From: Aquificota bacterium
GTDB taxonomy: Bacteria; Thermosulfidibacterota; Thermosulfidibacteria; Thermosulfidibacterales; B14-G1
DNA length: 64,000 nt
Direction of reading: 5' to 3'
NCBI GenBank assembly: GCA_015486015.1
Contig: WFSL01000014.1
Span: 62,001-126,000, forward strand
Under the pieces are notes generated by a model. That model searched no databases and was not told the origin of the DNA. It saw only the letters and a list, made by a program, of their open reading frames with translations. This document shows positions 1-64,000 of the stretch, piece by piece. The position numbers and the translations under genes were made by a program. How positions within the stretch are numbered: the first letter of the stretch is position 1; each line of letters starts with the position of its first letter.

Positions 1-2
1 GT

Positions 3-488
3 GATATCATCTGGTGCAAAAAGGTGAAGGAAGACGGTACGGTGTGCAACACCGTGAACTATTTAGATCCCTTCAACTTCTGGAACTGGGAGGGGACCAT
101 CGCCTGTGCAGAGTGTGGCACCGTCTACTACATCCACATGATCCAGGGCTGGATGTACAGAGGGCCAGAGGAGCAGCCCCCTGGCACCAAACCCGATATC
201 CTCCCCGTCTATGCCGACAAGCCCTTGGAGGGTTATGTGCGCTACAGGCCTGGAGTGGAGGGCAGGACCAGACCCTATCTGTGCCTGCCCAGGGACATCT
301 ATCTGGGTGTGCCTGACCCCAGGCGCTTCAGCATCAGGGGATACCCCGTAAGGGGATGGCCAAACCAGCCGCCCTCCACAGGCATAGCGGGGTCTGCTGG
401 CTTCAAGTGGGAGATAGAGAAGCTCTCACCTGAGGTGTGGCAGGAGTTCTTGGAGAAGAAGAAGAAGGGCGAGGTCAGGGATTGGTAA
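3..488 (+). CDS. Unrecognised protein with a CxxC motif, 5' end cut off by the window
   Basis: The reading frame is open from base 3 to a TAA at 486-488, giving 161 residues of a protein whose start lies outside the window. I do not recognise the family. The visible part has two early cysteines, then a CAEC (CxxC) motif in an aromatic-rich stretch with many Trp and Tyr, and a lysine-rich C-terminus. The CxxC plus the earlier Cys could hold zinc or an iron-sulfur cluster, which is inference only. It is the first of four small same-strand genes with short gaps, so it probably belongs to an operon whose larger member(s) lie upstream. The alternative frame beginning near base 14 has no ribosome site and is discarded. 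Confidence 0.7.
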   Translation, partial: DIIWCKKVKEDGTVCNTVNYLDPFNFWNWEGTIACAECGTVYYIHMIQGWMYRGPEEQPPGTKPDILPVYADKPLEGYVRYRPGVEGRTRPYLCLPRDIYLGVPDPRRFSIRGYPVRGWPNQPPSTGIAGSAGFKWEIEKLSPEVWQEFLEKKKKGEVRDW

Positions 489-503
489 AAAGGAGGAGAT
501 GCC

Positions 504-764
504 ATGGGAATTGATAGGAGCTTTTTGGAAAAACCCGTAAGTGAGATGACCCCAGACGAGTACCGGCTCATGATATTAGAGCCAGAAAAGGATACCGATC
601 ATATTTGCTGGAACTGTCGGCACTTCAAACCTGTGATCAAGAACTCCAACTTTCCTCCAGCGGATATCATCGGTTGGTGCAAGAAGATCCACTGGCCATT
701 CTACTGGTGTATCCCTGAGCACAGGATCGTGAAGAAGTGCTATGCCTATGAACCCATAAAGTAG
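504..764 (+). CDS. Small cysteine-rich protein, unknown function
   Basis: This is an 86-residue protein beginning 15 bases after the previous stop, with a strong AGGAGGAG ribosome site. It carries a CWNCRHF motif (CxxCxxF), then WCKK, WC and KKC further on, so five cysteines lie in the C-terminal half. Spacing of this type is seen in small proteins that bind an iron-sulfur cluster or zinc, including the HiPIP-like small subunits of some glycyl-radical enzymes. That resemblance is only a pattern and no homology is claimed. Its position between two other small unknown proteins suggests an accessory subunit of a complex whose main subunit lies upstream of the window. Confidence 0.75.
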   Translation: MGIDRSFLEKPVSEMTPDEYRLMILEPEKDTDHICWNCRHFKPVIKNSNFPPADIIGWCKKIHWPFYWCIPEHRIVKKCYAYEPIK

Positions 765-777
765 GAGAAGAGGGGGC

Positions 778-1086
778 ATGGACGAGGACGTCAAAAGAGA
801 GCTCGAGGACCTGAAGAGCATGGTTACAGCCTGGAAGGAGAGCTACATCAAACTGGCCAGAGAAGAGGGGGGAGGCGAATACTTGGTAGAGGAATACGGG
901 GCCGAGATAGAAGAGTTCGTCTTCCCCTATGTCTTCAAGATCATGAAGCTGGGCGGTATGGAGATGTGGGAGCTGGAGGAGTTTTCCCAGTTCTGCCAGC
1001 AACAGGTTCTGGAGTTCCGTGAAGCCCTTATAGACATGGGGGCAATCTTGGTGGAAAAGGAGGAGAGCGATGCCAGAGAGGTATAG
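778..1086 (+). CDS. Small acidic helical protein, unknown function
   Basis: This is a 102-residue, Glu-rich protein predicted by eye to be almost entirely helical, with no cysteines except one near the C-terminus. It follows the cysteine-rich gene after 13 bases, and an AGGAGAAGAGGGGGC stretch acts as ribosome site. It ends 17 bases inside the next gene, which implies translational coupling. No family is recognised. The abundance of acidic residues and the lack of a signal peptide suggest a cytoplasmic structural or assembly subunit working with its neighbours. Confidence 0.7.
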   Translation: MDEDVKRELEDLKSMVTAWKESYIKLAREEGGGEYLVEEYGAEIEEFVFPYVFKIMKLGGMEMWELEEFSQFCQQQVLEFREALIDMGAILVEKEESDAREV

Positions 1087-1501
1087 AGTGGTGTTGTGCG
1101 GGTTCGATCCTATGCTCGTCAGGGGGTATGTGAAAACGGGTGCCCGGGCCATCTGGTGGTACCTGAGCAACGAGACATTCGACAAGTACAAACCCCAGCC
1201 AGGCCAGAAAGTGGAGGGAAAGCTCTTGGCCGTCTATGACTGGGGTGGGGAGAAACTGGCAGAGCCCAACGAGCCCTTTGAGTGGACCACCACAAAGGAG
1301 TCGGGCTATGCCGTACTGGTCCCCCCTGAGGCCATAGTAAAATATGAGCTCACCGCCTGGAAGTACCTGGAGCTCATTGTGGAGAGGATAGCGGGGCAGG
1401 ACATATATCCCGGCGAGGAGAAGGCCTTCAAGCTGTGGCCATTCGAGACCATGGGCAAGGTCCATCCTTACAGGCTGGATTACATACCACCCATTGACTG
1501 A
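1070..1501 (+). CDS. Unknown 143-residue protein, last gene of the first operon
   Basis: The start codon at 1070 lies inside the end of the preceding gene and is preceded by AGGAGGAGAG, so the start is well supported. The protein is 143 residues, soluble, and rich in Tyr, Trp and Pro; it has no signal peptide and no motif I recognise. Its N-terminal part (residues 1-35) alternates hydrophobic strands with glycine, as in a small alpha/beta fold. It closes the operon of small unknown genes: a hairpin able to end transcription lies 23 bases after the stop. Confidence 0.72.
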   Translation: MPERYRVVLCGFDPMLVRGYVKTGARAIWWYLSNETFDKYKPQPGQKVEGKLLAVYDWGGEKLAEPNEPFEWTTTKESGYAVLVPPEAIVKYELTAWKYLELIVERIAGQDIYPGEEKAFKLWPFETMGKVHPYRLDYIPPID

Positions 1502-1523
1502 CCCCGCCCGATTGACATTACCG

Positions 1524-1550
1524 GCTCCCTCTCCGTATAGGAGGGGGAGC
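1524..1550 (+). terminator. Hairpin after the first operon
   Basis: An 11-bp stem (GCTCCCTCTCC paired with GGAGGGGGAGC, one G-T wobble) with the 5-base loop GTATA lies between the stop at 1501 and the next start at 1586. Only a short ATTTCT tail follows, so termination may be partial. Confidence 0.5.
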
Positions 1551-1585
1551 ATTTCTATGATATCCCTACGAGGAGACAACACCTT

Positions 1586-2776
1586 ATGGAGAAGAGAGAA
1601 GGAAAAGAGATAAAGGAGGGTAACTGGAACCCCCTGTCTGCTGTCTTGGGTGTGTCCCATCCCTTCTTCGAAAAATGCCTGTTCCTGGAGGGCTACGACA
1701 TATCGTCCAATATCTATGTGGTGGTGGGGGACTACTTGAGCATCATAGATCCGGGCAACGACTACACTGCCTTCATCCAGCTCTTCGAGCTGGGGTACAA
1801 GCCCACGGACATCAAGAAGATCCTTATCACTCATGGCCACCCGGAGCATGCCATGGGCGCCTTAGAGCTCTTCAGGTACCCCAGCATTGCAGAAACCAAG
1901 CAACTGGAGATCCTCATGAGTGATGCGGGGCCAGAGTCCTTCAGAAAGCTGGTGACAGATTTTGGCTGCACATTGACCGATGTAAAGGACGGTGACACCA
2001 TTGACCTCGGCGGTTTCGAAGTAAAGGTGGTTCACACCCCAGGCCATACCATGGACAGTCTCTGTTTTTACCATGCACCCACAAAGGCCATCTTCACAGG
2101 GGACACTGTGATGCCTTATGCCGTTGCCACACCAGACGAGATAGCAGGGGGAAGGGCAGACTACTATCTCCTCTCGTTGAAAGTCCTGATGGGGATGGAA
2201 ATAGATCACCTGCTTCCTGGGCATGGGATGCCTGTGGCCCATGAGGCCCAAAAAGTACTGGAAGGCTCATACGCTGGTGCCATTAAGAGGATCATTGGCC
2301 TGAGCACCCCCTGGCTGGAGGGGGCAGGAGAGCTGGCCAAGAAGGGGTATCTGGCAGAGGCCGCATTCTGCTGTGATATGGAGCTGAAGGAAGACTCCAA
2401 GAACCTGAAGGCATTAGAGTTGAAGGCCTCATGCCTTAGCGACATGGGCCGGTTTGAGGAGGCATACGACCTCTTTGACAGGCTCAGTAAAGAGATAGGG
2501 GACTACACCTTCGCCATCCTGGGAAAGGGTTACTCCCTCATGGGGATGGGCAAATACAGGGAAGCCATGATCCTATTTAACAGGGTGCTCAAAAGGAACC
2601 CTGCAAACAAGACCGCAAAGATATACAAAGGTATGGCCCTCTATCTCTCGGGTAGAAAGGAAGAGGCCTTAAAGATAAAGGAGTTTAAGGCTGGGCTGGT
2701 AGAGAAGCTTAAGAGGGAGATGGAAAAGAGGGCCAGGATCCCGAAGGAGGGTGGCAGAGACGATGCCGTGGTATGA
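1586..2776 (+). CDS. Metallo-beta-lactamase fold hydrolase fused to TPR repeats
   Basis: This is a 396-residue protein with two parts. Residues about 35-235 are a metallo-beta-lactamase domain: a DPGND-type loop, a metal-ligand motif THGHPEH, HTPGHT, FTGDT and LLPGHG. The motif has Glu where HxHxDH normally has Asp, which may change the second metal site. Residues about 250-375 are helical TPR-like repeats (pattern A-x-L-x-x-G-x-x-x-E-A). The family includes thiol-ester, phospho-ester and cyclic nucleotide hydrolases, and the substrate cannot be told here. The TPR part suggests that the enzyme docks on a partner protein. The start ATG is preceded by AGGAG. It overlaps the next gene by 14 bases. 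Confidence 0.82.
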   Translation: MEKREGKEIKEGNWNPLSAVLGVSHPFFEKCLFLEGYDISSNIYVVVGDYLSIIDPGNDYTAFIQLFELGYKPTDIKKILITHGHPEHAMGALELFRYPSIAETKQLEILMSDAGPESFRKLVTDFGCTLTDVKDGDTIDLGGFEVKVVHTPGHTMDSLCFYHAPTKAIFTGDTVMPYAVATPDEIAGGRADYYLLSLKVLMGMEIDHLLPGHGMPVAHEAQKVLEGSYAGAIKRIIGLSTPWLEGAGELAKKGYLAEAAFCCDMELKEDSKNLKALELKASCLSDMGRFEEAYDLFDRLSKEIGDYTFAILGKGYSLMGMGKYREAMILFNRVLKRNPANKTAKIYKGMALYLSGRKEEALKIKEFKAGLVEKLKREMEKRARIPKEGGRDDAVV

Positions 2777-3158
2777 AAAGATGGAGTTCTATTACAGCAG
2801 CTCCGTGTCACCAGATGAGAGGTATCCATGCAATATTGAAGGGGCCATCAAGGGGATAGAGATGCTGGCAGGAAAGGGGCTGGATGCCAAGGCGATAGAC
2901 GTGGAGGAACTAAGGGACGCATTCAGGGCGTACCATAAGGCACTCTCGATCGCCGACCCTGACAGGCACTCCGTCTTCTCAAAGGTGAGAGGGGACTACA
3001 GAGATCTCTTTGGCAGGGCCATACCAGCGTTACTATGCTATGAGAAGGCCAATGATAGGGTACCAAGCGAGGTCTTCCCCAGGGAAGAAGAGGGCAGGCT
3101 GATAACGGTAAACGAGGCCTTAGAGAGATTCCTGAAAGGGCACGGGGAACATGGATAG
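2763..3158 (+). CDS. Hypothetical protein coupled to the MBL-TPR gene
   Basis: This is a 131-residue soluble protein of unknown family. The ATG at 2763 is chosen over a GTG at 2751 because GGAGGG (2746-2751) sits at proper distance only for the ATG. The start lies inside the 3' end of the MBL-TPR gene, so the two are probably translated together and may act together. The sequence is mostly helical with clustered charged residues; no catalytic motif is evident. It ends 3 bases before the convergent amidoligase gene. Confidence 0.7.
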   Translation: MPWYEKMEFYYSSSVSPDERYPCNIEGAIKGIEMLAGKGLDAKAIDVEELRDAFRAYHKALSIADPDRHSVFSKVRGDYRDLFGRAIPALLCYEKANDRVPSEVFPREEEGRLITVNEALERFLKGHGEHG

Positions 3159-3161
3159 GGA

Positions 3162-3995
3162 TTAATGGGGCGTCGGTTGAGGATAACCTGCCTCTAAGAA
3201 TTTTAGACTCTCTCTCCATTGTTCAAAGTAGCGAGTCAGTAATACCTCCTCTGGCGCATTAGATCTCCCTTTGGCCACCTCCATAATCGCATGGGTGAAG
3301 AGGATCCAGCTCTTGGCTATCTCACCAACCAAAGTCCCCCTCATATACCGGAACTCCACAGTACCCCTAAACCAGTAGGAGTGGAGATTGAGGCCATGGT
3401 AGCGGGTTTCGTTGTATCTCACCCTGCCGGGGGAGTTCTCCTCCTGGCTATACCAAAGCTCCCTCAGAGATTGGGGGTCCCTACACCCTGCCCCTGCATA
3501 ATCTCTAACCTTCTTCAGGAGCCAATTGGAGAGGGGCCTGCAAGATTTCTCCATCCGCCTTTCGTTGTTGGGGATGGCCTTAAATATCAAGGGCTCCCAT
3601 ATCCTCATAAGCCTCAGTAGGTTTACCAGCTCCTTGCACCCGAAGTCCGAGGCGTCATGGTGGACATGGAGTCCACAGCTCCCATCAACCGTGGCGCCCT
3701 GATCCTTGATAATCCTAAGGACCTTACCTACGTCCCTCAGACCTCGAGTGCCAGAGAGATGGGGGCTCGCCACCTCCACAGCCCCCTTCCCCCTGATAGA
3801 GTGATCCTCCTGAAGTCTCCAGGTGTCCTCTCCGTTGCCTATGGGCAGGCCAGACTCCTCGAATGCCCTCTTTAAGCCATCGGGTATGCGATAGGGGGGA
3901 ACAACGCCGCTGTCTATGGGTAGGAATCGTCCATACCAGAGATGATTCACCTCTATCTCCACACCAAACGGCCTGTCGCTCAAAAAAAGGCTCAT
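3162..3995 (-). CDS. Amidoligase-family enzyme (glutamine-synthetase-like fold)
   Basis: This 277-residue protein matches the amidoligase_2 (COOH-NH2 ligase) pattern. It has FGVEIEV at residues 10-16, EVASP near 74-78, CGLHVHHD at 107-114, and EFRYMRG at 214-220. These acidic, His and Arg positions are the metal/ATP-binding residues expected of the glutamine-synthetase-like fold. Such enzymes are predicted to join a carboxylate to an amine using ATP. The start codon overlaps the stop of the class II amidotransferase gene by 4 bases, the same pairing noted in published comparative work on amidoligases. In that model the partner releases ammonia or removes the isopeptide-type bond. The substrate (peptide, protein or cell wall) is unknown. 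Confidence 0.8.
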   Translation of the reverse strand: MSLFLSDRPFGVEIEVNHLWYGRFLPIDSGVVPPYRIPDGLKRAFEESGLPIGNGEDTWRLQEDHSIRGKGAVEVASPHLSGTRGLRDVGKVLRIIKDQGATVDGSCGLHVHHDASDFGCKELVNLLRLMRIWEPLIFKAIPNNERRMEKSCRPLSNWLLKKVRDYAGAGCRDPQSLRELWYSQEENSPGRVRYNETRYHGLNLHSYWFRGTVEFRYMRGTLVGEIAKSWILFTHAIMEVAKGRSNAPEEVLLTRYFEQWRESLKFLEAGYPQPTPH

Positions 3996-4714
3996 AGAGA
4001 GACTTTGATAGCACCATCTGCTATCACCTTCAACTCCCCCTTCCGAAACTCCTGCCAGGTCTCGGCCTGGAAGAGGGGTGTGGACGAGACCTGAACCACC
4101 GGATTGAGCGCCTCTTCAATTCGCCAAAAGAGGCTCCGGTGGCCACCGTAGAAGGCAAACACGATATGGGGGTTGGCCAAAATAAAATTGCACCTTTCCC
4201 CGGTTTTCGCACTGCAGGTGATGTCCGCCATCCATGAGATCAGCTCTTCTGTAGGGGGTGCACGGTCCTGAAACCGGTGCCACATGTGATTGAGCAACCA
4301 GCAGAAGAGGTGTTCCGTGTCTGTATCCCCCACAGGCCGGAAGCGTTGAGGGCCAGGGTGCTGCCTGTTGATCACATCCACCTCCCCATGATGGACGAAA
4401 ACCCAGGGCATCCCCCAGAGTTCCCTCACAAAGGGATGGGCATTGGCCATTGTCACCCTCCCCTTTGTGGCCCTACGGACATGCAGGATCGCCTGGTTGC
4501 TCTTCAGCTCTACCCTATCGAGGATGACCCTGAGGAGGGTGCTCTCCCGGGCAGGCTCCCTGCCCTTAAACATGAGGCACTCCCCCTCCAAAAAACAGGC
4601 AAAACCCCACCCGTCCTTATTGTAGGTATCTGGGATGAGGGGAAGGAAGAAATAGGTCATGAAGGACTGAAGAGAAAGGGGATACCTGGCAGAGAGGGCT
4701 GCCATCCGACACAT
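3992..4714 (-). CDS. Class II glutamine amidotransferase
   Basis: This is a 240-residue Ntn-hydrolase of the class II amidotransferase (YafJ/EgtC-like) type. Cys2, exposed after removal of Met1, is the expected nucleophile. Further motifs are DGWGFA (34-39), HVRRAT (78-83), NAHPF (91-95) and FVHHGEV (106-112), where His replaces the usual Asn of HNG. The family hydrolyses glutamine, or related gamma-glutamyl amides, to release ammonia. ATG is preceded by GGGAGAG. The downstream amidoligase overlaps by 4 bases, so the two form a two-gene unit. The gene stands alone from any purine or glutamate synthase context, which argues for a specialised role. Confidence 0.82.
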   Translation of the reverse strand: MCRMAALSARYPLSLQSFMTYFFLPLIPDTYNKDGWGFACFLEGECLMFKGREPARESTLLRVILDRVELKSNQAILHVRRATKGRVTMANAHPFVRELWGMPWVFVHHGEVDVINRQHPGPQRFRPVGDTDTEHLFCWLLNHMWHRFQDRAPPTEELISWMADITCSAKTGERCNFILANPHIVFAFYGGHRSLFWRIEEALNPVVQVSSTPLFQAETWQEFRKGELKVIADGAIKVSL

Positions 4715-4776
4715 CTTTCTCTCCCTCAGCTCGAATGACTATACCGTCCAATGGGCCACCTTCAATAAAACAAGGC

Positions 4777-6555
4777 TTATTCCAAGAAAGCCTTTATCCT
4801 CCGGGCCAGTGTGGTGGGGACTACGGATGAGATCTCCTCTATGGAAGCCGAGCTCAAACCCTCTATGCCCCCAAACCTCTCAAGCAAAAGCTCACGTCTC
4901 TTGGGTCCTACCCCCGGTATTCCCTCCAGAACGGAGGCAAGGGTCCTCCTTCTCCTTACCCTCCTATGGTGGGTAATCCCAAAGCGGTGGGCCTCGTCCC
5001 TTATCCGCTGGAGCAGGTGGGTCACGGGATCGGTAGGCTCCAGATCAAGGGGCCTCTCCCATGTAGGGGAATAGAGACGTTCGAAATGCATTCCCCTCCC
5101 TTTGGCCAGCGCCCTGACCTCTATGCCCTCAATCCCTCCCTCCTGGAGCACCTCCAAGGCTACCTGGAGATGCCCACGACCACCATCAATGAGCATAAGC
5201 TGAGGTAACTCCCACTCTCTGTGATCCAGACGGCGCCTTAACACCTCCTTAATCATAGCATAGTCGTCTATACCTTCTACAGTCGTGATGATGAAGTGGC
5301 GGTATCCATCTTTGGCAGGCTCGCCCTCCACAAAAGTGACCATGGAACCCACCGCCTCTTTGCCAGCGAGATTGGAGATATCGTAGCCCTCAATACGCAC
5401 CGGGATCTGAGACAACCCCAACAGGCGGGCCATACCCTCGAGAAGGGCCATCGTATTCCCCCTCTTGGATACCCATTCCCCCTTGAAACGCTTCAGCCTT
5501 TCCCTGGCTAAGGAAAGGAGGGGGCGCTCCTCTCCTCTCCCCTGGGTGATCCTCACCCTTTTTCCCCTCAGGTGTGTGAGCCATTGGGAAAAGGTGAATT
5601 TTTCAGGATGGGAAGGCACCAACACCACCTTCGGCGGTACCTCCATTTGCCTGTAATAATCCCGGAAGAAGACCCTCATCCCCTCAGGATCTTCTAAGGC
5701 AAAGCCTTTCTCCCCCAGTAGCATCCCCCTGCGCACCATAAGCACAAGTATGAAGAGCCATGCCCCCTCTCTCTCCCATGCAACGAGGTCCAGGTCCGTC
5801 TCCCTGGGAAGGAGGACCCTCTGACGCTCCATGATACGCCTCAAGGCAAAGATTTGGTCTCGGACCCGGGCTGCCTCCTCAAAATGCAAGCCTTCAGACA
5901 AGGTCTCCATGCGCCTTTGGAGCTCTTCCAACACCTCAGCCCCTTTACCCTCCAGTACCTGCCTTACCCCCTTCACCAAGGAGGCATATTCATCTTGGCT
6001 CACAGGCTGAGCACACGGACCTAAGCACCTACCCATCTGGAAATTGAGGCAGGGCCTATCCCTCTTCTTCAGGGGACCTCGACAGCGCCTCAAAGGAAAG
6101 ATCTTGCTCAAAAGACTCATGGTCTCCCTTACGGCCCAGGCCGGCACATAGGGGCCGTAGTAAAGGGAACCGTCCTTGACGGGACGCCTCACCAACTCCA
6201 GATAGGGATAGGGGTCTGACAAAGCCAAACGCAGATAGGGGTAGCGCTTATCGTCTTTAAGCATCACGTTGTAAGGGGGACGATGAGCCTTTATGAGATT
6301 AGACTCTAAGATGAAGGCCTCCAGTTCAGAGGATGTGTCCATCCAATCCACCCTCACTGCCTGGGAGACCATGTGCCTGATCTTAGGGGTGAGGTGATGG
6401 GGATTTAGGTAAGACCTCAACCTGGACCGCAGATTCTTTGCCTTACCCACATAGAGAATGCGATCGCGGGCATCCCTAAAAATGTAGACCCCACAGCCAG
6501 TAGTGGCCCCCTCTATAGAAGCCACCAGTCGTTGAGATATACATGGATCCCTCAT
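4777..6555 (-). CDS. uvrC: Excinuclease ABC subunit C
   Basis: UvrC makes the two incisions on either side of bulky DNA lesions in UvrABC nucleotide excision repair. The protein (592 residues) shows the N-terminal GIY-YIG nuclease domain (GVYIF, YVGKAKNLRSR), a cysteine-bearing segment (RPCLNFQMGRCLGPC), a UVR motif that contacts UvrB near residues 190-225, and the RNase H-like C-terminal nuclease (EGYDISN, LMLIDGGRGHL). Tandem helix-hairpin-helix motifs close it (LEGIPGVGPKRRELLLERFGG). I start at the ATG at 6555, which has AAGGGGG six to seven bases upstream, not at the TTG 21 bases further up. No other uvr gene is in the window. Confidence 0.96.
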   Translation of the reverse strand: MRDPCISQRLVASIEGATTGCGVYIFRDARDRILYVGKAKNLRSRLRSYLNPHHLTPKIRHMVSQAVRVDWMDTSSELEAFILESNLIKAHRPPYNVMLKDDKRYPYLRLALSDPYPYLELVRRPVKDGSLYYGPYVPAWAVRETMSLLSKIFPLRRCRGPLKKRDRPCLNFQMGRCLGPCAQPVSQDEYASLVKGVRQVLEGKGAEVLEELQRRMETLSEGLHFEEAARVRDQIFALRRIMERQRVLLPRETDLDLVAWEREGAWLFILVLMVRRGMLLGEKGFALEDPEGMRVFFRDYYRQMEVPPKVVLVPSHPEKFTFSQWLTHLRGKRVRITQGRGEERPLLSLARERLKRFKGEWVSKRGNTMALLEGMARLLGLSQIPVRIEGYDISNLAGKEAVGSMVTFVEGEPAKDGYRHFIITTVEGIDDYAMIKEVLRRRLDHREWELPQLMLIDGGRGHLQVALEVLQEGGIEGIEVRALAKGRGMHFERLYSPTWERPLDLEPTDPVTHLLQRIRDEAHRFGITHHRRVRRRRTLASVLEGIPGVGPKRRELLLERFGGIEGLSSASIEEISSVVPTTLARRIKAFLE

Positions 6556-6616
6556 GTCATGCCCCCTTAAACACAAAAAAGGATAAGGTTAAAATGGAAA
6601 AAACACCAGCCCTATC

Positions 6617-7945
6617 TTATGTGCGCCTCACCTTGGCGATGAAGAAACCATCGGTACCGGCATGGTGGGGATAGAGGGTGAGAAAGCCGGGCCTCCTGTA
6701 GAAGGGGCGGAGGGCCTCAGGAAGCCGGTCTCTGAAGTCCACAGGCTCCAATTGGGGACAATGCTGAAGGATGGCGTCTATCAAGGACTCTCCCTCCTCA
6801 GGCTCAGTAGAACAGACACTGTATACCAGGGTACCACCAGGATTGAGTGCCTCTATTGCATTTTTGAGCAAGCGAAGCTGCTTCTTTGCAAAGGCCCTTA
6901 TATCCTCCTCCCTTCTGCGCCACTTGATCTCGGGATGGCGCCTGATGGTCCCCAAGTCTGTGCAGGGGGCATCCAATAAAATGCGTTGGAAAGGTGCCCA
7001 CTTCCCTGCCACCTCCACCGCATCCCCGAGCATTGCACTTATTATGGTTGAGCCACTCCTATCGCAAGTCTCCTTCAAGACGCGGAAGCGATAAGGGTCT
7101 ACCTCACAGGCCAAGACCTCTCCCTGATTCTCCATGGCCCAGGCCGCTTGTACCGTCTTTATGCCAGGTGCAGCGCAGGCATCCAGTACCTTCTCCCCAG
7201 CTCTGGGATCCAACACCTTGATGACCAAGGCAGAGGCGGGGTCTTGGGGGTGGATGAGCCCAGATTTGAAGAAGGGGAGACGAGTGATGTCCACAGGCGT
7301 AAGAATGATGATCACCTCCTCCATAAATGGATGAGGCTTACTCTCTATCCCCATGGCCTTCAACTCCTTTCGCAGATAGGGAAGGTCCACCAGGTGGGTA
7401 TTCACCCATACAGAGAACGGGGCAGGTGTGTTATTGCAGCGCACAAGTTGCAGCAGATCCAGCATCTCCATCCTGAGACGCCAACGCTTTACCAGCCACA
7501 AGGGATGGGCATAGGCAATGGAAAGGGCGGAGAGGGCAGATCTCTGGCCTATCACCGCTGGATATGGGCCGCCTGCCACTTTCCTCAGTACCGCATTCAC
7601 CAGTCCATGGTACTTGGAAGGACACTGCTCCTTTGCCAGCTTCACCCCTTCGTCAACGGCAGAGTAAGGGGGGACCCTATCCATAAAGACAAGCTGGTAT
7701 GCAGAGAGCCTGAGTATATTCTTCACCTCTGGGGGGAGTTGCTGATAGCCCTTTATGTGAGAAGAGAGTATCCAGTCCAAGCGACCCAGCCACCTGAGTA
7801 CCCCCAATGTGAGCTCCCATAGGAAGGCCCTGTCCCTGCCCTTGAGGCCTCCCTTCGAGGCCTCAAGGGAGAGGAGTTGGTTGGCGTGTTCTCCCTTTTC
7901 AAGGACCCTGTCAATGATAGCCAGGGCAATGGCCCTGACGCTCAT
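6617..7945 (-). CDS. rsmB: 16S rRNA (cytosine-967-C5)-methyltransferase
   Basis: RsmB/Sun methylates C967 of 16S rRNA using S-adenosylmethionine. Residues about 1-130 form the NusB-like N-terminal domain typical of RsmB, and the rest is the Nol1/Nop2/Fmu methyltransferase core. Motifs seen are VLDACAAPGIKT (SAM loop), LLDAPCTDLGTIRRHP (PC catalytic motif) and YSVCSTEPEE (second catalytic Cys). The frame extends upstream to a TTG at 8065, but the first NusB helix lines up with the ATG at 7945 (MSVRAIALAIIDRVL). Ribosome sites are poor for every candidate, so the exact start is uncertain; an ATG at 7981 is the main alternative. uvrC lies 61 bases downstream on the same strand. Confidence 0.9.
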   Translation of the reverse strand: MSVRAIALAIIDRVLEKGEHANQLLSLEASKGGLKGRDRAFLWELTLGVLRWLGRLDWILSSHIKGYQQLPPEVKNILRLSAYQLVFMDRVPPYSAVDEGVKLAKEQCPSKYHGLVNAVLRKVAGGPYPAVIGQRSALSALSIAYAHPLWLVKRWRLRMEMLDLLQLVRCNNTPAPFSVWVNTHLVDLPYLRKELKAMGIESKPHPFMEEVIIILTPVDITRLPFFKSGLIHPQDPASALVIKVLDPRAGEKVLDACAAPGIKTVQAAWAMENQGEVLACEVDPYRFRVLKETCDRSGSTIISAMLGDAVEVAGKWAPFQRILLDAPCTDLGTIRRHPEIKWRRREEDIRAFAKKQLRLLKNAIEALNPGGTLVYSVCSTEPEEGESLIDAILQHCPQLEPVDFRDRLPEALRPFYRRPGFLTLYPHHAGTDGFFIAKVRRT

Positions 7946-8153
7946 ATCCTGAACCCGATGCAAATCATCAGCCAACTGCATCCCGTTGGAGGCTTGCCTC
8001 CACTTCCCCTTATCGAGGCCATTCACCCCCGAGGCAACCGTGAGGATCCTCAATAAAAAGGCCAAGACAATGAAATATAAATACTGTTTTACACATCACA
8101 CTCCATAACTGGAGGGACTTAATATCCTCCCGCATGCCAGGTTTTCGCCTCTT

Positions 8154-8582
8154 TCACCTTCCCACTGCCTCTATCTTCTGCTGGAGCTTTTTGGTGAACC
8201 TCGACCTGTTTATCACATACCGTTCGTGGGTACCCTTACCTATCTGGTCAACGCCATCGTGCGCCTCTACCTCAAACAGGAGCCGCCTACCTTCCACCTC
8301 AACAAGCCTCACCTTTACAGTCACCTCAAACCCGGGGGGTGTGGCTGCCGTATGGCTTACGTTTACATAGGTGCCAACAGTTTGCTCCTCAGGCCAGTCT
8401 ATGTAAGGGTTGACAGCCTTTATACACGCCCACTCTATTAGACCGATCATAAACCCTGTAGCGAAGACCTCAGGCATCTCTCTGAACTCAGGGGCCTCTG
8501 GGTAGAGGGCAGGGACCGTTTTTGACCGAGGTATCCGATATCGGTAGGTATACTCCAGTCCCGGTTTAAGCATCTCCTTCAT
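8154..8582 (-). CDS. FlK-like hotdog-fold acyl-CoA thioesterase
   Basis: This 142-residue protein resembles the fluoroacetyl-CoA thioesterase (FlK) group of hotdog enzymes. The segment around 40-52 (FATGFMIGLIEWA) and the later VSHTAATPPG give Thr42, Glu50 and His77, at almost the same positions as the Thr-Glu-His triad of FlK. Family members hydrolyse acyl-CoAs. Most genomic relatives are not specific for fluoroacetyl-CoA, so the substrate is open. AGGAGGTG precedes the ATG. A promoter-like sequence sits about 70-100 bases upstream, just after the end of the aldehyde dehydrogenase gene. The proximity to that enzyme suggests linked aldehyde/acyl-CoA chemistry, which is inference. Confidence 0.8.
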   Translation of the reverse strand: MKEMLKPGLEYTYRYRIPRSKTVPALYPEAPEFREMPEVFATGFMIGLIEWACIKAVNPYIDWPEEQTVGTYVNVSHTAATPPGFEVTVKVRLVEVEGRRLLFEVEAHDGVDQIGKGTHERYVINRSRFTKKLQQKIEAVGR

Positions 8583-8651
8583 TGCTTCTTCACCTCCTTG
8601 GCCCCAAAACCCCTAAGTGTGCAAATTCACCATATCGAGTCGCTAATACGC

Positions 8652-8680
8652 AAAGTAGAGAGCAACCGTTCTCATGTCAA
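8652..8680 (-). promoter_or_regulatory. Candidate promoter of the FlK-like gene
   Basis: On the minus strand a perfect TTGACA (8675-8680) is followed after 17 bases by TACTTT (8652-8657). It begins a few bases past the aldehyde dehydrogenase stop codon and would give a leader of about 60 bases to the start at 8582. The -10 box is weak. Confidence 0.4.
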
Positions 8681-8684
8681 GTTG

Positions 8685-9869
8685 TTAAACCAGAGGTGGT
8701 CTGGTGAGCTCCAACGGATAAACCAACGGTCCCTCCCTCCTAAAGATACGGGCACCAAAACGCTCTAACACCCAACCACTATCCCGCCTCCCCCCAAAAG
8801 GGTCACGAGGATCCAGATAGAGAAATTGGGGGGCCCAATAAACACTCCCATAAAGGCGTTCCAAGGTCCTTTTCCCACCAGCACATTCCCCAAAGGCATA
8901 GGCGATTAAGGGGTACCTGGTTTTCGTGGCCTCCTTTAAGATGGCAGAGGCAGAGGCCTCCACCTTGATAACCAAAAGGGGGCCAAACACCTCAATATCG
9001 GGAACATCTTTGACGAGTAGTACAGTGGGATACAGCCACTCACCCTCACCTTCTCCTCCATACAGGATCTCACCGTCTATTGACTCCAGTGCCCTCTCGA
9101 ATGAGGTGCGTGTCCTCTCCACCTTGATGGGACCATAGTCCACTTCAGGATCCAAAGGATCCCCCACATTTATCTTCTCCACCTCAGCCAATACCCCCTC
9201 TACAAAGGGGACAAAGAGGTCCTTATGTACTAAAGCCCTCTTTACGGTGGTGCAGTACTGTCCCCCGTTGAGAAATGCCCTCCTTGCAGTGAAGGCAGCC
9301 GCTTGCTCCACGTTGGCGCCTGGAAAGACCAGCACAGGGGGCATTCCGCCTGGGCCCGCATAGATGATCTTGTCAAAGTATGTTATGTACCTTGCATAAA
9401 TCCTCCCCACCATGCCGGATCCTGATACAAAGAAGACCCTCACATTCGGGTCATCCACACACTCCTCACCAAATTCCCTGTTGTCTCTTCCCAATTCCAC
9501 CTCTATCAGATCCCCCCACGGAGAGCAGACGTCACGCATAAGCTCTGCTACATGAGGGGTGAGGGAGGAGAAGCTCACACGCACCCTGTTGCCGCCGAGC
9601 AGGGCCGCACCTCCCCAACGTGCAAACATCACCGTGGGCCCATCGTATGGAAAAACGGCACCCAATACCCCATATGGCTCCCTACCCTCGACCAATGGTG
9701 CGTCCACCTCCATGGTGGAGAGGTGCCTAACACTCAAACGGATCTCCTCATTGGTCACCTTCACGGCCTGGCCAATATCCAAGGCCAAGGCCTCGCAAAA
9801 CCTCTCTCTCCTCTCCTCTATCCTTCTCCCTATGGTAGCCAGTATTTCCAACCTCTCCTTCACGTCCAT
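8685..9869 (-). CDS. Divergent aldehyde dehydrogenase superfamily protein
   Basis: This 394-residue protein keeps the aldehyde dehydrogenase core: a SGSGMVG loop (NAD-binding Gly loop), NGGQYCTT carrying the catalytic cysteine, and a C-terminal EVFGPLL motif. Several key residues are changed. The PWNFP motif reads FPYDGP, the KPS lysine that helps bind the cofactor is absent (VSFSS), and the ELGG motif with the general-base glutamate reads AGPGG. Loss of that glutamate is known in CoA-acylating members, so an acylating enzyme is possible. It is also shorter than the usual 450-500 residues. The ATG at 9869 follows a TGGGGGT site; the TTG 63 bases upstream is less likely. Substrate unknown. Confidence 0.78.
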   Translation of the reverse strand: MDVKERLEILATIGRRIEERRERFCEALALDIGQAVKVTNEEIRLSVRHLSTMEVDAPLVEGREPYGVLGAVFPYDGPTVMFARWGGAALLGGNRVRVSFSSLTPHVAELMRDVCSPWGDLIEVELGRDNREFGEECVDDPNVRVFFVSGSGMVGRIYARYITYFDKIIYAGPGGMPPVLVFPGANVEQAAAFTARRAFLNGGQYCTTVKRALVHKDLFVPFVEGVLAEVEKINVGDPLDPEVDYGPIKVERTRTSFERALESIDGEILYGGEGEGEWLYPTVLLVKDVPDIEVFGPLLVIKVEASASAILKEATKTRYPLIAYAFGECAGGKRTLERLYGSVYWAPQFLYLDPRDPFGGRRDSGWVLERFGARIFRREGPLVYPLELTRPPLV

Positions 9870-9966
9870 ACCAACCCCCAAATGCTCTATGGTAACCTTA
9901 CAATTCAGGGCTACCCCCTTTTTAGAATACAAAGCAATCCGAGAGATGCAAATGAAACGCAGGGGT

Positions 9967-9996
9967 TTGACTTGGACCTTGTCTGAAGGTCATAGT
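9967..9996 (+). promoter_or_regulatory. Candidate promoter of the DUF3857 gene
   Basis: TTGACT (9967-9972) and CATAGT (9991-9996) are separated by 18 bases in the 154-base divergent spacer. Transcription would start about 20 bases before the ATG at 10024. Confidence 0.45.
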
Positions 9997-10023
9997 GAGG
10001 AAAAATTTAAGGGGTGGGAACAG

Positions 10024-11886
10024 ATGAGGAGGATGGTTCTCATTGCATTGGCTGTCCTGGTATTGGCCCCCTTGGCATGGGCTGGAAGTGAAGGGGGCGT
10101 GGTACTTTATGACAGGGTGAAGGTTACCTTCTTCAATGATGGGCGCCAAGTCTGGAGGGAAGATAGGGCCGTCAAAATTCTCAATCAAAAGGGGGTGAAG
10201 GAAAAGGGAGAGGTAGTGCTGCCCTTTTCTACAAAGCACCAAAAGCTGAAAATCCTTTACGCCTATACACGACTTCCAAATGGCCAGATTCTGAGGCCTA
10301 CCAAGGAGGCCTATAATATCGTATCTCCCCCCTTTGAGGCACAGGCACCTATCTATTCTGACCTGAAGTACCAAACCGTCTCCATGCCCGGGCTAACCCC
10401 AGGGGCCACCATATATTACGGGTTTGTGCTAAGAACGGTAAAACCTTACATGAAAGGCCAGTTCTGGGCTGCAAACTACTTCCAAGAACGCTATCCCGTG
10501 CAGGTGTCTTCCATGGTGGCCAAGATCCCAGTAGGTCGCAAGGTAAAGATCAAGGCATACCATATGAATATAGCCCCTCAGATCACCCATGAAAAGGACT
10601 ATGTAGTTTATAAATGGAAGGAGACCAAGGTGCCTGCCCTTGAGGAGGAGCCCTCCATGCCCCCTCAAGACCAATTGGCAAAAAAGGTAGTGATCACCTC
10701 CATATCCTCCTGGGACCAGGTAGCCCAATGGTACTATTCCCTGGCAAGGAATGCCCTCCAGCCTGACGAGCAGGTAAAAAGGACCGTTCACTCCATTATT
10801 AAGGGAACAAAAAACAGGGAAGAGGCTATCCAGCGCATCTACAACTTTGTGGCTCAACACATCCGGTATGTAGGCATGGAATTCGGGATCAATGGCTACA
10901 AACCCCACTTGGCCTCTGCAGTCTTAAAGAACCGCTATGGAGACTGCAAGGACCACGCTACCCTCCTCATTGCCATGCTCAGGGCAATTGGGGTAAAGGC
11001 CTACCCTGTACTTATACCCACTCAGGAGATGGCCAACCTGGATCCAGACACCCCCCGACCCAGTGCCTTCGACCATGAGATAGCAGCTGCGAAGGTGAAT
11101 GGTCGGCTCCTCTTTATGGATACCACAGCAGAGGTCACCCCCTTTGGAGGTCTTCCCCCCGACGATCAAGGGAGGAAAGTCCTGGTAATAGAGGGCAAAA
11201 GGGGAGTGCTGGCCAGCACCCCCATGTTCCCCCCCAACAGAAACGCTGAGAATTACAATGGCAGGTTCACTCTGTTACCCAATGGGGACCTCCAGGGGGA
11301 ATTCGCCTTTCACTATAGAGGGGTCTATGCAGACTCCGAGCGTTACACACTCATCACCTCCACCCCTCAGGCGGTAAAGAGGCACATAGATAAGCTAGCC
11401 ACAGGTATATCCCCTGGTTTCACAGTCACCTCTTATCAGTTGTCCCCCTTCCAAGAGTTGAACCATCCAGAGGTCTCTGTGACCATAAGAGGTAAAGATA
11501 GACTCTATGCTACCAAGACAGCCCACATGCTCATACTCCATCCCCCCATACCTGGATACGCCCGACTGGCTTCCCTGGTAGCACCCCAAAACCGCAGATA
11601 CCCATTTGTCGTGGGCTACAAGATGACCAAAAAGGCCCAGATTACCCTCCAGGTGCCACACGGATACAAAGTCTTTTTTCTCCCAGAGGCGTTCAACTTT
11701 CAAAACAGGGTGGGTAATCTCAGGATTTTCTGGCAGCGACACGGGAGAATGATTCAGTGCACTTGCCGCCTCACACTCAACCAGGCCATCGTCCCGGTAA
11801 GCCTCTATAACCAAATGAGAGAGTTGTTCAACCTCACCGTCAAGGCCCTGAAGAACCAGGTGATTATCCTGGAGCAAGGCGACTAA
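10024..11886 (+). CDS. Secreted DUF3857/transglutaminase-like protein
   Basis: This is a 620-residue exported protein. The N-terminus is a clear signal peptide ending near LAWAGS (residue about 21). The DUF3857 beta domain spans about residues 25-215, and a transglutaminase-like cysteine peptidase fold about 250-370. Its triad is visible: Cys308 in YGDCKDHATLL, His351 in FDHEIAA and Asp366 in FMDTTAE. A C-terminal beta-rich DUF3858-like region follows. Such proteins are found in the periplasm or cell surface of many Bacteroidetes and Deltaproteobacteria; their reaction is not established. The frame is open far upstream, but the ATG at 10024 has AAGGGG upstream and starts the signal peptide. 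It converges with the next gene, overlapping by 4 bases. Confidence 0.85.
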   Translation: MRRMVLIALAVLVLAPLAWAGSEGGVVLYDRVKVTFFNDGRQVWREDRAVKILNQKGVKEKGEVVLPFSTKHQKLKILYAYTRLPNGQILRPTKEAYNIVSPPFEAQAPIYSDLKYQTVSMPGLTPGATIYYGFVLRTVKPYMKGQFWAANYFQERYPVQVSSMVAKIPVGRKVKIKAYHMNIAPQITHEKDYVVYKWKETKVPALEEEPSMPPQDQLAKKVVITSISSWDQVAQWYYSLARNALQPDEQVKRTVHSIIKGTKNREEAIQRIYNFVAQHIRYVGMEFGINGYKPHLASAVLKNRYGDCKDHATLLIAMLRAIGVKAYPVLIPTQEMANLDPDTPRPSAFDHEIAAAKVNGRLLFMDTTAEVTPFGGLPPDDQGRKVLVIEGKRGVLASTPMFPPNRNAENYNGRFTLLPNGDLQGEFAFHYRGVYADSERYTLITSTPQAVKRHIDKLATGISPGFTVTSYQLSPFQELNHPEVSVTIRGKDRLYATKTAHMLILHPPIPGYARLASLVAPQNRRYPFVVGYKMTKKAQITLQVPHGYKVFFLPEAFNFQNRVGNLRIFWQRHGRMIQCTCRLTLNQAIVPVSLYNQMRELFNLTVKALKNQVIILEQGD

Positions 11887-12377
11887 TGTATGGCTAAGGC
11901 CAGCCCCTTCATATCGAAATGATCCAAAAGGCCCCTTGCCTCCCTCAGATCCATACCCTGAAACTCCACGACAAAGGCAGCAGGGGGATTTGAAGTGGAG
12001 AGCTGAATTACAGCCGCCCCCCTTTTCTCCTTCTTCTGATAGTTGAATCCCGCCTTAAAGCCCCTATAGGTGGTGGTCTCCATGTGAACCTCTGGGGTGT
12101 CTGTATTTATACCCATCTGGATAGGGACCATGGCGCCCTTTGCAGCAGAACCACAAAGCACACCTACATCGAAAACCTTATTACCTTTTGTATAGTGCCG
12201 AGAGGCTATGGAATATGCATTATCGGATGCCCCCATAGTCATCCCCATTGGCTTCTCCCCCTCCCATCCAGGCATATCCACCAAATAAGGGATCAACCGT
12301 GTATATTGCACAGGACCTCCCTTAGCTACCCCTGCTACCAGCACCAATGCCAAGACCAGCCATCCCCGTAAACGCAC
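11883..12377 (-). CDS. Secreted protein of unknown function
   Basis: This is a 164-residue protein with a signal peptide (RLRGWLVLALVLVAGVAKGG). No family is recognised. The mature part contains two cysteine-poor beta-type segments; one short stretch (VIQLSTSNPPAAFVVEF) looks like a strand pair. It starts at a GTG preceded by GGAGGGG, one base after the cmk stop, so it is probably co-transcribed with cmk. The gene ends inside the last codons of the convergent DUF3857 gene, another secreted protein, but nothing shows that the two work together. Confidence 0.72.
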   Translation of the reverse strand: MRLRGWLVLALVLVAGVAKGGPVQYTRLIPYLVDMPGWEGEKPMGMTMGASDNAYSIASRHYTKGNKVFDVGVLCGSAAKGAMVPIQMGINTDTPEVHMETTTYRGFKAGFNYQKKEKRGAAVIQLSTSNPPAAFVVEFQGMDLREARGLLDHFDMKGLALAIH

Positions 12378-12378
12378 C

Positions 12379-13071
12379 TTACCCCTCCATCAGTTTTTTT
12401 ATGCGCTCCACCACCTCCTGGGGGGTGAGCTCTGTAGTATCTACCTCTATGGCATCAGGGGCCATCCTAAGTGGGGCCACAGCCCTGTTGGAGTCCTGAT
12501 TGTCACGCTCCCTGATAGCCTCTCTTATCTCCTCAAGGTTTACATCCTCAGGAGGCATCCCCATCTCCATCATACGTCTCTTGGCCCTTTCTTCCAACGA
12601 GGCAGTAAGGAAAACCTTCCACCGTGCCTCAGGAAACACCACGGTTCCAGTATCCCGCCCTTCGACGACCAAGGGAGCATCCTTGGCAAAAGACCTTTGC
12701 AAATCTAGGAGCGCTGCCCTCACCTTGGGGTAACGAGACACCTCAGAGGCCCAGCGCCCTGCTTCCTCTCCTCGAATAGCCCAGGTCACGTCTCTATCAC
12801 CAAGATAGACCAAAAGGCCACCTGCATCGCTCCACCGAAAGGAGATAGCCTGGAGGCGTGGACAAAGAGCCACTAAGGCCTCCTCATCCTGCAAAGAAAC
12901 CCCCTCTTGCCGGGCAAGCCAGCCTAATGTCCTGTAAACAGCCCCCGTATCTAAACAGACCCATCCCAGGGCCTTGGCCAAGAGACGAGCAACAGTACTC
13001 TTACCAGAACCTGCTGGACCATCTATAGCCACCACAGGGGCCTTGCCACTCTTCTTGCCTCTTTCACCCAT
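12379..13071 (-). CDS. cmk: Cytidylate kinase
   Basis: Cmk phosphorylates CMP and dCMP with ATP in pyrimidine nucleotide recycling. The 230-residue protein has the P-loop GPAGSGKST (residues 19-27), the CMP-binding pattern LDTGAVYRTLGW, the EGRDTGTVVFP motif and the lid region RRMMEMG...REAIRERDNQDSNR. The length matches bacterial Cmk. The gene lies 23 bases after the Lon-family protease gene and directly before the small secreted protein, all on the minus strand. Confidence 0.96.
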   Translation of the reverse strand: MGERGKKSGKAPVVAIDGPAGSGKSTVARLLAKALGWVCLDTGAVYRTLGWLARQEGVSLQDEEALVALCPRLQAISFRWSDAGGLLVYLGDRDVTWAIRGEEAGRWASEVSRYPKVRAALLDLQRSFAKDAPLVVEGRDTGTVVFPEARWKVFLTASLEERAKRRMMEMGMPPEDVNLEEIREAIRERDNQDSNRAVAPLRMAPDAIEVDTTELTPQEVVERIKKLMEG

Positions 13072-13094
13072 GAGACAATTCCAACAAGGTGAAC

Positions 13095-15488
13095 CTAACC
13101 CCCCTTGCCTTGTTTCTTTACTGCCACGGCCTCCCCAAACTCTTGGAGACGCTGGTAAACCAAAGCATGGAATGTGTTGGGGCGAAACGTGCCGTCTTCC
13201 CCTATCTCTCCTGCCTCCATAGAGGTGAGCAGGGGGATGATCTGATCCACGTGGGAAACGGCATAGACATGAAAATTCCCCTCCTCCACCGCACTCACCA
13301 CCTCCGGGGATAGGTGCAAATGTTCCAGATTGGCTCGGGGAATGATCACCCCTTGATCACCAGTAAGGCCCTTTACAGCACAGCAGTGGAAAAAACCCTC
13401 CACCTTTTCGTTGATGCCACCAACAGACTGGACCACTCCTCGCTGGTCAATGGAGCCTGTCACTGCCAGGCGCTGATCCACAGGAACCTGGGCAATAGCA
13501 GATAGAAGGGCTATCAACTCAGCCGCCGAGGCGCTGTCCCCTTCTACTAAACCATAGGACTGTTCGAAGGCCAAGGTGGCAGAAAGTGAAAGAGGTCCCC
13601 CCCTTCCGTACTGGTTCCCCAAATACCCAGACAAGATAAACACTGCCTTGTTAAAGACCTTCCCCGAGAGATCTGCTTCCCTCTCGATATTTATAATCCC
13701 CTTCTCTCCAGGGAACGCCCGTGCCGTAATACGCTGGGGACGACCAAAGGAGTAATCTACAAGATCTACAACGCTGAGCCCATTACACTGGCCTACCTCT
13801 TTCCCAGACGTCTCCACAATAATTATACCCCTGCTAATGAGCTCCCTGAGCTTCTCCTCCAGCATATTTACCCTGTAAATCTTCGCATCCCACGCAGCCT
13901 TCACTTCCGAGGCACCTATCTCGCCCTTTCCCTGCTTTAGGGCACACTCATTGGATTCCCTTAGTAGGTCCATCACCTTTGCCATCCTTAGGGAGAGCTT
14001 TCGCCTATCCCGTGCCAAACGACAGGAGTATTCTATAAGGGCCGCCACCCCTGTTGGATTAATGGGCAACAACCCTTCGCTCTTGGCCCATCCATGGATG
14101 AACCTGCTGTAATCCCTTCTCACCTCTGGGGTGTTGTCCGCCTCAGTGTCGAAATCTGCCTTCACCTTGAAGAGCTCCTCAAACTCTGGATCCAACGCCA
14201 TCAATAGGTGATAGTGCAAGCGTTCACCCACAAGCACCACCTTTACATCCAATGGGATCGCCTCAGGCCTCAGGGTGGTTACAGGGTGAGGGAGGCCCAG
14301 CTCCTCCATGAAGGGCTGGATAGAGATCTCCCTATGGACCAATGCCCGCTTCAGCGCCCTCCATACCCCAAAGCTGGCGAATAGCTCCGGGACCTTCAGG
14401 AGGAGATAGCCACCATTAGCCCTATGGATGGAACCTGGTACAATCTGCCGAAAATCCGCAACATACACCCCCAACTCTGCCCGAAGCCCAATCCTCCCAA
14501 AGAGGTTGGCATAGGTTGGGTGCGTCTCATAAACCACAGGGGCACAGGTAAGGCCACCGTTGTCTACAATCACGTTTACACTATACTTGGAGAGGTTCCT
14601 CTCCAATTGAAGCATAAGTAAAGGATTCTCCCTGGCTGCAGGGAACTGGAGAAAAATGTCGGCACTCTTTACCAGATCCTCCTTCACCGCTTCAAGGTAC
14701 TCCCTCACCTTAGGCCTATCCTGATACTTCTCCAAGAGGTCATCCATGTGATGGCCTACCACAAATCTGGCCACCTCCTCCCTCAGACCCATGGCACCCT
14801 TCTGGATATCCTTGTCTATCTGGCGAAGCCTCCTCAAATGCTCCTTGAGGATAGGCTCGAACTCCTTCCGCCTATTCTCTATAAGCTCCCTCAGATATGC
14901 ATTCTTCAGTATCTCCTCTTCGGGCACCGCTTTTCCACCAATGAGAGGGACAACCACTACCCCTGCAGGGGAGAACTTCACAGAGAAGCCTTTCTCCTCA
15001 GCAAATGCAGCCAACTTGGCCATGACATCTTCCTTTTCCCTTCTCCCCTTAGAGGTAACCTCATGGAGCTTCTCTTCAAATTCCTTGCTTTCAAAGGCCT
15101 TGGGAAACTCCACCTTAAGGCTTTCCACAAGCCCTTCCATCTCCCGCTGGAGGTGCTTTCCTTCCCCTGGAGGCAGGTAAAGGGCCAAAGGGGCCTGAGG
15201 ATTGGAGAAATTGTGCACATAACACCAATCCCCTGGTATGGGCTTTTCACGGCAGTAGTGTTTAAGGAGGTCCAGTACATAGCTGGTCTTCCCCAAACCC
15301 TCAGGGCCAGCAACATAGAGGTTGTATCCAGGATGATTTATGGTGAGGCCAAAGATGATAGCATCCTTAGCCCGCTCCTGACCAACAAAAGGGAGACCAT
15401 CCCCTTCCTCAACCACCACATCCTCCAAAGGGCAGGTCCACCTCAACTGCTGGGCACTTAGCTCTAAGACATCCACCACTCCCTCCAC
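13095..15488 (-). CDS. Lon-family ATP-dependent protease (LonB/AAA_32 type)
   Basis: This is a 797-residue protease of the Lon-related group that lacks the classic N-terminal Lon domain. An ATP-binding loop is visible near residues 58-70 (VAGPEGLGKTSYVL), followed by a long coiled helical insertion (about 150-270) and a second AAA segment. The C-terminal Lon peptidase domain has the Ser-Lys dyad: Ser652 in EGDSAS and Lys695 in NEKVEG, 43 residues apart as in E. coli Lon. It is expected to degrade unfolded or specific proteins in the cytoplasm. GTG at 15488 is used; nearby GTGs (15479, 15476) are possible starts. A promoter-like pair lies just upstream. Confidence 0.88.
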   Translation of the reverse strand: MEGVVDVLELSAQQLRWTCPLEDVVVEEGDGLPFVGQERAKDAIIFGLTINHPGYNLYVAGPEGLGKTSYVLDLLKHYCREKPIPGDWCYVHNFSNPQAPLALYLPPGEGKHLQREMEGLVESLKVEFPKAFESKEFEEKLHEVTSKGRREKEDVMAKLAAFAEEKGFSVKFSPAGVVVVPLIGGKAVPEEEILKNAYLRELIENRRKEFEPILKEHLRRLRQIDKDIQKGAMGLREEVARFVVGHHMDDLLEKYQDRPKVREYLEAVKEDLVKSADIFLQFPAARENPLLMLQLERNLSKYSVNVIVDNGGLTCAPVVYETHPTYANLFGRIGLRAELGVYVADFRQIVPGSIHRANGGYLLLKVPELFASFGVWRALKRALVHREISIQPFMEELGLPHPVTTLRPEAIPLDVKVVLVGERLHYHLLMALDPEFEELFKVKADFDTEADNTPEVRRDYSRFIHGWAKSEGLLPINPTGVAALIEYSCRLARDRRKLSLRMAKVMDLLRESNECALKQGKGEIGASEVKAAWDAKIYRVNMLEEKLRELISRGIIIVETSGKEVGQCNGLSVVDLVDYSFGRPQRITARAFPGEKGIINIEREADLSGKVFNKAVFILSGYLGNQYGRGGPLSLSATLAFEQSYGLVEGDSASAAELIALLSAIAQVPVDQRLAVTGSIDQRGVVQSVGGINEKVEGFFHCCAVKGLTGDQGVIIPRANLEHLHLSPEVVSAVEEGNFHVYAVSHVDQIIPLLTSMEAGEIGEDGTFRPNTFHALVYQRLQEFGEAVAVKKQGKGG

Positions 15489-15497
15489 AAATAGAAG

Positions 15498-15525
15498 CCT
15501 ATACGGGGAAGCACCTTCAAGTCAA
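15498..15525 (-). promoter_or_regulatory. Candidate promoter of the Lon-family protease gene
   Basis: On the minus strand TTGACT (15520-15525), a 16-base spacer, and TATAGG (15498-15503) lie immediately upstream of the GTG at 15488. The predicted start of transcription would fall at or near the first GTG, which favours one of the GTGs a few codons inside. Confidence 0.4.
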
Positions 15526-15601
15526 CCAAACTACTGAGGTCCTTCCCTCTATCTTAATTTAACAGTGTATTGATTGTAAGCCACGCCTCAATCAAATCCA
15601 G

Positions 15602-17134
15602 TCAGCAGCCTTTCTCCCTCATATAGATCACACCCCTGGGGCACTCAGTGGCGCAGATACCACAGCCCTTACAATGATCAGGGTCCAGTTGGGGTGCTGA
15701 TTCCATGATAATGGCTACATCTGGACAGAATATCCAGCAGTTCCCACACGCATTGCAGTAACCACAAGAGAAACACCTTTCTGCCTCCCTCATGGCCCCA
15801 GCTCGGTCTTTCACCTCACCCGGAGGAAGGGGCACAAAGTAAGAGGGATTGAGGTCTTGGAATGTGATGACCTCATAGTGATCCCTCTCCCATAGCGTAG
15901 CCCTCACCCCTTCAAAGGACCTACCTTGGAGCGTGGCAACCAACTTAAGTGCCACATCCCTACCGGAGGCTATGGCACCCGCTACAGTCCCAGGCCCCAT
16001 AAGCAGATCCCCGGCAACGAATGTGGCATCACCCTCCTCCCACCCTTCCTCTGGTTCCTGCCCCACAGCAAGCACCACCAGATCGCAGGGCACCTCATCC
16101 CTCACATTATCCACAAAGGCCACCTGTTTCATCCGATCTTCCTCACCCACTATGCACACCCGGCCTATCCTTACACCAGCTACCATTCCATCTCTGACGA
16201 CCACCTCTTCCAAGCCATAAGAGTCTAAGAGATCGATCCCCTCTTCTTGGGCCTCTTGAATCTCCTGAGGGATAGCCGGCATCTCATCCCTCGGCTCTAC
16301 ACACACCAAGGTGGTCTTCCTCCCCTCGTGGACGAGCACCCTGGCTACATCCACAGCAACATTGCCCCCACCAATCACCACCGCCCTCTCGCCAGGAGGA
16401 AGGGTACCCTCGAGGTGATAACCCTTCAGGAGATTCAATCCCTGCCAAGCATGCTCCACGCCCCTCACATGGAGGGTACGAGATCGCCCCAACCCCGTGG
16501 CTATCAAGACTCCCTGGTATCGGCAGTGCAGCTCTGACAAATCTTCAGGAGAGATAGTGTAATCTGTGACTATCTCTACCCCTATCTCTTCGAGCCGTCT
16601 CAGATTCTCCGTTACAATCTCCCTATCCAAGCGGAATGCAGGTATTCCCCAAGAGAGCACTCCACCTGGGGCCCTTTCCCTCTCAAATACTGTGACATCC
16701 ATACCACCCATAGAGAGGTACCAAGCAGCGCTCAGCCCCGCCGGCCCAGAACCCACAACAGCCACGCTCGGCCCCTGAAAGGCCCCCTTGGGAGGGAATA
16801 TCTTCTCCTCTAAGATGATGTCCCCCAACACCCTCTCTATGGCCCGGATCTCTACCGCCCCATCCATCTCGCCCCTGTTGCAAGAGTCCTGGCATGGATG
16901 GGGGCACACCCTCCCAGTTATGGAAGGGAAAGGATTGTACTTCAAAAGCAGTAGCGCCGCTTCCCTCTCCCTTCCTTCAAGGAAGAGGTGAAAGAGCTTA
17001 GGCACATCGATGGAGGCAGGACAGGCATCCATACATGGAGAGACCCCATTGAGAAATACAGGCTGCAGCCTGCTCCATGCCCCTGTCTTTATGCGACGGG
17101 TAGTGCTGAATGTCCTGAGCAGGGTGATGTCCAT
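15602..17134 (-). CDS. GltD-like FAD/NAD(P) oxidoreductase with C-terminal 2x[4Fe-4S] domain
   Basis: This is a 510-residue iron-sulfur flavoprotein. The N-terminal part has the Cys-rich helical domain of glutamate synthase small subunits (CMDAC, CPHPC, C in DSCNRG). The central part has two dinucleotide folds: VVGSGPAGLSAAWYL for FAD and VIGGGNVAVDVARVL for NAD(P). The C-terminal 80 residues carry two ferredoxin-type motifs, CFSCGYCNACGNC and CKGCGICATEC. Such proteins pass electrons between NAD(P)H and ferredoxin and often accompany 2-oxoacid:ferredoxin oxidoreductases, where the C-terminal part acts as the delta subunit. The gene ends a four-gene operon containing a gamma subunit, but no alpha or beta subunit is in the window. 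Confidence 0.85.
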   Translation of the reverse strand: MDITLLRTFSTTRRIKTGAWSRLQPVFLNGVSPCMDACPASIDVPKLFHLFLEGREREAALLLLKYNPFPSITGRVCPHPCQDSCNRGEMDGAVEIRAIERVLGDIILEEKIFPPKGAFQGPSVAVVGSGPAGLSAAWYLSMGGMDVTVFERERAPGGVLSWGIPAFRLDREIVTENLRRLEEIGVEIVTDYTISPEDLSELHCRYQGVLIATGLGRSRTLHVRGVEHAWQGLNLLKGYHLEGTLPPGERAVVIGGGNVAVDVARVLVHEGRKTTLVCVEPRDEMPAIPQEIQEAQEEGIDLLDSYGLEEVVVRDGMVAGVRIGRVCIVGEEDRMKQVAFVDNVRDEVPCDLVVLAVGQEPEEGWEEGDATFVAGDLLMGPGTVAGAIASGRDVALKLVATLQGRSFEGVRATLWERDHYEVITFQDLNPSYFVPLPPGEVKDRAGAMREAERCFSCGYCNACGNCWIFCPDVAIIMESAPQLDPDHCKGCGICATECPRGVIYMREKGC

Positions 17135-17136
17135 TG

Positions 17137-17568
17137 CTAATGAACCCCTTCTCTACTCTGCTGGGTGCAACTCAGCGCGGAGGCCATCTCGCAAATATAC
17201 ATCCAAGTCCCCTCATCTCTGGTATATATGACCACACCATCCCTCATCACTTCCCTCGCATATCCCTGGCCATCCTTCACCATCTTCAATAGCTGAGTGG
17301 CCTCCAAAAAAGAAAGATCCAACACCCCAAACTCATCCACCCTTCCCATCCGCTTTCTCCGGCTCATTGGGCATTCTCCCCTCTCCATGATGAGGAGGAC
17401 TTCAGCCTCTGCCATGCTCCCTGGGGCCTCTTGAGTAAGGGGGCCCAGGAGTATCACTGCCAAAGGCTTAAACCTCAATATCGCCCCCTTTATGGCCAAC
17501 AGGAGATGATCCTTATAGATATGCCCTTGCAGCCTATGCTCCAGCTCGACAAGCGACATCTTTTTCAT
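17137..17568 (-). CDS. Unknown protein, possibly a degenerate nucleotidyltransferase-like fold
   Basis: This 143-residue protein begins at an ATG that overlaps the stop codon of the gamma-subunit gene (ATGA), with GGGAGAG upstream; a GTG 15 bases earlier is less likely. The segment [14 protein letters not shown] followed by [13 protein letters not shown] resembles the core of small MNT-type nucleotidyltransferases (LFGSxARG...DIDLLV). Here the Gly-Ser and Asp-x-Asp residues are not kept, so it would be inactive if the resemblance is real. Its place between a 2-oxoacid oxidoreductase subunit and an iron-sulfur flavoprotein is unusual. Function unknown. Confidence 0.68.
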
Positions 17569-18107
17569 GCCAGTCTCTCCCACGCCTCCCTTGCCGATGC
17601 AGCATTCGCTTGAGTCTTCTCCCCTATATACTCGCGGATAGCCTCTATTACAGCATCCAGTGAGAGGAGCCTTGTAGCCCCAGCAAAGGCCCCTACCATA
17701 GCCGTGTTTACTATGGGATAAGTGGGAGTGCCCAAGCCATGCTTCAGGGCGATAGTAGAGGCATCAACAGTAAAGGTCTCTATGGAAGGCCCCAGATCCA
17801 AGGGAGACAAAGAATTTATGATGGCCTTTCCACCCTCCTTCAGTCCTTGGGTTACATCGATGTCTCTCAAGAGCGTAGAATCCAATACCACCAAGATATC
17901 AGGGCGGGTAATGCCACACCGTAAGGTGATGGGCTGATCGTCCACCCTAACGAATGCAGCCACCGGAGCCCCTCTCCGCTCAGCCCCGAATGTGGGGAAG
18001 GACTGGACCCACTTCCCCTCCTTGAAAAAGGCCATGGCCAATAGCCGAGAAGCTATCACTGCACCTTGTCCGCCCCTACCGTGAATGCGAATCTCCAGCA
18101 ACCTCAC
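17565..18107 (-). CDS. 2-oxoacid:ferredoxin oxidoreductase gamma subunit
   Basis: This 180-residue protein is a clear member of the pyruvate/ketoisovalerate oxidoreductase catalytic domain gamma family. It has the [16 protein letters not shown] loop, [18 protein letters not shown], and the region RPDILVVLD. The gamma subunit binds part of the coenzyme A or nucleotide moiety in 2-oxoacid oxidoreductases that convert 2-oxoacids to acyl-CoA and reduced ferredoxin. It overlaps the upstream regulator gene by 4 bases and the downstream gene by 4 bases. The thiamine-binding alpha and beta subunits are absent from this window, so it must pair with subunits encoded elsewhere or have a separate role. 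Confidence 0.88.
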
Positions 18108-18655
18108 TCTCCGTAGACCACCACCACAGCCTTGGCCACTCCCCCAATCCCCCGGAGCGAATGGGGATATTGAGATTCGTACGAGGCCGAATCACCTGGG
18201 CCGAGCACTATGCACATCTCCTCTATGCACAGCTCTAAGCTTCCCTCCAATACGTAAAGAAACTCCTTGCCTCCATGCTTAAAGAATACCCGCTCATCTT
18301 CAGCCTTTTCTTCAAAGATAATGTAGAAGGCATCTATCCCCTTCTTGGATGCCAGTGCCTGATAGTAGTATCCCGCCCTGCTCGGACCCGACCGCGGGCG
18401 TCTCTCCACCTCCCTCCTTTCGTGGGCCCGAACCACCTCTACACGCTCCCCAGTCTCCAAGCCTGTAAAAGACCTCAGTGGTACCTCCAGCACCTTGGAG
18501 AGGTGGATGAGAGTTGCCACAGAAGGTACTGCCTTGCCTGATTCTATTTGGCTAAGGAGAGATGCCGATATCCCAGCCTTCTCTGCCAGTTCTTCTAAAC
18601 TGAAACCCCTGGCCTCTCTCAGTTCCCTGACCTTCTGAGATATCTCCCCCTTCAT
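18104..18655 (-). CDS. XRE-family regulator with C-terminal cupin domain
   Basis: This 183-residue transcription factor is the first gene of the operon. Residues about 5-60 form a helix-turn-helix of the lambda-repressor type ([34 protein letters not shown] across the two helices). Residues about 110-180 are a small cupin barrel ([33 protein letters not shown]) likely to sense a small molecule. Such regulators usually control the adjacent metabolic genes and themselves. The overlap with the gamma-subunit gene places the regulator inside the operon. A 10-bp palindrome lies about 20-30 bases before its start and is a candidate operator. Confidence 0.88.
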
Positions 18656-18676
18656 CTCCTGTCCCCTTAAACTTGC

Positions 18677-18686
18677 ACTTTAAAGT
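18677..18686. promoter_or_regulatory. Palindrome, candidate operator of the XRE-cupin operon
   Basis: ACTTTAAAGT is a perfect 10-bp palindrome 22-31 bases upstream of the XRE-cupin start, in a divergent spacer. A related AT-rich half (TTAAACT) lies next to it. XRE-cupin proteins commonly bind such sites near their own promoter; the role here is inference. Confidence 0.3.
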
Positions 18687-18811
18687 AATCACCCCCTCCA
18701 GTTCAAGGGAAAGCCTTCCAGCACCCACACCCTATCACCCGCATCCTTGCAGGAACCTTGAATAAGGAGTAAGGTAAATTTTAAGAGGAATAAAGAATAG
18801 AAGGGGGGCCC

Positions 18812-19660
18812 ATGGAGGCCCAGCTTATAGGTCAAGTGCCTATAGTGGTCTTTGATACAGAGACTACAGGGCTCTCTCCCCTCTCTTATGTTGTAGAGCT
18901 GGGATGTATCAAACTCGTTGGGGGGAGGTTGGTAGACACCATGTCGAGTTTGGTTAAGCCGCCCGTTCCCATACCTCCAAAGGTAGTGAGGGTCCACGGC
19001 ATCGATGACACCATGGTGAAGGATGCCCCTCCATTCAGGATAGTGGCTTGGCGCTTTCGCCGATTTGTAGAGGGAGCCATCCTCGTAGGGCACAATACCC
19101 CATTCGACCTGAAGGTGCTCTCCATCAATCACCAGCGGCTGGGATTGCCTCTCCTATCAAACCCTGTGCTGGATACCCGATCTATCTCCATCCGCCACTT
19201 TCCAGAGCTCATGGACCACAGCTTGAAGTACCTCACCCACGCATGGAGGAGCCCCTTCAAGGGTTGCCATAGGGCCCTGGTTGATGCCAAACATACTGCC
19301 TTTATCTTCATGGGAATGATGAGGAAGATAGGGTTGCGTGAGGACGACAAGGTAGGGGAACTATTCTCACTCTTTGGTCCACCTGACTCCATGCTCCACT
19401 ATCAGGCCCGATGGGAGGAGTTAGGACGCCGAGACAGCCGAGTGGGACGCCTACTCGCTGCAGTACGTGATAAAAGGTCCTTAGAAATCTTCTACGATGG
19501 GGGGTTCATAAGGGGGAGGAGGTACATCTCCCCCCTCTCCCTCTTCTCTACAGGAAAGGTTCATTATCTGAAAGCCCTCTGCCCCTTAGAGGGTAGGGTC
19601 AAGACCTTCAGGATTGACCGGATCACCTACATACGGCTTCTCAAGGAAGGGGCGATGTAA
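18812..19660 (+). CDS. DnaQ-type 3'-5' exonuclease fused to a C-terminal WYL-like domain
   Basis: This is a 282-residue protein with two parts. Residues about 12-175 are a DEDDh exonuclease like the epsilon subunit of DNA polymerase III: FDTETTG (Exo I), GHNTPFDLKVL (Exo II) and HRALVDAKHT (Exo III). The C-terminal 75 residues (about 208-280) match the WYL pattern: LEIFYDGG, RGRRYISPLSL, HYLKALCPLEGRVKTFRIDRI. WYL domains bind ligands or nucleic acid and usually sit on helix-turn-helix regulators; joined to an exonuclease they could control or target the nuclease. ATG is preceded by AAGGGGGG. No polymerase gene is nearby. The WYL assignment is by eye. Confidence 0.82.
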   Translation: MEAQLIGQVPIVVFDTETTGLSPLSYVVELGCIKLVGGRLVDTMSSLVKPPVPIPPKVVRVHGIDDTMVKDAPPFRIVAWRFRRFVEGAILVGHNTPFDLKVLSINHQRLGLPLLSNPVLDTRSISIRHFPELMDHSLKYLTHAWRSPFKGCHRALVDAKHTAFIFMGMMRKIGLREDDKVGELFSLFGPPDSMLHYQARWEELGRRDSRVGRLLAAVRDKRSLEIFYDGGFIRGRRYISPLSLFSTGKVHYLKALCPLEGRVKTFRIDRITYIRLLKEGAM

Positions 19661-19664
19661 AGGA

Positions 19665-20372
19665 CTATGTAGCTGTAATTTCCACAGACGTCCCAGCCCC
19701 CACCCTCACAAATGCATCCCCATAGATATCGGCAAAGGTCTCTATAGCCCTTTCCCCTGTACAGTGGCAGGGTGCCACCATGGATACCCCCATCTCCATA
19801 AGCCTCTTAGCAACAGCTGTCACCTGCGAGGTGGTCCTGTCCAGCAGGTGAAAACCACCCAAGACCATATGAACGGGCTCCCCCACTACACGAATAGCCT
19901 CTTCTGTCATCCTAACGATCCCAGGGTGAGCGCACCCTGTGAGGAGAATCCAGCCCCTTGGGCCCCTTACTACCAGGCCCTGCTCTGTCACAGGGCCAGG
20001 GACAGCACCTGTAGTCACTGCCTCCGGTGTAATCTTTATAGGGGAGTCCTCCATTATGACCCTGGCACCAAGGCCACTCGCCTCGCTGGCGAAGGTCCGG
20101 GAAAAGCCCGAATGGAGATACACGTCCTTTGACCCATGGGCCCGGAGGAGATCCAGCAACCCTCCTGCATGATCCCAGTGGAAATGGGAAAGGACCACAG
20201 TCTCAATCTCTCTGGGCTCTATCCCCATGGCCTCCATGTTGCCTAAGAGGACGGCCCCATTGGAGCCAGTATCAAAGAGAAGCCTCATCTGTGGGATATG
20301 GCATGCAAAGCCCCACATCGAGGTGCAATGGGGATGAAATACCCTGTTTTCAAAGACCACGTTCAAGGTCAC
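19665..20372 (-). CDS. MBL-fold protein, dihydropterin-phosphate synthase-like (COG1237 type)
   Basis: This 235-residue metallo-beta-lactamase fold protein has LFDTGSNG, LSHFHWDHAGG (full HxHxDH metal site), TGCAHPGI and GGFHL, with a final APCHCTGERA. The HxH and CHCTG pattern is that of the COG1237 group. Members were named after a step in methanopterin synthesis, though bacterial relatives have unproven roles. It starts at GTG with GGAGGTGA upstream. It lies 63 bases downstream of purL on the same strand and may be transcribed with it. The substrate cannot be decided from sequence. Confidence 0.82.
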   Translation of the reverse strand: MTLNVVFENRVFHPHCTSMWGFACHIPQMRLLFDTGSNGAVLLGNMEAMGIEPREIETVVLSHFHWDHAGGLLDLLRAHGSKDVYLHSGFSRTFASEASGLGARVIMEDSPIKITPEAVTTGAVPGPVTEQGLVVRGPRGWILLTGCAHPGIVRMTEEAIRVVGEPVHMVLGGFHLLDRTTSQVTAVAKRLMEMGVSMVAPCHCTGERAIETFADIYGDAFVRVGAGTSVEITAT

Positions 20373-20435
20373 AGCTCACCTCCATAATGCCCGTTTTTAC
20401 GATCCCCTATAAGACAGGGAAACCGCCCAGTCTAA

Positions 20436-22649
20436 CTATTGAAGATACCTGGTAAGCCCCGTACCCCAGGCCTCCAAGAGCCTGTTCAATGGGACCGATA
20501 TACGCCCCGTGCTCCATGAAACCTCCAGATTCCCACCGCCAACGGTACCGATCACCTGATAAGGGATGCCTGCCTCCTTACACAGCCTCTCGACACTCGG
20601 GAGGCCATGGGGTCTAACGGAAAGCACCACCCTCCCCTGCTCCTCCCCAAAGAGGAGAAAGTCTGGACGTATATCCTCTCTGAGCTCAACGGTGGCCCCC
20701 ACTGGGGAATCGTTAGAGATGCAGCATTCCGCCAATGCCACAGCCAACCCCCCATCGGAGACATCATGAGCGGAGGTGATCAGTCTCTCCCTGGAAAGGT
20801 TTACCAACAGCCGGTGTAGCCGCTTCTCATAATCCAAGTTAACCGGTGGAGGCATGCCTGCCACCTTTCCATGGACCACCTCCAAAAATTCCGTGCCCCC
20901 AATATGTCCCTCATTCTCTCCCAACAGCACAATCGCATCTCCCTCCCTCTTGAAGCACTGGGTCACCCGGTCCCCCACCTGCTCCATCACCCCTACCATC
21001 CCTATGGTAGGGGTGGGATAGATCCCTTTCCCCATGGTCTCGTTATAGAAGCTCACATTGCCACCGGTCACAGGGGTCTCAAGCTTCCCGCAGGCCTCAG
21101 CTATGCCCTCCACCACCTTAGCGAAGGACCACATCACCTCGGGCTTCTCTGGATTCCCAAAGTTAAGGCAATTGGTGATGGCCCTGGGGAGCGCTCCAGA
21201 GCACGCCACGTTCCTTGCCGCCTCGGCCACAGCCTGCTGAGCTCCAGTGTACGGATCCAGATAGCAGTACCGGGGATTACAGTCAGAGGATAAGGCTATG
21301 GCCTTATCCGTCCCCTTGATACGAATGACGGCTGCGTCAGAACCTGGCAGGACCAAGGTATTGATCCTTACCATATGGTCGTACTGCCGGTAGATCCACT
21401 CCTTGCTGGCTATGTTGGGGCTTGCCAGGAGCCTTAGGAGGGCATCACCAAGGTCCTCCACAGGGGGAATGCCCCCTACGTCCAATCTCTGCACCTCACT
21501 CAGATATACCGGCCTCCTCTGAGGGCGATCGTAGACTGGGGCATCCTCCGTGAGACACAATGCAGGGACCTCCGCTACTACATTCCCCCTGTGCCACACC
21601 CTCACCAGCCCATCGTCGGTGACCCTTCCTATGACCACAGCATCCAATCCCCACTTCTTAAAGACCCGGATCACCTCTTCCTCAGTGCCCTTGCGCGCCA
21701 CAATGAGCATCCTTTCCTGGGACTCAGAGAGCATGATCTCGTAAGGCGTCATGCCTTCCTCCCTCTGCGGCACCTTGTCCAGGTCTATCTCTATTCCTAC
21801 TCCCCCCTTAGAAGCCATCTCACTTGTGGAGCATGTAAGACCCGCCGCCCCCATATCCTGAATCCCCACAATCCAATCATGCTGGAAGGCCTCCAGGCAT
21901 CCCTCCATAAGGAGCTTTTCCGTGAAGGGATCACCCACTTGGACGTTGGGCTTCTTCTCTTCGGAGTCTTCCCTAAACTCCTCTGAGGCCATAGTAGCGC
22001 CATGGATCCCATCTCTGCCTGTCTTGGAGCCCACATAGATAACCGGATTGCCCACACCTTTGGCCTGGGCCTTGAATATCCCATCCCTGCGGACCACTCC
22101 GAGACTGAACACGTTCACCAATGGATTACCATCATAACAGGGGGCAAAAGAGGCCTCCCCGGCTACAGTGGGAACCCCAATGCAGTTCCCGTACCATGCA
22201 ATTCCAGAGACCACACCCTCAAGTATATAGCGGTTCCGGGGCTTATCCAGCGTGCCGAAACGGAGAGAATCCATAGAAGCTATAGGTCTGGCACCCATGG
22301 TGAATATGTCCCTGAGGATTCCCCCCACCCCTGTGGCAGCCCCTTGAAAAGGCTCTATGTAAGAGGGATGATTGTGACTTTCCATCTTAAAGGCTACGGC
22401 CCAGCTCTCGTCCACGGCAATGACCCCTGCATTCTCTCCCGGCCCCTGTATCACCCAAGGGGCTTGGGTGGGCAACTTCTTCAGATGTATTTTTGAGCTT
22501 TTGTATGAACAGTGTTCGCTCCACATCACCGATATGATACCCAGCTCCGTTATGTTAGGCTCCCTCCCCAAAATACTGAGTACCCTTTGGTACTCTTCTT
22601 CTGTAAGGTTGTGTTCCTTGACCAATTCAGGGGTAACCACACCTTGCAT
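20436..22649 (-). CDS. purL: Phosphoribosylformylglycinamidine synthase II
   Basis: This is the 737-residue small-type PurL that converts FGAR, ATP and ammonia to FGAM in purine synthesis. It works with PurQ and PurS in bacteria that have the short form; neither is in the window. The N-terminal [14 protein letters not shown] contains the conserved His and substrate loop. The AIRS-like repeats are visible: [35 protein letters not shown], and in the second half GNVSFYNE and [16 protein letters not shown]. The length matches other short PurL proteins. ATG at 22649 follows GGAGGGC. The gene diverges from the coiled-coil/def unit. Confidence 0.97.
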
Positions 22650-22688
22650 CCTCAGGCCCTCCAGCCATAGATTAATAAAGCCGAGACA

Positions 22689-22718
22689 TTGTCTTCCTTG
22701 TAATGCCTTGGATATAGT
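22689..22718 (+). promoter_or_regulatory. Candidate promoter of the coiled-coil protein/def operon
   Basis: TTGTCT (22689-22694), an 18-base spacer and TATAGT (22713-22718) lie in the 96-base divergent spacer. GGAGGAGG then precedes the ATG at 22746. Confidence 0.5.
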
Positions 22719-22745
22719 TGTTCAAGGTGGAGGAGGTACAAGGCT

Positions 22746-23060
22746 ATGGGAAAGGAAAATGTACTGAAAGATCTGGAAGATTGGGTAAACAAGGTGAAGG
22801 AGAGGGGAGAAGTGGCCTTGGAGCTTGCCCGGCTGCGCCTCAAGAAGGCCAGTTTGGAACGCAAGATCTCTAAAATACACACACGCTTGGGGGAACGGGT
22901 GGAATACCTTTTAGGGCTTGGGAGAGAGAGGTGGGAGGAGGATGAGGTGATAAAGGGTTTCCTCCAAGAAATCCAGGACTTGAGAAGGGAAATTCAGGAG
23001 TCAGATGAAAAGGCAGAGGCCCTAAAAACCCCTACCCCCCAGGAGGTACCGGAGGAATAG
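22746..23060 (+). CDS. Short coiled-coil protein of unknown function
   Basis: This 104-residue protein is almost wholly charged helix (E/K/R/L heptads from residue about 8 to 90) with a proline-rich tail. No cysteines, signal peptide or membrane segment are present. It is directly followed, without a gap, by the peptide deformylase gene, so the two are co-translated. It may help with ribosome or membrane-associated processing, but that is guesswork. Confidence 0.7.
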   Translation: MGKENVLKDLEDWVNKVKERGEVALELARLRLKKASLERKISKIHTRLGERVEYLLGLGRERWEEDEVIKGFLQEIQDLRREIQESDEKAEALKTPTPQEVPEE

Positions 23061-23558
23061 ATGGTAAAGGAGATACTTACATTTCCCAATCCCATCCTCT
23101 ACAAGAGGAGCAGGGAGATCAAAGAGGTTAATGGCAAACTCGTCAAGTTGGTGGATGACATGTTGGAGACCATGTACAAGGCCCCTGGTATCGGCTTGGC
23201 CGCCCCTCAGATTGGGGAAAATATACGCCTCATTGTATTTGACCTTTCCCCTCGGGAGTCCAAAGAAAAGAGGCCCCAGTATCTCATCAACCCCGTAATC
23301 ACAGCCTCCGAAGGCATAGTGGTGGAAGAAGAGGGGTGTTTAAGCGTGCCCAACGTTCGCGAAAAAGTGAAGAGGTATGCCCATGTGGAGGTAAAAGGGC
23401 TGGACCTGGACGGAAAGGAGAAGATCTGGGAGGCCCAGGGACTCCTGGCCGTCGTATTCCAGCACGAGATAGACCACCTAAACGGCGTACTCTTCATAGA
23501 CAGACTGGGGCCTGTAAAGAGGCGCAGGATCAAGAAAAAGCTGCTTCGCTTGACCTGA
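23061..23558 (+). CDS. def: Peptide deformylase
   Basis: Def removes the formyl group from the N-terminal Met of new proteins, using a bound Fe2+ or Zn2+. The 165-residue protein has all three family motifs: GIGLAAPQIG (residues about 42-51), EEGCLSVP (metal-binding Cys) and QHEIDHLNG (two metal-binding His and the catalytic Glu). The ATG follows the previous stop directly, with GGAGG 8 bases upstream. The formyltransferase gene (fmt), which often neighbours def, is not present. Confidence 0.97.
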   Translation: MVKEILTFPNPILYKRSREIKEVNGKLVKLVDDMLETMYKAPGIGLAAPQIGENIRLIVFDLSPRESKEKRPQYLINPVITASEGIVVEEEGCLSVPNVREKVKRYAHVEVKGLDLDGKEKIWEAQGLLAVVFQHEIDHLNGVLFIDRLGPVKRRRIKKKLLRLT

Positions 23559-23627
23559 GCCTGGCGCGTGGTTTGTACCAAGGGTCTTAAAGGCCCAAGC
23601 TAAGCGATCAAACCAAAGGAGAGAAAA

Positions 23628-25079
23628 ATGAAGATAGTCCTGTGCTCCTCAGAGATGGCATCCTTGGCCAAGGTGGGTGGTCTGGCCGATGTAACGGAGT
23701 CACTTCCCAAGGCACTGAAAGGGCTGGGAGAAGAGGTCTGTGTCTTTCTTCCTCTCTATCGTCAGATAATGCAGGAGAGCTCCCATACACTGAGAGACAC
23801 AGGTGTGGAGGTTTCCACTTGGATAGATGGTGAACCTCGGGTCTCCAGGATATGGGAGACGGAGGTCCAAGGTGTGCCCGTCTACTTAGTGGACTATCCC
23901 CCCTACTTCGACAGGGATCATCCTTATGGTACCCCCGAGGGGGACTATCCAGACAACGCCTTTCGGTTCGCCCACTTCTCCAGGGCCACGATCGAGGGTA
24001 TTCAGGCCTTAGGCATGGACGTTGACGTGATCCATTGTAATGATTGGGAGACGGCATTAATCCCCGTCTACTTGAAACACTGCTACAACCGAGAATTCGG
24101 CCATGTGGGCACTATATTTACCATCCATAACTTAGCCTACCAGGGGGTATTCCCTAAGGAGATCCTCCCTTCCATTGGGCTGGACTGGTCCCTCTTTCAC
24201 ATAGAGGCCTTGGAATACTATGGGAACATCAACCTTCTCAAGGGAGGGATCGTATTCTCACAGGTGGTGAATACAGTAAGTCCCACCTATGCCAAGGAGA
24301 TCCAGACAGAGAGATTTGGCTATGGGCTGGATGGGGTTTTGAGGGCAAAGGGTGAGCGTCTGTTTGGGGTACTCAATGGGATAGACTACGACGAATGGAA
24401 TCCCGCCACCGACCCCAAGATATACGCAAACTATGAGAAGGAAAACCTGTGGGGAAAGCGTAGGAATAAGGACTTCCTGAGAAAAGAGAAAGGATTGAGA
24501 CAGGGAGACAGCCTCTTAGGGGGGATGGTAGGACGACTGGTGGAGCAAAAGGGTGTAGACCTGGTCCATGCGGTGGTTGGTGACCTGGTCTCCATGGATA
24601 TCCAGATTATCATTCTTGGTTCTGGTGAGAAGAGGTATCACGACATGCTCATGGAGCTCCAGGAACTATACAGGGACATGGTCTCAGTAAACATAGGATA
24701 CAGCGATACCCTGGCAGCACGTATCTATGCAGGATGCGATGTTCTTCTCATGCCAAGCCGCTACGAACCTTGTGGCTTAGGTCAGATGATCGCCTTGCGA
24801 TACGGTACCATTCCCGTAGTCCGGGCCACAGGGGGACTGGCTGACACAGTGGTAGAATACGACCCAGAAAGCGGAAGCGGCAACGGATTCCTCTTTGATG
24901 CCTTTAAGCCAAGTGCCTTCATAAATGCTATTCAAAGGGCATATGGGGTCTACAAAGAGAGAGAAAAGTGGCAGAGTCTGGTGAGACAGGCCATGGAGTG
25001 TGACTTCTCATGGGGGGCATCTGCGAGGCGCTATTTGGAGCTCTATCGTCTTGCTCAAGAGTTAGCAGGGGGTGAATAG
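23628..25079 (+). CDS. glgA: Glycogen synthase (ADP-glucose type)
   Basis: GlgA extends alpha-1,4-glucan chains from ADP-glucose (GT5 family). The 483-residue protein starts with the nucleotide-sugar loop KVGGLADV (about 15-22) and has the conserved FTIHNLAYQG and the GNINLLKGGIVFS segment. The C-terminal GT-B domain has MPSRYEPCGLGQMIALRYGTIPVVRATGGLADTV across its helices, containing the catalytic Glu. AAAGGAGAG precedes the ATG. It indicates storage of carbon as glycogen. No other glg gene is in the window. Confidence 0.96.
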   Translation: MKIVLCSSEMASLAKVGGLADVTESLPKALKGLGEEVCVFLPLYRQIMQESSHTLRDTGVEVSTWIDGEPRVSRIWETEVQGVPVYLVDYPPYFDRDHPYGTPEGDYPDNAFRFAHFSRATIEGIQALGMDVDVIHCNDWETALIPVYLKHCYNREFGHVGTIFTIHNLAYQGVFPKEILPSIGLDWSLFHIEALEYYGNINLLKGGIVFSQVVNTVSPTYAKEIQTERFGYGLDGVLRAKGERLFGVLNGIDYDEWNPATDPKIYANYEKENLWGKRRNKDFLRKEKGLRQGDSLLGGMVGRLVEQKGVDLVHAVVGDLVSMDIQIIILGSGEKRYHDMLMELQELYRDMVSVNIGYSDTLAARIYAGCDVLLMPSRYEPCGLGQMIALRYGTIPVVRATGGLADTVVEYDPESGSGNGFLFDAFKPSAFINAIQRAYGVYKEREKWQSLVRQAMECDFSWGASARRYLELYRLAQELAGGE

Positions 25080-25090
25080 TGGCCTACCCC

Positions 25091-25119
25091 TTGAAAGTAT
25101 AAGGTCTACTCAGTATGTT
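25091..25119 (+). promoter_or_regulatory. Candidate promoter of the rpmE-thyX-prfA operon
   Basis: TTGAAA (25091-25096), a 17-base spacer and TATGTT (25114-25119) lie between glgA and rpmE, giving a leader of about 45 bases to the ATG at 25175. Confidence 0.45.
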
Positions 25120-25174
25120 CCTGTAACACAATGTTCCTTATCCCTTAGGAGAAAAGGGAGAGAGGAGGGTTAAG

Positions 25175-25384
25175 ATGAAAGAGGGGATTCATCCTGAATA
25201 CCACGAGGTGACAGTGGTTTGTGCTTGCGGCAATACCTTTAAGACCCGCTCCACCGTGAAGGGTGACACCCTGCATGTCGCTGTATGCTCCCAGTGCCAC
25301 CCCTTCTATACGGGAAAGCAGCGGTCAAGGGAGGTAGCGGGACGGGCAGAGAAGTTCAGGAAAAAATACGGGCTTGAAGCATAG
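25175..25384 (+). CDS. rpmE: 50S ribosomal protein L31
   Basis: L31 is a 69-residue zinc-binding protein of the large subunit, at the bridge to the small subunit. The two Cys pairs (VCACGN and [11 protein letters not shown]) and the N-terminal [12 protein letters not shown] are standard for the zinc (C+) form. A strong GGAGGG ribosome site precedes the ATG. It heads a tight same-strand run with thyX, prfA, an HU/IHF gene and comEC, and its promoter likely serves several of them. Confidence 0.97.
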
Positions 25385-25390
25385 GATTCT

Positions 25391-26077
25391 ATGAATGTGA
25401 CGCTCCTGGCATGCACCCCCCATCCTGAAGGCGTAGTTTACACCGCTGCCCGTTTATGTTACTCGTCGAAGGGGATACAAGAATTGTTGAGGGAGGAAGG
25501 GGCCTCACCCAAGAGGCTTATAGAGCAACTAAAGGCCTCTGGGCATCATTCTGTATTGGAGCACGCCTCCTTCACCTTCGGGATAGAGGGGATCTCCAGG
25601 GTGACTACCCACCAATTAGTGCGCCATCGGTTGGCCTCTTATTCCCAAAGGAGCCAAAGATACGTCTCTGAAGAGGACCTCCAGTACATCACCCCTCCCT
25701 CTGTGGCAGAAAACAGGGAAGCCATGGATCTCTTTCAACAGGTGATGGAAAGGTGCAAGGAAGCTTACGGCAGGTTGCTGAGATTAAACATACCCAAAGA
25801 GGACGCACGGTACCTCCTCCCCTCTGCAGCAGAAACCAAGATCATCGTCACTATGAATGCCCGAGAACTCCTACACTTCTTCTCCTTGCGCTGTTGCCGC
25901 CGGGCCCAATGGGAGATCAGGGCCGTAGCCAAGGAAATGCTGCGCATATGCAGGCATGTGGCCCCCACCATCTTTCACAACGCAGGTCCCCCCTGCCTTC
26001 GAGGCCCATGCCCTGAAGGGCCACTTGGCTGTGGGAAGGCCGAAGAGGTGAGAGAGGAGTTTGCATGGATCGCCTGA
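25391..26077 (+). CDS. thyX: FAD-dependent thymidylate synthase
   Basis: ThyX makes dTMP from dUMP with methylenetetrahydrofolate, FAD and NADPH; it replaces ThyA in many anaerobes and thermophiles. The 228-residue protein contains the signature [14 protein letters not shown] (the RHR...S motif that binds dUMP and FAD). Supporting elements are [12 protein letters not shown] and the C-terminal [21 protein letters not shown]. It starts 6 bases after rpmE and overlaps prfA by 13 bases, so it is probably co-translated with prfA. Confidence 0.96.
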
Positions 26078-27162
26078 TGGCAGATAAGCTTGAGGCCATT
26101 GAGAAGAGGTTCATGGAGATAGAAGAGCAACTCTCCCATCCAGGCCTCTTCTCTGACCAAGAGCGGTATCAGTCCCTGGCCAAGGAGCATAAATCCCTGG
26201 TCCCCTTGGTTTCGGCCTTCAGGGAGTGGAAGGGGTTGGAGCGCCGCAAGAGGGAGGCCCAGGAGTTCTTGAGGGAAAAGGATGAAGAATTGAGAAGGCT
26301 CGCCCGAGAAGAGATGGAGGAGATAGGGGAAAAGCAGGCCTCCCTGGAAAGGAATCTCAGGCTTCTGCTCCTGCCCAAGGACCCCAACGACGAAAGGAAC
26401 ATATTCCTTGAGATCAGGGCTGGCGCCGGTGGGGAAGAGGCAGCCCTCTTCGCTGCAGAACTCTTGCGCATGTACCAGCGATATGCTGAACGCCAAGGAT
26501 GGAAGTTCAGCCCCATGAACATGAATATCACTGGGCTGGGAGGCATAAAAGAGGCAATAGTTCTTATTGAAGGAAAAAGAGCCTATTCACACCTCAAATT
26601 TGAACGTGGGGTCCATCGGGTTCAGAGAATACCAGAAACAGAGTCAGGAGGGAGGATCCACACATCCACAGTTACAGTGGCCATTATGCCCGAGGCCCAA
26701 GAAGTGGATGTTAAGATCAATCCCGATGACCTGAAGATAGAGGTTTTCAGGTCCAGCGGACCCGGGGGGCAGCATGTGAATGTCACAGACTCAGCCGTGC
26801 GGATTACTCATTTACCTACTGGCATTGTGGCCCAGTGTCAGGATGAGCGTTCCCAGCACAAGAACAGGGAAAAGGCTATGAGGATTCTCAGGGCCAGGTT
26901 AAAGGATCTAATGGAACAAGAGCAGGCAGAAAGGGCCTCCAAAGAACGGAGATCCCAGGTAGGCACAGGAGACAGGAGTGAGAGGATTAGAACTTACAAC
27001 TTTCCCCAAAACAGGGTGACAGATCACAGGATAGGATTGACTCTTCACAAGTTAGAGGACATACTGGATGGGGAATTAGATCAGTTGATAGATGCGCTAA
27101 TTGTGTATTGGCAGGCCAGCGAACTTGAGGAGGTGGGCAGCAATGAAGGGAGGAGGCCATGA
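26065..27162 (+). CDS. prfA: Peptide chain release factor 1
   Basis: RF1 recognises the UAA and UAG stop codons and triggers peptide release. The 365-residue protein has the [18 protein letters not shown] segment with the essential GGQ motif and a PxT-type recognition region in the central domain (ETESGG, STVTVA). Both ATG 26065 and ATG 26077 are possible; GAGGAG lies at the right distance only for 26065, which is used. The start lies inside the thyX end and the stop overlaps the next gene by 4 bases. The prmC methyltransferase that usually follows prfA is absent. Confidence 0.96.
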
Positions 27163-27431
27163 TAAAATCTGACATCATAACCAGGGTGATGGAAGAGATG
27201 GGGTACACGAGGACTCAGGCGGATAAGGCTGTGAACACGGTGCTAAAGACTATCATTGAGACCCTGAGCAAGGGAGAGGATGTGGTGATTCGAAGGTTTG
27301 GTACCTTCGAGGTGTATGACTCCAAGAGGAGAAAAGGAAGGAACCTCAAGACTGGGGAAGAGGTGGCCATTCCCCCTCAAAGGGTGGTTAGATTCAAACC
27401 AAGCAAGAAACTGAAGTTTGTGGAAGAATAG
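27159..27431 (+). CDS. HU/IHF family DNA-binding protein
   Basis: This is a 90-residue DNA-bending protein of the HU/IHF fold. The helix-rich N-terminus is followed by the beta arm ([19 protein letters not shown]...[16 protein letters not shown]), including the conserved GTF and proline region. Proteins of this family shape the nucleoid and assist replication, recombination and transcription. Which of HU or IHF it is cannot be settled. It begins in the ATGA overlap with prfA, and its 3' end overlaps the TTG start assigned to comEC by 14 bases. Confidence 0.93.
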
Positions 27432-29295
27432 AGTCAAAGGAAAGGGCACATTCATTGCAGTGCTCTTTCTGTGCATGGTCTCTCTCTGCAGGATCCATCA
27501 TCAGTGGAGAAATTTACATTCGTGGCGCCGATCTTATCCAAAGGGGACAATTATATCCCTCACAGGAAAGGTAGTCTCTCTTCCCTTAAGGGATAGCACA
27601 TTTTACAAGGTCCTGATGGAAGACAAAGGGGTACTTTTTGAGGTCCATGGCAAGGGCGTTCCCCCTAAGGCTGGAGACCTGATATGGGCCAAAGGAAGGG
27701 TAATGGACCTCAGGGGCCTGCAAAATCCATGGAGTTTCAAGAGGGAGAGATGGTACACTGTAAAAGGAATAGCATTCCCCCTCTTTGCCTATAGAGTAGA
27801 ACCTCTAAAAGCCCGATCACTCCCCTTCCTTCGTCAGGAGGCCCTAAATATGAGGTCAAGGGGTATACAAATATTTTCTGACGACCTTGGTGAGCAAGGT
27901 AACCTCCTCTCTTCCTTAGTGCTGGGTTTCCGCAGGGGCCTGGACTGGGAGACCCGCTCGCTCTTTACCGGAACCGGAGTGGGCCATCTATTGGCCGTCT
28001 CAGGATTTCACATGGGCGTAGCATTCTTTTTATTTTACTCACTCTCCCTGCTGATCTTAAAGACAGCAGCATTGTCTTACCCATTCCCCCCTTCCCTCCT
28101 CCCATCTCGCATCGCCCTACTCCCTTCACTGGCAGCGCTTTCAATATACCTCATCCTCACAGGGGCCCACCCTTCAGCGGTGAGGGCATTTGTGATGATT
28201 GGCTGCTACGTGGTGGCCCGGTTCCTCGACAAGGAGAGGAGTTTGGAGGGGGCATTGCTGTTCGCCTTCCTCATCATGGTAATATGGAACCCCCTCTATC
28301 TCTTGGACGTGGGATTCCAGCTCACTTTCACGGCCATGATAGGGGTGGTATTGGTGGTAAGAGGTATGAAAGCCATAAAGGGTTGGCGGGCAATGGTGGT
28401 GGGATATGTGGCCATGGCATTTGTGATCCCCCTTTTCACCCTACCTTTCGTGCTTTTTTATTTCCACCGCTTTTCCCCTTACACCCCTTTAGCAAACCTC
28501 GTATTTGTACCCCCTGTGGGCCTCCTAATAATCCTGGGGATGTTCCACCTCTTGTTCTCACCGATCCCCCCACTGAAGATGGTGGTGGTCCCATTAGAAA
28601 AGGCCATACTCCTCCTGGTGCTGAAGGGACTCTCCCTCCTTTCTTCCCTGCCCGGCTCCCCTGTATGGGCAACCAAGCAGGAGGCCCTCTGCCTTTCCCT
28701 GCTAGCCTTTCTCCTGGTATGCACCTATCTCCTGCGTAGTCGTCTCGGGAGATGGATCACGATGCTTCCCCTATGCTCTCTCGGCCTTCTCCTTCTGCCC
28801 CATCCAAAAGGGGCCCTTCTGCTGGATATGGGCAAAAGGGGGCGGTCGCTCCTGTTGCAGGAGGGAAGCAACGTGCTGGTAGATGCAGGTGCCTCTCGAG
28901 GTTTAGGCTCATGGTCATCACTCCGGAATGCCCTCCTCTGGAGGGATGTAAAGGCCATAGATGCCTTGATCCTGACCAGGCTGGTCCCATACAGGGCATC
29001 CCTCTCCACCTTTCTGCTAAAGAGATTTAGGGTAAAGCGCCTCTACCTCCCTGAATCAGGAGAGAGGAGGATAGAGAGCGCCATTCTTGAGGAAGCTGCC
29101 AGAAAAGGCGTGGAGGTGGTGAGGGTGAAGGGACCAATGAAGGTCTCTTCTGCGTTCTTGACCCCCAAGGGTAAAAGGGAGTTGGAGGTGATGGTGAGAT
29201 CCCTCTCCCTGAGAGAGACCCACAAAGGATGGTATCAGGGGCACACATTATTAAGGCCTTGGGAAGAAGGGGCCATCGAGATTTACAGAGAGTAA
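27418..29295 (+). CDS. ComEC/Rec2 family membrane protein with a degenerate MBL domain
   Basis: This 625-residue integral membrane protein is related to ComEC, the channel that carries DNA into cells during competence. An N-terminal OB-like region (about 30-150) is followed by the competence domain with the GVGHLLAVSGFHMGVAF motif, GAHPSAVRAF, and around nine membrane segments to about residue 440. The C-terminal MBL part (about 455-560) keeps VLVDAGA and LILT, but the HxHxDH position reads RLVPYRA, so the metal site is lost. The start is uncertain: TTG 27418 has no ribosome site, and a GTG near 27460 is an alternative. It could be a DNA uptake channel without nuclease activity. Confidence 0.85.
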   Translation: MWKNRVKGKGTFIAVLFLCMVSLCRIHHQWRNLHSWRRSYPKGTIISLTGKVVSLPLRDSTFYKVLMEDKGVLFEVHGKGVPPKAGDLIWAKGRVMDLRGLQNPWSFKRERWYTVKGIAFPLFAYRVEPLKARSLPFLRQEALNMRSRGIQIFSDDLGEQGNLLSSLVLGFRRGLDWETRSLFTGTGVGHLLAVSGFHMGVAFFLFYSLSLLILKTAALSYPFPPSLLPSRIALLPSLAALSIYLILTGAHPSAVRAFVMIGCYVVARFLDKERSLEGALLFAFLIMVIWNPLYLLDVGFQLTFTAMIGVVLVVRGMKAIKGWRAMVVGYVAMAFVIPLFTLPFVLFYFHRFSPYTPLANLVFVPPVGLLIILGMFHLLFSPIPPLKMVVVPLEKAILLLVLKGLSLLSSLPGSPVWATKQEALCLSLLAFLLVCTYLLRSRLGRWITMLPLCSLGLLLLPHPKGALLLDMGKRGRSLLLQEGSNVLVDAGASRGLGSWSSLRNALLWRDVKAIDALILTRLVPYRASLSTFLLKRFRVKRLYLPESGERRIESAILEEAARKGVEVVRVKGPMKVSSAFLTPKGKRELEVMVRSLSLRETHKGWYQGHTLLRPWEEGAIEIYRE

Positions 29296-29315
29296 AAATT
29301 GAGATTCATGCCCGA

Positions 29316-29334
29316 TTAAGCTATGGTAGCTTAA
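29316..29334. promoter_or_regulatory. Inverted repeat upstream of trpS
   Basis: TTAAGCTA and TAGCTTAA are perfect 8-bp arms with a 3-base centre, 32-50 bases before the trpS start. A 3-base loop is possible for a hairpin, but no U-tract follows. It could be a transcription-factor site or an anti-terminator element. Its role is unproven. Confidence 0.3.
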
Positions 29335-29365
29335 ATAGAGCTTCTTGGGCAAAGTGGGGGGTGGC

Positions 29366-30355
29366 ATGGAAAGGATACTAAGCGGCATGAGACCAACAGG
29401 ACAACTGCACCTGGGAAACTACTTAGGTGCCTTAAAAAGCTGGGTAGATCTTCAGGAAGAGGGTTATCATTGCTTCTATTTTATTGCCGACTGGCACGCC
29501 CTTACCACAGAGTATGCCGATCCCTCCCAGGTGGCAGAGTACTCCATGGAGATAGCCTTAGACTGGATGGCTGCAGGGCTTGACCCAGAGAGGAGTGTCC
29601 TATTCCTACAGTCCAAAGTATTGGAGCATGCAGAGTTGCACATACTCCTCTCTATGATCACCCCCGTATCCTGGTTGGAGCGCAACCCCACATACAAGGA
29701 GATCCGTCAAGAGTTGAAGGACAAGGATTTGGCCACATATGGGTTCCTGGGTTACCCTGTGCTACAGGCCGCTGACATCCTAATCTATAAGGCCCATTAT
29801 GTGCCTGTGGGTGTGGACCAGTTGCCACACTTGGAGCTCACAAGGGAGATTGCCCGAAGATTCAACCATCTCTACGGCCCAGTCTTTCCAGAGCCGAAGC
29901 CAAAACTCACAGAGAGCCCCAAGGTCCCAGGGGTAGATGGAAGGAAGATGAGCAAAAGCTATAATAACGCCATCTACCTCTCAGATTCCCCAGAAGAGGT
30001 ATGGGAAAAGATCCGCCCCATGGTCACAGATACCCGGCGGATGAGAAAGACGGACCCTGGTGAACCTGAAGACTGCCCCGTCTTCGACCTACATAAGGCC
30101 CTTACCCCCCAGGATGAGAGAGAAGAGATCATACAGGGTTGTCGCAGAGCAAGCATAGGCTGTATAGAATGTAAGAGAATCCTCTATAGGCACCTCATGG
30201 AGCAATTGGACCCTATCCATGAGCGCAGGGGTAAGTTTAAGGCCCATCCTGAAAGGATAATGGAGGTGATTATAGAGGGTTCCAAACGGGCTAAGGCCGA
30301 GGCCAGTGTCACCATGGAGGAGGTGAGGAGAGCCGTAAAGCTCTGGCACCCCTGA
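29366..30355 (+). CDS. trpS: Tryptophanyl-tRNA synthetase
   Basis: TrpRS charges tRNA-Trp. The 329-residue class I synthetase has the HIGH-like motif GQLHLGNY, the KMSKS motif in GRKMSKSYNNAI (about residues 194-199) and the typical FYFIADWHALTT region. The length matches bacterial TrpRS. The ATG at 29366 is chosen because GGGGGGTGGC lies before it; the TTG 21 bases upstream has no such site. It converges on the TonB-like gene with only 6 bases between. Confidence 0.97.
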   Translation: MERILSGMRPTGQLHLGNYLGALKSWVDLQEEGYHCFYFIADWHALTTEYADPSQVAEYSMEIALDWMAAGLDPERSVLFLQSKVLEHAELHILLSMITPVSWLERNPTYKEIRQELKDKDLATYGFLGYPVLQAADILIYKAHYVPVGVDQLPHLELTREIARRFNHLYGPVFPEPKPKLTESPKVPGVDGRKMSKSYNNAIYLSDSPEEVWEKIRPMVTDTRRMRKTDPGEPEDCPVFDLHKALTPQDEREEIIQGCRRASIGCIECKRILYRHLMEQLDPIHERRGKFKAHPERIMEVIIEGSKRAKAEASVTMEEVRRAVKLWHP

Positions 30356-30361
30356 TGACCT

Positions 30362-31387
30362 TTAACCGAATGGTGAACGACCAAAAAGCCTATATATGAA
30401 GCGGGCCCTGATGCGAAGCTCCCTCTCCTGCCAATCTGAAGGGAAGGGACCAAAGGGAGCAGCTGCCCTGATGGCCCTCAGGGCCTCATTGTCCAAGACA
30501 ACAAACCCAGAAGACTGGAGAAGCCTCACCTCCCTTAAGGTACCTGATTTATCAATGACAAAGAGGATGCGGGCCACACCCTGGACACCGTTTACACGAG
30601 CAGCAAGGGGATAGCGCCACACCAAGTAGAGCTTGTCCCGAATATGTTTGAAATAAGAGATATACTTGGACTTGGTAGTGTCCAAGGAAATCTCTGAAGA
30701 TTCCCCTTCCCCTAACTGGGGCGCGATCTCCTTGGAATGCTCACGTATGAGCGATGGATCAAATAAAGGGATCCTCCTTTTGGGCATAGGTGGGACGATT
30801 TCGGTACTGGGGCCCCTTTCTGGCACCACCTTCGCCAGCTTCTCCTTGGATGTTGCCCCCTTCCTACCGATAGCCGGCCGCCTTCCAAATTGAGGCAGCC
30901 TCTTCTGGCCCTCTTTCCCTGGATGCACAGGAGACCCCCCCTGCTTGCCTTTGTTCTTCGCAAACTTAGGGACTTCTACCGGGGCCTTACCCGGAACAAG
31001 GGAAATGTGGGGTTTTGGAGGGGTAATGGGAAGACCGGGCTGGTAGTTGAGTACACTGGATTCTCCCGAAAGCGAAGATATCCTCTGCTTCCCCTTAGGT
31101 CCCTTCCTCCTCATCGAGTACTGGGCAATAATATGAGACTTCTTGGGCTGCTCCTCTTTTTCAGGCCTTGGGATATCGAGTATCTTCACATACACAGGGC
31201 TTTTCTTGTTCTGCGCTACCTTTCTCTTTTTCGCGTGAACAGTCTTTAGGGGCTTTGCCCATGGATATAATGGGGCCTTACCTATGGTCCAGTTCATCAC
31301 TGACAGCAAAACAAGGTGCACAATAAGGGAGATCACCAAAAAGGGCAAAAGATTCCGTTTCACTCCGTAAGGACGCTGCGGCTTCAT
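30362..31387 (-). CDS. TonB-like energy transducer
   Basis: This 341-residue protein has a single N-terminal membrane anchor (LLPFLVISLIVHLVLLSVMN). A long, very basic Lys/Pro-rich periplasmic linker (about 55-240) follows, and then a C-terminal TonB-type domain (YPLAARVNGVQGVARILFVIDKSGTLREVRLLQSSGFVVLDNEALRAIRAA over its strands). TonB couples inner membrane ExbBD energy to outer membrane receptors; no exbB, exbD or receptor gene is nearby, so a TolA/TonB variant is also possible. The ATG at 31387 overlaps the birA stop by 4 bases. The frame extends 96 bases upstream but without a better start. It ends the pgm-recJ-birA operon. Confidence 0.85.
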   Translation of the reverse strand: MKPQRPYGVKRNLLPFLVISLIVHLVLLSVMNWTIGKAPLYPWAKPLKTVHAKKRKVAQNKKSPVYVKILDIPRPEKEEQPKKSHIIAQYSMRRKGPKGKQRISSLSGESSVLNYQPGLPITPPKPHISLVPGKAPVEVPKFAKNKGKQGGSPVHPGKEGQKRLPQFGRRPAIGRKGATSKEKLAKVVPERGPSTEIVPPMPKRRIPLFDPSLIREHSKEIAPQLGEGESSEISLDTTKSKYISYFKHIRDKLYLVWRYPLAARVNGVQGVARILFVIDKSGTLREVRLLQSSGFVVLDNEALRAIRAAAPFGPFPSDWQERELRIRARFIYRLFGRSPFG

Positions 31388-32361
31388 TTCACCACTTCCA
31401 CGTCCCCTGCCTCTTTTGAGATGATGGAACCCCCTACTGCCCTTATCAAGAGGGCCCCCTGTGGTGTCACCCCTATAGCCCATCCTTTCCTCCCTCCCTC
31501 AAACTGGACTGGGCTGCCGAGGGTGAAGTTATGTTCCCTCCAGTATCTCAAAACCTCTTCCCTGCATCCCCCCATAAACCGATCGTACCACTTCTCTATC
31601 GCCTCCATAAGCCATGCCAGAAGTTGAGGACGCAGGTATCTCTTCCCCCCCTCTGCCATGAGGGATGTGGCCCTATTGGAGATCTCGGGTGGAAATCCCC
31701 CTAAGGGTGTATTTACGTTAAGACCTACACCTACCAATAGAAAGAGTAGCCGCTTATCTCTACTCTCCATCTCCATCAGTATACCCGCCACCTTCTTTTT
31801 TTTAATATATACATCATTGGGCCATTTTATAAGGGCATCCAAATGAAGCCTTTCCCTTACCACCTCAGTGATGGCAACAGAGACAAGGAAGGTGAGCTGA
31901 GGCACCTCTAAAACGGGAATATCGGGCCTAAGGATAAGGGTAAAATAGAGATTTTGACCTTTTGGAGAGAACCAGGTCCTTCCCAGCCTTCCCCTACCCC
32001 TTGTCTGGGTCTCTGCCACCACCAGGGTTCCATGAGGGGCACCACTGCGGGCCAGTTCCATGGCCACACGGTTGGTAGAGTCCACCCATTCAAAATAGTG
32101 GTAGGGCCTTCCCAATCTCCCTATCTTCGATAGCGCCAAGTAGACGGGTGGGATAAGGAGATCAGGGATCTCCTTTATGGTGTATCCCCTCCTTGGCAAG
32201 GAGAGGATGGGCAAACCCTGGGCACGGAGGTACTCGATCCTCTTGTGGAGAGCCACCCTGCTAATCCCAAGCCTACGGGACATCTCTTCTCCTGAGATCA
32301 CATTTCCAGCTCTCTCAAAGAAAAGGGCAACGAGGAGGGTGTCTCTCTCCTCTGTGCTCAT
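31384..32361 (-). CDS. birA: Biotin--protein ligase and biotin operon repressor
   Basis: This 325-residue protein has an N-terminal winged helix (about 1-65, ISGEEMSRRLGISRVALHKRIEYL) and a C-terminal biotin ligase. The ligase has TQTRGRGRLGRTWFSP (biotin/AMP loop), IKWPNDVY, and GVGLNVN. It attaches biotin to carboxylases and, through the HTH, may repress biotin genes. Its 5' end overlaps recJ by 4 bases and its 3' end overlaps the TonB-like gene by 4 bases, so all are translationally linked. Confidence 0.96.
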   Translation of the reverse strand: MSTEERDTLLVALFFERAGNVISGEEMSRRLGISRVALHKRIEYLRAQGLPILSLPRRGYTIKEIPDLLIPPVYLALSKIGRLGRPYHYFEWVDSTNRVAMELARSGAPHGTLVVAETQTRGRGRLGRTWFSPKGQNLYFTLILRPDIPVLEVPQLTFLVSVAITEVVRERLHLDALIKWPNDVYIKKKKVAGILMEMESRDKRLLFLLVGVGLNVNTPLGGFPPEISNRATSLMAEGGKRYLRPQLLAWLMEAIEKWYDRFMGGCREEVLRYWREHNFTLGSPVQFEGGRKGWAIGVTPQGALLIRAVGGSIISKEAGDVEVVK

Positions 32362-34052
32362 GCCTCACCACTTCTCCTTATGGCCTTCACCTTGAGCTGC
32401 AGGCTCTTCTCCCCATTCCACATGTTTAGCTCAGGGGTGAAAGCCAGATCCACCGGACCCGCCAGGAGCCCCGTCTGACAGCCGTAGCCAAATGCGATAG
32501 CATCCACACCTATATTATGCTTAACAGCGGTAAACTTGAGGTGACCATTACCTACCACCCTTACATGATAAGGCTTCACCCCCCTCAACAGAAAAAGGGG
32601 CTCGGGGTGACCCTCACCAAACGGGGCTAAAGAAATAAGGCCTTTGAGAAGAGCGGCATTCAGCTCCTCCATCTCCACCTCACCCTCCACCTCTAAGGGC
32701 TTAGGGGGGAGAGGATGGGGCATCATCCTCAGTGTCTCTTGCCAAAGGATTTCTCTAAATACCGGGAAGCGCCTCTCTTCCACATTGAAGCCAGCAGCAG
32801 CCCTATGACCTCCTAACCCACTTAGATGATCCATACACCTTACAAGTAGGGTATAGATATCCACACCACCATAGCTTCTGGCCGATCCCCGCCCCATGCC
32901 CTCCTCATCGAAGGTTACTAAGGCTGCGGGCCTCTGGAGCCTCTCCGCTATCCGAGAGGCCACAATACCAATGACCCCAGGGTGCCATCCCTTCTTGCCA
33001 AGCACAACAAAGGGTCCAGGCTCTTCCTTCTCCAGTATGGCCATTGCCTCACCCAGTACCTCCTCTTCCACCCTTTGGCGCATCTGGTTCTCCCGATGGA
33101 GTTCCTGGGCCAAGGCTAAACCTTCCCCTTCCTCCGAAGTCAGGAGTAGATCAAGGGCCCTTCCGGCTTCACCCATGCGCCCCGCTGCATTAACCCTTGG
33201 GGCCAAGAGGAAAGAGACATCCCATGGTGTTAGCCTCTTGTTTCGGCACCCAGAAACCTCCATAAGCGCACTTAAGCCTGGCCTTGGGGAATGGCTCATC
33301 TTCCTTAGACCAAAGCGTGCATAAAACCGATTCTCCTCCATCAAGGGGGCCATATCTCCTATGGTACCTAAGGCCACTATATCCAGATAGCGGTGCCACA
33401 CGCCGTGTCTCCCCTCATCGCCCTTTTCCCTCATGGCTAAAGCCTCTACCAACTTGAGGGCTACACCTACTCCGGCAAGGTGGGGAAAGGGATATCCCCC
33501 TACCTTAGGGTGAAGTATCGCATGCGCCCTGGGCAGGAGGGAGGGAGGCTCGTGGTGATCCGTAATGATCACTCCCATCCCCTGAGCCCGGGCATGCAGT
33601 ACCTCCTGGTGGTTAGATACGCCACAGTCCACAGTGATAAGGAGTTGGACACCCATCCTGGCCAAGGCCTCTATGGAGGATTTTCTCAGACCGTATCCAC
33701 TCTTTATCCTATGGGGAATATAATAGATTATCTTCCCCCCCCGCCCCCTAAGATAACTCACCATGAGGGCCGTGGCCGTTACGCCATCTGCATCATAGTC
33801 ACCATATATCCCAATAGTCTTTCCCCCTTGCAATGCCCCTTCTACCATCTCTACTGCCTCTTCCATATCTCTCATTTCCCATGGCGAGGGAATCATGGAA
33901 GGGGGGAGTTCCAAAAATTCCTTGGCCCTCCTGGGCTCGATGATGCCCCTGTTCACCAGGACCTTGGCAATGGGGAGGGGAATGCCCAGTTCCCTCACAA
34001 GTTTCCTCACCACGTTGGGATCGGGGACCTTTATGAGCCAAGGCTGCTCCAT
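32358..34052 (-). CDS. recJ: Single-stranded-DNA-specific exonuclease RecJ
   Basis: RecJ is a 5'-3' ssDNA exonuclease for recombination and mismatch/base repair. The 564-residue protein has the DHH motifs GDYDADGVTATALM (motif I), ITVDCGVSN, ITDHHEP (DHH) and the DHHA1 part with GLGGHRAAAGFNVEE, in the usual order. The C-terminal OB-fold ends around residue 560. It starts 3 bases after the TrmN6-like gene and overlaps birA by 4 bases. Confidence 0.96.
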   Translation of the reverse strand: MEQPWLIKVPDPNVVRKLVRELGIPLPIAKVLVNRGIIEPRRAKEFLELPPSMIPSPWEMRDMEEAVEMVEGALQGGKTIGIYGDYDADGVTATALMVSYLRGRGGKIIYYIPHRIKSGYGLRKSSIEALARMGVQLLITVDCGVSNHQEVLHARAQGMGVIITDHHEPPSLLPRAHAILHPKVGGYPFPHLAGVGVALKLVEALAMREKGDEGRHGVWHRYLDIVALGTIGDMAPLMEENRFYARFGLRKMSHSPRPGLSALMEVSGCRNKRLTPWDVSFLLAPRVNAAGRMGEAGRALDLLLTSEEGEGLALAQELHRENQMRQRVEEEVLGEAMAILEKEEPGPFVVLGKKGWHPGVIGIVASRIAERLQRPAALVTFDEEGMGRGSARSYGGVDIYTLLVRCMDHLSGLGGHRAAAGFNVEERRFPVFREILWQETLRMMPHPLPPKPLEVEGEVEMEELNAALLKGLISLAPFGEGHPEPLFLLRGVKPYHVRVVGNGHLKFTAVKHNIGVDAIAFGYGCQTGLLAGPVDLAFTPELNMWNGEKSLQLKVKAIRRSGEA

Positions 34053-34055
34053 GAT

Positions 34056-34823
34056 TTAGCCCTCTTCAGGCATCTCACCCAGCATCCGGGCAACTATAGG
34101 GGTATAAATCCCCGGTGCCGTATAAATCACCAAGGGGGGATACACCCTCACCTCACCTTCCCTTCCCCCCCTAATTCCCTCTAAAAAGATCCCCTGGGCC
34201 TCATGGTGGGCAAGGGGGTGGATAAATCTGATGCGCTTTGGCTCTATGCCGTAGTTCCTGCACAGGGAAATGAGATCCACTGTCCTGGTGGCTGCAAATA
34301 TGATACCTACTTTCCCTTTTGGCACAAGTACATGGGCAACAGCCCTCATCAATGCCTCTAATCCACCGTAAATCTCGTGGCGGGCTATGGCTTTCTCTTC
34401 CATAGGATTGAGCCTACCCGTTCCCACTTTGCGATAAGGGGGGTTGGTTACCACATAGTGGAAACTGGCCTCTGGCAAGATCTCCCCTATGTTAGAGTAA
34501 GAGCCCTGGACTACCTCCACCCGATCCTCCAATCCATTGAGCGCAGCGTTCCTCCTGGCCCTGGACACCAACTGGGGCTGTATCTCTACCCCAGTGACGC
34601 TGATACCAGGATGCATTTTGGCAAGGATGAGGCCTATGACACCACAACCCGCCCCCAGGTCCAGGATCCTGCCCTTGGTAGGTGGATGAACCAGATTGGC
34701 CAAAAGGATAGAGTCTATAGAAAAACGGTACCCCTTAGCGCCCTGGATCACCTTCAGGTTCCACCTTTTCAGGGTATCAACGGTCTCTTCGGGACCCAAT
34801 TTTACGGACAAGCCCTTCCCCAT
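34056..34823 (-). CDS. TrmN6-like tRNA (adenine-N6)-methyltransferase
   Basis: This 255-residue class I methyltransferase of the COG4123 group (YfiC/TrmN6) methylates A37 of tRNA1-Val in E. coli. Motifs are GYRFSIDSILLANLV, ILDLGAGCGVIGL (SAM loop), VTGVEIQP and VVTNPPY (the N6-adenine NPPY motif). Specificity of this homologue is unproven. Its start lies 47 bases inside the 3' end of the phosphohexomutase gene, in another frame, and it has GGGGAAGGG-rich sequence around it. The next gene, recJ, begins 3 bases after its stop. Confidence 0.87.
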   Translation of the reverse strand: MGKGLSVKLGPEETVDTLKRWNLKVIQGAKGYRFSIDSILLANLVHPPTKGRILDLGAGCGVIGLILAKMHPGISVTGVEIQPQLVSRARRNAALNGLEDRVEVVQGSYSNIGEILPEASFHYVVTNPPYRKVGTGRLNPMEEKAIARHEIYGGLEALMRAVAHVLVPKGKVGIIFAATRTVDLISLCRNYGIEPKRIRFIHPLAHHEAQGIFLEGIRGGREGEVRVYPPLVIYTAPGIYTPIVARMLGEMPEEG

Positions 34824-36195
34824 GGTCCAAGAGCTCTACCACCTCCCTCAGGGACGAAGACTCACAGTAGAGGCGGAAGATGGGCTCTGTGCCCGATGCC
34901 CTGAGGAGAAGCCAATCCCCTTCCGCAAAGACGAGCTTCACCCCATCGATCGCTTTCACATCCACCACCCTCTTCCGATTCACACTCTCCGGGGGATGAC
35001 GTACAATGTGCTCCACAACAGCTCTCCCCCTTTCTTGAGGGAAGGGGAGATCCCTCCTCATGTAAATATGGGGGCCGTAACGCCTTTGAAGGGCATCAAC
35101 CATAAAGGCCAAACCCCTCCCCTCCCAAGCCATCTTCTCCATGATCAGGAGGGCAGAGTAGATGCCATCCCGCTCTGGAATATGTCCCTTTACTCCAATG
35201 CCACCACTCTCTTCCCCCCCCACCAAGATGTCCCGCTCTGTCATGAGGGGCAAAATATGCTTAAAACCGATAGGGGTCTCATGAACCGTAAGGCCCAAAT
35301 CCTCTCCCATTTTGTCGATCATGGATGTGGTGGAGAAGGTCTTGACTATCTCCCCCCTCATCCCCCTATTCCTATAAAGGTGCTCCAAAACAAGGGCAAA
35401 CAGGCTGTGGGAAGAGACAAACCTCCCCTGCTCATCCACCATGCCCAGGCGGTCTCCATCTCCGTCGTTGGCAATCCCAATGGCACCCCCATTAAAAGCC
35501 CTTACCCTCCTTACGAGTGGTTGGATGTTTCTCTCGATGGGTTCAGGGTCCCTTCCACCAAAGAGGGGATCCCTCTTCCCTGCTATCACCTCCACCTGCA
35601 GCCCATAAGGGGAGAGGAGGCGCCGAAAGAGGTCTCCCACAGCCCCATGGATAGGGTCTGAAACCAACTTATAAGGTAGCCCCCCGATGCCCCTAAGATC
35701 CAGCATATCTCCTATCCTGAGCAAATAAGGTGAAATGAGGTCCTCCTTTGGTACCTCTACAGGCTGGATTGAAGACACCGGGCATTCGAGCAGGGACTCT
35801 ACCTCTTTGGTGGTTTCAGGAGGGGCAGATCCGCCTAAGGGGGTTTTGATCTTGAGCCCATTAAAGATGTATGGATTATGGCTGGCAGTTATCATGATCC
35901 CACCGCCCTTTCCCTGCGCCCTTATAGAAAAGGAGAGCACAGGGGTAGGAACGAAGCTTGATGAAAGGGATACGGGTACTCCCTCCCGGGCAAAGGTGGC
36001 CGCCACAAGGGCCGCCCCCTCTGGGGAGAGAAACCGAGTATCATACCCTATGATTACCCCCCTCCTTCTGGCTTCCCAGTGGCGAACCATATAGAGAGCA
36101 GAGGCCTTGGCCACCATCTGGAGGTTGGAAAAGGTGAAGTCTTCAGCGATGATGCCACGCCATCCATCGGTACCAAATCGGATCCCTTTGCCCAT
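34777..36195 (-). CDS. Phosphoglucomutase/phosphomannomutase family protein
   Basis: This is a 472-residue alpha-D-phosphohexomutase. Motifs are TASHNPYIFNGLKIKT (phospho-serine loop with the active Ser), DGDGDR (metal-binding, in NDGDGDRLGMV), GGEESGGIG (sugar-binding) and a C-terminal RASGTEPIFRLY (phosphate-binding). The enzyme interconverts hexose 1- and 6-phosphates for glycogen, lipopolysaccharide or peptidoglycan precursors; glucose, mannose or glucosamine preference cannot be read. No ribosome site is obvious before the ATG at 36195. It leads the operon ending in the TonB-like gene. Confidence 0.92.
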   Translation of the reverse strand: MGKGIRFGTDGWRGIIAEDFTFSNLQMVAKASALYMVRHWEARRRGVIIGYDTRFLSPEGAALVAATFAREGVPVSLSSSFVPTPVLSFSIRAQGKGGGIMITASHNPYIFNGLKIKTPLGGSAPPETTKEVESLLECPVSSIQPVEVPKEDLISPYLLRIGDMLDLRGIGGLPYKLVSDPIHGAVGDLFRRLLSPYGLQVEVIAGKRDPLFGGRDPEPIERNIQPLVRRVRAFNGGAIGIANDGDGDRLGMVDEQGRFVSSHSLFALVLEHLYRNRGMRGEIVKTFSTTSMIDKMGEDLGLTVHETPIGFKHILPLMTERDILVGGEESGGIGVKGHIPERDGIYSALLIMEKMAWEGRGLAFMVDALQRRYGPHIYMRRDLPFPQERGRAVVEHIVRHPPESVNRKRVVDVKAIDGVKLVFAEGDWLLLRASGTEPIFRLYCESSSLREVVELLDHGEGLVRKIGSRRDR

Positions 36196-36255
36196 ATTTA
36201 TTTACTATCACAGCCCTCTGGAGCCATCAATGGACCAAGTACCATTAGTCCGATA

Positions 36256-36285
36256 TTGCCAATCCGAACCAAAAGGCCTTATCAT
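36256..36285 (+). promoter_or_regulatory. Candidate promoter of the DUF763 gene
   Basis: TTGCCA (36256-36261), an 18-base spacer and TATCAT (36280-36285) lie about 24-50 bases before the start at 36309. AGGAAGGAGAGGG then serves as ribosome site. Confidence 0.5.
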
Positions 36286-36308
36286 TTATAAATTAGGAAG
36301 GAGAGGGA

Positions 36309-37379
36309 ATGAGACCAATAGGTACAGCACATCTACCCTTGCATAGTGGTAAAGCACCCCCATGGCTCTTCAACCGGATGGCAAAGCTAGCCAAGGAGAT
36401 ACTCGCGCTCCTGGTCACCGACTATGGAGCTCAAGAGGTGATCCGCCGCTTCGCTGACCCTTTCTGGTTTCAGGCATTTGGCTGCCTCCTCGGCTTTGAC
36501 TGGCACTCCAGTGGCATCACCACCACTGTGACAGGGGCTACGAAGGAGGCCTTAAGGGATATAGGCCCACACTTAGGCCTTTTTATAGCAGGCGGCAAGG
36601 GGAGAGCCTCACGTGAAACCCCTCAGGAGCTAAGAGAGGCAGCGGAAAGGGTAGGGTTTAACCCTCATCCCTTGATTTATGCCAGCCGGATGAGCGCCAA
36701 GGTGGACAATACCGCCTTACAAGATGGCTACCAGTTGTACCACCACTCAATCATCTTCACCCCTGAAGGATACTGGGCCGTTGTCCAACAGGGAATGAAT
36801 ACCGCCAATCGCTATGCAAGGCGCTACCACTGGCTCAGTGAAGGTCTCTCCTCTTTTGTGGAGGAGCCACATAAGGCAGTGTGTGCCATGGCAAAGGGGA
36901 AGGCCCTAAATATGGTGGCCATGGAGAGTGCCCAAGCCAGAGAAGGGGTGGTCTCTCTGATAGAGGAATACCATCCTCAGGCCCTTGTGAAGGAGATGAA
37001 GAAGTTACAGGAGTTAAAGATGCCCCCAAGGCACGCCATCCTCCTGAAGGATATCCGCCTCGAGCGCATCAAAAATGGCTTGAAGGAGGCGTACGAACGG
37101 GCACCAAAGCACTTTCAGGAGCTCTTAGAGACTCCCGGGTTAGGCCCAAAGACCCTCAGGGCCCTGTGTTTGACAGCCGAAGTGATCTACGGGACCCCTG
37201 TGAGTTTCAGAGATCCGGCCCGCTTCGCATTTGCCCATGGTGGAAAGGATGGCCATCCCTATCCTGTAGATAGGGAGGTCTATGACACCACCATTGAGAT
37301 GCTTAGGGAAGCACTGAGGCGGGCCCACCTTGGCATCACGGAAAAAGAGCGTGCACAGCGGAGATTAGACACCCTGTGA
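36309..37379 (+). CDS. DUF763 protein (COG1415), nucleic-acid type, function unknown
   Basis: This 356-residue protein belongs to the DUF763 family, found mostly in archaea and thermophilic bacteria. The N-terminus (RPIGTAHLPLHSGKAPPWL) and the block FDWHSSGITTTVTGA are family hallmarks. The C-terminal 100 residues contain a helix-hairpin-helix pattern (LETPGLGPKTLRALCL) and the acidic block PVDREVYDTT, as in HhH DNA glycosylase folds. A nucleic-acid role is therefore likely, but the reaction is unknown. Its stop is overlapped by the GTG start of the next gene (GTGA), which links it to the PP-loop enzyme. Confidence 0.87.
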   Translation: MRPIGTAHLPLHSGKAPPWLFNRMAKLAKEILALLVTDYGAQEVIRRFADPFWFQAFGCLLGFDWHSSGITTTVTGATKEALRDIGPHLGLFIAGGKGRASRETPQELREAAERVGFNPHPLIYASRMSAKVDNTALQDGYQLYHHSIIFTPEGYWAVVQQGMNTANRYARRYHWLSEGLSSFVEEPHKAVCAMAKGKALNMVAMESAQAREGVVSLIEEYHPQALVKEMKKLQELKMPPRHAILLKDIRLERIKNGLKEAYERAPKHFQELLETPGLGPKTLRALCLTAEVIYGTPVSFRDPARFAFAHGGKDGHPYPVDREVYDTTIEMLREALRRAHLGITEKERAQRRLDTL

Positions 37380-38362
37380 AGGCTGTGGCCCTTTTCTCAG
37401 GTGGTCTGGATAGCATTCTGGCTGTGAAAATGATGGAAGAGCAAGGGGTAGAGGTACTCCCACTGCACATGGTGACCCCCTTCACAGGGAGGAAGAATCC
37501 CGGGTTTCTCACAGAGATGCTCGAGCTCTACGGCGTGAAGATCCACAGGGTGGTGGAGCTAATCACGGAGTTTATTCCCCTATTGACAGGCCCACCCCAT
37601 GGATTTGGAAGGCACATGAACCCATGTATAGACTGCAAGATCCTCTTCCTTAAGAAGACAAAGGAGATCATGGAGGAAGTGGGCGCCTCCTTTGTGATCA
37701 CCGGTGAGGTGGTGGGCCAGAGGCCCATGTCTCAGCGAGCAGCAACACTGCACCTCATCGAGAAGGAGGCCGGATTGGAAGGGCTAATCCTGCGTCCCCT
37801 CTCCGCACAGCTCTTGCCCCCTACTATTCCAGAGCTGAAAGGATGGATAAACAGGTGTAAACTTGAGGCCATTAGTGGAAGGGGGAGAAAGAGACAGATG
37901 GAACTGGCAAAGAGGTATGGGTGGAGGAAGATGCCATCCCCTGCCGGAGGGTGCCTCCTCACAGATCCTGCCTTCTCAAAAAAGCTCAAGGACCTCTTAG
38001 AACACCTCGCACCAGGTATGGCCCCCAACATCAGAGATCTGGAGCTCTTAAGAGTAGGCCGCCACCTCAGGCTCTCCACCCAGACAAAGCTGGTGGTAGG
38101 GAGGAGCGAAGGGGAAAACGCCACTCTACAATCCCTGGCCACCTCAAGGGATGTATTATTGAGACCGGAGGGTATTCCAGGCCCAATCGGACTTCTGATA
38201 GGCGAAGTGGGAAAACGGAAGATGGAAATGGCCGCCTCTATAATGGCCAGATACTGCAGGGGCGTCAAACCCATCACCTTCATCTGCACTGGCCACCTTA
38301 ACGGAAAGCTGAAAGCCCACCCCTTGCCCCCAGAGGAAGTGGATAGATGGCTCATTACTTGA
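37376..38362 (+). CDS. PP-loop (MnmA-like) tRNA-thiolation-type enzyme
   Basis: This 328-residue protein begins with the ATP pyrophosphatase loop LFSGGLDSILAVKMM. Conserved Cys positions follow: NPCIDCK (about residues 82-85) and a later AGGCLLTDPAF (Cys about 193), laid out like the two catalytic cysteines of MnmA/2-thiouridine synthases. A C-terminal domain of about 120 residues is of a type seen in shorter COG0482-like proteins. It probably adenylates a carbonyl and transfers sulfur, perhaps in tRNA, but the substrate is inferred. It starts at GTG in a GTGA overlap with the DUF763 gene and runs 16 bases into plsY. Confidence 0.8.
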   Translation: MKAVALFSGGLDSILAVKMMEEQGVEVLPLHMVTPFTGRKNPGFLTEMLELYGVKIHRVVELITEFIPLLTGPPHGFGRHMNPCIDCKILFLKKTKEIMEEVGASFVITGEVVGQRPMSQRAATLHLIEKEAGLEGLILRPLSAQLLPPTIPELKGWINRCKLEAISGRGRKRQMELAKRYGWRKMPSPAGGCLLTDPAFSKKLKDLLEHLAPGMAPNIRDLELLRVGRHLRLSTQTKLVVGRSEGENATLQSLATSRDVLLRPEGIPGPIGLLIGEVGKRKMEMAASIMARYCRGVKPITFICTGHLNGKLKAHPLPPEEVDRWLIT

Positions 38363-38949
38363 CAGCGGTTAAGGTGGTCCTGTTAGCCTTGGTAGCATTC
38401 TTCATGGGCTCTGTCCCATTTGGTCTGCTCTTTGCCAAGCTCCTTGGCAGAGAAGACCCCCGGGAAGTGGGAAGTGGTAACGTAGGTGCCACCAATGTGG
38501 CCAGGGCAGCGGGAAAAGCGGCAGGGCTCCTCACCCTTATCCTGGACGCCGCCAAGGGATATCTCCCCGTGCTTTTAGCACAAGGCTGGCTCAACGGCCC
38601 CGATTATATGGCCTTGATAGGTCTCTTCGCCATTATTGGGCACTGCTACTCCCCCTTCCTGCGTTTCAAGGGGGGAAAGGGCGTGGCCACCGGTTTAGGG
38701 GTATACTTGGCCCTCTCACCATCGGCGGTGCTACTGGTGGCAATGGTCTTTGCTGCGGTGATTTGGCAATGGCGCTATGTCTCTCTTGCCTCCATCAGCG
38801 CCGCCTGGGGCATGGTGCCACTGATCTGCCTGCTGAAGAGGAACCCCATACTTGTGCTCTTCACAGCCATGATAGCCCTGCTTATCACTTGGAGGCACAG
38901 GGAAAACATTGCACGCCTCCTCAAGGGGGAAGAACCCAAGTTCTTTTAA
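38347..38949 (+). CDS. plsY: Glycerol-3-phosphate acyltransferase PlsY
   Basis: PlsY transfers an acyl group from acyl phosphate to glycerol-3-phosphate, the first step of phospholipid synthesis, at the inner membrane. The 200-residue protein has about five membrane helices and the three family loops: GSVPFGLL, GSGNVGATNVARAAGK with the SGNxGATN motif, and GHCYSPFLRFKGGKGVATGLG. It starts 16 bases inside the PP-loop gene. It converges on cimA with 1 base between. Confidence 0.95.
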   Translation: MAHYLTAVKVVLLALVAFFMGSVPFGLLFAKLLGREDPREVGSGNVGATNVARAAGKAAGLLTLILDAAKGYLPVLLAQGWLNGPDYMALIGLFAIIGHCYSPFLRFKGGKGVATGLGVYLALSPSAVLLVAMVFAAVIWQWRYVSLASISAAWGMVPLICLLKRNPILVLFTAMIALLITWRHRENIARLLKGEEPKFF

Positions 38950-38950
38950 T

Positions 38951-40549
38951 TCAAACCCCGTTATCTTCTTCATCCTTCATTAACTTATACTCGATGGAGT
39001 CTACCAAGGCCTGCCAAGAGGCCTCAATCACGTTTTCATGTACCCCAACGGTACCCCATCTCCGCTTCCCATCTGTAGACTCTATGATCACCCTGACCTT
39101 AGCTGCAGTGCCAGCGGTTTCATCCAGGATCCTCACCTTATAATCGCTGAGATGCACTGTAGCCAGGCTGGGATAAAACTCCTCTAAGGCCTTCCTTAAA
39201 GCCCTGTCCAGGGCATTGACAGGGCCATTCCCCTCAGCAGCCATGAACTGGTGGCCCTCCCTTTCAGGTGGGACACTCACCCTCACCATCGCCTCACTTA
39301 TAGGCTCGTCCTCCCTACTCCTCTTGTCCACAATGACCCTGAAGCCCTTAAGGGCAAAGTAGGGCTTAAATTGCTTCATAGCCTTCTTCACGAGTATCTC
39401 AAAGGAGCCCTCCGCCCCCTCAAACTGGTACCCTTGATGCTCTAATTTCTTTAGCTCTTCCACCACATGCTGAACTACAGGATCCTTAGAGTCAAGATCC
39501 AGTCCAAACTCCTGCGCCTTGTACACCACACTGCTCTTGCCAGATAAATCTGAGACCAACACCCGCTGGCGATTCCCCACTTGCTCCGGCCGGATGTGTT
39601 CATAGGTCTCTGGATTACGCATCACCGCCGAAACATGCACACCCCCTTTATGGGCGAAGGCACTCTTCCCCACATAGGGCTGGTGAGGCCATGGCTTGAG
39701 GTTTGCCACCTCGTAAACGAAACGAGAAACCTTTGTAAGCTCCCTGAGCTGCTCAGGACTTATACACTCTATCCCCATCTTGAGCTGGAGGTTGGGGATG
39801 ATGGAGCACAGGTTAGCATTGCCACACCGTTCACCAAAGCCGTTTATGGTCCCCTGTACATGCTCGGCACCACAGAACACCGCCACCACCGTATTGGCCA
39901 CTGCTGTCTCGGAGTCGTTATGGGTATGAATGCCCAAGGGCACAGAGATCTGCTCCCTAACCTGGTTCACAATCTCCCAGACCTCAAACGGGAGGCATCC
40001 ACCATTGGTGTCACACAGTACAATGCAGTCGGCCCCCGCCTCCTGGGCAGCCTTTATAGTCTTCAAGGCATATTCTGGATTGCGCTTATAGCCATCAAAG
40101 AAGTGTTCGGCATCGTATATCACCTCAGACACCCTACTCTTAAGGTAATCAACAGAATCATAGATCATCTCCAGGTTTTCTTCGAGCCCACACCTCAAGG
40201 CATCCTTGACGTGAAGATCCCACGATTTACCAAAGATGGTGACTACAGGAACATTTGCCCTCAAAAGCATCCTGATATTCGGGTCAGCCTGGGCCTTAAT
40301 GCCAGCCCTTCTGGTAGATCCGAAGGCCGCTATCTTGGCGTGCTTCAGGTTGAGTCTCTTGCACAGCTCAAAGAACTCCATATCTTTGGGATTGGAGCCT
40401 GGCCACCCACCCTCGATGTAGTGGATCCCCAGGTCATCCAGTTTTTCTGCGATCATGAGCTTATCGGTGCTGGAAAAACTGATCTCTTCGGCCTGGGTCC
40501 CATCCCTTAAGGTGGTATCGTAGAGCTTGACCTTACTGACCTTTTTCAC
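38951..40549 (-). CDS. cimA: (R)-citramalate synthase
   Basis: CimA condenses pyruvate and acetyl-CoA to citramalate, which opens a threonine-independent route to isoleucine. The 532-residue protein has the start of the HMGL-like barrel ([15 protein letters not shown]), [14 protein letters not shown] (catalytic metal-binding His), [15 protein letters not shown] and a C-terminal LeuA allosteric domain (about 400-530), where isoleucine binds. The pattern [12 protein letters not shown] matches the CimA subgroup rather than LeuA. The GTG at 40549 is chosen: AGGAGGTGA is 5 bases before it, whereas it would overlap a start at 40555. The gene lies 17 bases inside the 3' end of lysC. Confidence 0.92.
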
Positions 40550-41765
40550 CCTCACCTCCTATGAATGCATCATGCAAAGCCCTAACAGCGAGCTCCGTGT
40601 ACTTGGCATCAATAACACAGCTCACCTTGATCTCAGAGGTAGAGATCATGAGGATATTGATCCCCTCTTGAGCCAGCGTCGCAAACATCTTAGCTGCCAC
40701 CCCAGGGTGGGACCTCATGCCCACCCCCACCACAGAGACCTTGGCAATGTCCGCATTGCTCGTGAAGCCCTTGGCACCCAAGGCGGGGGCCACCTCTTTT
40801 ACCACCTCTATGGCCTTGGGCATATCCGTTTGGGCTATCGTAAACGATATATCCGTTAGCCCATCCTGGCTCACGTTCTGAATAATCATGTCCACGTTAA
40901 TGGCAGCCTCGGCTATGGGGGTAAAAAGGGCCTTAGCAACGCCTGGCCTATCAGGTACCCCCATCACTGTGATCTTCGCCTGGTTCCTGTCATAGGTCAC
41001 CCCAGAAACCAATACGGCCTCCATATCCTCCTCAAACGGCACCACCATAGTCCCCTCCTTTTCCGTAAAGGTAGATCTCACATGAATGGGAATACCATAC
41101 TTCATGCCCATCTCTACAGACCTCACTTGGAGCACTTTTGCCCCAGCACTGGCCATCTCCATCATCTCCTCAAAGCAGATCCTGTCCAACTTCCTGGCAT
41201 TGGGCACGATCCTGGGGTCTGCTGTATAGACCCCCTCCACATCTGTGTATATCTCACACACATCCGCCTTCAACGCCGCTGCCAAGGCCACTGCCGTAGT
41301 GTCAGATCCCCCTCGCCCCAAGGTGGTTACGTCGTGCGAGAGTTCATCTACACCTTGGAAGCCAGCCACCACAGCAATCTCCCCTCTGCTCAGAGCATCC
41401 CTCACCTGTTGGGCCTCTATCTTCTTTATGCGGGCCTTGGTGTGTACCCCATTAGTGATAAAACCCGCCTGTCTCCCAGTGAAGGAACGGGCAGGATATC
41501 CCATGGCCTTCAAGGCTATAGCTAAGAGGGCAGAAGAGACCCTTTCCCCAGAAGAGAGCAAAAGGTCCATCTCCCTCTCATCGGGCATCTCAGTAACACG
41601 TTTGGCCAGCTCAATGAGCCTATCAGTCTCACCAGCCATAGCAGATATCACCACTACCACATCGTTGCCAGCCTCCCTGACCTTGGCCACCCTTTTGGCC
41701 ACATTCTTTATCTTCTCCACAGTACCTACAGAAGTCCCCCCATACTTCTGCACCACCAATGCCAT
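40533..41765 (-). CDS. lysC: Aspartate kinase
   Basis: This 410-residue aspartokinase phosphorylates aspartate, the first step to lysine, threonine, methionine and isoleucine. The kinase domain (about 1-245) has [26 protein letters not shown] and [13 protein letters not shown]. Two ACT domains follow, the first with [10 protein letters not shown] and the second with the [11 protein letters not shown] pattern, for feedback by lysine or threonine. GGAGGTGAG lies before ATG 41765; a GTG 15 bases up is discarded. Its 3' end overlaps cimA, so aspartate and citramalate branches that both feed isoleucine are coupled. Confidence 0.95.
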
Positions 41766-41932
41766 CGTCCTCACCTCCACTAAAGGAACTTTCTATTACC
41801 ACCTCCACCACCCTGTGCACAAGGAGGCATTGGACCCCTCATAGCAAACGAGATGGGCACCTTCAATCACCCTGGCCTTGAGGTCTTGACTTGGATCACA
41901 ATAAAAAACGTTAATCAAGGCAAAAATTCTTC

Positions 41933-41961
41933 TTGACATCCCCTGGTCCTTCTTCTATACA
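41933..41961 (+). promoter_or_regulatory. Promoter of the CoA-transferase cluster
   Basis: A perfect TTGACA (41933-41938), a 17-base spacer and TATACA (41956-41961) lie about 40-70 bases before the first start at 42002. It is one of the best promoter matches in the window. Confidence 0.6.
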
Positions 41962-42001
41962 AGAAATAAGGTTTTATCCAAAATGGCTATGGGGGTGTGG
42001 A

Positions 42002-43339
42002 ATGGACAGCGATTTTTTCCAATGGGCGGCTGAGGTTTTAGACCCCAAAAAGGCGTTCTTAAAACCTGAGGCCCTAAAAGGGGTACGGGTGCTGGAGGTG
42101 TGTACCCTTATTTTTGGTCCAGCTGTTCCTGACTGGCTTACGGATTTTGGAGCGGAGGTGATCAAGGTGGAGCTACCAGGCATGGGGGATACCATGAGGT
42201 ATGTTACGCCTTACGGATTTTTCTGGAAAAACCTTTCCCCCGCCTTTGAGGAGCAGAATCACAATAAATTCCACGTGGGCCTGGACTTAAGGAAGCCCGA
42301 GGGCAGAGAGATCTTCCTCGATCTGGCCAAGAAATCCGACCTGGTGGTGGAAAACATGAGGGCCGGCACCTTAGACAAGTGGGGTGTGGGTTACAGGGAC
42401 CTGAAAGAGGTGAATCCCCAAATCGTCTATTTGGCCAACAACGGCTTTGGCCAGTGGGGTCCCTATGCTCAAGGGCGCCCCAGCTATGATGCCATTGCTC
42501 AGTCGGTAAGCGGGCTCATGTCCATCTCGGGATTTCCGGGCAGGCCCCCCATGAAGGCTGGGGTGTGGATTGGAGACTTCACCGGGGCTTGTACTTCGTC
42601 TATTGCCTTACTGGCGGCCCTTTACTACGCCAAGAAGACGGGTAAAGGTCAGTTCATTGAGTTTTCCCAGGGTGAAAACCTTATGCGGTGGTTGGACTGG
42701 AGTTGGCTGTATGCCCACTTTACTGGTGAGAACAGGCCCCAAGCGGGAAATCGTGACCTGGCTATATGCCCCTCAGACCTTTTCAAGTGCAAGGACGGTC
42801 TCATAGCCATTGCCGCCTTTTCCGAGGAGGAATTCTCTGGTCTCTGCCAGGCTATGGGGAGGCCCGAGCTTGCTAATGATCCGCGGTTTAAAGATCCCTT
42901 GGAACGCCTCAAGGACGAGAATGCCAAGGCCATTTTAGAGCTCGTAGCTGATTGGACTAAAGGTAAGAATATGGCCGAAATAGACGAGTTGGGCGCCCAG
43001 TACGGTTTTGCCGCTACCCCGGTCCTCAACGCTAAAGACCAGTACGAGAGCGAGCATTGGAATATGAGGGGAGCCGTTTGTAAGTTTGAAGATCCCCTCT
43101 ATGGCGAGGTAGCCGAGGTGGGCCCTGTTCCCAAGATGTCCGAAACCCCGGGTAGGATGAAGTGGACCTCCAGGCCAGTGGGGTTCGACAATGAACATGT
43201 GTTCTTCAGGATAGCTGGCCTCTCCCAGGAAAGGTATCAGGAGTTAGTAGAAAAAGGCATCATAGGTAAGTGGGATGACAGGGTTGGGGCCAAACCCCCC
43301 GATGATTGGGACGGCAAGAAGGGACTCTTTTATCCGTAG
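42002..43339 (+). CDS. Class III CoA-transferase, catalytic-type subunit (pair 1)
   Basis: This 445-residue protein is of the CaiB/BaiF (class III) family. The CoA-binding N-terminal part has CTLIFGPAVPDWLTDFGAEVIKVE, and the core has the active-site region GVWIGDFTGA, where Asp192 takes the place of the catalytic aspartate that forms the acyl anhydride and CoA thioester. Enzymes of this family move CoA from succinyl-CoA or similar donors to carboxylic acids. Close paralogue of the third gene in the row; the second and fourth are partners. The arrangement resembles the heterodimeric BbsEF CoA-transferases, but the substrate is unknown. ATG 42002 follows GGGGGTGTGGA. Confidence 0.85.
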   Translation: MDSDFFQWAAEVLDPKKAFLKPEALKGVRVLEVCTLIFGPAVPDWLTDFGAEVIKVELPGMGDTMRYVTPYGFFWKNLSPAFEEQNHNKFHVGLDLRKPEGREIFLDLAKKSDLVVENMRAGTLDKWGVGYRDLKEVNPQIVYLANNGFGQWGPYAQGRPSYDAIAQSVSGLMSISGFPGRPPMKAGVWIGDFTGACTSSIALLAALYYAKKTGKGQFIEFSQGENLMRWLDWSWLYAHFTGENRPQAGNRDLAICPSDLFKCKDGLIAIAAFSEEEFSGLCQAMGRPELANDPRFKDPLERLKDENAKAILELVADWTKGKNMAEIDELGAQYGFAATPVLNAKDQYESEHWNMRGAVCKFEDPLYGEVAEVGPVPKMSETPGRMKWTSRPVGFDNEHVFFRIAGLSQERYQELVEKGIIGKWDDRVGAKPPDDWDGKKGLFYP

Positions 43340-43357
43340 ATTTGGGGAGGTGAAAAG

Positions 43358-44689
43358 ATGAGCATTGAGAAGGACAAATCTTGGGAGGAGTGGATTAGAG
43401 AACAGGATGACCCCAGGTACGCCCATAAGAAACCCGAGGCCTTGGAAGATGTGGTGGTGCTGGATGTGAGTAGGGCCCATATGGGTGGTTGCTTTGGAGC
43501 TTCTCTCTTGGCTGAACTGGGCGCTTTCGTGATAAGGATAGAGCCCCCTGGAGGGGATGTGGCCAGGAAATTCACCCCCTTTGGCATGCTCCATAAGGAC
43601 ACAGGCCTGGGTTATCTAAACGAGGGGCGCAATAAGTACCACATCACCCTTAATCTGGATACAGAGGAGGGGAGGGAGATCTATAAGGATCTGGCCCGTT
43701 ACGCCGATGTGATCATTGAGACCTTCAAACCGGGTGTGGCTGACGAAATGGGTATAGGCTATCGCCAACTCTCTCAGGTAAATCCTGGCCTCATTTACTG
43801 TGCCATTCACACTTATGGCCAGTTCGGCCCAGAGGCCGAGAAAAACAAGACCAAGCCCGATTACGACATTGCCGACCAGGCCCGGGGAGGCATTATGGCT
43901 ATAACAGGTGAGCCAGACCAGCCCGAGATACCCGATGAGTGCAAAGTCCCCACCAAAGAGGGTAACTGGATGGGTTGGTATGCTGGTGGCGTTTGGGCTG
44001 CATACGGTGCCTTGGTGGCCCTCATCTGGCGCATGGAGAGTGGCAAGGGTCAGTTCATAGACGTGGCTCCCCCTGAAGGTTTGCTCAAGTATTGCGACTA
44101 TCACCTTCAGTGGTACCATCAGGCCAAGGAGCTGAGGCCCAGGATAGGGCCCTACGACTCGGCCGTCTTCCCATATACCTTTGTAAAGACCAAAGATGGC
44201 ACAAACTTCATCTCTGGCTTTTCCGATGTGAACTGGGCCCATTTGTGCAACATCATGGGAAAGCCCGAAGTAAAGGATATGTTCCCCACCATATTTGACA
44301 GGCTCAATCCTGAGAACCAGCCCAAGATCCATCAGATTGTTGAGGAGTGGTCCAAGAATCTCACTTCTCAGGAGCTTACAGATAGGGTAATGAAGTTCAA
44401 CCTGGCCCCCGATGCCGTGGGTGTGGTGGCTACAGCCAAAGTCAACAGACCATTGGACGCCTTGGGTGAGGAAAACTGGTGGATCCGCTGTGCCTTTGCC
44501 AAGTTCAAGGACCCGGACTATGGAGAGCTCACCATTGCCAATCCGGCCTTCAACAGAATGACGGAGACCCCGGCCAGGGTAAAATGGTTGTGCAGGCCTG
44601 TGGGAGCAGACAATGTGCTTATATTTGAGAAATTCCTGGGATACGGTCCGAGCAAGTTGGAGGATTTGAAATCTAAAGGCATCATATAA
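43358..44689 (+). CDS. Class III CoA-transferase-like subunit lacking the catalytic Asp (pair 1)
   Basis: This is a 443-residue class III CoA-transferase homologue with [30 protein letters not shown] and CRPVGADN. At the position of the catalytic aspartate it reads [10 protein letters not shown], so Trp207 replaces Asp and the subunit is unlikely to form the acyl-enzyme intermediate. It is expected to serve as the structural/CoA-binding partner of the preceding subunit, as in heterodimeric members. It lies 18 bases after the first gene with GGGGAGGTG before the ATG. The closest relative in the window is the fourth gene, which has the same replacement. Confidence 0.83.
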
Positions 44690-44700
44690 GGAGGGACGAG

Positions 44701-46041
44701 ATGGCTAAAAGTGACTACTTTGAATGGGCTGGGGAACTCTTTTCTCTGGAAGAGGTCTTTTCCAAACCTGAGGCCCTGAGCGACATCAAGATCGTGGAGT
44801 TCTGTACCCTGATCCTCGGTCCTTCTACCCCTGCTTACCTCACGGAGTTTGGAGCCACCGTTTTTAAGGTGGAGCTGCCTGGCATGGGAGACACCATGCG
44901 TTCCCTCACCCCCTGGGGGTGGTTCTGGAAGAAGCAGGCATTGGGTTGGCTCAAGTGCGCCAGAAACAAGCTACACGTGGCTATTGACTGCCACAAAGAA
45001 GAGGGGAAGGAGCTCTTCAAGAGATTGGTGGCCCAGTCGGATGTGGTGGTGGAGAACCTGCGTGGAGGTACCCTGGATAGGTGGGGCATTGGGTACAGAG
45101 ATTTAGTTGAGATAAACCCTGGCCTCATCTACATTGCCAATAACGGTTTTGGCCAGTGGGGTCCATATTTGGTGAGGCCCTCATACGATGCTATTGCCCA
45201 GTCGGAATCTGGGGAGGCTTGGATATCGGGATTTCCAGGCAGGCTCCCCATGAAGAGTGGGATCTGGCTCTGCGACTACTATGGGGGTCTTATGTCTGCT
45301 GTGGGTATTCTGGTGGCCCTCCACTACAGGGACAGGACTGGCAAGGGCCAGTATATGGAGATGTCTCAAGCAGAGAACATCATGAGGGCCATGGATTGGA
45401 CCTGGCTTTACTGCCACCTCACTGGCAAGGATAGAGACCGGTACGGTAACAGGGATGTGGCCATATGCCCTTCCGACATCTTCAGGAGTATGGATGGGGA
45501 ATTGGTGGCAGTGGCCGCCACCACCGATGAGCAGTTTAAGGGTCTCTGTGAGGCTATGGGTAAGCCTGAGCTGGCCGATGATCCCCGCTTTGTCACCAAC
45601 CTGGAGAGAACAAAGGAGGGCCATGCAGAGGAGCTCCTCTCCATAGTAAGAGACTGGGTGGCAAACAACACCTGGCAGGTGATAGACAGACAGGCCCAAA
45701 AGTACGGTTTCGCTGCAGAAAAGGTCTACAATGGACGTGACCATTACTACGATGAGCACTTCGAGATAAGGGGTTTCAAGTGGCACATTGACGACCCTAT
45801 TCTTGGGGATGGGGTAGAAGAAGGTGTGGCACCTAAGTTGTCTGAGACCCCTGGTAGGATAAAGTGGATGGGCAAGCCCGTTGGTTTCGACAACGAGTAT
45901 GTGCTCACCAAGTACCTGGGCCTCACTCAGGATCAGATCAAGGAATTAGAAGACAAGGGAGTTATTGGCAAGTGGACAGACTTCATAAGCAGAACGCCAC
46001 CTGATGAGTGGGACGGTAAATCTGGAATTATTTTCCCATAA
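44701..46041 (+). CDS. Class III CoA-transferase, catalytic-type subunit (pair 2)
   Basis: This 446-residue protein is a paralogue of the gene at 42002: [24 protein letters not shown], a shared [10 protein letters not shown] segment, a core [11 protein letters not shown], and Asp192 in [10 protein letters not shown]. It begins 11 bases after the previous stop with AAGGAGG. The two catalytic-type proteins differ at many positions throughout, so this is an old duplication and not an assembly artefact. Likely partner: the following gene at 46054. Confidence 0.85.
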
Positions 46042-46053
46042 AGGAGGTTGGAG

Positions 46054-47397
46054 ATGGCCGTTGATAAATCTATACCCTGGGGTGAGTGGATTAGAGAGAA
46101 AGACGATCCCAGGTTCAACAGGGAGAAACCTGAGGCCCTGGACGATCTCTGGGTCTTAGATTTGAGCTACGCCAACATAGGTGCCTGCTTTGCCTCCTCC
46201 ATACTGGCGGAATGTGGTGCCAACGTGATCAGGGTGGAACCCCCTGGAGGGGACCCTGCCCGTAAGTATACACCCTTTGGCATCACCCATATGGGAGAGG
46301 GCCTGGGTTATCTAAACGAGGGGCGCAACAAGTACCACATTACTCTAAACTTAGAGACAGAAGAAGGGAGGGAGATACTTAAGAGGCTGGTGGATAATCG
46401 GATAGACGTACTCATTGAAAGCTTCAAGGCCGGACAGATGGATGAATGGGGCATCGGCTATCGTCAGCTCAGAGAACTCAAACCTGACCTCATTTATTGT
46501 GCCATTTATACCTATGGCCAATACGGGCCAAAGGCTGCCTGCAACAAGGCGGATGCTGATGTGGTAGATCAGGCCATGTCCGGTGTAACTTATGTCTCTG
46601 GTGAATATGTGGAAGACCCCAACAACCCCCAAGAGTGGGAAGTGCCCACCAAGCAGGGGAATTGGCAGGGTTGGTACAATGGTGGCGCTTACGCCGCATT
46701 TGCCATCCTCACCGCCCTCCATTACAGGCACCGGACAGGGAAGGGCCAGATGATAGACGTCTCTCCCGCTGAGGCTCTGGGCAGGATGATTAACTACAGC
46801 TTGAACTACTTTCATGGTAAAGGCGAAACAGTGGAAAGGGTGGGTAACCTGGATGCAGGTGTCTTTTGTTACACCTACTTTAAGTGCAAGGACGGTTTCT
46901 GCTTCTTATCTGGTTTCTCCGATGTGAACTGGAGTCTGCTCACTGAGGTGATAGAAAGGCCCGATCTTAGGGAACAGTATCCCACTATCTTTGAGCGCTT
47001 AAAGTTTGAGAACATGAAGAAGGCTTACAAAGAGATTGAGAAATGGACTCTGGCCCACGAGTATCAGGAGATATACGACAAATGTATGGCTGCCAATGAC
47101 GAGGCGAAAAGTACAGGTAAAGGCGGCGTGGTGGTGCCTGGTAAGATCTGCTCACCCTTGGAGAATATTTCAGATGAAAATAATAATTGGTGGATAAGGG
47201 GGCTCTTTGAAAAATTCAAGGACCCCATATACGGAGAATTGGTGATCGCCAATCTACCATGGAAGATGTCTGGGTCGCCTTGGAGAGTGAAGTGGATTTG
47301 TAGGCCTGTGGGTGCAGACAACCTGTTCATCTTCAACACCCTTCTGGGAATAGGGAAAGGGAAACTCCAGGAGTTGAAAAATAGGGGGGTAGTGTAA
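46054..47397 (+). CDS. Class III CoA-transferase-like subunit lacking the catalytic Asp (pair 2)
   Basis: This 447-residue paralogue of the gene at 43358 contains VEPPGGDPARKYTPF and [15 protein letters not shown]. Trp207 in GNWQGWYNGG stands in for the catalytic Asp. ATG 46054 has AAGGAGG at 46041-46047; a TTG at 46048 is less likely. A longer acidic insertion (EYVEDPNNPQEWEV, about 184-197) distinguishes it from its sister. Together with the third gene it should form a second heterodimer. Confidence 0.84.
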   Translation: MAVDKSIPWGEWIREKDDPRFNREKPEALDDLWVLDLSYANIGACFASSILAECGANVIRVEPPGGDPARKYTPFGITHMGEGLGYLNEGRNKYHITLNLETEEGREILKRLVDNRIDVLIESFKAGQMDEWGIGYRQLRELKPDLIYCAIYTYGQYGPKAACNKADADVVDQAMSGVTYVSGEYVEDPNNPQEWEVPTKQGNWQGWYNGGAYAAFAILTALHYRHRTGKGQMIDVSPAEALGRMINYSLNYFHGKGETVERVGNLDAGVFCYTYFKCKDGFCFLSGFSDVNWSLLTEVIERPDLREQYPTIFERLKFENMKKAYKEIEKWTLAHEYQEIYDKCMAANDEAKSTGKGGVVVPGKICSPLENISDENNNWWIRGLFEKFKDPIYGELVIANLPWKMSGSPWRVKWICRPVGADNLFIFNTLLGIGKGKLQELKNRGVV

Positions 47398-47419
47398 AGC
47401 TTTATAATTCTGGTGTTTC

Positions 47420-47450
47420 AGGGATGGGGGATTGTCCTCCATCCCTTTTG
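47420..47450 (+). terminator. Intrinsic terminator of the CoA-transferase cluster
   Basis: A 12-bp stem (AGGGATGGGGGA with TCCTCCATCCCT, one G-T pair), a 3-base loop (TTG) and a T-rich tail (TTTTGTGCTTTT) lie 23 bases after the last stop. This is a strong rho-independent terminator, so the aminotransferase gene needs its own promoter. Confidence 0.75.
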
Positions 47451-47529
47451 TGCTTTTGAGCACTTGCCATTGATGAACTGATGGCGTATGAAATTCCCCG
47501 GCTGTCAAATAAGCAAAAAGGGGGGAGCC

Positions 47530-48717
47530 ATGGAAAAGCTGGGGGATTTAGTTTCAAGGCGGGTGGGTGATATCCCTGTTTCCGCCATTCATGAGATGAC
47601 AAGACTGTCGGCCACCATGTCTGATGTGGCCTTTCTCTCCTGGGCAAGGCCAGAGGGTAATACGCCGGAGTTCATCAATGAAGCAGCCATAAAGGCCATA
47701 AAGGACAACAAGGTAAGTGCCTATTCTCCTGTGCCTGGCCTATTGGAATTGAGGGAGGCCATAGTTGAAAAGCTAAAGAGAGACAACAATATAGATGCGA
47801 CACCCGCAGAAATCATTGTAACCAATGGGGCCATTGAAGGGCTCACTGCTGCCGTGATGGCAGTGGTGGATCCAGGCGATGAGGTACTGCTCCCTTCTCC
47901 CAACTACTCCACCCATACGATTCAGGTGCAGTTGGCCTCGGCAGTGCCTGTCTTTGTTCCCACCATTGAAGAAGAAGGATTCAGGCCGGACTTGGATGCC
48001 TTCAGAAGGGCCGTAACTCCTAAAACCAAGGCCATCCTCTTCTGTTCTCCTTGCAACCCCACAGGCTCGGTTTTCAGTAAAGAGGAACTCTTGGGCCTGG
48101 CAGAGATAGCTGAGGAGCACAACTTAGCGATCATTACGGATGAGGCCTACGAATATTTCACATTCGATGGGGCAGAACACTTCAGCCTTGCATCCATCCC
48201 GGAGCTAAAGAAAAGAACAATAAGCTGTTTCACCTTCACCAAGACATACGTGATGACAGGGTGGAGGGTAGGCTATGTAGTGGCCACCGAAGAGATGATA
48301 GAACAGATCAGGAAGGCCCATATTCCTATGACGATCTGCACCCCTGTGGTATCTCAGTATGCAGCCCTTGCTGCCCTAAAAGGCCCCCAGGATTGTGTAA
48401 CTGAATTTAGAGAAAAATACCTACATTTGAGAAATTTGATGTGTCAAAGGTTAGATGAGTTGAATCCTGTATTCTCGTATCAGAGGCCAAAGGGTTCTTA
48501 CAACATGTTCCCCAAGATCATTGTGGAAGAGGGAAGAGACTCTCTGTCCCTATGCAAGGATCTTCTATTCAAGGCCAAGGTGTCTGTAGTTCCAGGGGTG
48601 GCCTTCGGCCCCACAGGGGAGGGCCACATAAGGATGTCCTTCTGTACCAATGCAGAGGATATCAACAAGGCCTTTGATAGAATGGGGGAGTACTTCTCGG
48701 CCAAGGGGTATCTGTAA
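47530..48717 (+). CDS. PLP-dependent class I/II aminotransferase
   Basis: This is a 395-residue fold-type I aminotransferase. The cofactor loop reads SCFTFTKTYVMTGWRVGY, with the Lys expected to form the Schiff base in FTKTY. Other elements are SPNYSTHTIQ, CSPCNPTGSVF (the NPTG motif) and DEAYEYF (Asp that contacts the pyridine nitrogen). It resembles aspartate- or aromatic-type enzymes, but the substrate is not determined. ATG 47530 follows GGGGGAG. It is separated from the CoA-transferase set by a terminator, and it converges on the RNase J gene with 3 bases between. Confidence 0.87.
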   Translation: MEKLGDLVSRRVGDIPVSAIHEMTRLSATMSDVAFLSWARPEGNTPEFINEAAIKAIKDNKVSAYSPVPGLLELREAIVEKLKRDNNIDATPAEIIVTNGAIEGLTAAVMAVVDPGDEVLLPSPNYSTHTIQVQLASAVPVFVPTIEEEGFRPDLDAFRRAVTPKTKAILFCSPCNPTGSVFSKEELLGLAEIAEEHNLAIITDEAYEYFTFDGAEHFSLASIPELKKRTISCFTFTKTYVMTGWRVGYVVATEEMIEQIRKAHIPMTICTPVVSQYAALAALKGPQDCVTEFREKYLHLRNLMCQRLDELNPVFSYQRPKGSYNMFPKIIVEEGRDSLSLCKDLLFKAKVSVVPGVAFGPTGEGHIRMSFCTNAEDINKAFDRMGEYFSAKGYL

Positions 48718-48720
48718 GTC

Positions 48721-50382
48721 CTATTTGCCTCGAACTACCAGGGGTATAATAAGGGGGCGGCGGTCCAGGCTCTTACCCAGGTGGTGTTTGAGGACCCTTT
48801 GGACGGCCTCTTTGAGGGTGTTTTCGTCCTCCATAAGCTGCGGTTCTGTGGCCAAGTACCCCTCCACTAACTCTTGGAGTTCCCTTTCTATGACCTCTCC
48901 TTCCTCTGAGAGGCCGCGGGCCACAATTACAGGCCTTTCCAGAAGTCGGTTGCCCTCTGGATCTACCACCAAGAGGACCACCACGGCGCCGAAATGGGAC
49001 ATACGCATCCTCTCCCTAAGGATCTGGGGCCCTATGTCACCTATCCCTTTACCAGAGATCATGAGATCTTCTGTTTCTAAGTGGTCCACAAGGGAGAACC
49101 CCAAAGGGGTGAGTTCTATAATATCTCCATCCTGAGCCAATATGATCCTTTCCCGAGGGATGCCTAAGCCTTGAGCCAGTTGGGAATGAAAGATGAGGTG
49201 GAGGAATTCGCCGTGGAGGGGCATGAAAAAGCGAGGTTTCACTAAATTTATCATAAGCTTCAATTCTTCCCTATAAGCATGGCCTGAAGCATGAACAGGG
49301 GCTATCTCTTGGTAAAAGACCTGGGCCCCTGCCATGAAGAGCTGATTGAGGATCCGAGCAATGGCCCTCTCGTTTCCTGGGATGGGCCGGCTGGAAACGA
49401 TAACGGTGTCTCCTGCTTTGATCTTGAGCTGTTTGTGCTCTCCCTGGGCCACTCGGTAAAGCACAGACATAGGCTCTCCCTGACTTCCGGTGGTGAGAAA
49501 AGTTAGTTCCTGGTCGGGAAATTCCCTCATCCGTGAGAGGGGAATGACTAAGCCAGGGGGTATATCCAGGTAACCTAATCTCTCTGCTATCTGGATATTC
49601 TCCTCCAGTTTCTTGCCCGCCAAGATCACCTTTCTGCCGAAGCGCTGCGAGAGACGAAGGACCTGCTGGATCCTATGAATATGGGAGGCAAAAGTAACCA
49701 CAAAGATGCGTCCCTGAGCCTTGAAGAAGATGACTTCTAATTTCTCTCCTACCTCCTTCTCTGACAAGGAGTAGCCCTCTTTATCCACATTGGTGGAATC
49801 GGAGAGGAGGAGAAGGGCCTCCTTGCCATAGAGAGCAAAAAGCTCCAGCTGAGTAGGAAGACCATCTACAGGGGTTTGATCTATTTTGAAATCTCCCGTG
49901 TGGACCACGGTGCCCACAGGCGTTTCTATGATAAGGCCCACCCCGTCAGGGATAGAGTGGCATACATGGACGAATCTAACGGAGAAAGGACCTCTATGAA
50001 GGGTATCCCCCGGTTCCACAGGGAAAAAATGAAAGCCCCTTACCCCAGCCTCCTCCAGCTTGTGGCGGGCCAGACCCAAGGTGAGCGTGGTCCCGTAAGT
50101 GGGAGCATTAATTGTGTTCAAGAGAATGGGAAGGGCCCCTATGTGGTCTTCATGACCATGGGTGAGGATTACCCCAGCTACTTGATCCTTACGCTCTAAG
50201 ATGTAGGAGAAATCAGGGGCTACCAGGTCTACTCCATAGACGCTCTCCTCTGGGAAGATGATCCCAGCATCAATCACCAAGAGTTGCTGGTCGTATTCCA
50301 AGACCAGACAGTTTTTACCTATTTCCCCTAAACCACCAAGAGGCACGATTTTGATGGGCTTCTCCATAGGCTCCATAAACAT
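48721..50382 (-). CDS. rnj: Ribonuclease J
   Basis: RNase J is a metallo-beta-lactamase/beta-CASP nuclease with 5'-3' exo- and endonuclease activities in RNA maturation and decay. The 553-residue protein has THGHEDHIG (HxHxDH), HTGDFKID, LLSDSTNV, the beta-CASP block FVVTFASHIHRIQQV and the C-terminal PLHGEFLHL. The first possible ATG (50382) is only 4 bases from the 3' end of a tRNA-Val; others are at 50376 and 50367, the last with GGAG just upstream. tRNA processing would leave an almost leaderless rnj message. Confidence 0.93.
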   Translation of the reverse strand: MFMEPMEKPIKIVPLGGLGEIGKNCLVLEYDQQLLVIDAGIIFPEESVYGVDLVAPDFSYILERKDQVAGVILTHGHEDHIGALPILLNTINAPTYGTTLTLGLARHKLEEAGVRGFHFFPVEPGDTLHRGPFSVRFVHVCHSIPDGVGLIIETPVGTVVHTGDFKIDQTPVDGLPTQLELFALYGKEALLLLSDSTNVDKEGYSLSEKEVGEKLEVIFFKAQGRIFVVTFASHIHRIQQVLRLSQRFGRKVILAGKKLEENIQIAERLGYLDIPPGLVIPLSRMREFPDQELTFLTTGSQGEPMSVLYRVAQGEHKQLKIKAGDTVIVSSRPIPGNERAIARILNQLFMAGAQVFYQEIAPVHASGHAYREELKLMINLVKPRFFMPLHGEFLHLIFHSQLAQGLGIPRERIILAQDGDIIELTPLGFSLVDHLETEDLMISGKGIGDIGPQILRERMRMSHFGAVVVLLVVDPEGNRLLERPVIVARGLSEEGEVIERELQELVEGYLATEPQLMEDENTLKEAVQRVLKHHLGKSLDRRPLIIPLVVRGK

Positions 50383-50386
50383 AAAA

Positions 50387-50461
50387 TGGTGGGCGATGCA
50401 GGATTTGAACCTGCGACCTCTCCCGTGTGAGGGGAGCGCTCTCCCCCTGAGCTAATCGCCC
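50387..50461 (-). tRNA. tRNA-Val (anticodon CAC), CCA encoded
   Basis: The cloverleaf folds fully by eye: acceptor GGGCGAT with ATCGCCC, D arm GCTC/GAGC, anticodon stem CTCCC/GGGAG with loop CTCACAC, and T arm GCAGG/CCTGC. The anticodon is CAC, which reads GUG. Length is 75 with the encoded CCA. It is followed by rnj after 4 bases and lies 6 bases from tRNA-Ala. Confidence 0.97.
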
Positions 50462-50467
50462 ACCCAA

Positions 50468-50540
50468 TGGACGGTGCCGGACTTGAACCGGCGACCTCTA
50501 CCGTGCGAAGGTAGCGCTCTCCCGCCTGAGCTAACCGCCC
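50468..50540 (-). tRNA. tRNA-Ala (anticodon CGC), no CCA encoded
   Basis: Acceptor GGGCGGT pairs with ACCGTCC and contains the G3-U70 pair that marks alanine tRNA. Anticodon stem CTACC/GGTAG and loop TTCGCAC give the CGC anticodon for GCG. Length is 73 without CCA. It lies 10 bases from a strong promoter and 6 bases from tRNA-Val. Confidence 0.97.
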
Positions 50541-50557
50541 CTGTTGGGATCGCTTTA

Positions 50558-50586
50558 TTTATACAACCTCTCCAAAATAGTGTCAA
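50558..50586 (-). promoter_or_regulatory. Promoter of the tRNA-Ala/tRNA-Val/rnj unit
   Basis: On the minus strand TTGACA (50581-50586), a 17-base spacer and TATAAA (50558-50563) lie immediately upstream of tRNA-Ala. It matches the consensus almost perfectly and would start transcription about 10 bases before the tRNA. Confidence 0.75.
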
Positions 50587-50672
50587 GAAGACAAGGTTGA
50601 ACACCCTTATTCAAAAAGATACCATCTAAATGCCAATTTGGTCTTTGTGCATGCTTTTCGAGGAGTGTGAAT

Positions 50673-51827
50673 GTGAGAAAAAAGAAGGCGTGGACATGGA
50701 TTAGAGATGTGATAAAGAAGTTTATCAAGGATAGATGCATGGTGGACGCCTCAGCTCTCTCCTATGTGACAATCCTCTCCCTGGTTCCCCTGATCGCCGT
50801 CACCTTCTCCCTTCTCACCTCATTTGCCACCTTAGCTGGAGTAAAGGAGAAGCTTCTGAACTACCTCCTCCAGTTTCTGGTCCCCGGATCAGCCTCTGCG
50901 GTGGTTGAATACATAACTGGCTTCTCATCCAAGGCAAAGACACTGGGTCTTGGAGGGCTGGTGGCCCTCTTCTCCTTAGCGTTCTCCCTCTTCACAGCCG
51001 CGGAGCAGAGCCTGAGCCAAATATGGAGGGTGAAGAGAAGCAGGACCTTCATCAATAAGCTTTTTGTCTTTTCCAATATACTCTTTTGGGTACCCTTACT
51101 CTTGGGAGCCTCCTTTTACCTCTCCACCAAGTTGGCCTTCATCCCGTATCTTGGGATATTCTCACGCCTGTTTTTCATCCTTCTTCCCATAGTGATCTCT
51201 TGGTTAGCCTTTTCGTTTTTTTACCTCATCGTACCCCCATGCAGGGTGAATATATTGGCTGCGATGGGTGGAGGGTTAGTGGCAGCAGTGCTGTGGGAGC
51301 TGGCAAAGCACGGGTTTGACATCTTTGTCACCCACGCCTTTTCTATTAAGGCCTTTTCAGTATTGTATGGCCCCCTGGTAATATTCCCAGTCTTTCTCAT
51401 CTGGATATACCTGTGCTGGGTCATCACCCTGTTGGGAGCCGAAATCTCCTTCATGGTACACTACTCTGGTGAAGGGGCATATAATGGACCCTGTATTGCG
51501 GGCTTCTGGGCCTCTGCACTCCTCCTTTCCAGGCTTGCCCAAGGCTTCTTAGAGGGAAAAGGGCCTATGCCCGAAAAGGAGCTGGTAAACGGTGTGGGAC
51601 TTGATGCCACAAGAGCCATCCTTGGTGTCTTGGAGGATAATGGCCTGGTGTTAGAGACAGAGAAGGGTTACATCCTGGCCAGACCTCCCGGCAGCATCCT
51701 TCTGCGGGATCTGGCGAGGCTGTTTATGCCACATTCCTCTAAAGAAGAGGGACTGAATCTCCTGATTGAGCACTTGGTAGACGCACTGGGCGAAGAGGAC
51801 CTTACCAAAATGCTGAAAGAGGGATAA
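50673..51827 (+). CDS. YihY/BrkB family membrane protein with C-terminal winged-helix-like domain
   Basis: This 384-residue inner-membrane protein has about six membrane helices (residues about 25-275) and the YihY hallmarks DASALSYVTILSLVPLIAV and AVLWELAKHGFDIFV. The family was once called RNase BN, which is not supported; its role is unclear. About 110 residues at the C-terminus resemble a winged helix (LVNGVGLDATRAILGVLEDNGLV). GTG 50673 is taken because GAGGAG lies 7 bases before it; the GTG at 50667 is too close. A DUF502 gene follows after 34 bases. Confidence 0.86.
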   Translation: MRKKKAWTWIRDVIKKFIKDRCMVDASALSYVTILSLVPLIAVTFSLLTSFATLAGVKEKLLNYLLQFLVPGSASAVVEYITGFSSKAKTLGLGGLVALFSLAFSLFTAAEQSLSQIWRVKRSRTFINKLFVFSNILFWVPLLLGASFYLSTKLAFIPYLGIFSRLFFILLPIVISWLAFSFFYLIVPPCRVNILAAMGGGLVAAVLWELAKHGFDIFVTHAFSIKAFSVLYGPLVIFPVFLIWIYLCWVITLLGAEISFMVHYSGEGAYNGPCIAGFWASALLLSRLAQGFLEGKGPMPEKELVNGVGLDATRAILGVLEDNGLVLETEKGYILARPPGSILLRDLARLFMPHSSKEEGLNLLIEHLVDALGEEDLTKMLKEG

Positions 51828-51861
51828 GACATTATGGAACAAAAACCATAGGAGGTACACC

Positions 51862-52419
51862 ATGCTTAAGTTGCTATCCAAATACTTTGTGAGGGGACTG
51901 CTCTTCTTTATCCCTGCTGTGGTTACCATATATCTCTTTTATGTTGCTTTTGTGAAGCTGGATAGGATGCTGGGATTACCCATCCCTGGTATGGGGCTGG
52001 TGGTGATTTTGACCTTCATCACCCTGATGGGTTTCCTGGCGTCCAATTTCATCACCCGCCGCTTTTTCACATTAGTTGAGCGCATTTTTGAACATATCCC
52101 TTTAGTGAAGTTACTCTACTCGAGCATCAAGGACATCACCAATGCCTTGGTGGGAGAGAAGAAGACCTTTGACTACCCTGTGCTGGTCTCCCTTTCCCCT
52201 GATGGGACTGTAAAGGTGGTTGGTTTCATCACCAAGGACACCTTACAGGAATGGGGCCTTCACGACCAGGTGGCGGTTTATCTACCTCAGTCTTACAACT
52301 TTGCCGGGAACATGGTAGTGGTGCCTAAGGATAGGGTATCCCCCATCGAAGCTGAGGGCTCAGAGGTCCTTACCTTTGTTCTCTCTGGCGGTGTGGCAGG
52401 GGGCAAGGAGACAGGCTAA
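51862..52419 (+). CDS. DUF502 family membrane protein
   Basis: This 185-residue protein has two N-terminal membrane segments (about 8-29 and 43-62) and the DUF502 signature around HIPLVKLLYSSIKDITNAL. The C-terminal soluble part is beta-rich and includes VAVYLPQSYNFAGNMVVVP. The function of the family is unknown. AGGAGGT precedes the ATG. It likely forms a unit with the YihY gene upstream. Confidence 0.88.
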   Translation: MLKLLSKYFVRGLLFFIPAVVTIYLFYVAFVKLDRMLGLPIPGMGLVVILTFITLMGFLASNFITRRFFTLVERIFEHIPLVKLLYSSIKDITNALVGEKKTFDYPVLVSLSPDGTVKVVGFITKDTLQEWGLHDQVAVYLPQSYNFAGNMVVVPKDRVSPIEAEGSEVLTFVLSGGVAGGKETG

Positions 52420-52427
52420 ATCCCCTT

Positions 52428-52551
52428 AGGTGTCAGGTCTCAACATTTGACATCCCTTGTTGTGATCCGAGGGGTCTGAGGAATTGCTTCGTTCTCCATA
52501 AGCCTCCCCACCACCCCAAAGCAGTTTGTCAAATGTTGAGACCTGACACCT
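52428..52551. repeat. 124-bp element with perfect 25-bp terminal inverted repeats
   Basis: The left arm (52428-52452) and right arm (52527-52551) are exact reverse complements over 25 bases and enclose 74 bases. It occupies the spacer between two convergent genes. No transposase gene is in or next to it, so it may be a MITE-like or REP-type element, or a large hairpin at the end of transcripts. Only one copy is in the window. Confidence 0.8.
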
Positions 52552-52567
52552 TGCTCCAGAAGGGCAA

Positions 52568-53305
52568 TCAACAGCACCAACCCTTGCTTGATGAAAAATC
52601 AGAAAACACCAGCCTTAGGACCTCTTTCAGGTGGCGAATGGTATGATGGGGCCTGGGAAGCCCTGGAGGGTAAGGGGCCCCCATAGGGTTGTAATGCACG
52701 CTTCTCATACCCATCCTTAGCGCACCTGTCACATCCGCATCGGGTGTGTCCCCAACATGCAGGGCCCTATCAGGCGGCACACCCAAATGGTAAAGAGCCA
52801 TCCGGAATATTTCAGGCCTGGGTTTTCTATATCTTACCTCGGAAGAAAAGAGGAGCACCCTGAAGGCGTCGCACAAACGGTAATGCTTTAAGAGGGCCCG
52901 TTCTATCTGACCATGGATAGTGTTAGATATAATAGCGAGGGATACACCATTTCTTACTAACCCCTGGATGGTCTCTAAGGCCCCTGGAAGGGGTCCAGGG
53001 AGTCTTTCAAAGACGGCATTCACATAGATCTCCTCCAAGCGCCGCAGAGGAGGATCACTGATATGCAACTTCCTTACCGTGCGGAGGATAATCTCGTTCA
53101 AGGGCACCTCTAAACCTGTAGACTCCCTCTCCCTGTTCATCTCCTCCATCACTTGGCCGAAGGCTTCCTCCACCTCCTTTGGCGGGCGCCTGAGTACCCG
53201 TGAAAACCCCCCTATCCTTATGCGCCGCACCTCTTCTAACTCCTCTAGGCTGAGGAACCCAAAGAGGGTTTCCCAAAAGTCAAAAGAAACCGCTTCTATC
53301 GCCAT
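52568..53305 (-). CDS. HAD-superfamily hydrolase
   Basis: This 245-residue protein has the HAD motifs FDFWETLFG (motif I, Asp nucleophile in SFDFWET; the second acidic position of DxD is Trp-shifted), SNTIHG (motif II), RKPRPEIF (motif III Lys) and HVGDTPDADVTGA (motif IV). A helical cap lies at about 20-110. It resembles phosphatases that act on small phosphorylated metabolites, such as haloacid dehalogenase-like phosphoglycolate types. It starts 3 bases after the LysE-like stop, in one transcript. Confidence 0.85.
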   Translation of the reverse strand: MAIEAVSFDFWETLFGFLSLEELEEVRRIRIGGFSRVLRRPPKEVEEAFGQVMEEMNRERESTGLEVPLNEIILRTVRKLHISDPPLRRLEEIYVNAVFERLPGPLPGALETIQGLVRNGVSLAIISNTIHGQIERALLKHYRLCDAFRVLLFSSEVRYRKPRPEIFRMALYHLGVPPDRALHVGDTPDADVTGALRMGMRSVHYNPMGAPYPPGLPRPHHTIRHLKEVLRLVFSDFSSSKGWCC

Positions 53306-53308
53306 CTG

Positions 53309-53947
53309 TCACGCCCTACCCCGCATACCCATATACATGAAGTAACACCCAAACAAGAGGAGCACCAGGGCACACCCCTTGAGGAGCCAGACATACCCCT
53401 TGGTTCCCAGAAACCTCCTACCTGAAGCTATTAGAACCGAGACAAAAGAATACCAGGCCAGATCTGCCAGGATATGGCCCACATAAAAGAAGGCCACGCC
53501 TACCCACCCCCTTTCAAGGGCAATGGTGAGATAGGCCAGGCCTATGGTAGCCCACCAGAGAAACCAGTAGGGATTAGAAAGGCTGGTGAGTACCCCCTTT
53601 ACAGGCAGATCCACCCACCCATCAGTAATATCCAACTCCTGTTCTGTCTCAAGGGGCTGTGTAGACTCCCTGTGGGTCCGCCATGCCAACCAGAAGAGCA
53701 CCATGCCTCCTCCTAATCCCAATACCCGCTCTGTAATGGGTCCCTTCAACAGGCCCCCAAGACCCATAACCACAGCAATAACAACAGGCACCTCCAGAAC
53801 GGCATGGCCCAAAACAATGAGAGGTCCTACCTTAAGTCCCCTTTTGGCAGACTCGGCCAAGGTAATGGTGAGCACAGGCCCCGGCGAAGCCGCGCCAGAA
53901 AAAGCAACAAGAAAGGAACCTATCCCAATGGCCAGCAACCCAGCCAT
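53309..53947 (-). CDS. LysE/RhtB family exporter
   Basis: This 212-residue protein of about six membrane segments has the LysE-type start (GIGSFLVAFSGAASPGPVLTITLAESAKRG) and a SNPYWFLWWATIGLAYL segment. The family exports amino acids or related small molecules. ATG 53947 follows GGGAGGGAG; longer upstream frames lack such a site. It shares a transcript with the HAD gene. Confidence 0.85.
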   Translation of the reverse strand: MAGLLAIGIGSFLVAFSGAASPGPVLTITLAESAKRGLKVGPLIVLGHAVLEVPVVIAVVMGLGGLLKGPITERVLGLGGGMVLFWLAWRTHRESTQPLETEQELDITDGWVDLPVKGVLTSLSNPYWFLWWATIGLAYLTIALERGWVGVAFFYVGHILADLAWYSFVSVLIASGRRFLGTKGYVWLLKGCALVLLLFGCYFMYMGMRGRA

Positions 53948-54106
53948 ACTCCCTCCCACATCAGGAATGACTTGTACCAAAGGGAGAATAGAGACGCCAG
54001 AGATAAAAACGCAGTGCCTCAAGCGTGGCATAAGCCCAACGGAGGAAGTGGGGCTACATAAAAAGTAGGTTGTTTATTGTGCATTATCTTCATAAATTAT
54101 AGTATA

Positions 54107-54112
54107 TATAAT
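54107..54112 (+). promoter_or_regulatory. Candidate -10 box of the diguanylate cyclase gene
   Basis: A perfect TATAAT (54107-54112) lies 27-32 bases before the ATG at 54139, in an AT-rich stretch. A TTATCT 17 bases upstream (54084-54089) is a poor -35. Confidence 0.4.
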
Positions 54113-54138
54113 GAGATTTCCCAATAGAGGTCCAATTA

Positions 54139-55539
54139 ATGCTGAACAGATGGCTAAAAGAGAAAAAAACCTTCTATGTTTTTCCATTCTGGGGGCTGCT
54201 TCTTGCTCTGGGAGCACCCTTAGGGTGGTTCATCGTAGAGGCCCTCACAGGTCTCACCGTTTCTCCCATCTACAGGGTGGTCTTGTATCTCTATATCACT
54301 TTGGGTACCGCCCTTGCCTTTGTAGTCTTTGCTGGGATCATGGTGGCCAGGATGGAAAAGGAAAAGAGGCTCTTCAATCACATCGCCTCCTCAGAAGCCG
54401 AACTCGCAAGAAGAGAAGAGATCTCCCGTCACGAGCTGAAGCTCACCAAGGAGAAGATGATCAAGATAAGCCAGTTTGGCGCGTTAATAGGAAAGTCTAC
54501 TAAGGAGGAAGAGGTTTACTATAAACTCGCCCATGCTGCCCATGTGGCATTAGGATTCGACAGGGTGAATGTCTTAAAGAAGGGGGAGAAGGGTTTGACG
54601 GTGGTGGAGGCCCGAGGCATAAAGGCGAAGGATGAGGAAGAGGTGAAGAGGCTGGAAGAGATGGCAATCCCATGCTCTGAAGAGGGAGGAGCTATCGGGA
54701 TAGCTTGCAAGGAGAAACGCTCCTTCATATTTACCTCAGGCGACTATATCCCACCCAAATATCGGCTTCCCTCACCCTACAACGAGATGGAGGCCCTTCG
54801 CTCTAAATCTTTTCTGCTGGTGCCCTTAAGAGTGGAAGGTGAGAGACACGCCAGGGCCGTGGTGGGCGCCGACAGAAAACTGAGCAAGGCCGATGTGACC
54901 CATGATGATTTGCTCTCCTTAGAGATACTGGCCGATATTGCCAGCACTGCTTTGACCAGGCTAACCTTAGAGAAAAGGCTTGAAACACTGGCCACCATTG
55001 ATGGATTAACGGGCATCTTCAACAGGAGGACCTGGATGGAGCTTGCCGAGAACGAACTAAACAGGGCCAAGAGGTACGATTATCCCTTTTCCATAGTGAT
55101 GCTCGACATTGACGACTTTAAACTTGTAAACGATACCTGGGGCCACCAAGCGGGGGATATGGTACTCAAGAGCATAGGCTCCATCCTGAGGAAGAGCTGC
55201 CGAAAGGTGGATGCCCCTGGGAGGTATGGGGGTGAAGAATTCGTGCTCCTTCTCCCCCATACCAACGGAGAGGCTGCACGAAAAGCAGCAGAAAGGCTCA
55301 GGAAAACCTTAGAGGCTACCGACATGGGTGTCCCTATCACCGTAACCGCCACCTTTGGTGTTTCGTGGTTCAACCCGGAGGATCCAGACACCACCATAGA
55401 CCAAGTGTTACTGAGGGCAGATAAGGCCCTTTACAGGGGAAAGGATTTGGGCAAAAACATTGTGATGATCAGTTGGGAAGAGGGAGGTGCAAAGGATGAG
55501 ACGGGTGAGCTTTCCCGTAGGGGGAGCCCAACATACTGA
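54139..55539 (+). CDS. Membrane diguanylate cyclase with GAF-like and GGDEF domains
   Basis: This 466-residue protein makes c-di-GMP. Two membrane helices (about 13-36 and 45-75) are followed by a short coiled coil (about 85-120), a GAF-like sensor (about 115-265) and a GGDEF domain. GGEEF is at 364-368 and an RxxD inhibitory site (RKVD) at 355-358, so product feedback is likely. Other core motifs are DIDDFKLVNDTWGHQAGD. The 3' end overlaps the next gene by 44 bases. The signal sensed is unknown. Confidence 0.93.
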   Translation: MLNRWLKEKKTFYVFPFWGLLLALGAPLGWFIVEALTGLTVSPIYRVVLYLYITLGTALAFVVFAGIMVARMEKEKRLFNHIASSEAELARREEISRHELKLTKEKMIKISQFGALIGKSTKEEEVYYKLAHAAHVALGFDRVNVLKKGEKGLTVVEARGIKAKDEEEVKRLEEMAIPCSEEGGAIGIACKEKRSFIFTSGDYIPPKYRLPSPYNEMEALRSKSFLLVPLRVEGERHARAVVGADRKLSKADVTHDDLLSLEILADIASTALTRLTLEKRLETLATIDGLTGIFNRRTWMELAENELNRAKRYDYPFSIVMLDIDDFKLVNDTWGHQAGDMVLKSIGSILRKSCRKVDAPGRYGGEEFVLLLPHTNGEAARKAAERLRKTLEATDMGVPITVTATFGVSWFNPEDPDTTIDQVLLRADKALYRGKDLGKNIVMISWEEGGAKDETGELSRRGSPTY

Positions 55540-56056
55540 AGAGACCTTAACCATTGCCAGAGAAGCAGCTGTAGAGCTTGGGATCAAATATGTGGTGGTG
55601 GCGTCAACCCAGGGAGACACTGCACGGGTAGCAGCCAGGATCTTCAAGGACAGTAGCGTGAAGGTGATAGTGGTAACCCACAATACGGGATTTAAGGAGC
55701 CTGGGGTACAGGAGATGAAGCTTGAGATGCGTCAGAGCATAGAGAAAGAAGGCCTCACAGTGTACACCGGTACCATGGTTCTCAGGAATCTTGGTGCTGC
55801 CATCAGAGACCAGATGGGCTACTCTCAGCAGGAATTGGTGGCCAATACCCTGAGGATACTGGGGCAGGGGGTGAAGGTCTGTGTAGAGATGGCAGCCATG
55901 GTAGCCGATGCCGGGCTGGTGCCCATAGAGGACATTATTGCGGTGGCGGGTACCAAGAAGGGGGCGGATACTGCTGTGGTGATTTATCCACAGCCATCTA
56001 ACAGGTTTTTCAACATGAAGATACGAGAGATCCTGGCCAAGCCCAAGGACTGGTAA
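55496..56056 (+). CDS. Free-standing pyruvate-kinase-C-like protein
   Basis: This 186-residue protein matches the pyruvate kinase alpha/beta (C-terminal) fold on its own, of the COG1751 type. It has a [22 protein letters not shown] segment and the [14 protein letters not shown] strand. No catalytic domain is attached, so it is probably a ligand-binding protein. ATG 55496 has GGGAGG 8 bases upstream and lies 44 bases inside the diguanylate cyclase gene in another frame. It is followed directly by nadM. Confidence 0.83.
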
Positions 56057-56057
56057 A

Positions 56058-56591
56058 ATGGACCGTGCACTACTTATGGGAAGGTTCCAGCCCTTTCACT
56101 TGGGCCACCTTCAGGTGGTGCAGAAGATCCTGACAGAATTTCCCCAGCTCATCGTGGCCGTAGGGTCTGCCACCTTTAACTACTTGGAGAAGAGCCCATT
56201 CACAGCGGGAGAGCGGATCTGGATGATCCACGAGGCATTGGCTGAAGCAGGCATAGATATGGCCCGCATCTACATCACTGCTTACCCCAATATTGAAAAC
56301 AATGCCGCTTGGGCCGCCCACCTTAAGTCCCTTTTCCCCCCTTTTACTGTAGCCTTTACAGGTAACGCCCTTCCCCACATCCTATTGAAAGAAGCAGGGA
56401 TAGAGGTTAGGCCGCTGAAGATGATCAAGAGAGAGCTCTATTCCGCCACAGAGATCAGAAAGAGAATGTTAGAGGGAGGGGATTGGGAATCGCTGGTGCC
56501 CCCTGCCGTCGCCAGAATCATCAAGGAGATTCATGGGGTACAGAGGCTCAAATTCATTGTGAGGGGAGAATCTGATCCCCTCCATTGGTGA
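56058..56591 (+). CDS. nadM: Archaeal-type nicotinamide-nucleotide adenylyltransferase
   Basis: This 177-residue enzyme joins NMN and ATP to give NAD. It has the [10 protein letters not shown] motif (nucleotide-binding) near residue 8 and [10 protein letters not shown] near the C-terminus (the ISSTxIR-like motif). The family is common in archaea and found in some bacteria. It begins 2 bases after the preceding stop, and CinA, a possible NMN deamidase, follows after 9 bases, which suggests an NAD salvage unit. Confidence 0.9.
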
Positions 56592-56600
56592 GGCAAAGAG

Positions 56601-57830
56601 ATGACTGGAGCGGTTGTGACAGTGGGGGATGAGCTTCTGCAAGGCATCATCCAAGACACAAACACCCCTTATTTAGAAGGGGTACTATTGGGCTTGGGTA
56701 TAGAGCCCGTTTTGGACCTCACAGTGGGGGATGTTAGAGAAGATATTTCCCAGGCCCTGGTCTTTGCCATGGGAAGGGCCAGGGTAGTTGTAGTGACAGG
56801 GGGGCTGGGCCCTACAGAAGACGACGTCACCAGAGAAGCCATCGCCGGGTTTTGTGGTCTCCCCTTAGAGTTCAATCCAGAGGCCTGGAAGTGGATCAGA
56901 GAAAGGATTCAGGTGCGGGGCACTATCCTAAGGGAGGACCACAAGAGACAAGCCATGTTCCCCAAGGGGGCCGTCCTCTTCCCAAACAGGGCAGGGACCG
57001 CTTGGGGGTTCGGGGTACACCAAAACGACGGATGGATTATAGCCATGCCGGGTATTCCCAGAGAGATGAAGGTCATGATGGAAGGGGAGGTGATCCCATT
57101 CCTCCTCCGACGCTTGTCTCTTCCCACTGCCCGCAGGATAAGGGTATTAAAGACATTTGGCCTAAAAGAATCCGAAGTAAATGCACTCCTCAGGGACTTG
57201 ATGAAGAGGTACCCACGCCATTTGGGTCTCATGGTCAGGGAATATGGGGAAGTCCATGTGAAGATCCAGGGAGACTCCAGCACTGTGGATAAACTGGAGG
57301 ACGAAGTTAGAAAACTGCTTCAACAGCATATTTACGGTCAAGACGGGGATACCTTGGAGGCAGTGATAGGGAATCTCCTCAGGGAGCAGGGGCTTACCAT
57401 ATCTACTGCAGAATCTTGCACAGGGGGGATGCTAGCCCATACCATCACCAATGCCCCCGGCAGTTCTGACTACTTCTTGGCCGGCTTTGTCACATACACC
57501 AGCGAGATGAAACATAAGGTCCTTGGGGTGCCCCAAGAGATTCTGGAGCGCTACACCGCTGTAAGCGAAGAGACAGCATTGCATATGGTGAGGGGGTTGG
57601 TAGAGAGGACAGGAACGGATATTGGGATAGCAACAACTGGCATTGCCGGTCCCGCAGGGGGATCCTCAGATAGGCCCGTGGGCCTGGTATATGTGGGCTA
57701 CGCTATCAAGGGGCACACAAAGGTGGTGGAGTATAGATTTCACACTGATCGCCTTGGGGTAAAGACCCTAACCGTAAAATCTGCCTTAGACCACGTGAGA
57801 AGGGCCCTGATCAAGGGGAATGCAAAATGA
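56601..57830 (+). CDS. cinA: CinA-like protein with NMN deamidase (PncC) domain
   Basis: This 409-residue protein has an N-terminal MoaB/Mog-like domain (residues about 1-170, VVVVTGGLGPTEDDVTREA) and a C-terminal CinA/PncC domain (about 255-400, TAESCTGGMLAHTIT, GIATTGIAGPAGGS). CinA proteins with both parts can act as ADP-ribose pyrophosphatases and as NMN deamidases. The adjacent nadM supports the NAD link. It overlaps thpR by 4 bases. Confidence 0.92.
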   Translation: MTGAVVTVGDELLQGIIQDTNTPYLEGVLLGLGIEPVLDLTVGDVREDISQALVFAMGRARVVVVTGGLGPTEDDVTREAIAGFCGLPLEFNPEAWKWIRERIQVRGTILREDHKRQAMFPKGAVLFPNRAGTAWGFGVHQNDGWIIAMPGIPREMKVMMEGEVIPFLLRRLSLPTARRIRVLKTFGLKESEVNALLRDLMKRYPRHLGLMVREYGEVHVKIQGDSSTVDKLEDEVRKLLQQHIYGQDGDTLEAVIGNLLREQGLTISTAESCTGGMLAHTITNAPGSSDYFLAGFVTYTSEMKHKVLGVPQEILERYTAVSEETALHMVRGLVERTGTDIGIATTGIAGPAGGSSDRPVGLVYVGYAIKGHTKVVEYRFHTDRLGVKTLTVKSALDHVRRALIKGNAK

Positions 57831-58399
57831 GGACCTTCATCGCCATCGAGCTGCCCCCCGAAATCAGAGAAGGTCTCTATCGACTCATGGAAGAACTCCA
57901 GAGGGAGGGAATCCAAGGACGCTGGGTACCTCCCGAAAACCTCCATCTTACCTTAAGGTTCTTAGGGAATATTGAAGAGGATAGAATAGAAGGTATCATC
58001 GGCACTATGAAGGGTGCAGCCGAGACAGCCTCTGCCTTCCCCATATCGCTGAAAGGGCTGGGCGCCTTTCCCAGTCTTTCCCGTCCCAGGGTCCTTTGGG
58101 TAGGTGTGGAGAAAGGGCGAAAGGAACTGAGCCACCTCCAAAGGAATTTAGAGAAGAGACTCATATCCCAGGGCCTCCCTCCAGAAGACAAGTCCTTCAA
58201 ACCCCACCTCACCCTGGCCCGCTTTAAGTTTCCAAAAGAAGAGATAAAAAGAAAGGTACTTCAAGCCTGCCAGAGGCGCAAAGGACTGGTGTGGGGCGAA
58301 ACAATAGCCACCCACTTGACCCTATTTGAGAGCATCCTCTCTCCTCAGGGGGCGAAATACAAAAAGATACATCAAACCCCTCTCACACATGAAGGCTAA
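57827..58399 (+). CDS. thpR: RNA 2',3'-cyclic phosphodiesterase (2H family)
   Basis: This 190-residue 2H phosphoesterase has HLTL at 40-43 and again at 127-130, the paired HxTx motifs of the active site. ThpR opens 2',3'-cyclic phosphates and was earlier called 2'-5' RNA ligase. It starts in an overlap with cinA (ATGA) and ends at a palindrome that also closes hppA transcription on the other strand. Confidence 0.9.
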
Positions 58400-58427
58400 G
58401 GTCGGGGTCCCATGGGACCCCGACCTT
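58398..58427. terminator. Perfect 30-bp palindrome, bidirectional terminator
   Basis: The 30-base sequence is its own reverse complement, a GC-rich AAGGTCGGGGTCCC arm with its complement. It begins inside the thpR stop codon and ends 2 bases before the hppA stop on the other strand. T-rich bases flank each end, so it can end both convergent transcripts. Confidence 0.75.
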
Positions 58428-58429
58428 TC

Positions 58430-60418
58430 TCACTTCACCACCTTGGTGAAAAGTGGCGCCAACGTGAGAGAGACAATAGACATAAGCTTAATCAGGATAT
58501 TCATAGAGGGACCAGTAGTATCCTTAAACGGATCGCCAACTGTATCCCCCACCACTGCCGCCTTATGGGTATCAGAGCCCTTACCACCAAGGTGCCCCTT
58601 CTCAATGTGCTTCTTGGCATTGTCCCAGGCACCCCCGGCATTGGCCATCATCACACCTAAGAGCACACCCGAAAGGGTAGCACCCGCCAGCATCCCTCCC
58701 AAGGCCTCAGGGCCAAAGATGAAACCCACTATGGGTGGAGCTATGACAGCCACAATACCAGGCACTACCATCTCCCTGAGGGCGTTAACTGTGGCAATAT
58801 CCACACATTTAGATGGATCGCACTTGGCCTTGCCCTCTAACAGCCCTGGTATCTCCCTGAACTGCCGGCGTATCTCCTGGACCATGGCAAAAGCGGTTTT
58901 CCCTACGCCCCTCATGGTCATGGAACCCAACAAGAAGGGGATGAGACCACCTATGAACAGCCCAGCCACCACACTGGCCTTGGTAACATCAATGGCCTTC
59001 AATCCCACCGTTGCACCGTAAGCTGAAAAGAGGGCCAAGGCTGTCATGGCAGCAGAGCCGATAGCAAATCCTTTGCCAATAGCCGCCGTGGTGTTGCCCA
59101 GGGCATCGAGGCTGTCTGTGATGCGCCTGGTCTCAGGCCCAAGACCTGCCATCTCAGATATACCACCCGCATTGTCAGCCCCGGGGCCATAGGCGTCAAC
59201 ACTCATAGTAACACCAATGGTACCCAGCATGCCCACAGCAGTTAAGGCAATCCCATACATCCCAGCTGCCTTATAAGCAAGAAACACACCTATAGCGATG
59301 AGGAAAAGGGGAAGGGCCACGCTCTCCATTCCCACAGCAAACCCCGTAATGATATTGGTGGCCGCCCCCGTCTGGGAAGACTCCGCTATGGTAACGATGG
59401 GTTTGGCAGAGGTGTAATACTCAGTGATGAGCCCTATGGCTATTCCCACTAAGGTACCAATCAGCAAGGCCCAAAAAACCCCCACAGGCAGACCCAACGA
59501 TTTTGTGAGGGGATAAGCCACAACGATGAGGAGTATAGCTGCCACGAAGGTGGCATACCTTAAGGCAGCTTGGGGGTTCATGTTTTTGAAAACCACCATA
59601 GAGAACACCGCTATCATAGAAGCAATGAGACCCACCATGATGATGAGTACGGGATAGACCATCCAATGGTAGGCCATCTGAGGGGAGAGACTCATGGTGG
59701 CAGCAATAGCGATACAGGCCACCACTGATTCCACGTAAGACTCAAAGAGGTCAGCACCCATTCCAGCCACGTCACCCACACAGTCACCTACGTTGTCCGC
59801 AATAACACCTGGATTCCTGGGATCGTCTTCTGGAATGCCCGCCTCAATTTTACCCACAAGGTCGGCCCCCACATCAGCCCCCTTCGTATAGATACCTCCC
59901 CCTACCCTGGCAAAGAGGGCCATGAAGGAGGCACCCATGGCAAAGCCTGTAAGGACATGAGGATCATGCTGGGCAAATAGAAGAAAGAGTACACCCAAGC
60001 CAAATAGCCCCAAGCTGGCAACTGATAGACCCATAACAGAACCGCTGAAGAAGGAGACCACCAAGGCCTTGTCTTGCCCATAATCATTAGCAGCGGCAGC
60101 AGTGCGGACGTTACCCATGGTAGTAGCGCTCATGCCAAAGAAACCCGCAAGTCCAGAACATACTGCACCAAACAGAAAAGCCACACCTGTCCAAAAGCTA
60201 ATAAATATGGCCAAAAGGATGCCCACAATCAACACGATGATAGCAACTATCTTATACTCCCTCTTCAGGAAGGTCATAGCCCCTACATGGATCATATCCG
60301 CTATTTCCTTCATGAGCTCTGTGCCAACGGGTTGTTTTATTATATACAGGTAAAGCAACCCCGCCATAACAAGCCCTGCAATCCCCAGCAATGGAGCAAA
60401 CACTACATATTGTACCAT
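58430..60418 (-). CDS. hppA: Membrane-bound pyrophosphatase, K+-dependent type
   Basis: This 662-residue ion-pumping pyrophosphatase has about 16 membrane segments. Substrate and ion motifs are [36 protein letters not shown] and a later [12 protein letters not shown], each read as short blocks. The segment [10 protein letters not shown] has Ala where K+-independent enzymes have Lys, pointing to a K+-dependent pump. Whether it moves H+ or Na+ is not decided. It recovers energy from PPi. It follows pth by 13 bases and ends at the palindrome. Confidence 0.95.
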
Positions 60419-60431
60419 CTCCCACCTCCAA

Positions 60432-61070
60432 CTAAAAATTTTTTACAATATCTACTTCATCCTCTTTTAGCTTGCCTTCACTATCACCCCCTCCCGAAAC
60501 GCTATTTCTCCTATTGATGAGGTTTATGGCATAATTCACGCCTTTTCTCAAGACCATCTCTACGGCATCAGCCGCTAAGCGGAGGGCATCTATAAGGGCT
60601 CCTTCCTCTTCTGGCCCAAAGGGCGAGAGGAGAAAATCCACTATCGCCTGATGGTCGTGCTCCCTCCCTGCTGGCCTCCCCACCCCTACCCTCACCCTTG
60701 GAAAACCCTCCGAACCTATTTCCTCTATAATGGATTGAAGTCCCCTGTGCCCCCCAGTTCCTCCGCGGTGCTTCACCCTCACCACTCCAAAAGGAAGATC
60801 TATATCGTCGTGCACCACCAGCATCTCCTGGGGAGAAAACCCTCGAGACATCCAATCTACTACCGCCTTCCCCGACTCATTCACATATGTTTGAGGCTTT
60901 ATCAGATAAACACCATCTCCTATCCTGGCGAACAGGGAGCCACATCCCCCCTCACTGATTCTGACATTCCATCGCTGCGCAAGTACATCCACTACCATGA
61001 AGCCCACATTGTGCCTTGTAAACGCATACCTGGCTCCTGGGTTCCCTAAGCCCACAACCAGCTTCACCAT
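60432..61070 (-). CDS. pth: Peptidyl-tRNA hydrolase
   Basis: This enzyme releases peptides from stalled peptidyl-tRNA. The 212-residue protein has [24 protein letters not shown] with the catalytic His, [13 protein letters not shown], and [10 protein letters not shown] and [12 protein letters not shown] motifs. ATG 61070 is used; a TTG 15 bases up is less likely. It has a longer acidic C-terminal tail than usual (about 190-212). It lies in the ispE-prs-rplY-pth-hppA transcript. Confidence 0.95.
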
Positions 61071-61081
61071 AGAAGATGACC

Positions 61082-61699
61082 TCAATCCTCCTCCTCAACC
61101 TCTTCCTTCCCGAGCTCCTCAGTAACCTCCGCCTTCTCAGCAGCAGTGGCCATCACCGTAACCACAGGCTGCGATGGGTCCTCCTTCAAGATAACCCCCC
61201 CAGGCAAGGAGATGTCTCTCACAAACAGGGTATCACCTACATCCAAATCGTCGATGCCAATGACCAGCTCCTCGGGAATATCCTTTGGGAGGCACTCCAC
61301 CTCGATCTCGTCCATCAAGTACTCCACCACACCACCCTTCTTGACCCCTACAGGTTCCCCCGTAAACCTGAGTGGAATCCTGAGGGTCATCTCCCTTCCA
61401 AACGTGACAGCATAAAAGTCCACATGTAGAATGTTCAGGCCCACCGGCTCTTCCTGTACGTCCTTGATGATCACCTTCAAGGTCTTGCCTTCAAGGTTCA
61501 GATCGTAGAGCTTGGCCTCGCTCCAATGACCCTTCAAGGTATTGAGGACTGCCCCCTTCGCCTCTAAGGAAAGGGGAATTGGTGGAAGATCGGGTCCATA
61601 GACCACACCCGGCAGCAGGCCTCTCTTCCTCAGCTTCCTCGCCACCCCCTTACCTGTAGCCTCTCTCCTGGTACCCTCAAACACCAAACCTTCCCTCAT
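61082..61699 (-). CDS. rplY: 50S ribosomal protein L25/CTC
   Basis: This 205-residue L25 of the long CTC type binds 5S rRNA. The N-terminal region (ATGKGVARKLRKRGLLPGVVYG) is the 5S rRNA-binding part, the middle has NILHVDFYAV, and the C-terminal TL5-like domain runs to an acidic tail (EEVEEED). It precedes pth, as in many bacteria, and follows prs by 5 bases. Confidence 0.95.
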   Translation of the reverse strand: MREGLVFEGTRREATGKGVARKLRKRGLLPGVVYGPDLPPIPLSLEAKGAVLNTLKGHWSEAKLYDLNLEGKTLKVIIKDVQEEPVGLNILHVDFYAVTFGREMTLRIPLRFTGEPVGVKKGGVVEYLMDEIEVECLPKDIPEELVIGIDDLDVGDTLFVRDISLPGGVILKEDPSQPVVTVMATAAEKAEVTEELGKEEVEEED

Positions 61700-61704
61700 G
61701 GCCT

Positions 61705-62652
61705 CTACTTGCCTCCTCTCATAATGAACAGTGAACTGACAGACTCACCCAGGTGTATACGCCTTATGGCCTCTGCAATAAGGGGTGCCACCGACAGTAC
61801 CTTCACCTTCGAAAAGGTTTCTTTCAGTGGGATAGTGTTGGTCACCACCACCTCTTCCAGGGCCGATGACTCAATCCTATCCCTTGCCGGGCCAGAGAAG
61901 ACAGGATGGGTAGCGGCGGCAAGGCACTCTACCACTCCCTCTTCCAGAAGGGCCTCAACGGATCTTACCAGGGTGCCCGCTGTATCTATCATGTCATCCA
62001 AAATAAAGGCCCTTTTACCCTTCACCTCACCAATAACGTGCATCACCTCAGCCACATTGTCGGCGACCCTTCTCTTATCAATGATAGCCAAGGGGAGATG
62101 AAAGGACTTGGCAAAGGCCCTGGCCCTCTCAACCCCACCTGCATCGGGGGATACAACCACGAGGTTCTCGACCCCCCTGGACTCCATGTAGTCTAAGAAG
62201 ATGGGCATAGCCAAGAGGTTGTCTACAGGGATGTTGAAAAAACCCTGTATCTGACCCGAGTGCAGATCCATAGTGAGTACCCTGTCGGCCCCTGCTGCTG
62301 TCACCAGATCGGCAACGAGCTTGGCGGTTATGGGTACTCTGGGCTGCACCTTTCTATCCTGCCGCGCATATCCATAGTAAGGCATTACCGCTGTAATACG
62401 CCCTGCAGAAGCCCTCCTTAGCGCATCAATCATCACCAATAGCTCCACAAGGTGCTCATCCACCGGGGGACAGGTGGGCTGGATGAGAAAGACATCACTC
62501 CCCCTCACGCTCTCCAGGATCTGAATGTTTGCCTCCCCATCACTGAAGCGGGTAACCTTGGCTAAGCCCATGGGGATTCCCAAGCAGTCACACACCTCCT
62601 GCGCCAGTTGCGGATTAGCACTGCCGGAAAAGACTTTCATGGTCCAGGGCAT
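61705..62652 (-). CDS. prs: Ribose-phosphate pyrophosphokinase
   Basis: PRPP synthase makes PRPP from ribose 5-phosphate and ATP. The 315-residue protein has FSDGEANIQI, YYGYARQDRK (flexible loop), MDLHSGQIQGFF and the PRPP-binding DDMIDTAGTLV. ATG 62652 follows GGGGGGAG; an ATG 12 bases inside is an alternative. It comes after tRNA-Gln and before rplY, an order frequently seen. Confidence 0.96.
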   Translation of the reverse strand: MPWTMKVFSGSANPQLAQEVCDCLGIPMGLAKVTRFSDGEANIQILESVRGSDVFLIQPTCPPVDEHLVELLVMIDALRRASAGRITAVMPYYGYARQDRKVQPRVPITAKLVADLVTAAGADRVLTMDLHSGQIQGFFNIPVDNLLAMPIFLDYMESRGVENLVVVSPDAGGVERARAFAKSFHLPLAIIDKRRVADNVAEVMHVIGEVKGKRAFILDDMIDTAGTLVRSVEALLEEGVVECLAAATHPVFSGPARDRIESSALEEVVVTNTIPLKETFSKVKVLSVAPLIAEAIRRIHLGESVSSLFIMRGGK

Positions 62653-62753
62653 CTACTCCCCCCCTTTCAACCATCTGTTAGAAAGCTATCCCCTAATGAC
62701 TGTGTGTACAATCCCATGAAACCCCCAAGCCTTTCACCTTTGCACGAAGGAAT

Positions 62754-62829
62754 TGGCTGGGGTGGGAGGACTCGAACCTCCGAATAGCGGATCCAAAGTC
62801 CGCTGCCTTGCCTCCTTGGCTACACCCCA
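62754..62829 (-). tRNA. tRNA-Gln (anticodon TTG), CCA encoded
   Basis: Acceptor TGGGGTG pairs with CACCCCA; anticodon arm GCGGA/TCCGC with loop CTTTGGA gives TTG for CAA. T arm GGAGG/CCTCC. CCA is encoded after G73. Its first 10 bases overlap the 3' end of ispE, whose stop codon (TAG) is made from the tRNA sequence. Confidence 0.96.
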
Positions 62830-63689
62830 TTCCCCAAGGACAATAATATACCCTTCCACCCCCCTTTCGCCATCCAGTAAGCTGCCTCTTCAGCCCTTCT
62901 CCTCTCGTTAAAGATGCCAAAAAGAGCAGCACCACTACCACTCATCATGGCCATGGTCGCCCCTCTTTCTAACAATACCCCCTTCACTTCCCGCAGGGAA
63001 GGATAATGCCTCAAAACAGGACCTTCCAAGTGGTTGAACGCCCTCGAAGCAAGCCGCTCTACCACCCCATCTTCCACTAAATGCGCAAGCATATTAATGT
63101 CGGTGCATGGGGGTGTCAAGGGAAAGGCGAGGCTCGAATAAGCCCAGGCCGTGGATATGCCAAAAGGAGGAATCACCAAGAGGATGAAACCTCGAAGGTT
63201 CGGTTTGATAGGCCACAAGAGATCGCCCCTGCCTCTTCCCACTGCTGCTCTCTTGTTGAGGATGAAGAAACCTACATCCGCCCCCACCTCCTCACCTATT
63301 CTTAAAAGGGCATCCGTAGAGAGATCCAGCCCAAGCAGTTCATTAGCAGCCAGCAAAAAGGCAGCCGCATTGGCCGAACCTCCACCAAAACCTCCACCGA
63401 CGGGTACCCTCTTATCAATAACCACCTCCATTCCAGGTCTCTCCCCCAGACGATTACAAAGGGCCTCATAGGCCTTCGAAACGGTATTGGTCATTCCCCT
63501 GGGCACCCCTGGGTGATCACAGGTGATGTGGATCCCACCCCCCGATCCCAGAAAGAGCGTAAGCCTATCCCTCAATGGGAGCCTGTAAAAGATGGTCTCT
63601 ATCTCATGATAACCCTCTGGCCTCTTGAAAAGCACTTGCAGATGCAAGTTTATCTTTGCAAAGGAAAAAATAGAAACACTTCTTCTCAA
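62820..63689 (-). CDS. ispE: 4-diphosphocytidyl-2-C-methyl-D-erythritol kinase
   Basis: IspE phosphorylates CDP-ME in the MEP route to isoprenoids. The 289-residue GHMP kinase has FSFAKINLHLQVL, the P-loop-like PVGGGFGGGSANAAAFL (Phe, Ala and Asn vary from the usual L-G-G-G-S-S-D), and a C-terminal MMSGSGAALFG. TTG at 63689 is the only plausible start. The last codons and the stop lie inside the tRNA-Gln gene. Confidence 0.93.
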   Translation of the reverse strand: MRRSVSIFSFAKINLHLQVLFKRPEGYHEIETIFYRLPLRDRLTLFLGSGGGIHITCDHPGVPRGMTNTVSKAYEALCNRLGERPGMEVVIDKRVPVGGGFGGGSANAAAFLLAANELLGLDLSTDALLRIGEEVGADVGFFILNKRAAVGRGRGDLLWPIKPNLRGFILLVIPPFGISTAWAYSSLAFPLTPPCTDINMLAHLVEDGVVERLASRAFNHLEGPVLRHYPSLREVKGVLLERGATMAMMSGSGAALFGIFNERRRAEEAAYWMAKGGWKGILLSLGNGV

Positions 63690-63701
63690 CCCTATTTCCA
63701 G

Positions 63702-63779
63702 TGGCGGGGCCGATGGGACTTGAACCCACGACCTCCGACGTGACAGGCCGGCGCTCTAACCGGGCTGAGCTACGACCCC
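63702..63779 (-). tRNA. tRNA-Asp (anticodon GTC), CCA encoded
   Basis: Acceptor GGGGTCG with CGGCCCC (one T-G pair), anticodon stem CCGGC/GTCGG and loop CTGTCAC give GTC for GAC. Length is 78 with CCA. ispE starts 12 bases after its 3' end. Confidence 0.97.
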
Positions 63780-63788
63780 ACCTGAATT

Positions 63789-63863
63789 TGGTAGGCGGAA
63801 CAGGACTCGAACCTGCGACCCCCGGCTTGTAAGGCCGGTGCTCTCCCACTGAGCTATCCGCCT
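63789..63863 (-). tRNA. tRNA-Val (anticodon TAC), CCA encoded
   Basis: Acceptor AGGCGGA with TCCGCCT, anticodon stem CCGGC/GCCGG and loop CTTACAA give TAC for GUA. Length is 75 with CCA. It is 9 bases from tRNA-Asp. It is the second valine tRNA in the window, and it differs from the CAC tRNA at 50387. Confidence 0.97.
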
Positions 63864-63874
63864 TCGCAGGGTGA

Positions 63875-63903
63875 TAGATAACACCGGTCTTTTAGGGTGT
63901 CAA
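63875..63903 (-). promoter_or_regulatory. Promoter of the tRNA-Val/tRNA-Asp/ispE cluster
   Basis: On the minus strand TTGACA (63898-63903), a 17-base spacer and TATCTA (63875-63880) lie 12 bases before tRNA-Val. The -35 is perfect and the -10 moderate. Confidence 0.6.
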
Positions 63904-63928
63904 GGAATCCCTATGCGTTAAAGGAGGG

Positions 63929-64000
63929 TTACTTCGCACCCCTCATGGTGAGATAAAAGGCAAGGATCTCCAGCTCGGTACCCATATCCACATTCTTCAC
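63929..64000 (-). CDS. C-terminal end of an unidentified gene, cut by the window
   Basis: The minus-strand frame from 64000 is open to a TAA at 63929-63931 and gives 23 residues (ending TELEILAFYLTMRGAK). An ending with a hydrophobic helix followed by RGAK resembles the C-terminus of bacterial polyprenyl-phosphate sugar transferases, but this is a weak resemblance on a short fragment. Confidence 0.4.
   Translation of the reverse strand: MKNVDMGTELEILAFYLTMRGAK

Follow-up and report, generated by a model that had tools for sequence, protein, structure and literature searches.

The window (the whole 64,000-nucleotide stretch of DNA analysed here) carries two tandem pairs of class III CoA-transferase genes in which a subunit bearing the catalytic aspartate, A, is followed by a homologue, B, bearing tryptophan in its place. 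The fixation of Asp and Trp, the adjacency of A and B, their division into separate clades and the mirroring of their trees together mark an obligate heterodimer in which only one subunit is catalytic, and we consider this architecture, with heterodimer assembly and one active site per dimer, very probable. An earlier note on this DNA, which proposed two heterodimer-type class III enzymes with one subunit each devoid of the catalytic aspartate, is supported in this respect.

We propose that each A-B pair acts as an obligate heterodimeric class III CoA-transferase. The nucleophilic Asp of A would form the acyl-anhydride and CoA-thioester intermediates, and B, having the same fold with Trp in the place of Asp, would complete the interlocked dimer and shape the one functional active site in it. 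Each pair would serve a different acid acceptor. For A2B2 the exchange of CoA would most likely be between succinyl-CoA and propionate, or another short monocarboxylate like it, and its product would feed propionyl-CoA carboxylase and then methylmalonyl-CoA mutase. A1B1 may perform a like exchange with a related acid that is short or branched. The whole explanation, architecture and substrate class together, appears to us evenly balanced between right and wrong, the substrates and the direction of transfer being putative.

Organization and distribution of the four-gene unit

A1 (42002..43339), B1 (43358..44689), A2 (44701..46041) and its partner B2 (46054..47397) lie head to tail on the forward strand, with intergenic gaps of 18, 11 and 12 bases and with Shine-Dalgarno-like sequences. 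The four alternating CaiB/BaiF genes described earlier are confirmed as open reading frames, each matched over its full length by the PF02515 profile with E values on the scale of 1e-86 to 1e-115 (1.9e-115 for A1, 8.1e-86 for B1, 1.4e-102 for A2 and 1.3e-86 for B2). The unit ends in an intrinsic terminator with a 12-pair stem and a T-rich tail (47420..47446, forward strand), which proves as real as had been claimed. The promoter placed at 41933 by the same reading is visible by eye as a promoter-like TTGACA-17-TATACA (41933..41961, forward strand) that agrees with the consensus at 10 of 12 positions; our consensus promoter scan did not return this site, because its -10 box ends in A. Longer TTG starts suggested by the open reading frame finder for A1 (41933) and B2 (46048) are not supported: the orthologues begin at the ATG positions, and the TTG start of A1 also overlaps the promoter-like sequence. 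A1 and B1 (43337-43358), like A2 and B2 (46039-46054), stand in the same frame with a single stop codon between them, probably by chance.

The source genome measures 1.62 Mb. B genes close to B1 are present in all nine genomes of the phylum that were examined, and the full quartet in six of them (G000, G001, G002, G003, G005 and G008); in the others the quartet is less complete or its genes lie at contig edges. Beyond the phylum, Syntrophobacteria-type Desulfobacterota also carry A-B pairs, in 33 of 56 genomes and with one to four B genes per genome. This distribution gives no support to the earlier view of the duplicated pair as unusual, at least for its lineage. A plasmid search yielded distant homologues only, at less than 60% identity.

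Replacement of the catalytic aspartate

Asp192 of the A subunits (within GDFTGA in A1 and CDYYGG in A2) and Trp207 of the B subunits (within GWYAGG in B1 and GWYNGG in B2) occupy one alignment column, as the earlier note had them, and this column corresponds by alignment to Asp169 of E. coli Frc. YfdE and CaiB of the same species also have Asp there. When the B profile is aligned to solved class III structures, Trp itself falls on the column of the catalytic Asp, and no aspartate aligns nearby in the B subunits, a possibility that had been raised against the original observation. Among all relatives collected, the column holds Asp in 62 of 62 A subunits and Trp in 63 of 64 B subunits, the exception having His. 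Only five columns are at least 90% conserved in A and in B and yet differ between them, and the catalytic column is one of these. The Asp/Trp pattern is real, no product of chance, conserved and more general than was apparent from the four genes. A1 and A2 retain the catalytic Asp at the position of Frc Asp169 and B1 and B2 lack it; judged by its sequence, B is a class III homologue and not a catalytic member by itself. The sole B subunit with His at the catalytic column (L099, 5649-7037) has a Liv-type transporter nearby.

Pairing and co-divergence of the subunits

All 61 scored pairs are adjacent, with A before B in the same direction. A quick tree, with E. coli CaiB as its only root, divides A from B as distinct, well supported clades (SH-aLRT 97 and 99), and the distances within A and within B are correlated over the 61 pairs with r = 0.89, the maximum reached by permutation being 0.16 (2000 shuffles). 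These observations bear on the possibility that A is an ordinary homodimer and B a separate homodimer, either non-catalytic or regulatory or devoted to another reaction of the racemase or isomerase kind. Most class III enzymes are indeed homodimers with Asp in both chains, and B retains many of the residues conserved at the level of the fold, but the strict adjacency of A and B, the mirrored trees and the absence of any orphan A without B among the sampled loci make such an arrangement highly improbable, and a fused A-B model that appears to fold better than B alone also argues against it.

For this model, A1-B1 was treated as one chain by reading through the single in-frame stop. It reached a pTM of 0.77 and a mean pLDDT of 68.5, which amounts to moderate confidence; its best structural match was SUGCT (succinyl-CoA:glutarate CoA-transferase) with a TM of 0.83 per target chain, a match that may be to the A half. 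B2 modelled alone gave a pTM of 0.66 and a TM of 0.54 at about 10 A rmsd. The scores, which come from different proteins and from models built on few sequences (9 and 28), agree with a fold that needs its partner.

A heterodimeric architecture leaves room for mixed complexes, A1-B2 and A2-B1, with the quartet being one enzyme system of several assemblies. The placement of the four genes in one transcription unit and their joint conservation in six genomes would suit such a system, but A and B co-diverge pairwise, and the quartet of G005 has its first pair from another clade while A2B2 is retained, so that we regard mixed complexes as highly improbable. The pair is the unit, and the quartet is not one mixed complex, because pairs like A1B1 and pairs like A2B2 are found apart from each other in many genomes. 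On the same ground, of the two options offered earlier, two enzymes with related substrates or a mixed complex, the former is preferred. A recent tandem duplication was rejected as the source of the quartet, since A1B1 and A2B2 resemble each other at about 54% and both have counterparts in other phyla to which they are closer; by this measure they are ancient paralogues.

Comparison with known CoA-transferases

The closest known arrangement is that of BbsEF (benzylsuccinate CoA-transferase), a class III enzyme with two different homologous subunits; the 61 adjacent A-B pairs are likewise encoded side by side. In BbsEF, too, probably only one of the two subunits is catalytic. The title of PDB 9fol places the adduct on Asp178 only, and Asp192 of A1 equals position 178 in chain B of 9fn0 by residue counting in a fragment alignment, assuming no gap. 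A scores higher against chain B of 9fn0 than against chain A (134.6 and 87.3 bits), and B scores slightly higher against chain A than against chain B (73.9 and 70.6 bits). The likeness does not extend further: the BbsEF sequences are distant from those of the quartet, and the bbs operon is absent around it. BbsEF chemistry is unlikely here because none of the nine phylum genomes has a match to a PFL-like glycyl radical enzyme (PF02901, benzylsuccinate-synthase type), and a benzylsuccinate or fumarate-addition role in this phylum was rejected for the same reason. The comparison with BbsEF drawn in the earlier note is thus fair as a structural analogy, but a benzylsuccinate-like substrate is not to be expected.

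SUGCT, Frc (formyl-CoA:oxalate) and YfdE (acetyl-CoA:oxalate) have the fold and the catalytic Asp column in common with A and B. These enzymes are homodimers with two catalytic subunits, whereas the A-B pairs have a dedicated subunit without Asp. The reaction proposed for A2B2 is that of the class I succinyl-CoA:propionate or acetate CoA-transferases of the methylmalonyl-CoA pathway, but these belong to an unrelated protein family, and the window genome lacks their Cat1-type C-terminal domain. None of the NCBIfam equivalogs for mesaconate, glutarate, oxalate and carnitine CoA-transferases reached its curated cut-off with the quartet, the best score being 230 bits against a cut-off of 700.

Genomic context and acid acceptors

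What could be the acids accepted by these enzymes? In Syntrophobacteria, the relatives of A2B2 adjoin genes for the large subunit of methylmalonyl-CoA mutase, its B12-binding subunit and MeaB. A small open reading frame and an SSF symporter are often present at these loci, in several of them with the symporter between the pair and the mutase genes, and the symporter matches acetate or monocarboxylate transporter models below their cut-offs. A mutase lies within 8.5 kb at 9 of 12 A2B2-type loci and at 1 of 35 other pairs (Fisher p = 1.5e-6, on loci that are not independent, the nine positive ones being partly close relatives). Two of the three A2B2-type loci lacking a mutase (L091 and L186) end at contig edges; L183 has 9 kb of flank and no mutase in it. 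The conversion of succinyl-CoA and propionate to succinate and propionyl-CoA is balanced and would fit the methylmalonyl-CoA pathway. The link to this pathway that characterizes a succinyl-CoA:propionate CoA-transferase is found in the Syntrophobacteria relatives of A2B2, and in the window genome the pathway genes are present but unlinked.

No mutase genes adjoin the quartet in the window genome, and across the phylum its neighbourhood contains no conserved substrate gene. The earlier observation that no substrate gene is adjacent holds for the window but not for relatives, where the A2B2 type stands next to the mutase. Elsewhere in the same genome, one operon (L166) combines a carboxyltransferase, biotin carboxylase, biotin carrier and mutase, of the propionyl-CoA-carboxylase type, and a second mutase operon (L167) contains acyl-CoA dehydrogenase-like, cobalamin adenosyltransferase-like, mutase, class I CoA-transferase pair, B12 subunit and MeaB-like genes, some of the names in both being given by eye or by homology to Syntrophobacteria genes. 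The class I pair (PF01144) lies between the mutase subunits of this second operon (L167, 8886-13662), and this arrangement is kept in L170, L172 and L176. Neither a Cat1-type acetyl-CoA hydrolase/transferase nor an SSF symporter was found in the window genome; the first absence favours the role proposed for A2B2, and the second, like the separation of the quartet from the mutase genes, tells against it. Alternatives for acid activation in it, any of which could act on propionate in place of A2B2, are succinyl-CoA synthetase (sucC), the class I pair and AMP-forming ligases; with sucC present, the idea of a simple replacement of succinyl-CoA synthetase is weakened.

Other pair clades adjoin Liv-type ABC transporters, GlcD/GlcF with a TRAP transporter, and thiolase or acyl-CoA dehydrogenase genes, mostly named by eye. 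The neighbours vary among the clades, so the acid acceptors would differ as well. This variation lends weight to an alternative that keeps the heterodimeric chemistry but assigns it larger or branched acceptors from the breakdown of branched-chain amino acids, hydroxy acids or alicyclic compounds, the mutase link then being one of neighbourhood or of a different mutase product. The occurrence in sister genomes of a third mutase type together with transporter and CoA-ligase genes points the same way. The A2B2 type, however, specifically adjoins a mutase with its MeaB chaperone and a symporter of the acetate or monocarboxylate kind, and we hold larger acceptors to be an unlikely, if serious, possibility. 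The clusters of the sister genomes (L173, 3359-12208; L174, 2357-11214) comprise a TRAP transporter, a GlcD/GlcF-type oxidase, a GntR-like regulator, divergent large and small mutase subunits and a CoA-ligase-like gene, and are candidates for a pathway that handles a branched hydroxy acid.

The preferred assignment of A2B2 to propionate is of particular relevance to Syntrophobacter fumaroxidans, the predicted propionate-activating genes of which were undetected in proteomes, leading to the proposal of other CoA-transferases (PMC8691401). The A2B2-type pair beside methylmalonyl-CoA mutase offers a concrete candidate for propionate activation in relatives, among genes that would otherwise be annotated just as members of the CaiB/BaiF family. 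The fixed Asp-to-Trp replacement in one subunit would also provide a clean case of a duplicated enzyme turned into an obligate heterodimer with one silent site. Tentatively, and with more doubt than we attach to the assignment itself, we suggest that the pairs belong to a class III CoA-transferase family as yet without a name, whose members are obligate one-active-site enzymes with Trp permanently in the place of the catalytic Asp in a dedicated partner subunit. Such a family would have diversified over several kinds of substrate among syntrophic and sulfate-reducing-type bacteria, and it would provide the propionate activation that is missing from the methylmalonyl-CoA pathway. In the part of the literature covered by our search, nothing was found on the Trp subunit or on class III pairs linked to this pathway.

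Probable origin of the silent subunit and a third pair

Since the A and B clades are separate and their distances mirrored, the split between A and B would be older than all these paralogues, and a single origin of Trp is the simplest reading of the tree. A third CoA-transferase pair, missed by the earlier note, is located just upstream of the window (L009, 6950-9984), in the order B3-A3. B3 is the sister of the Trp clade (support 83), and both subunits of this pair have Asp, which makes a heterodimer with two Asp the probable ancestor of the silent-subunit pairs. B3-A3 is followed by a 163-aa cysteine-containing protein without a Pfam match (window 24-488), and the trio is kept in other members of the phylum and in Syntrophobacteria (L088, L094, L100 and L101). 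Near the third pair, the window also encodes a class II glutamine-amidotransferase-like protein and a 277-aa neighbour (3162-4714), look-alikes of which were recognized by eye next to this pair in both L088 and L094.
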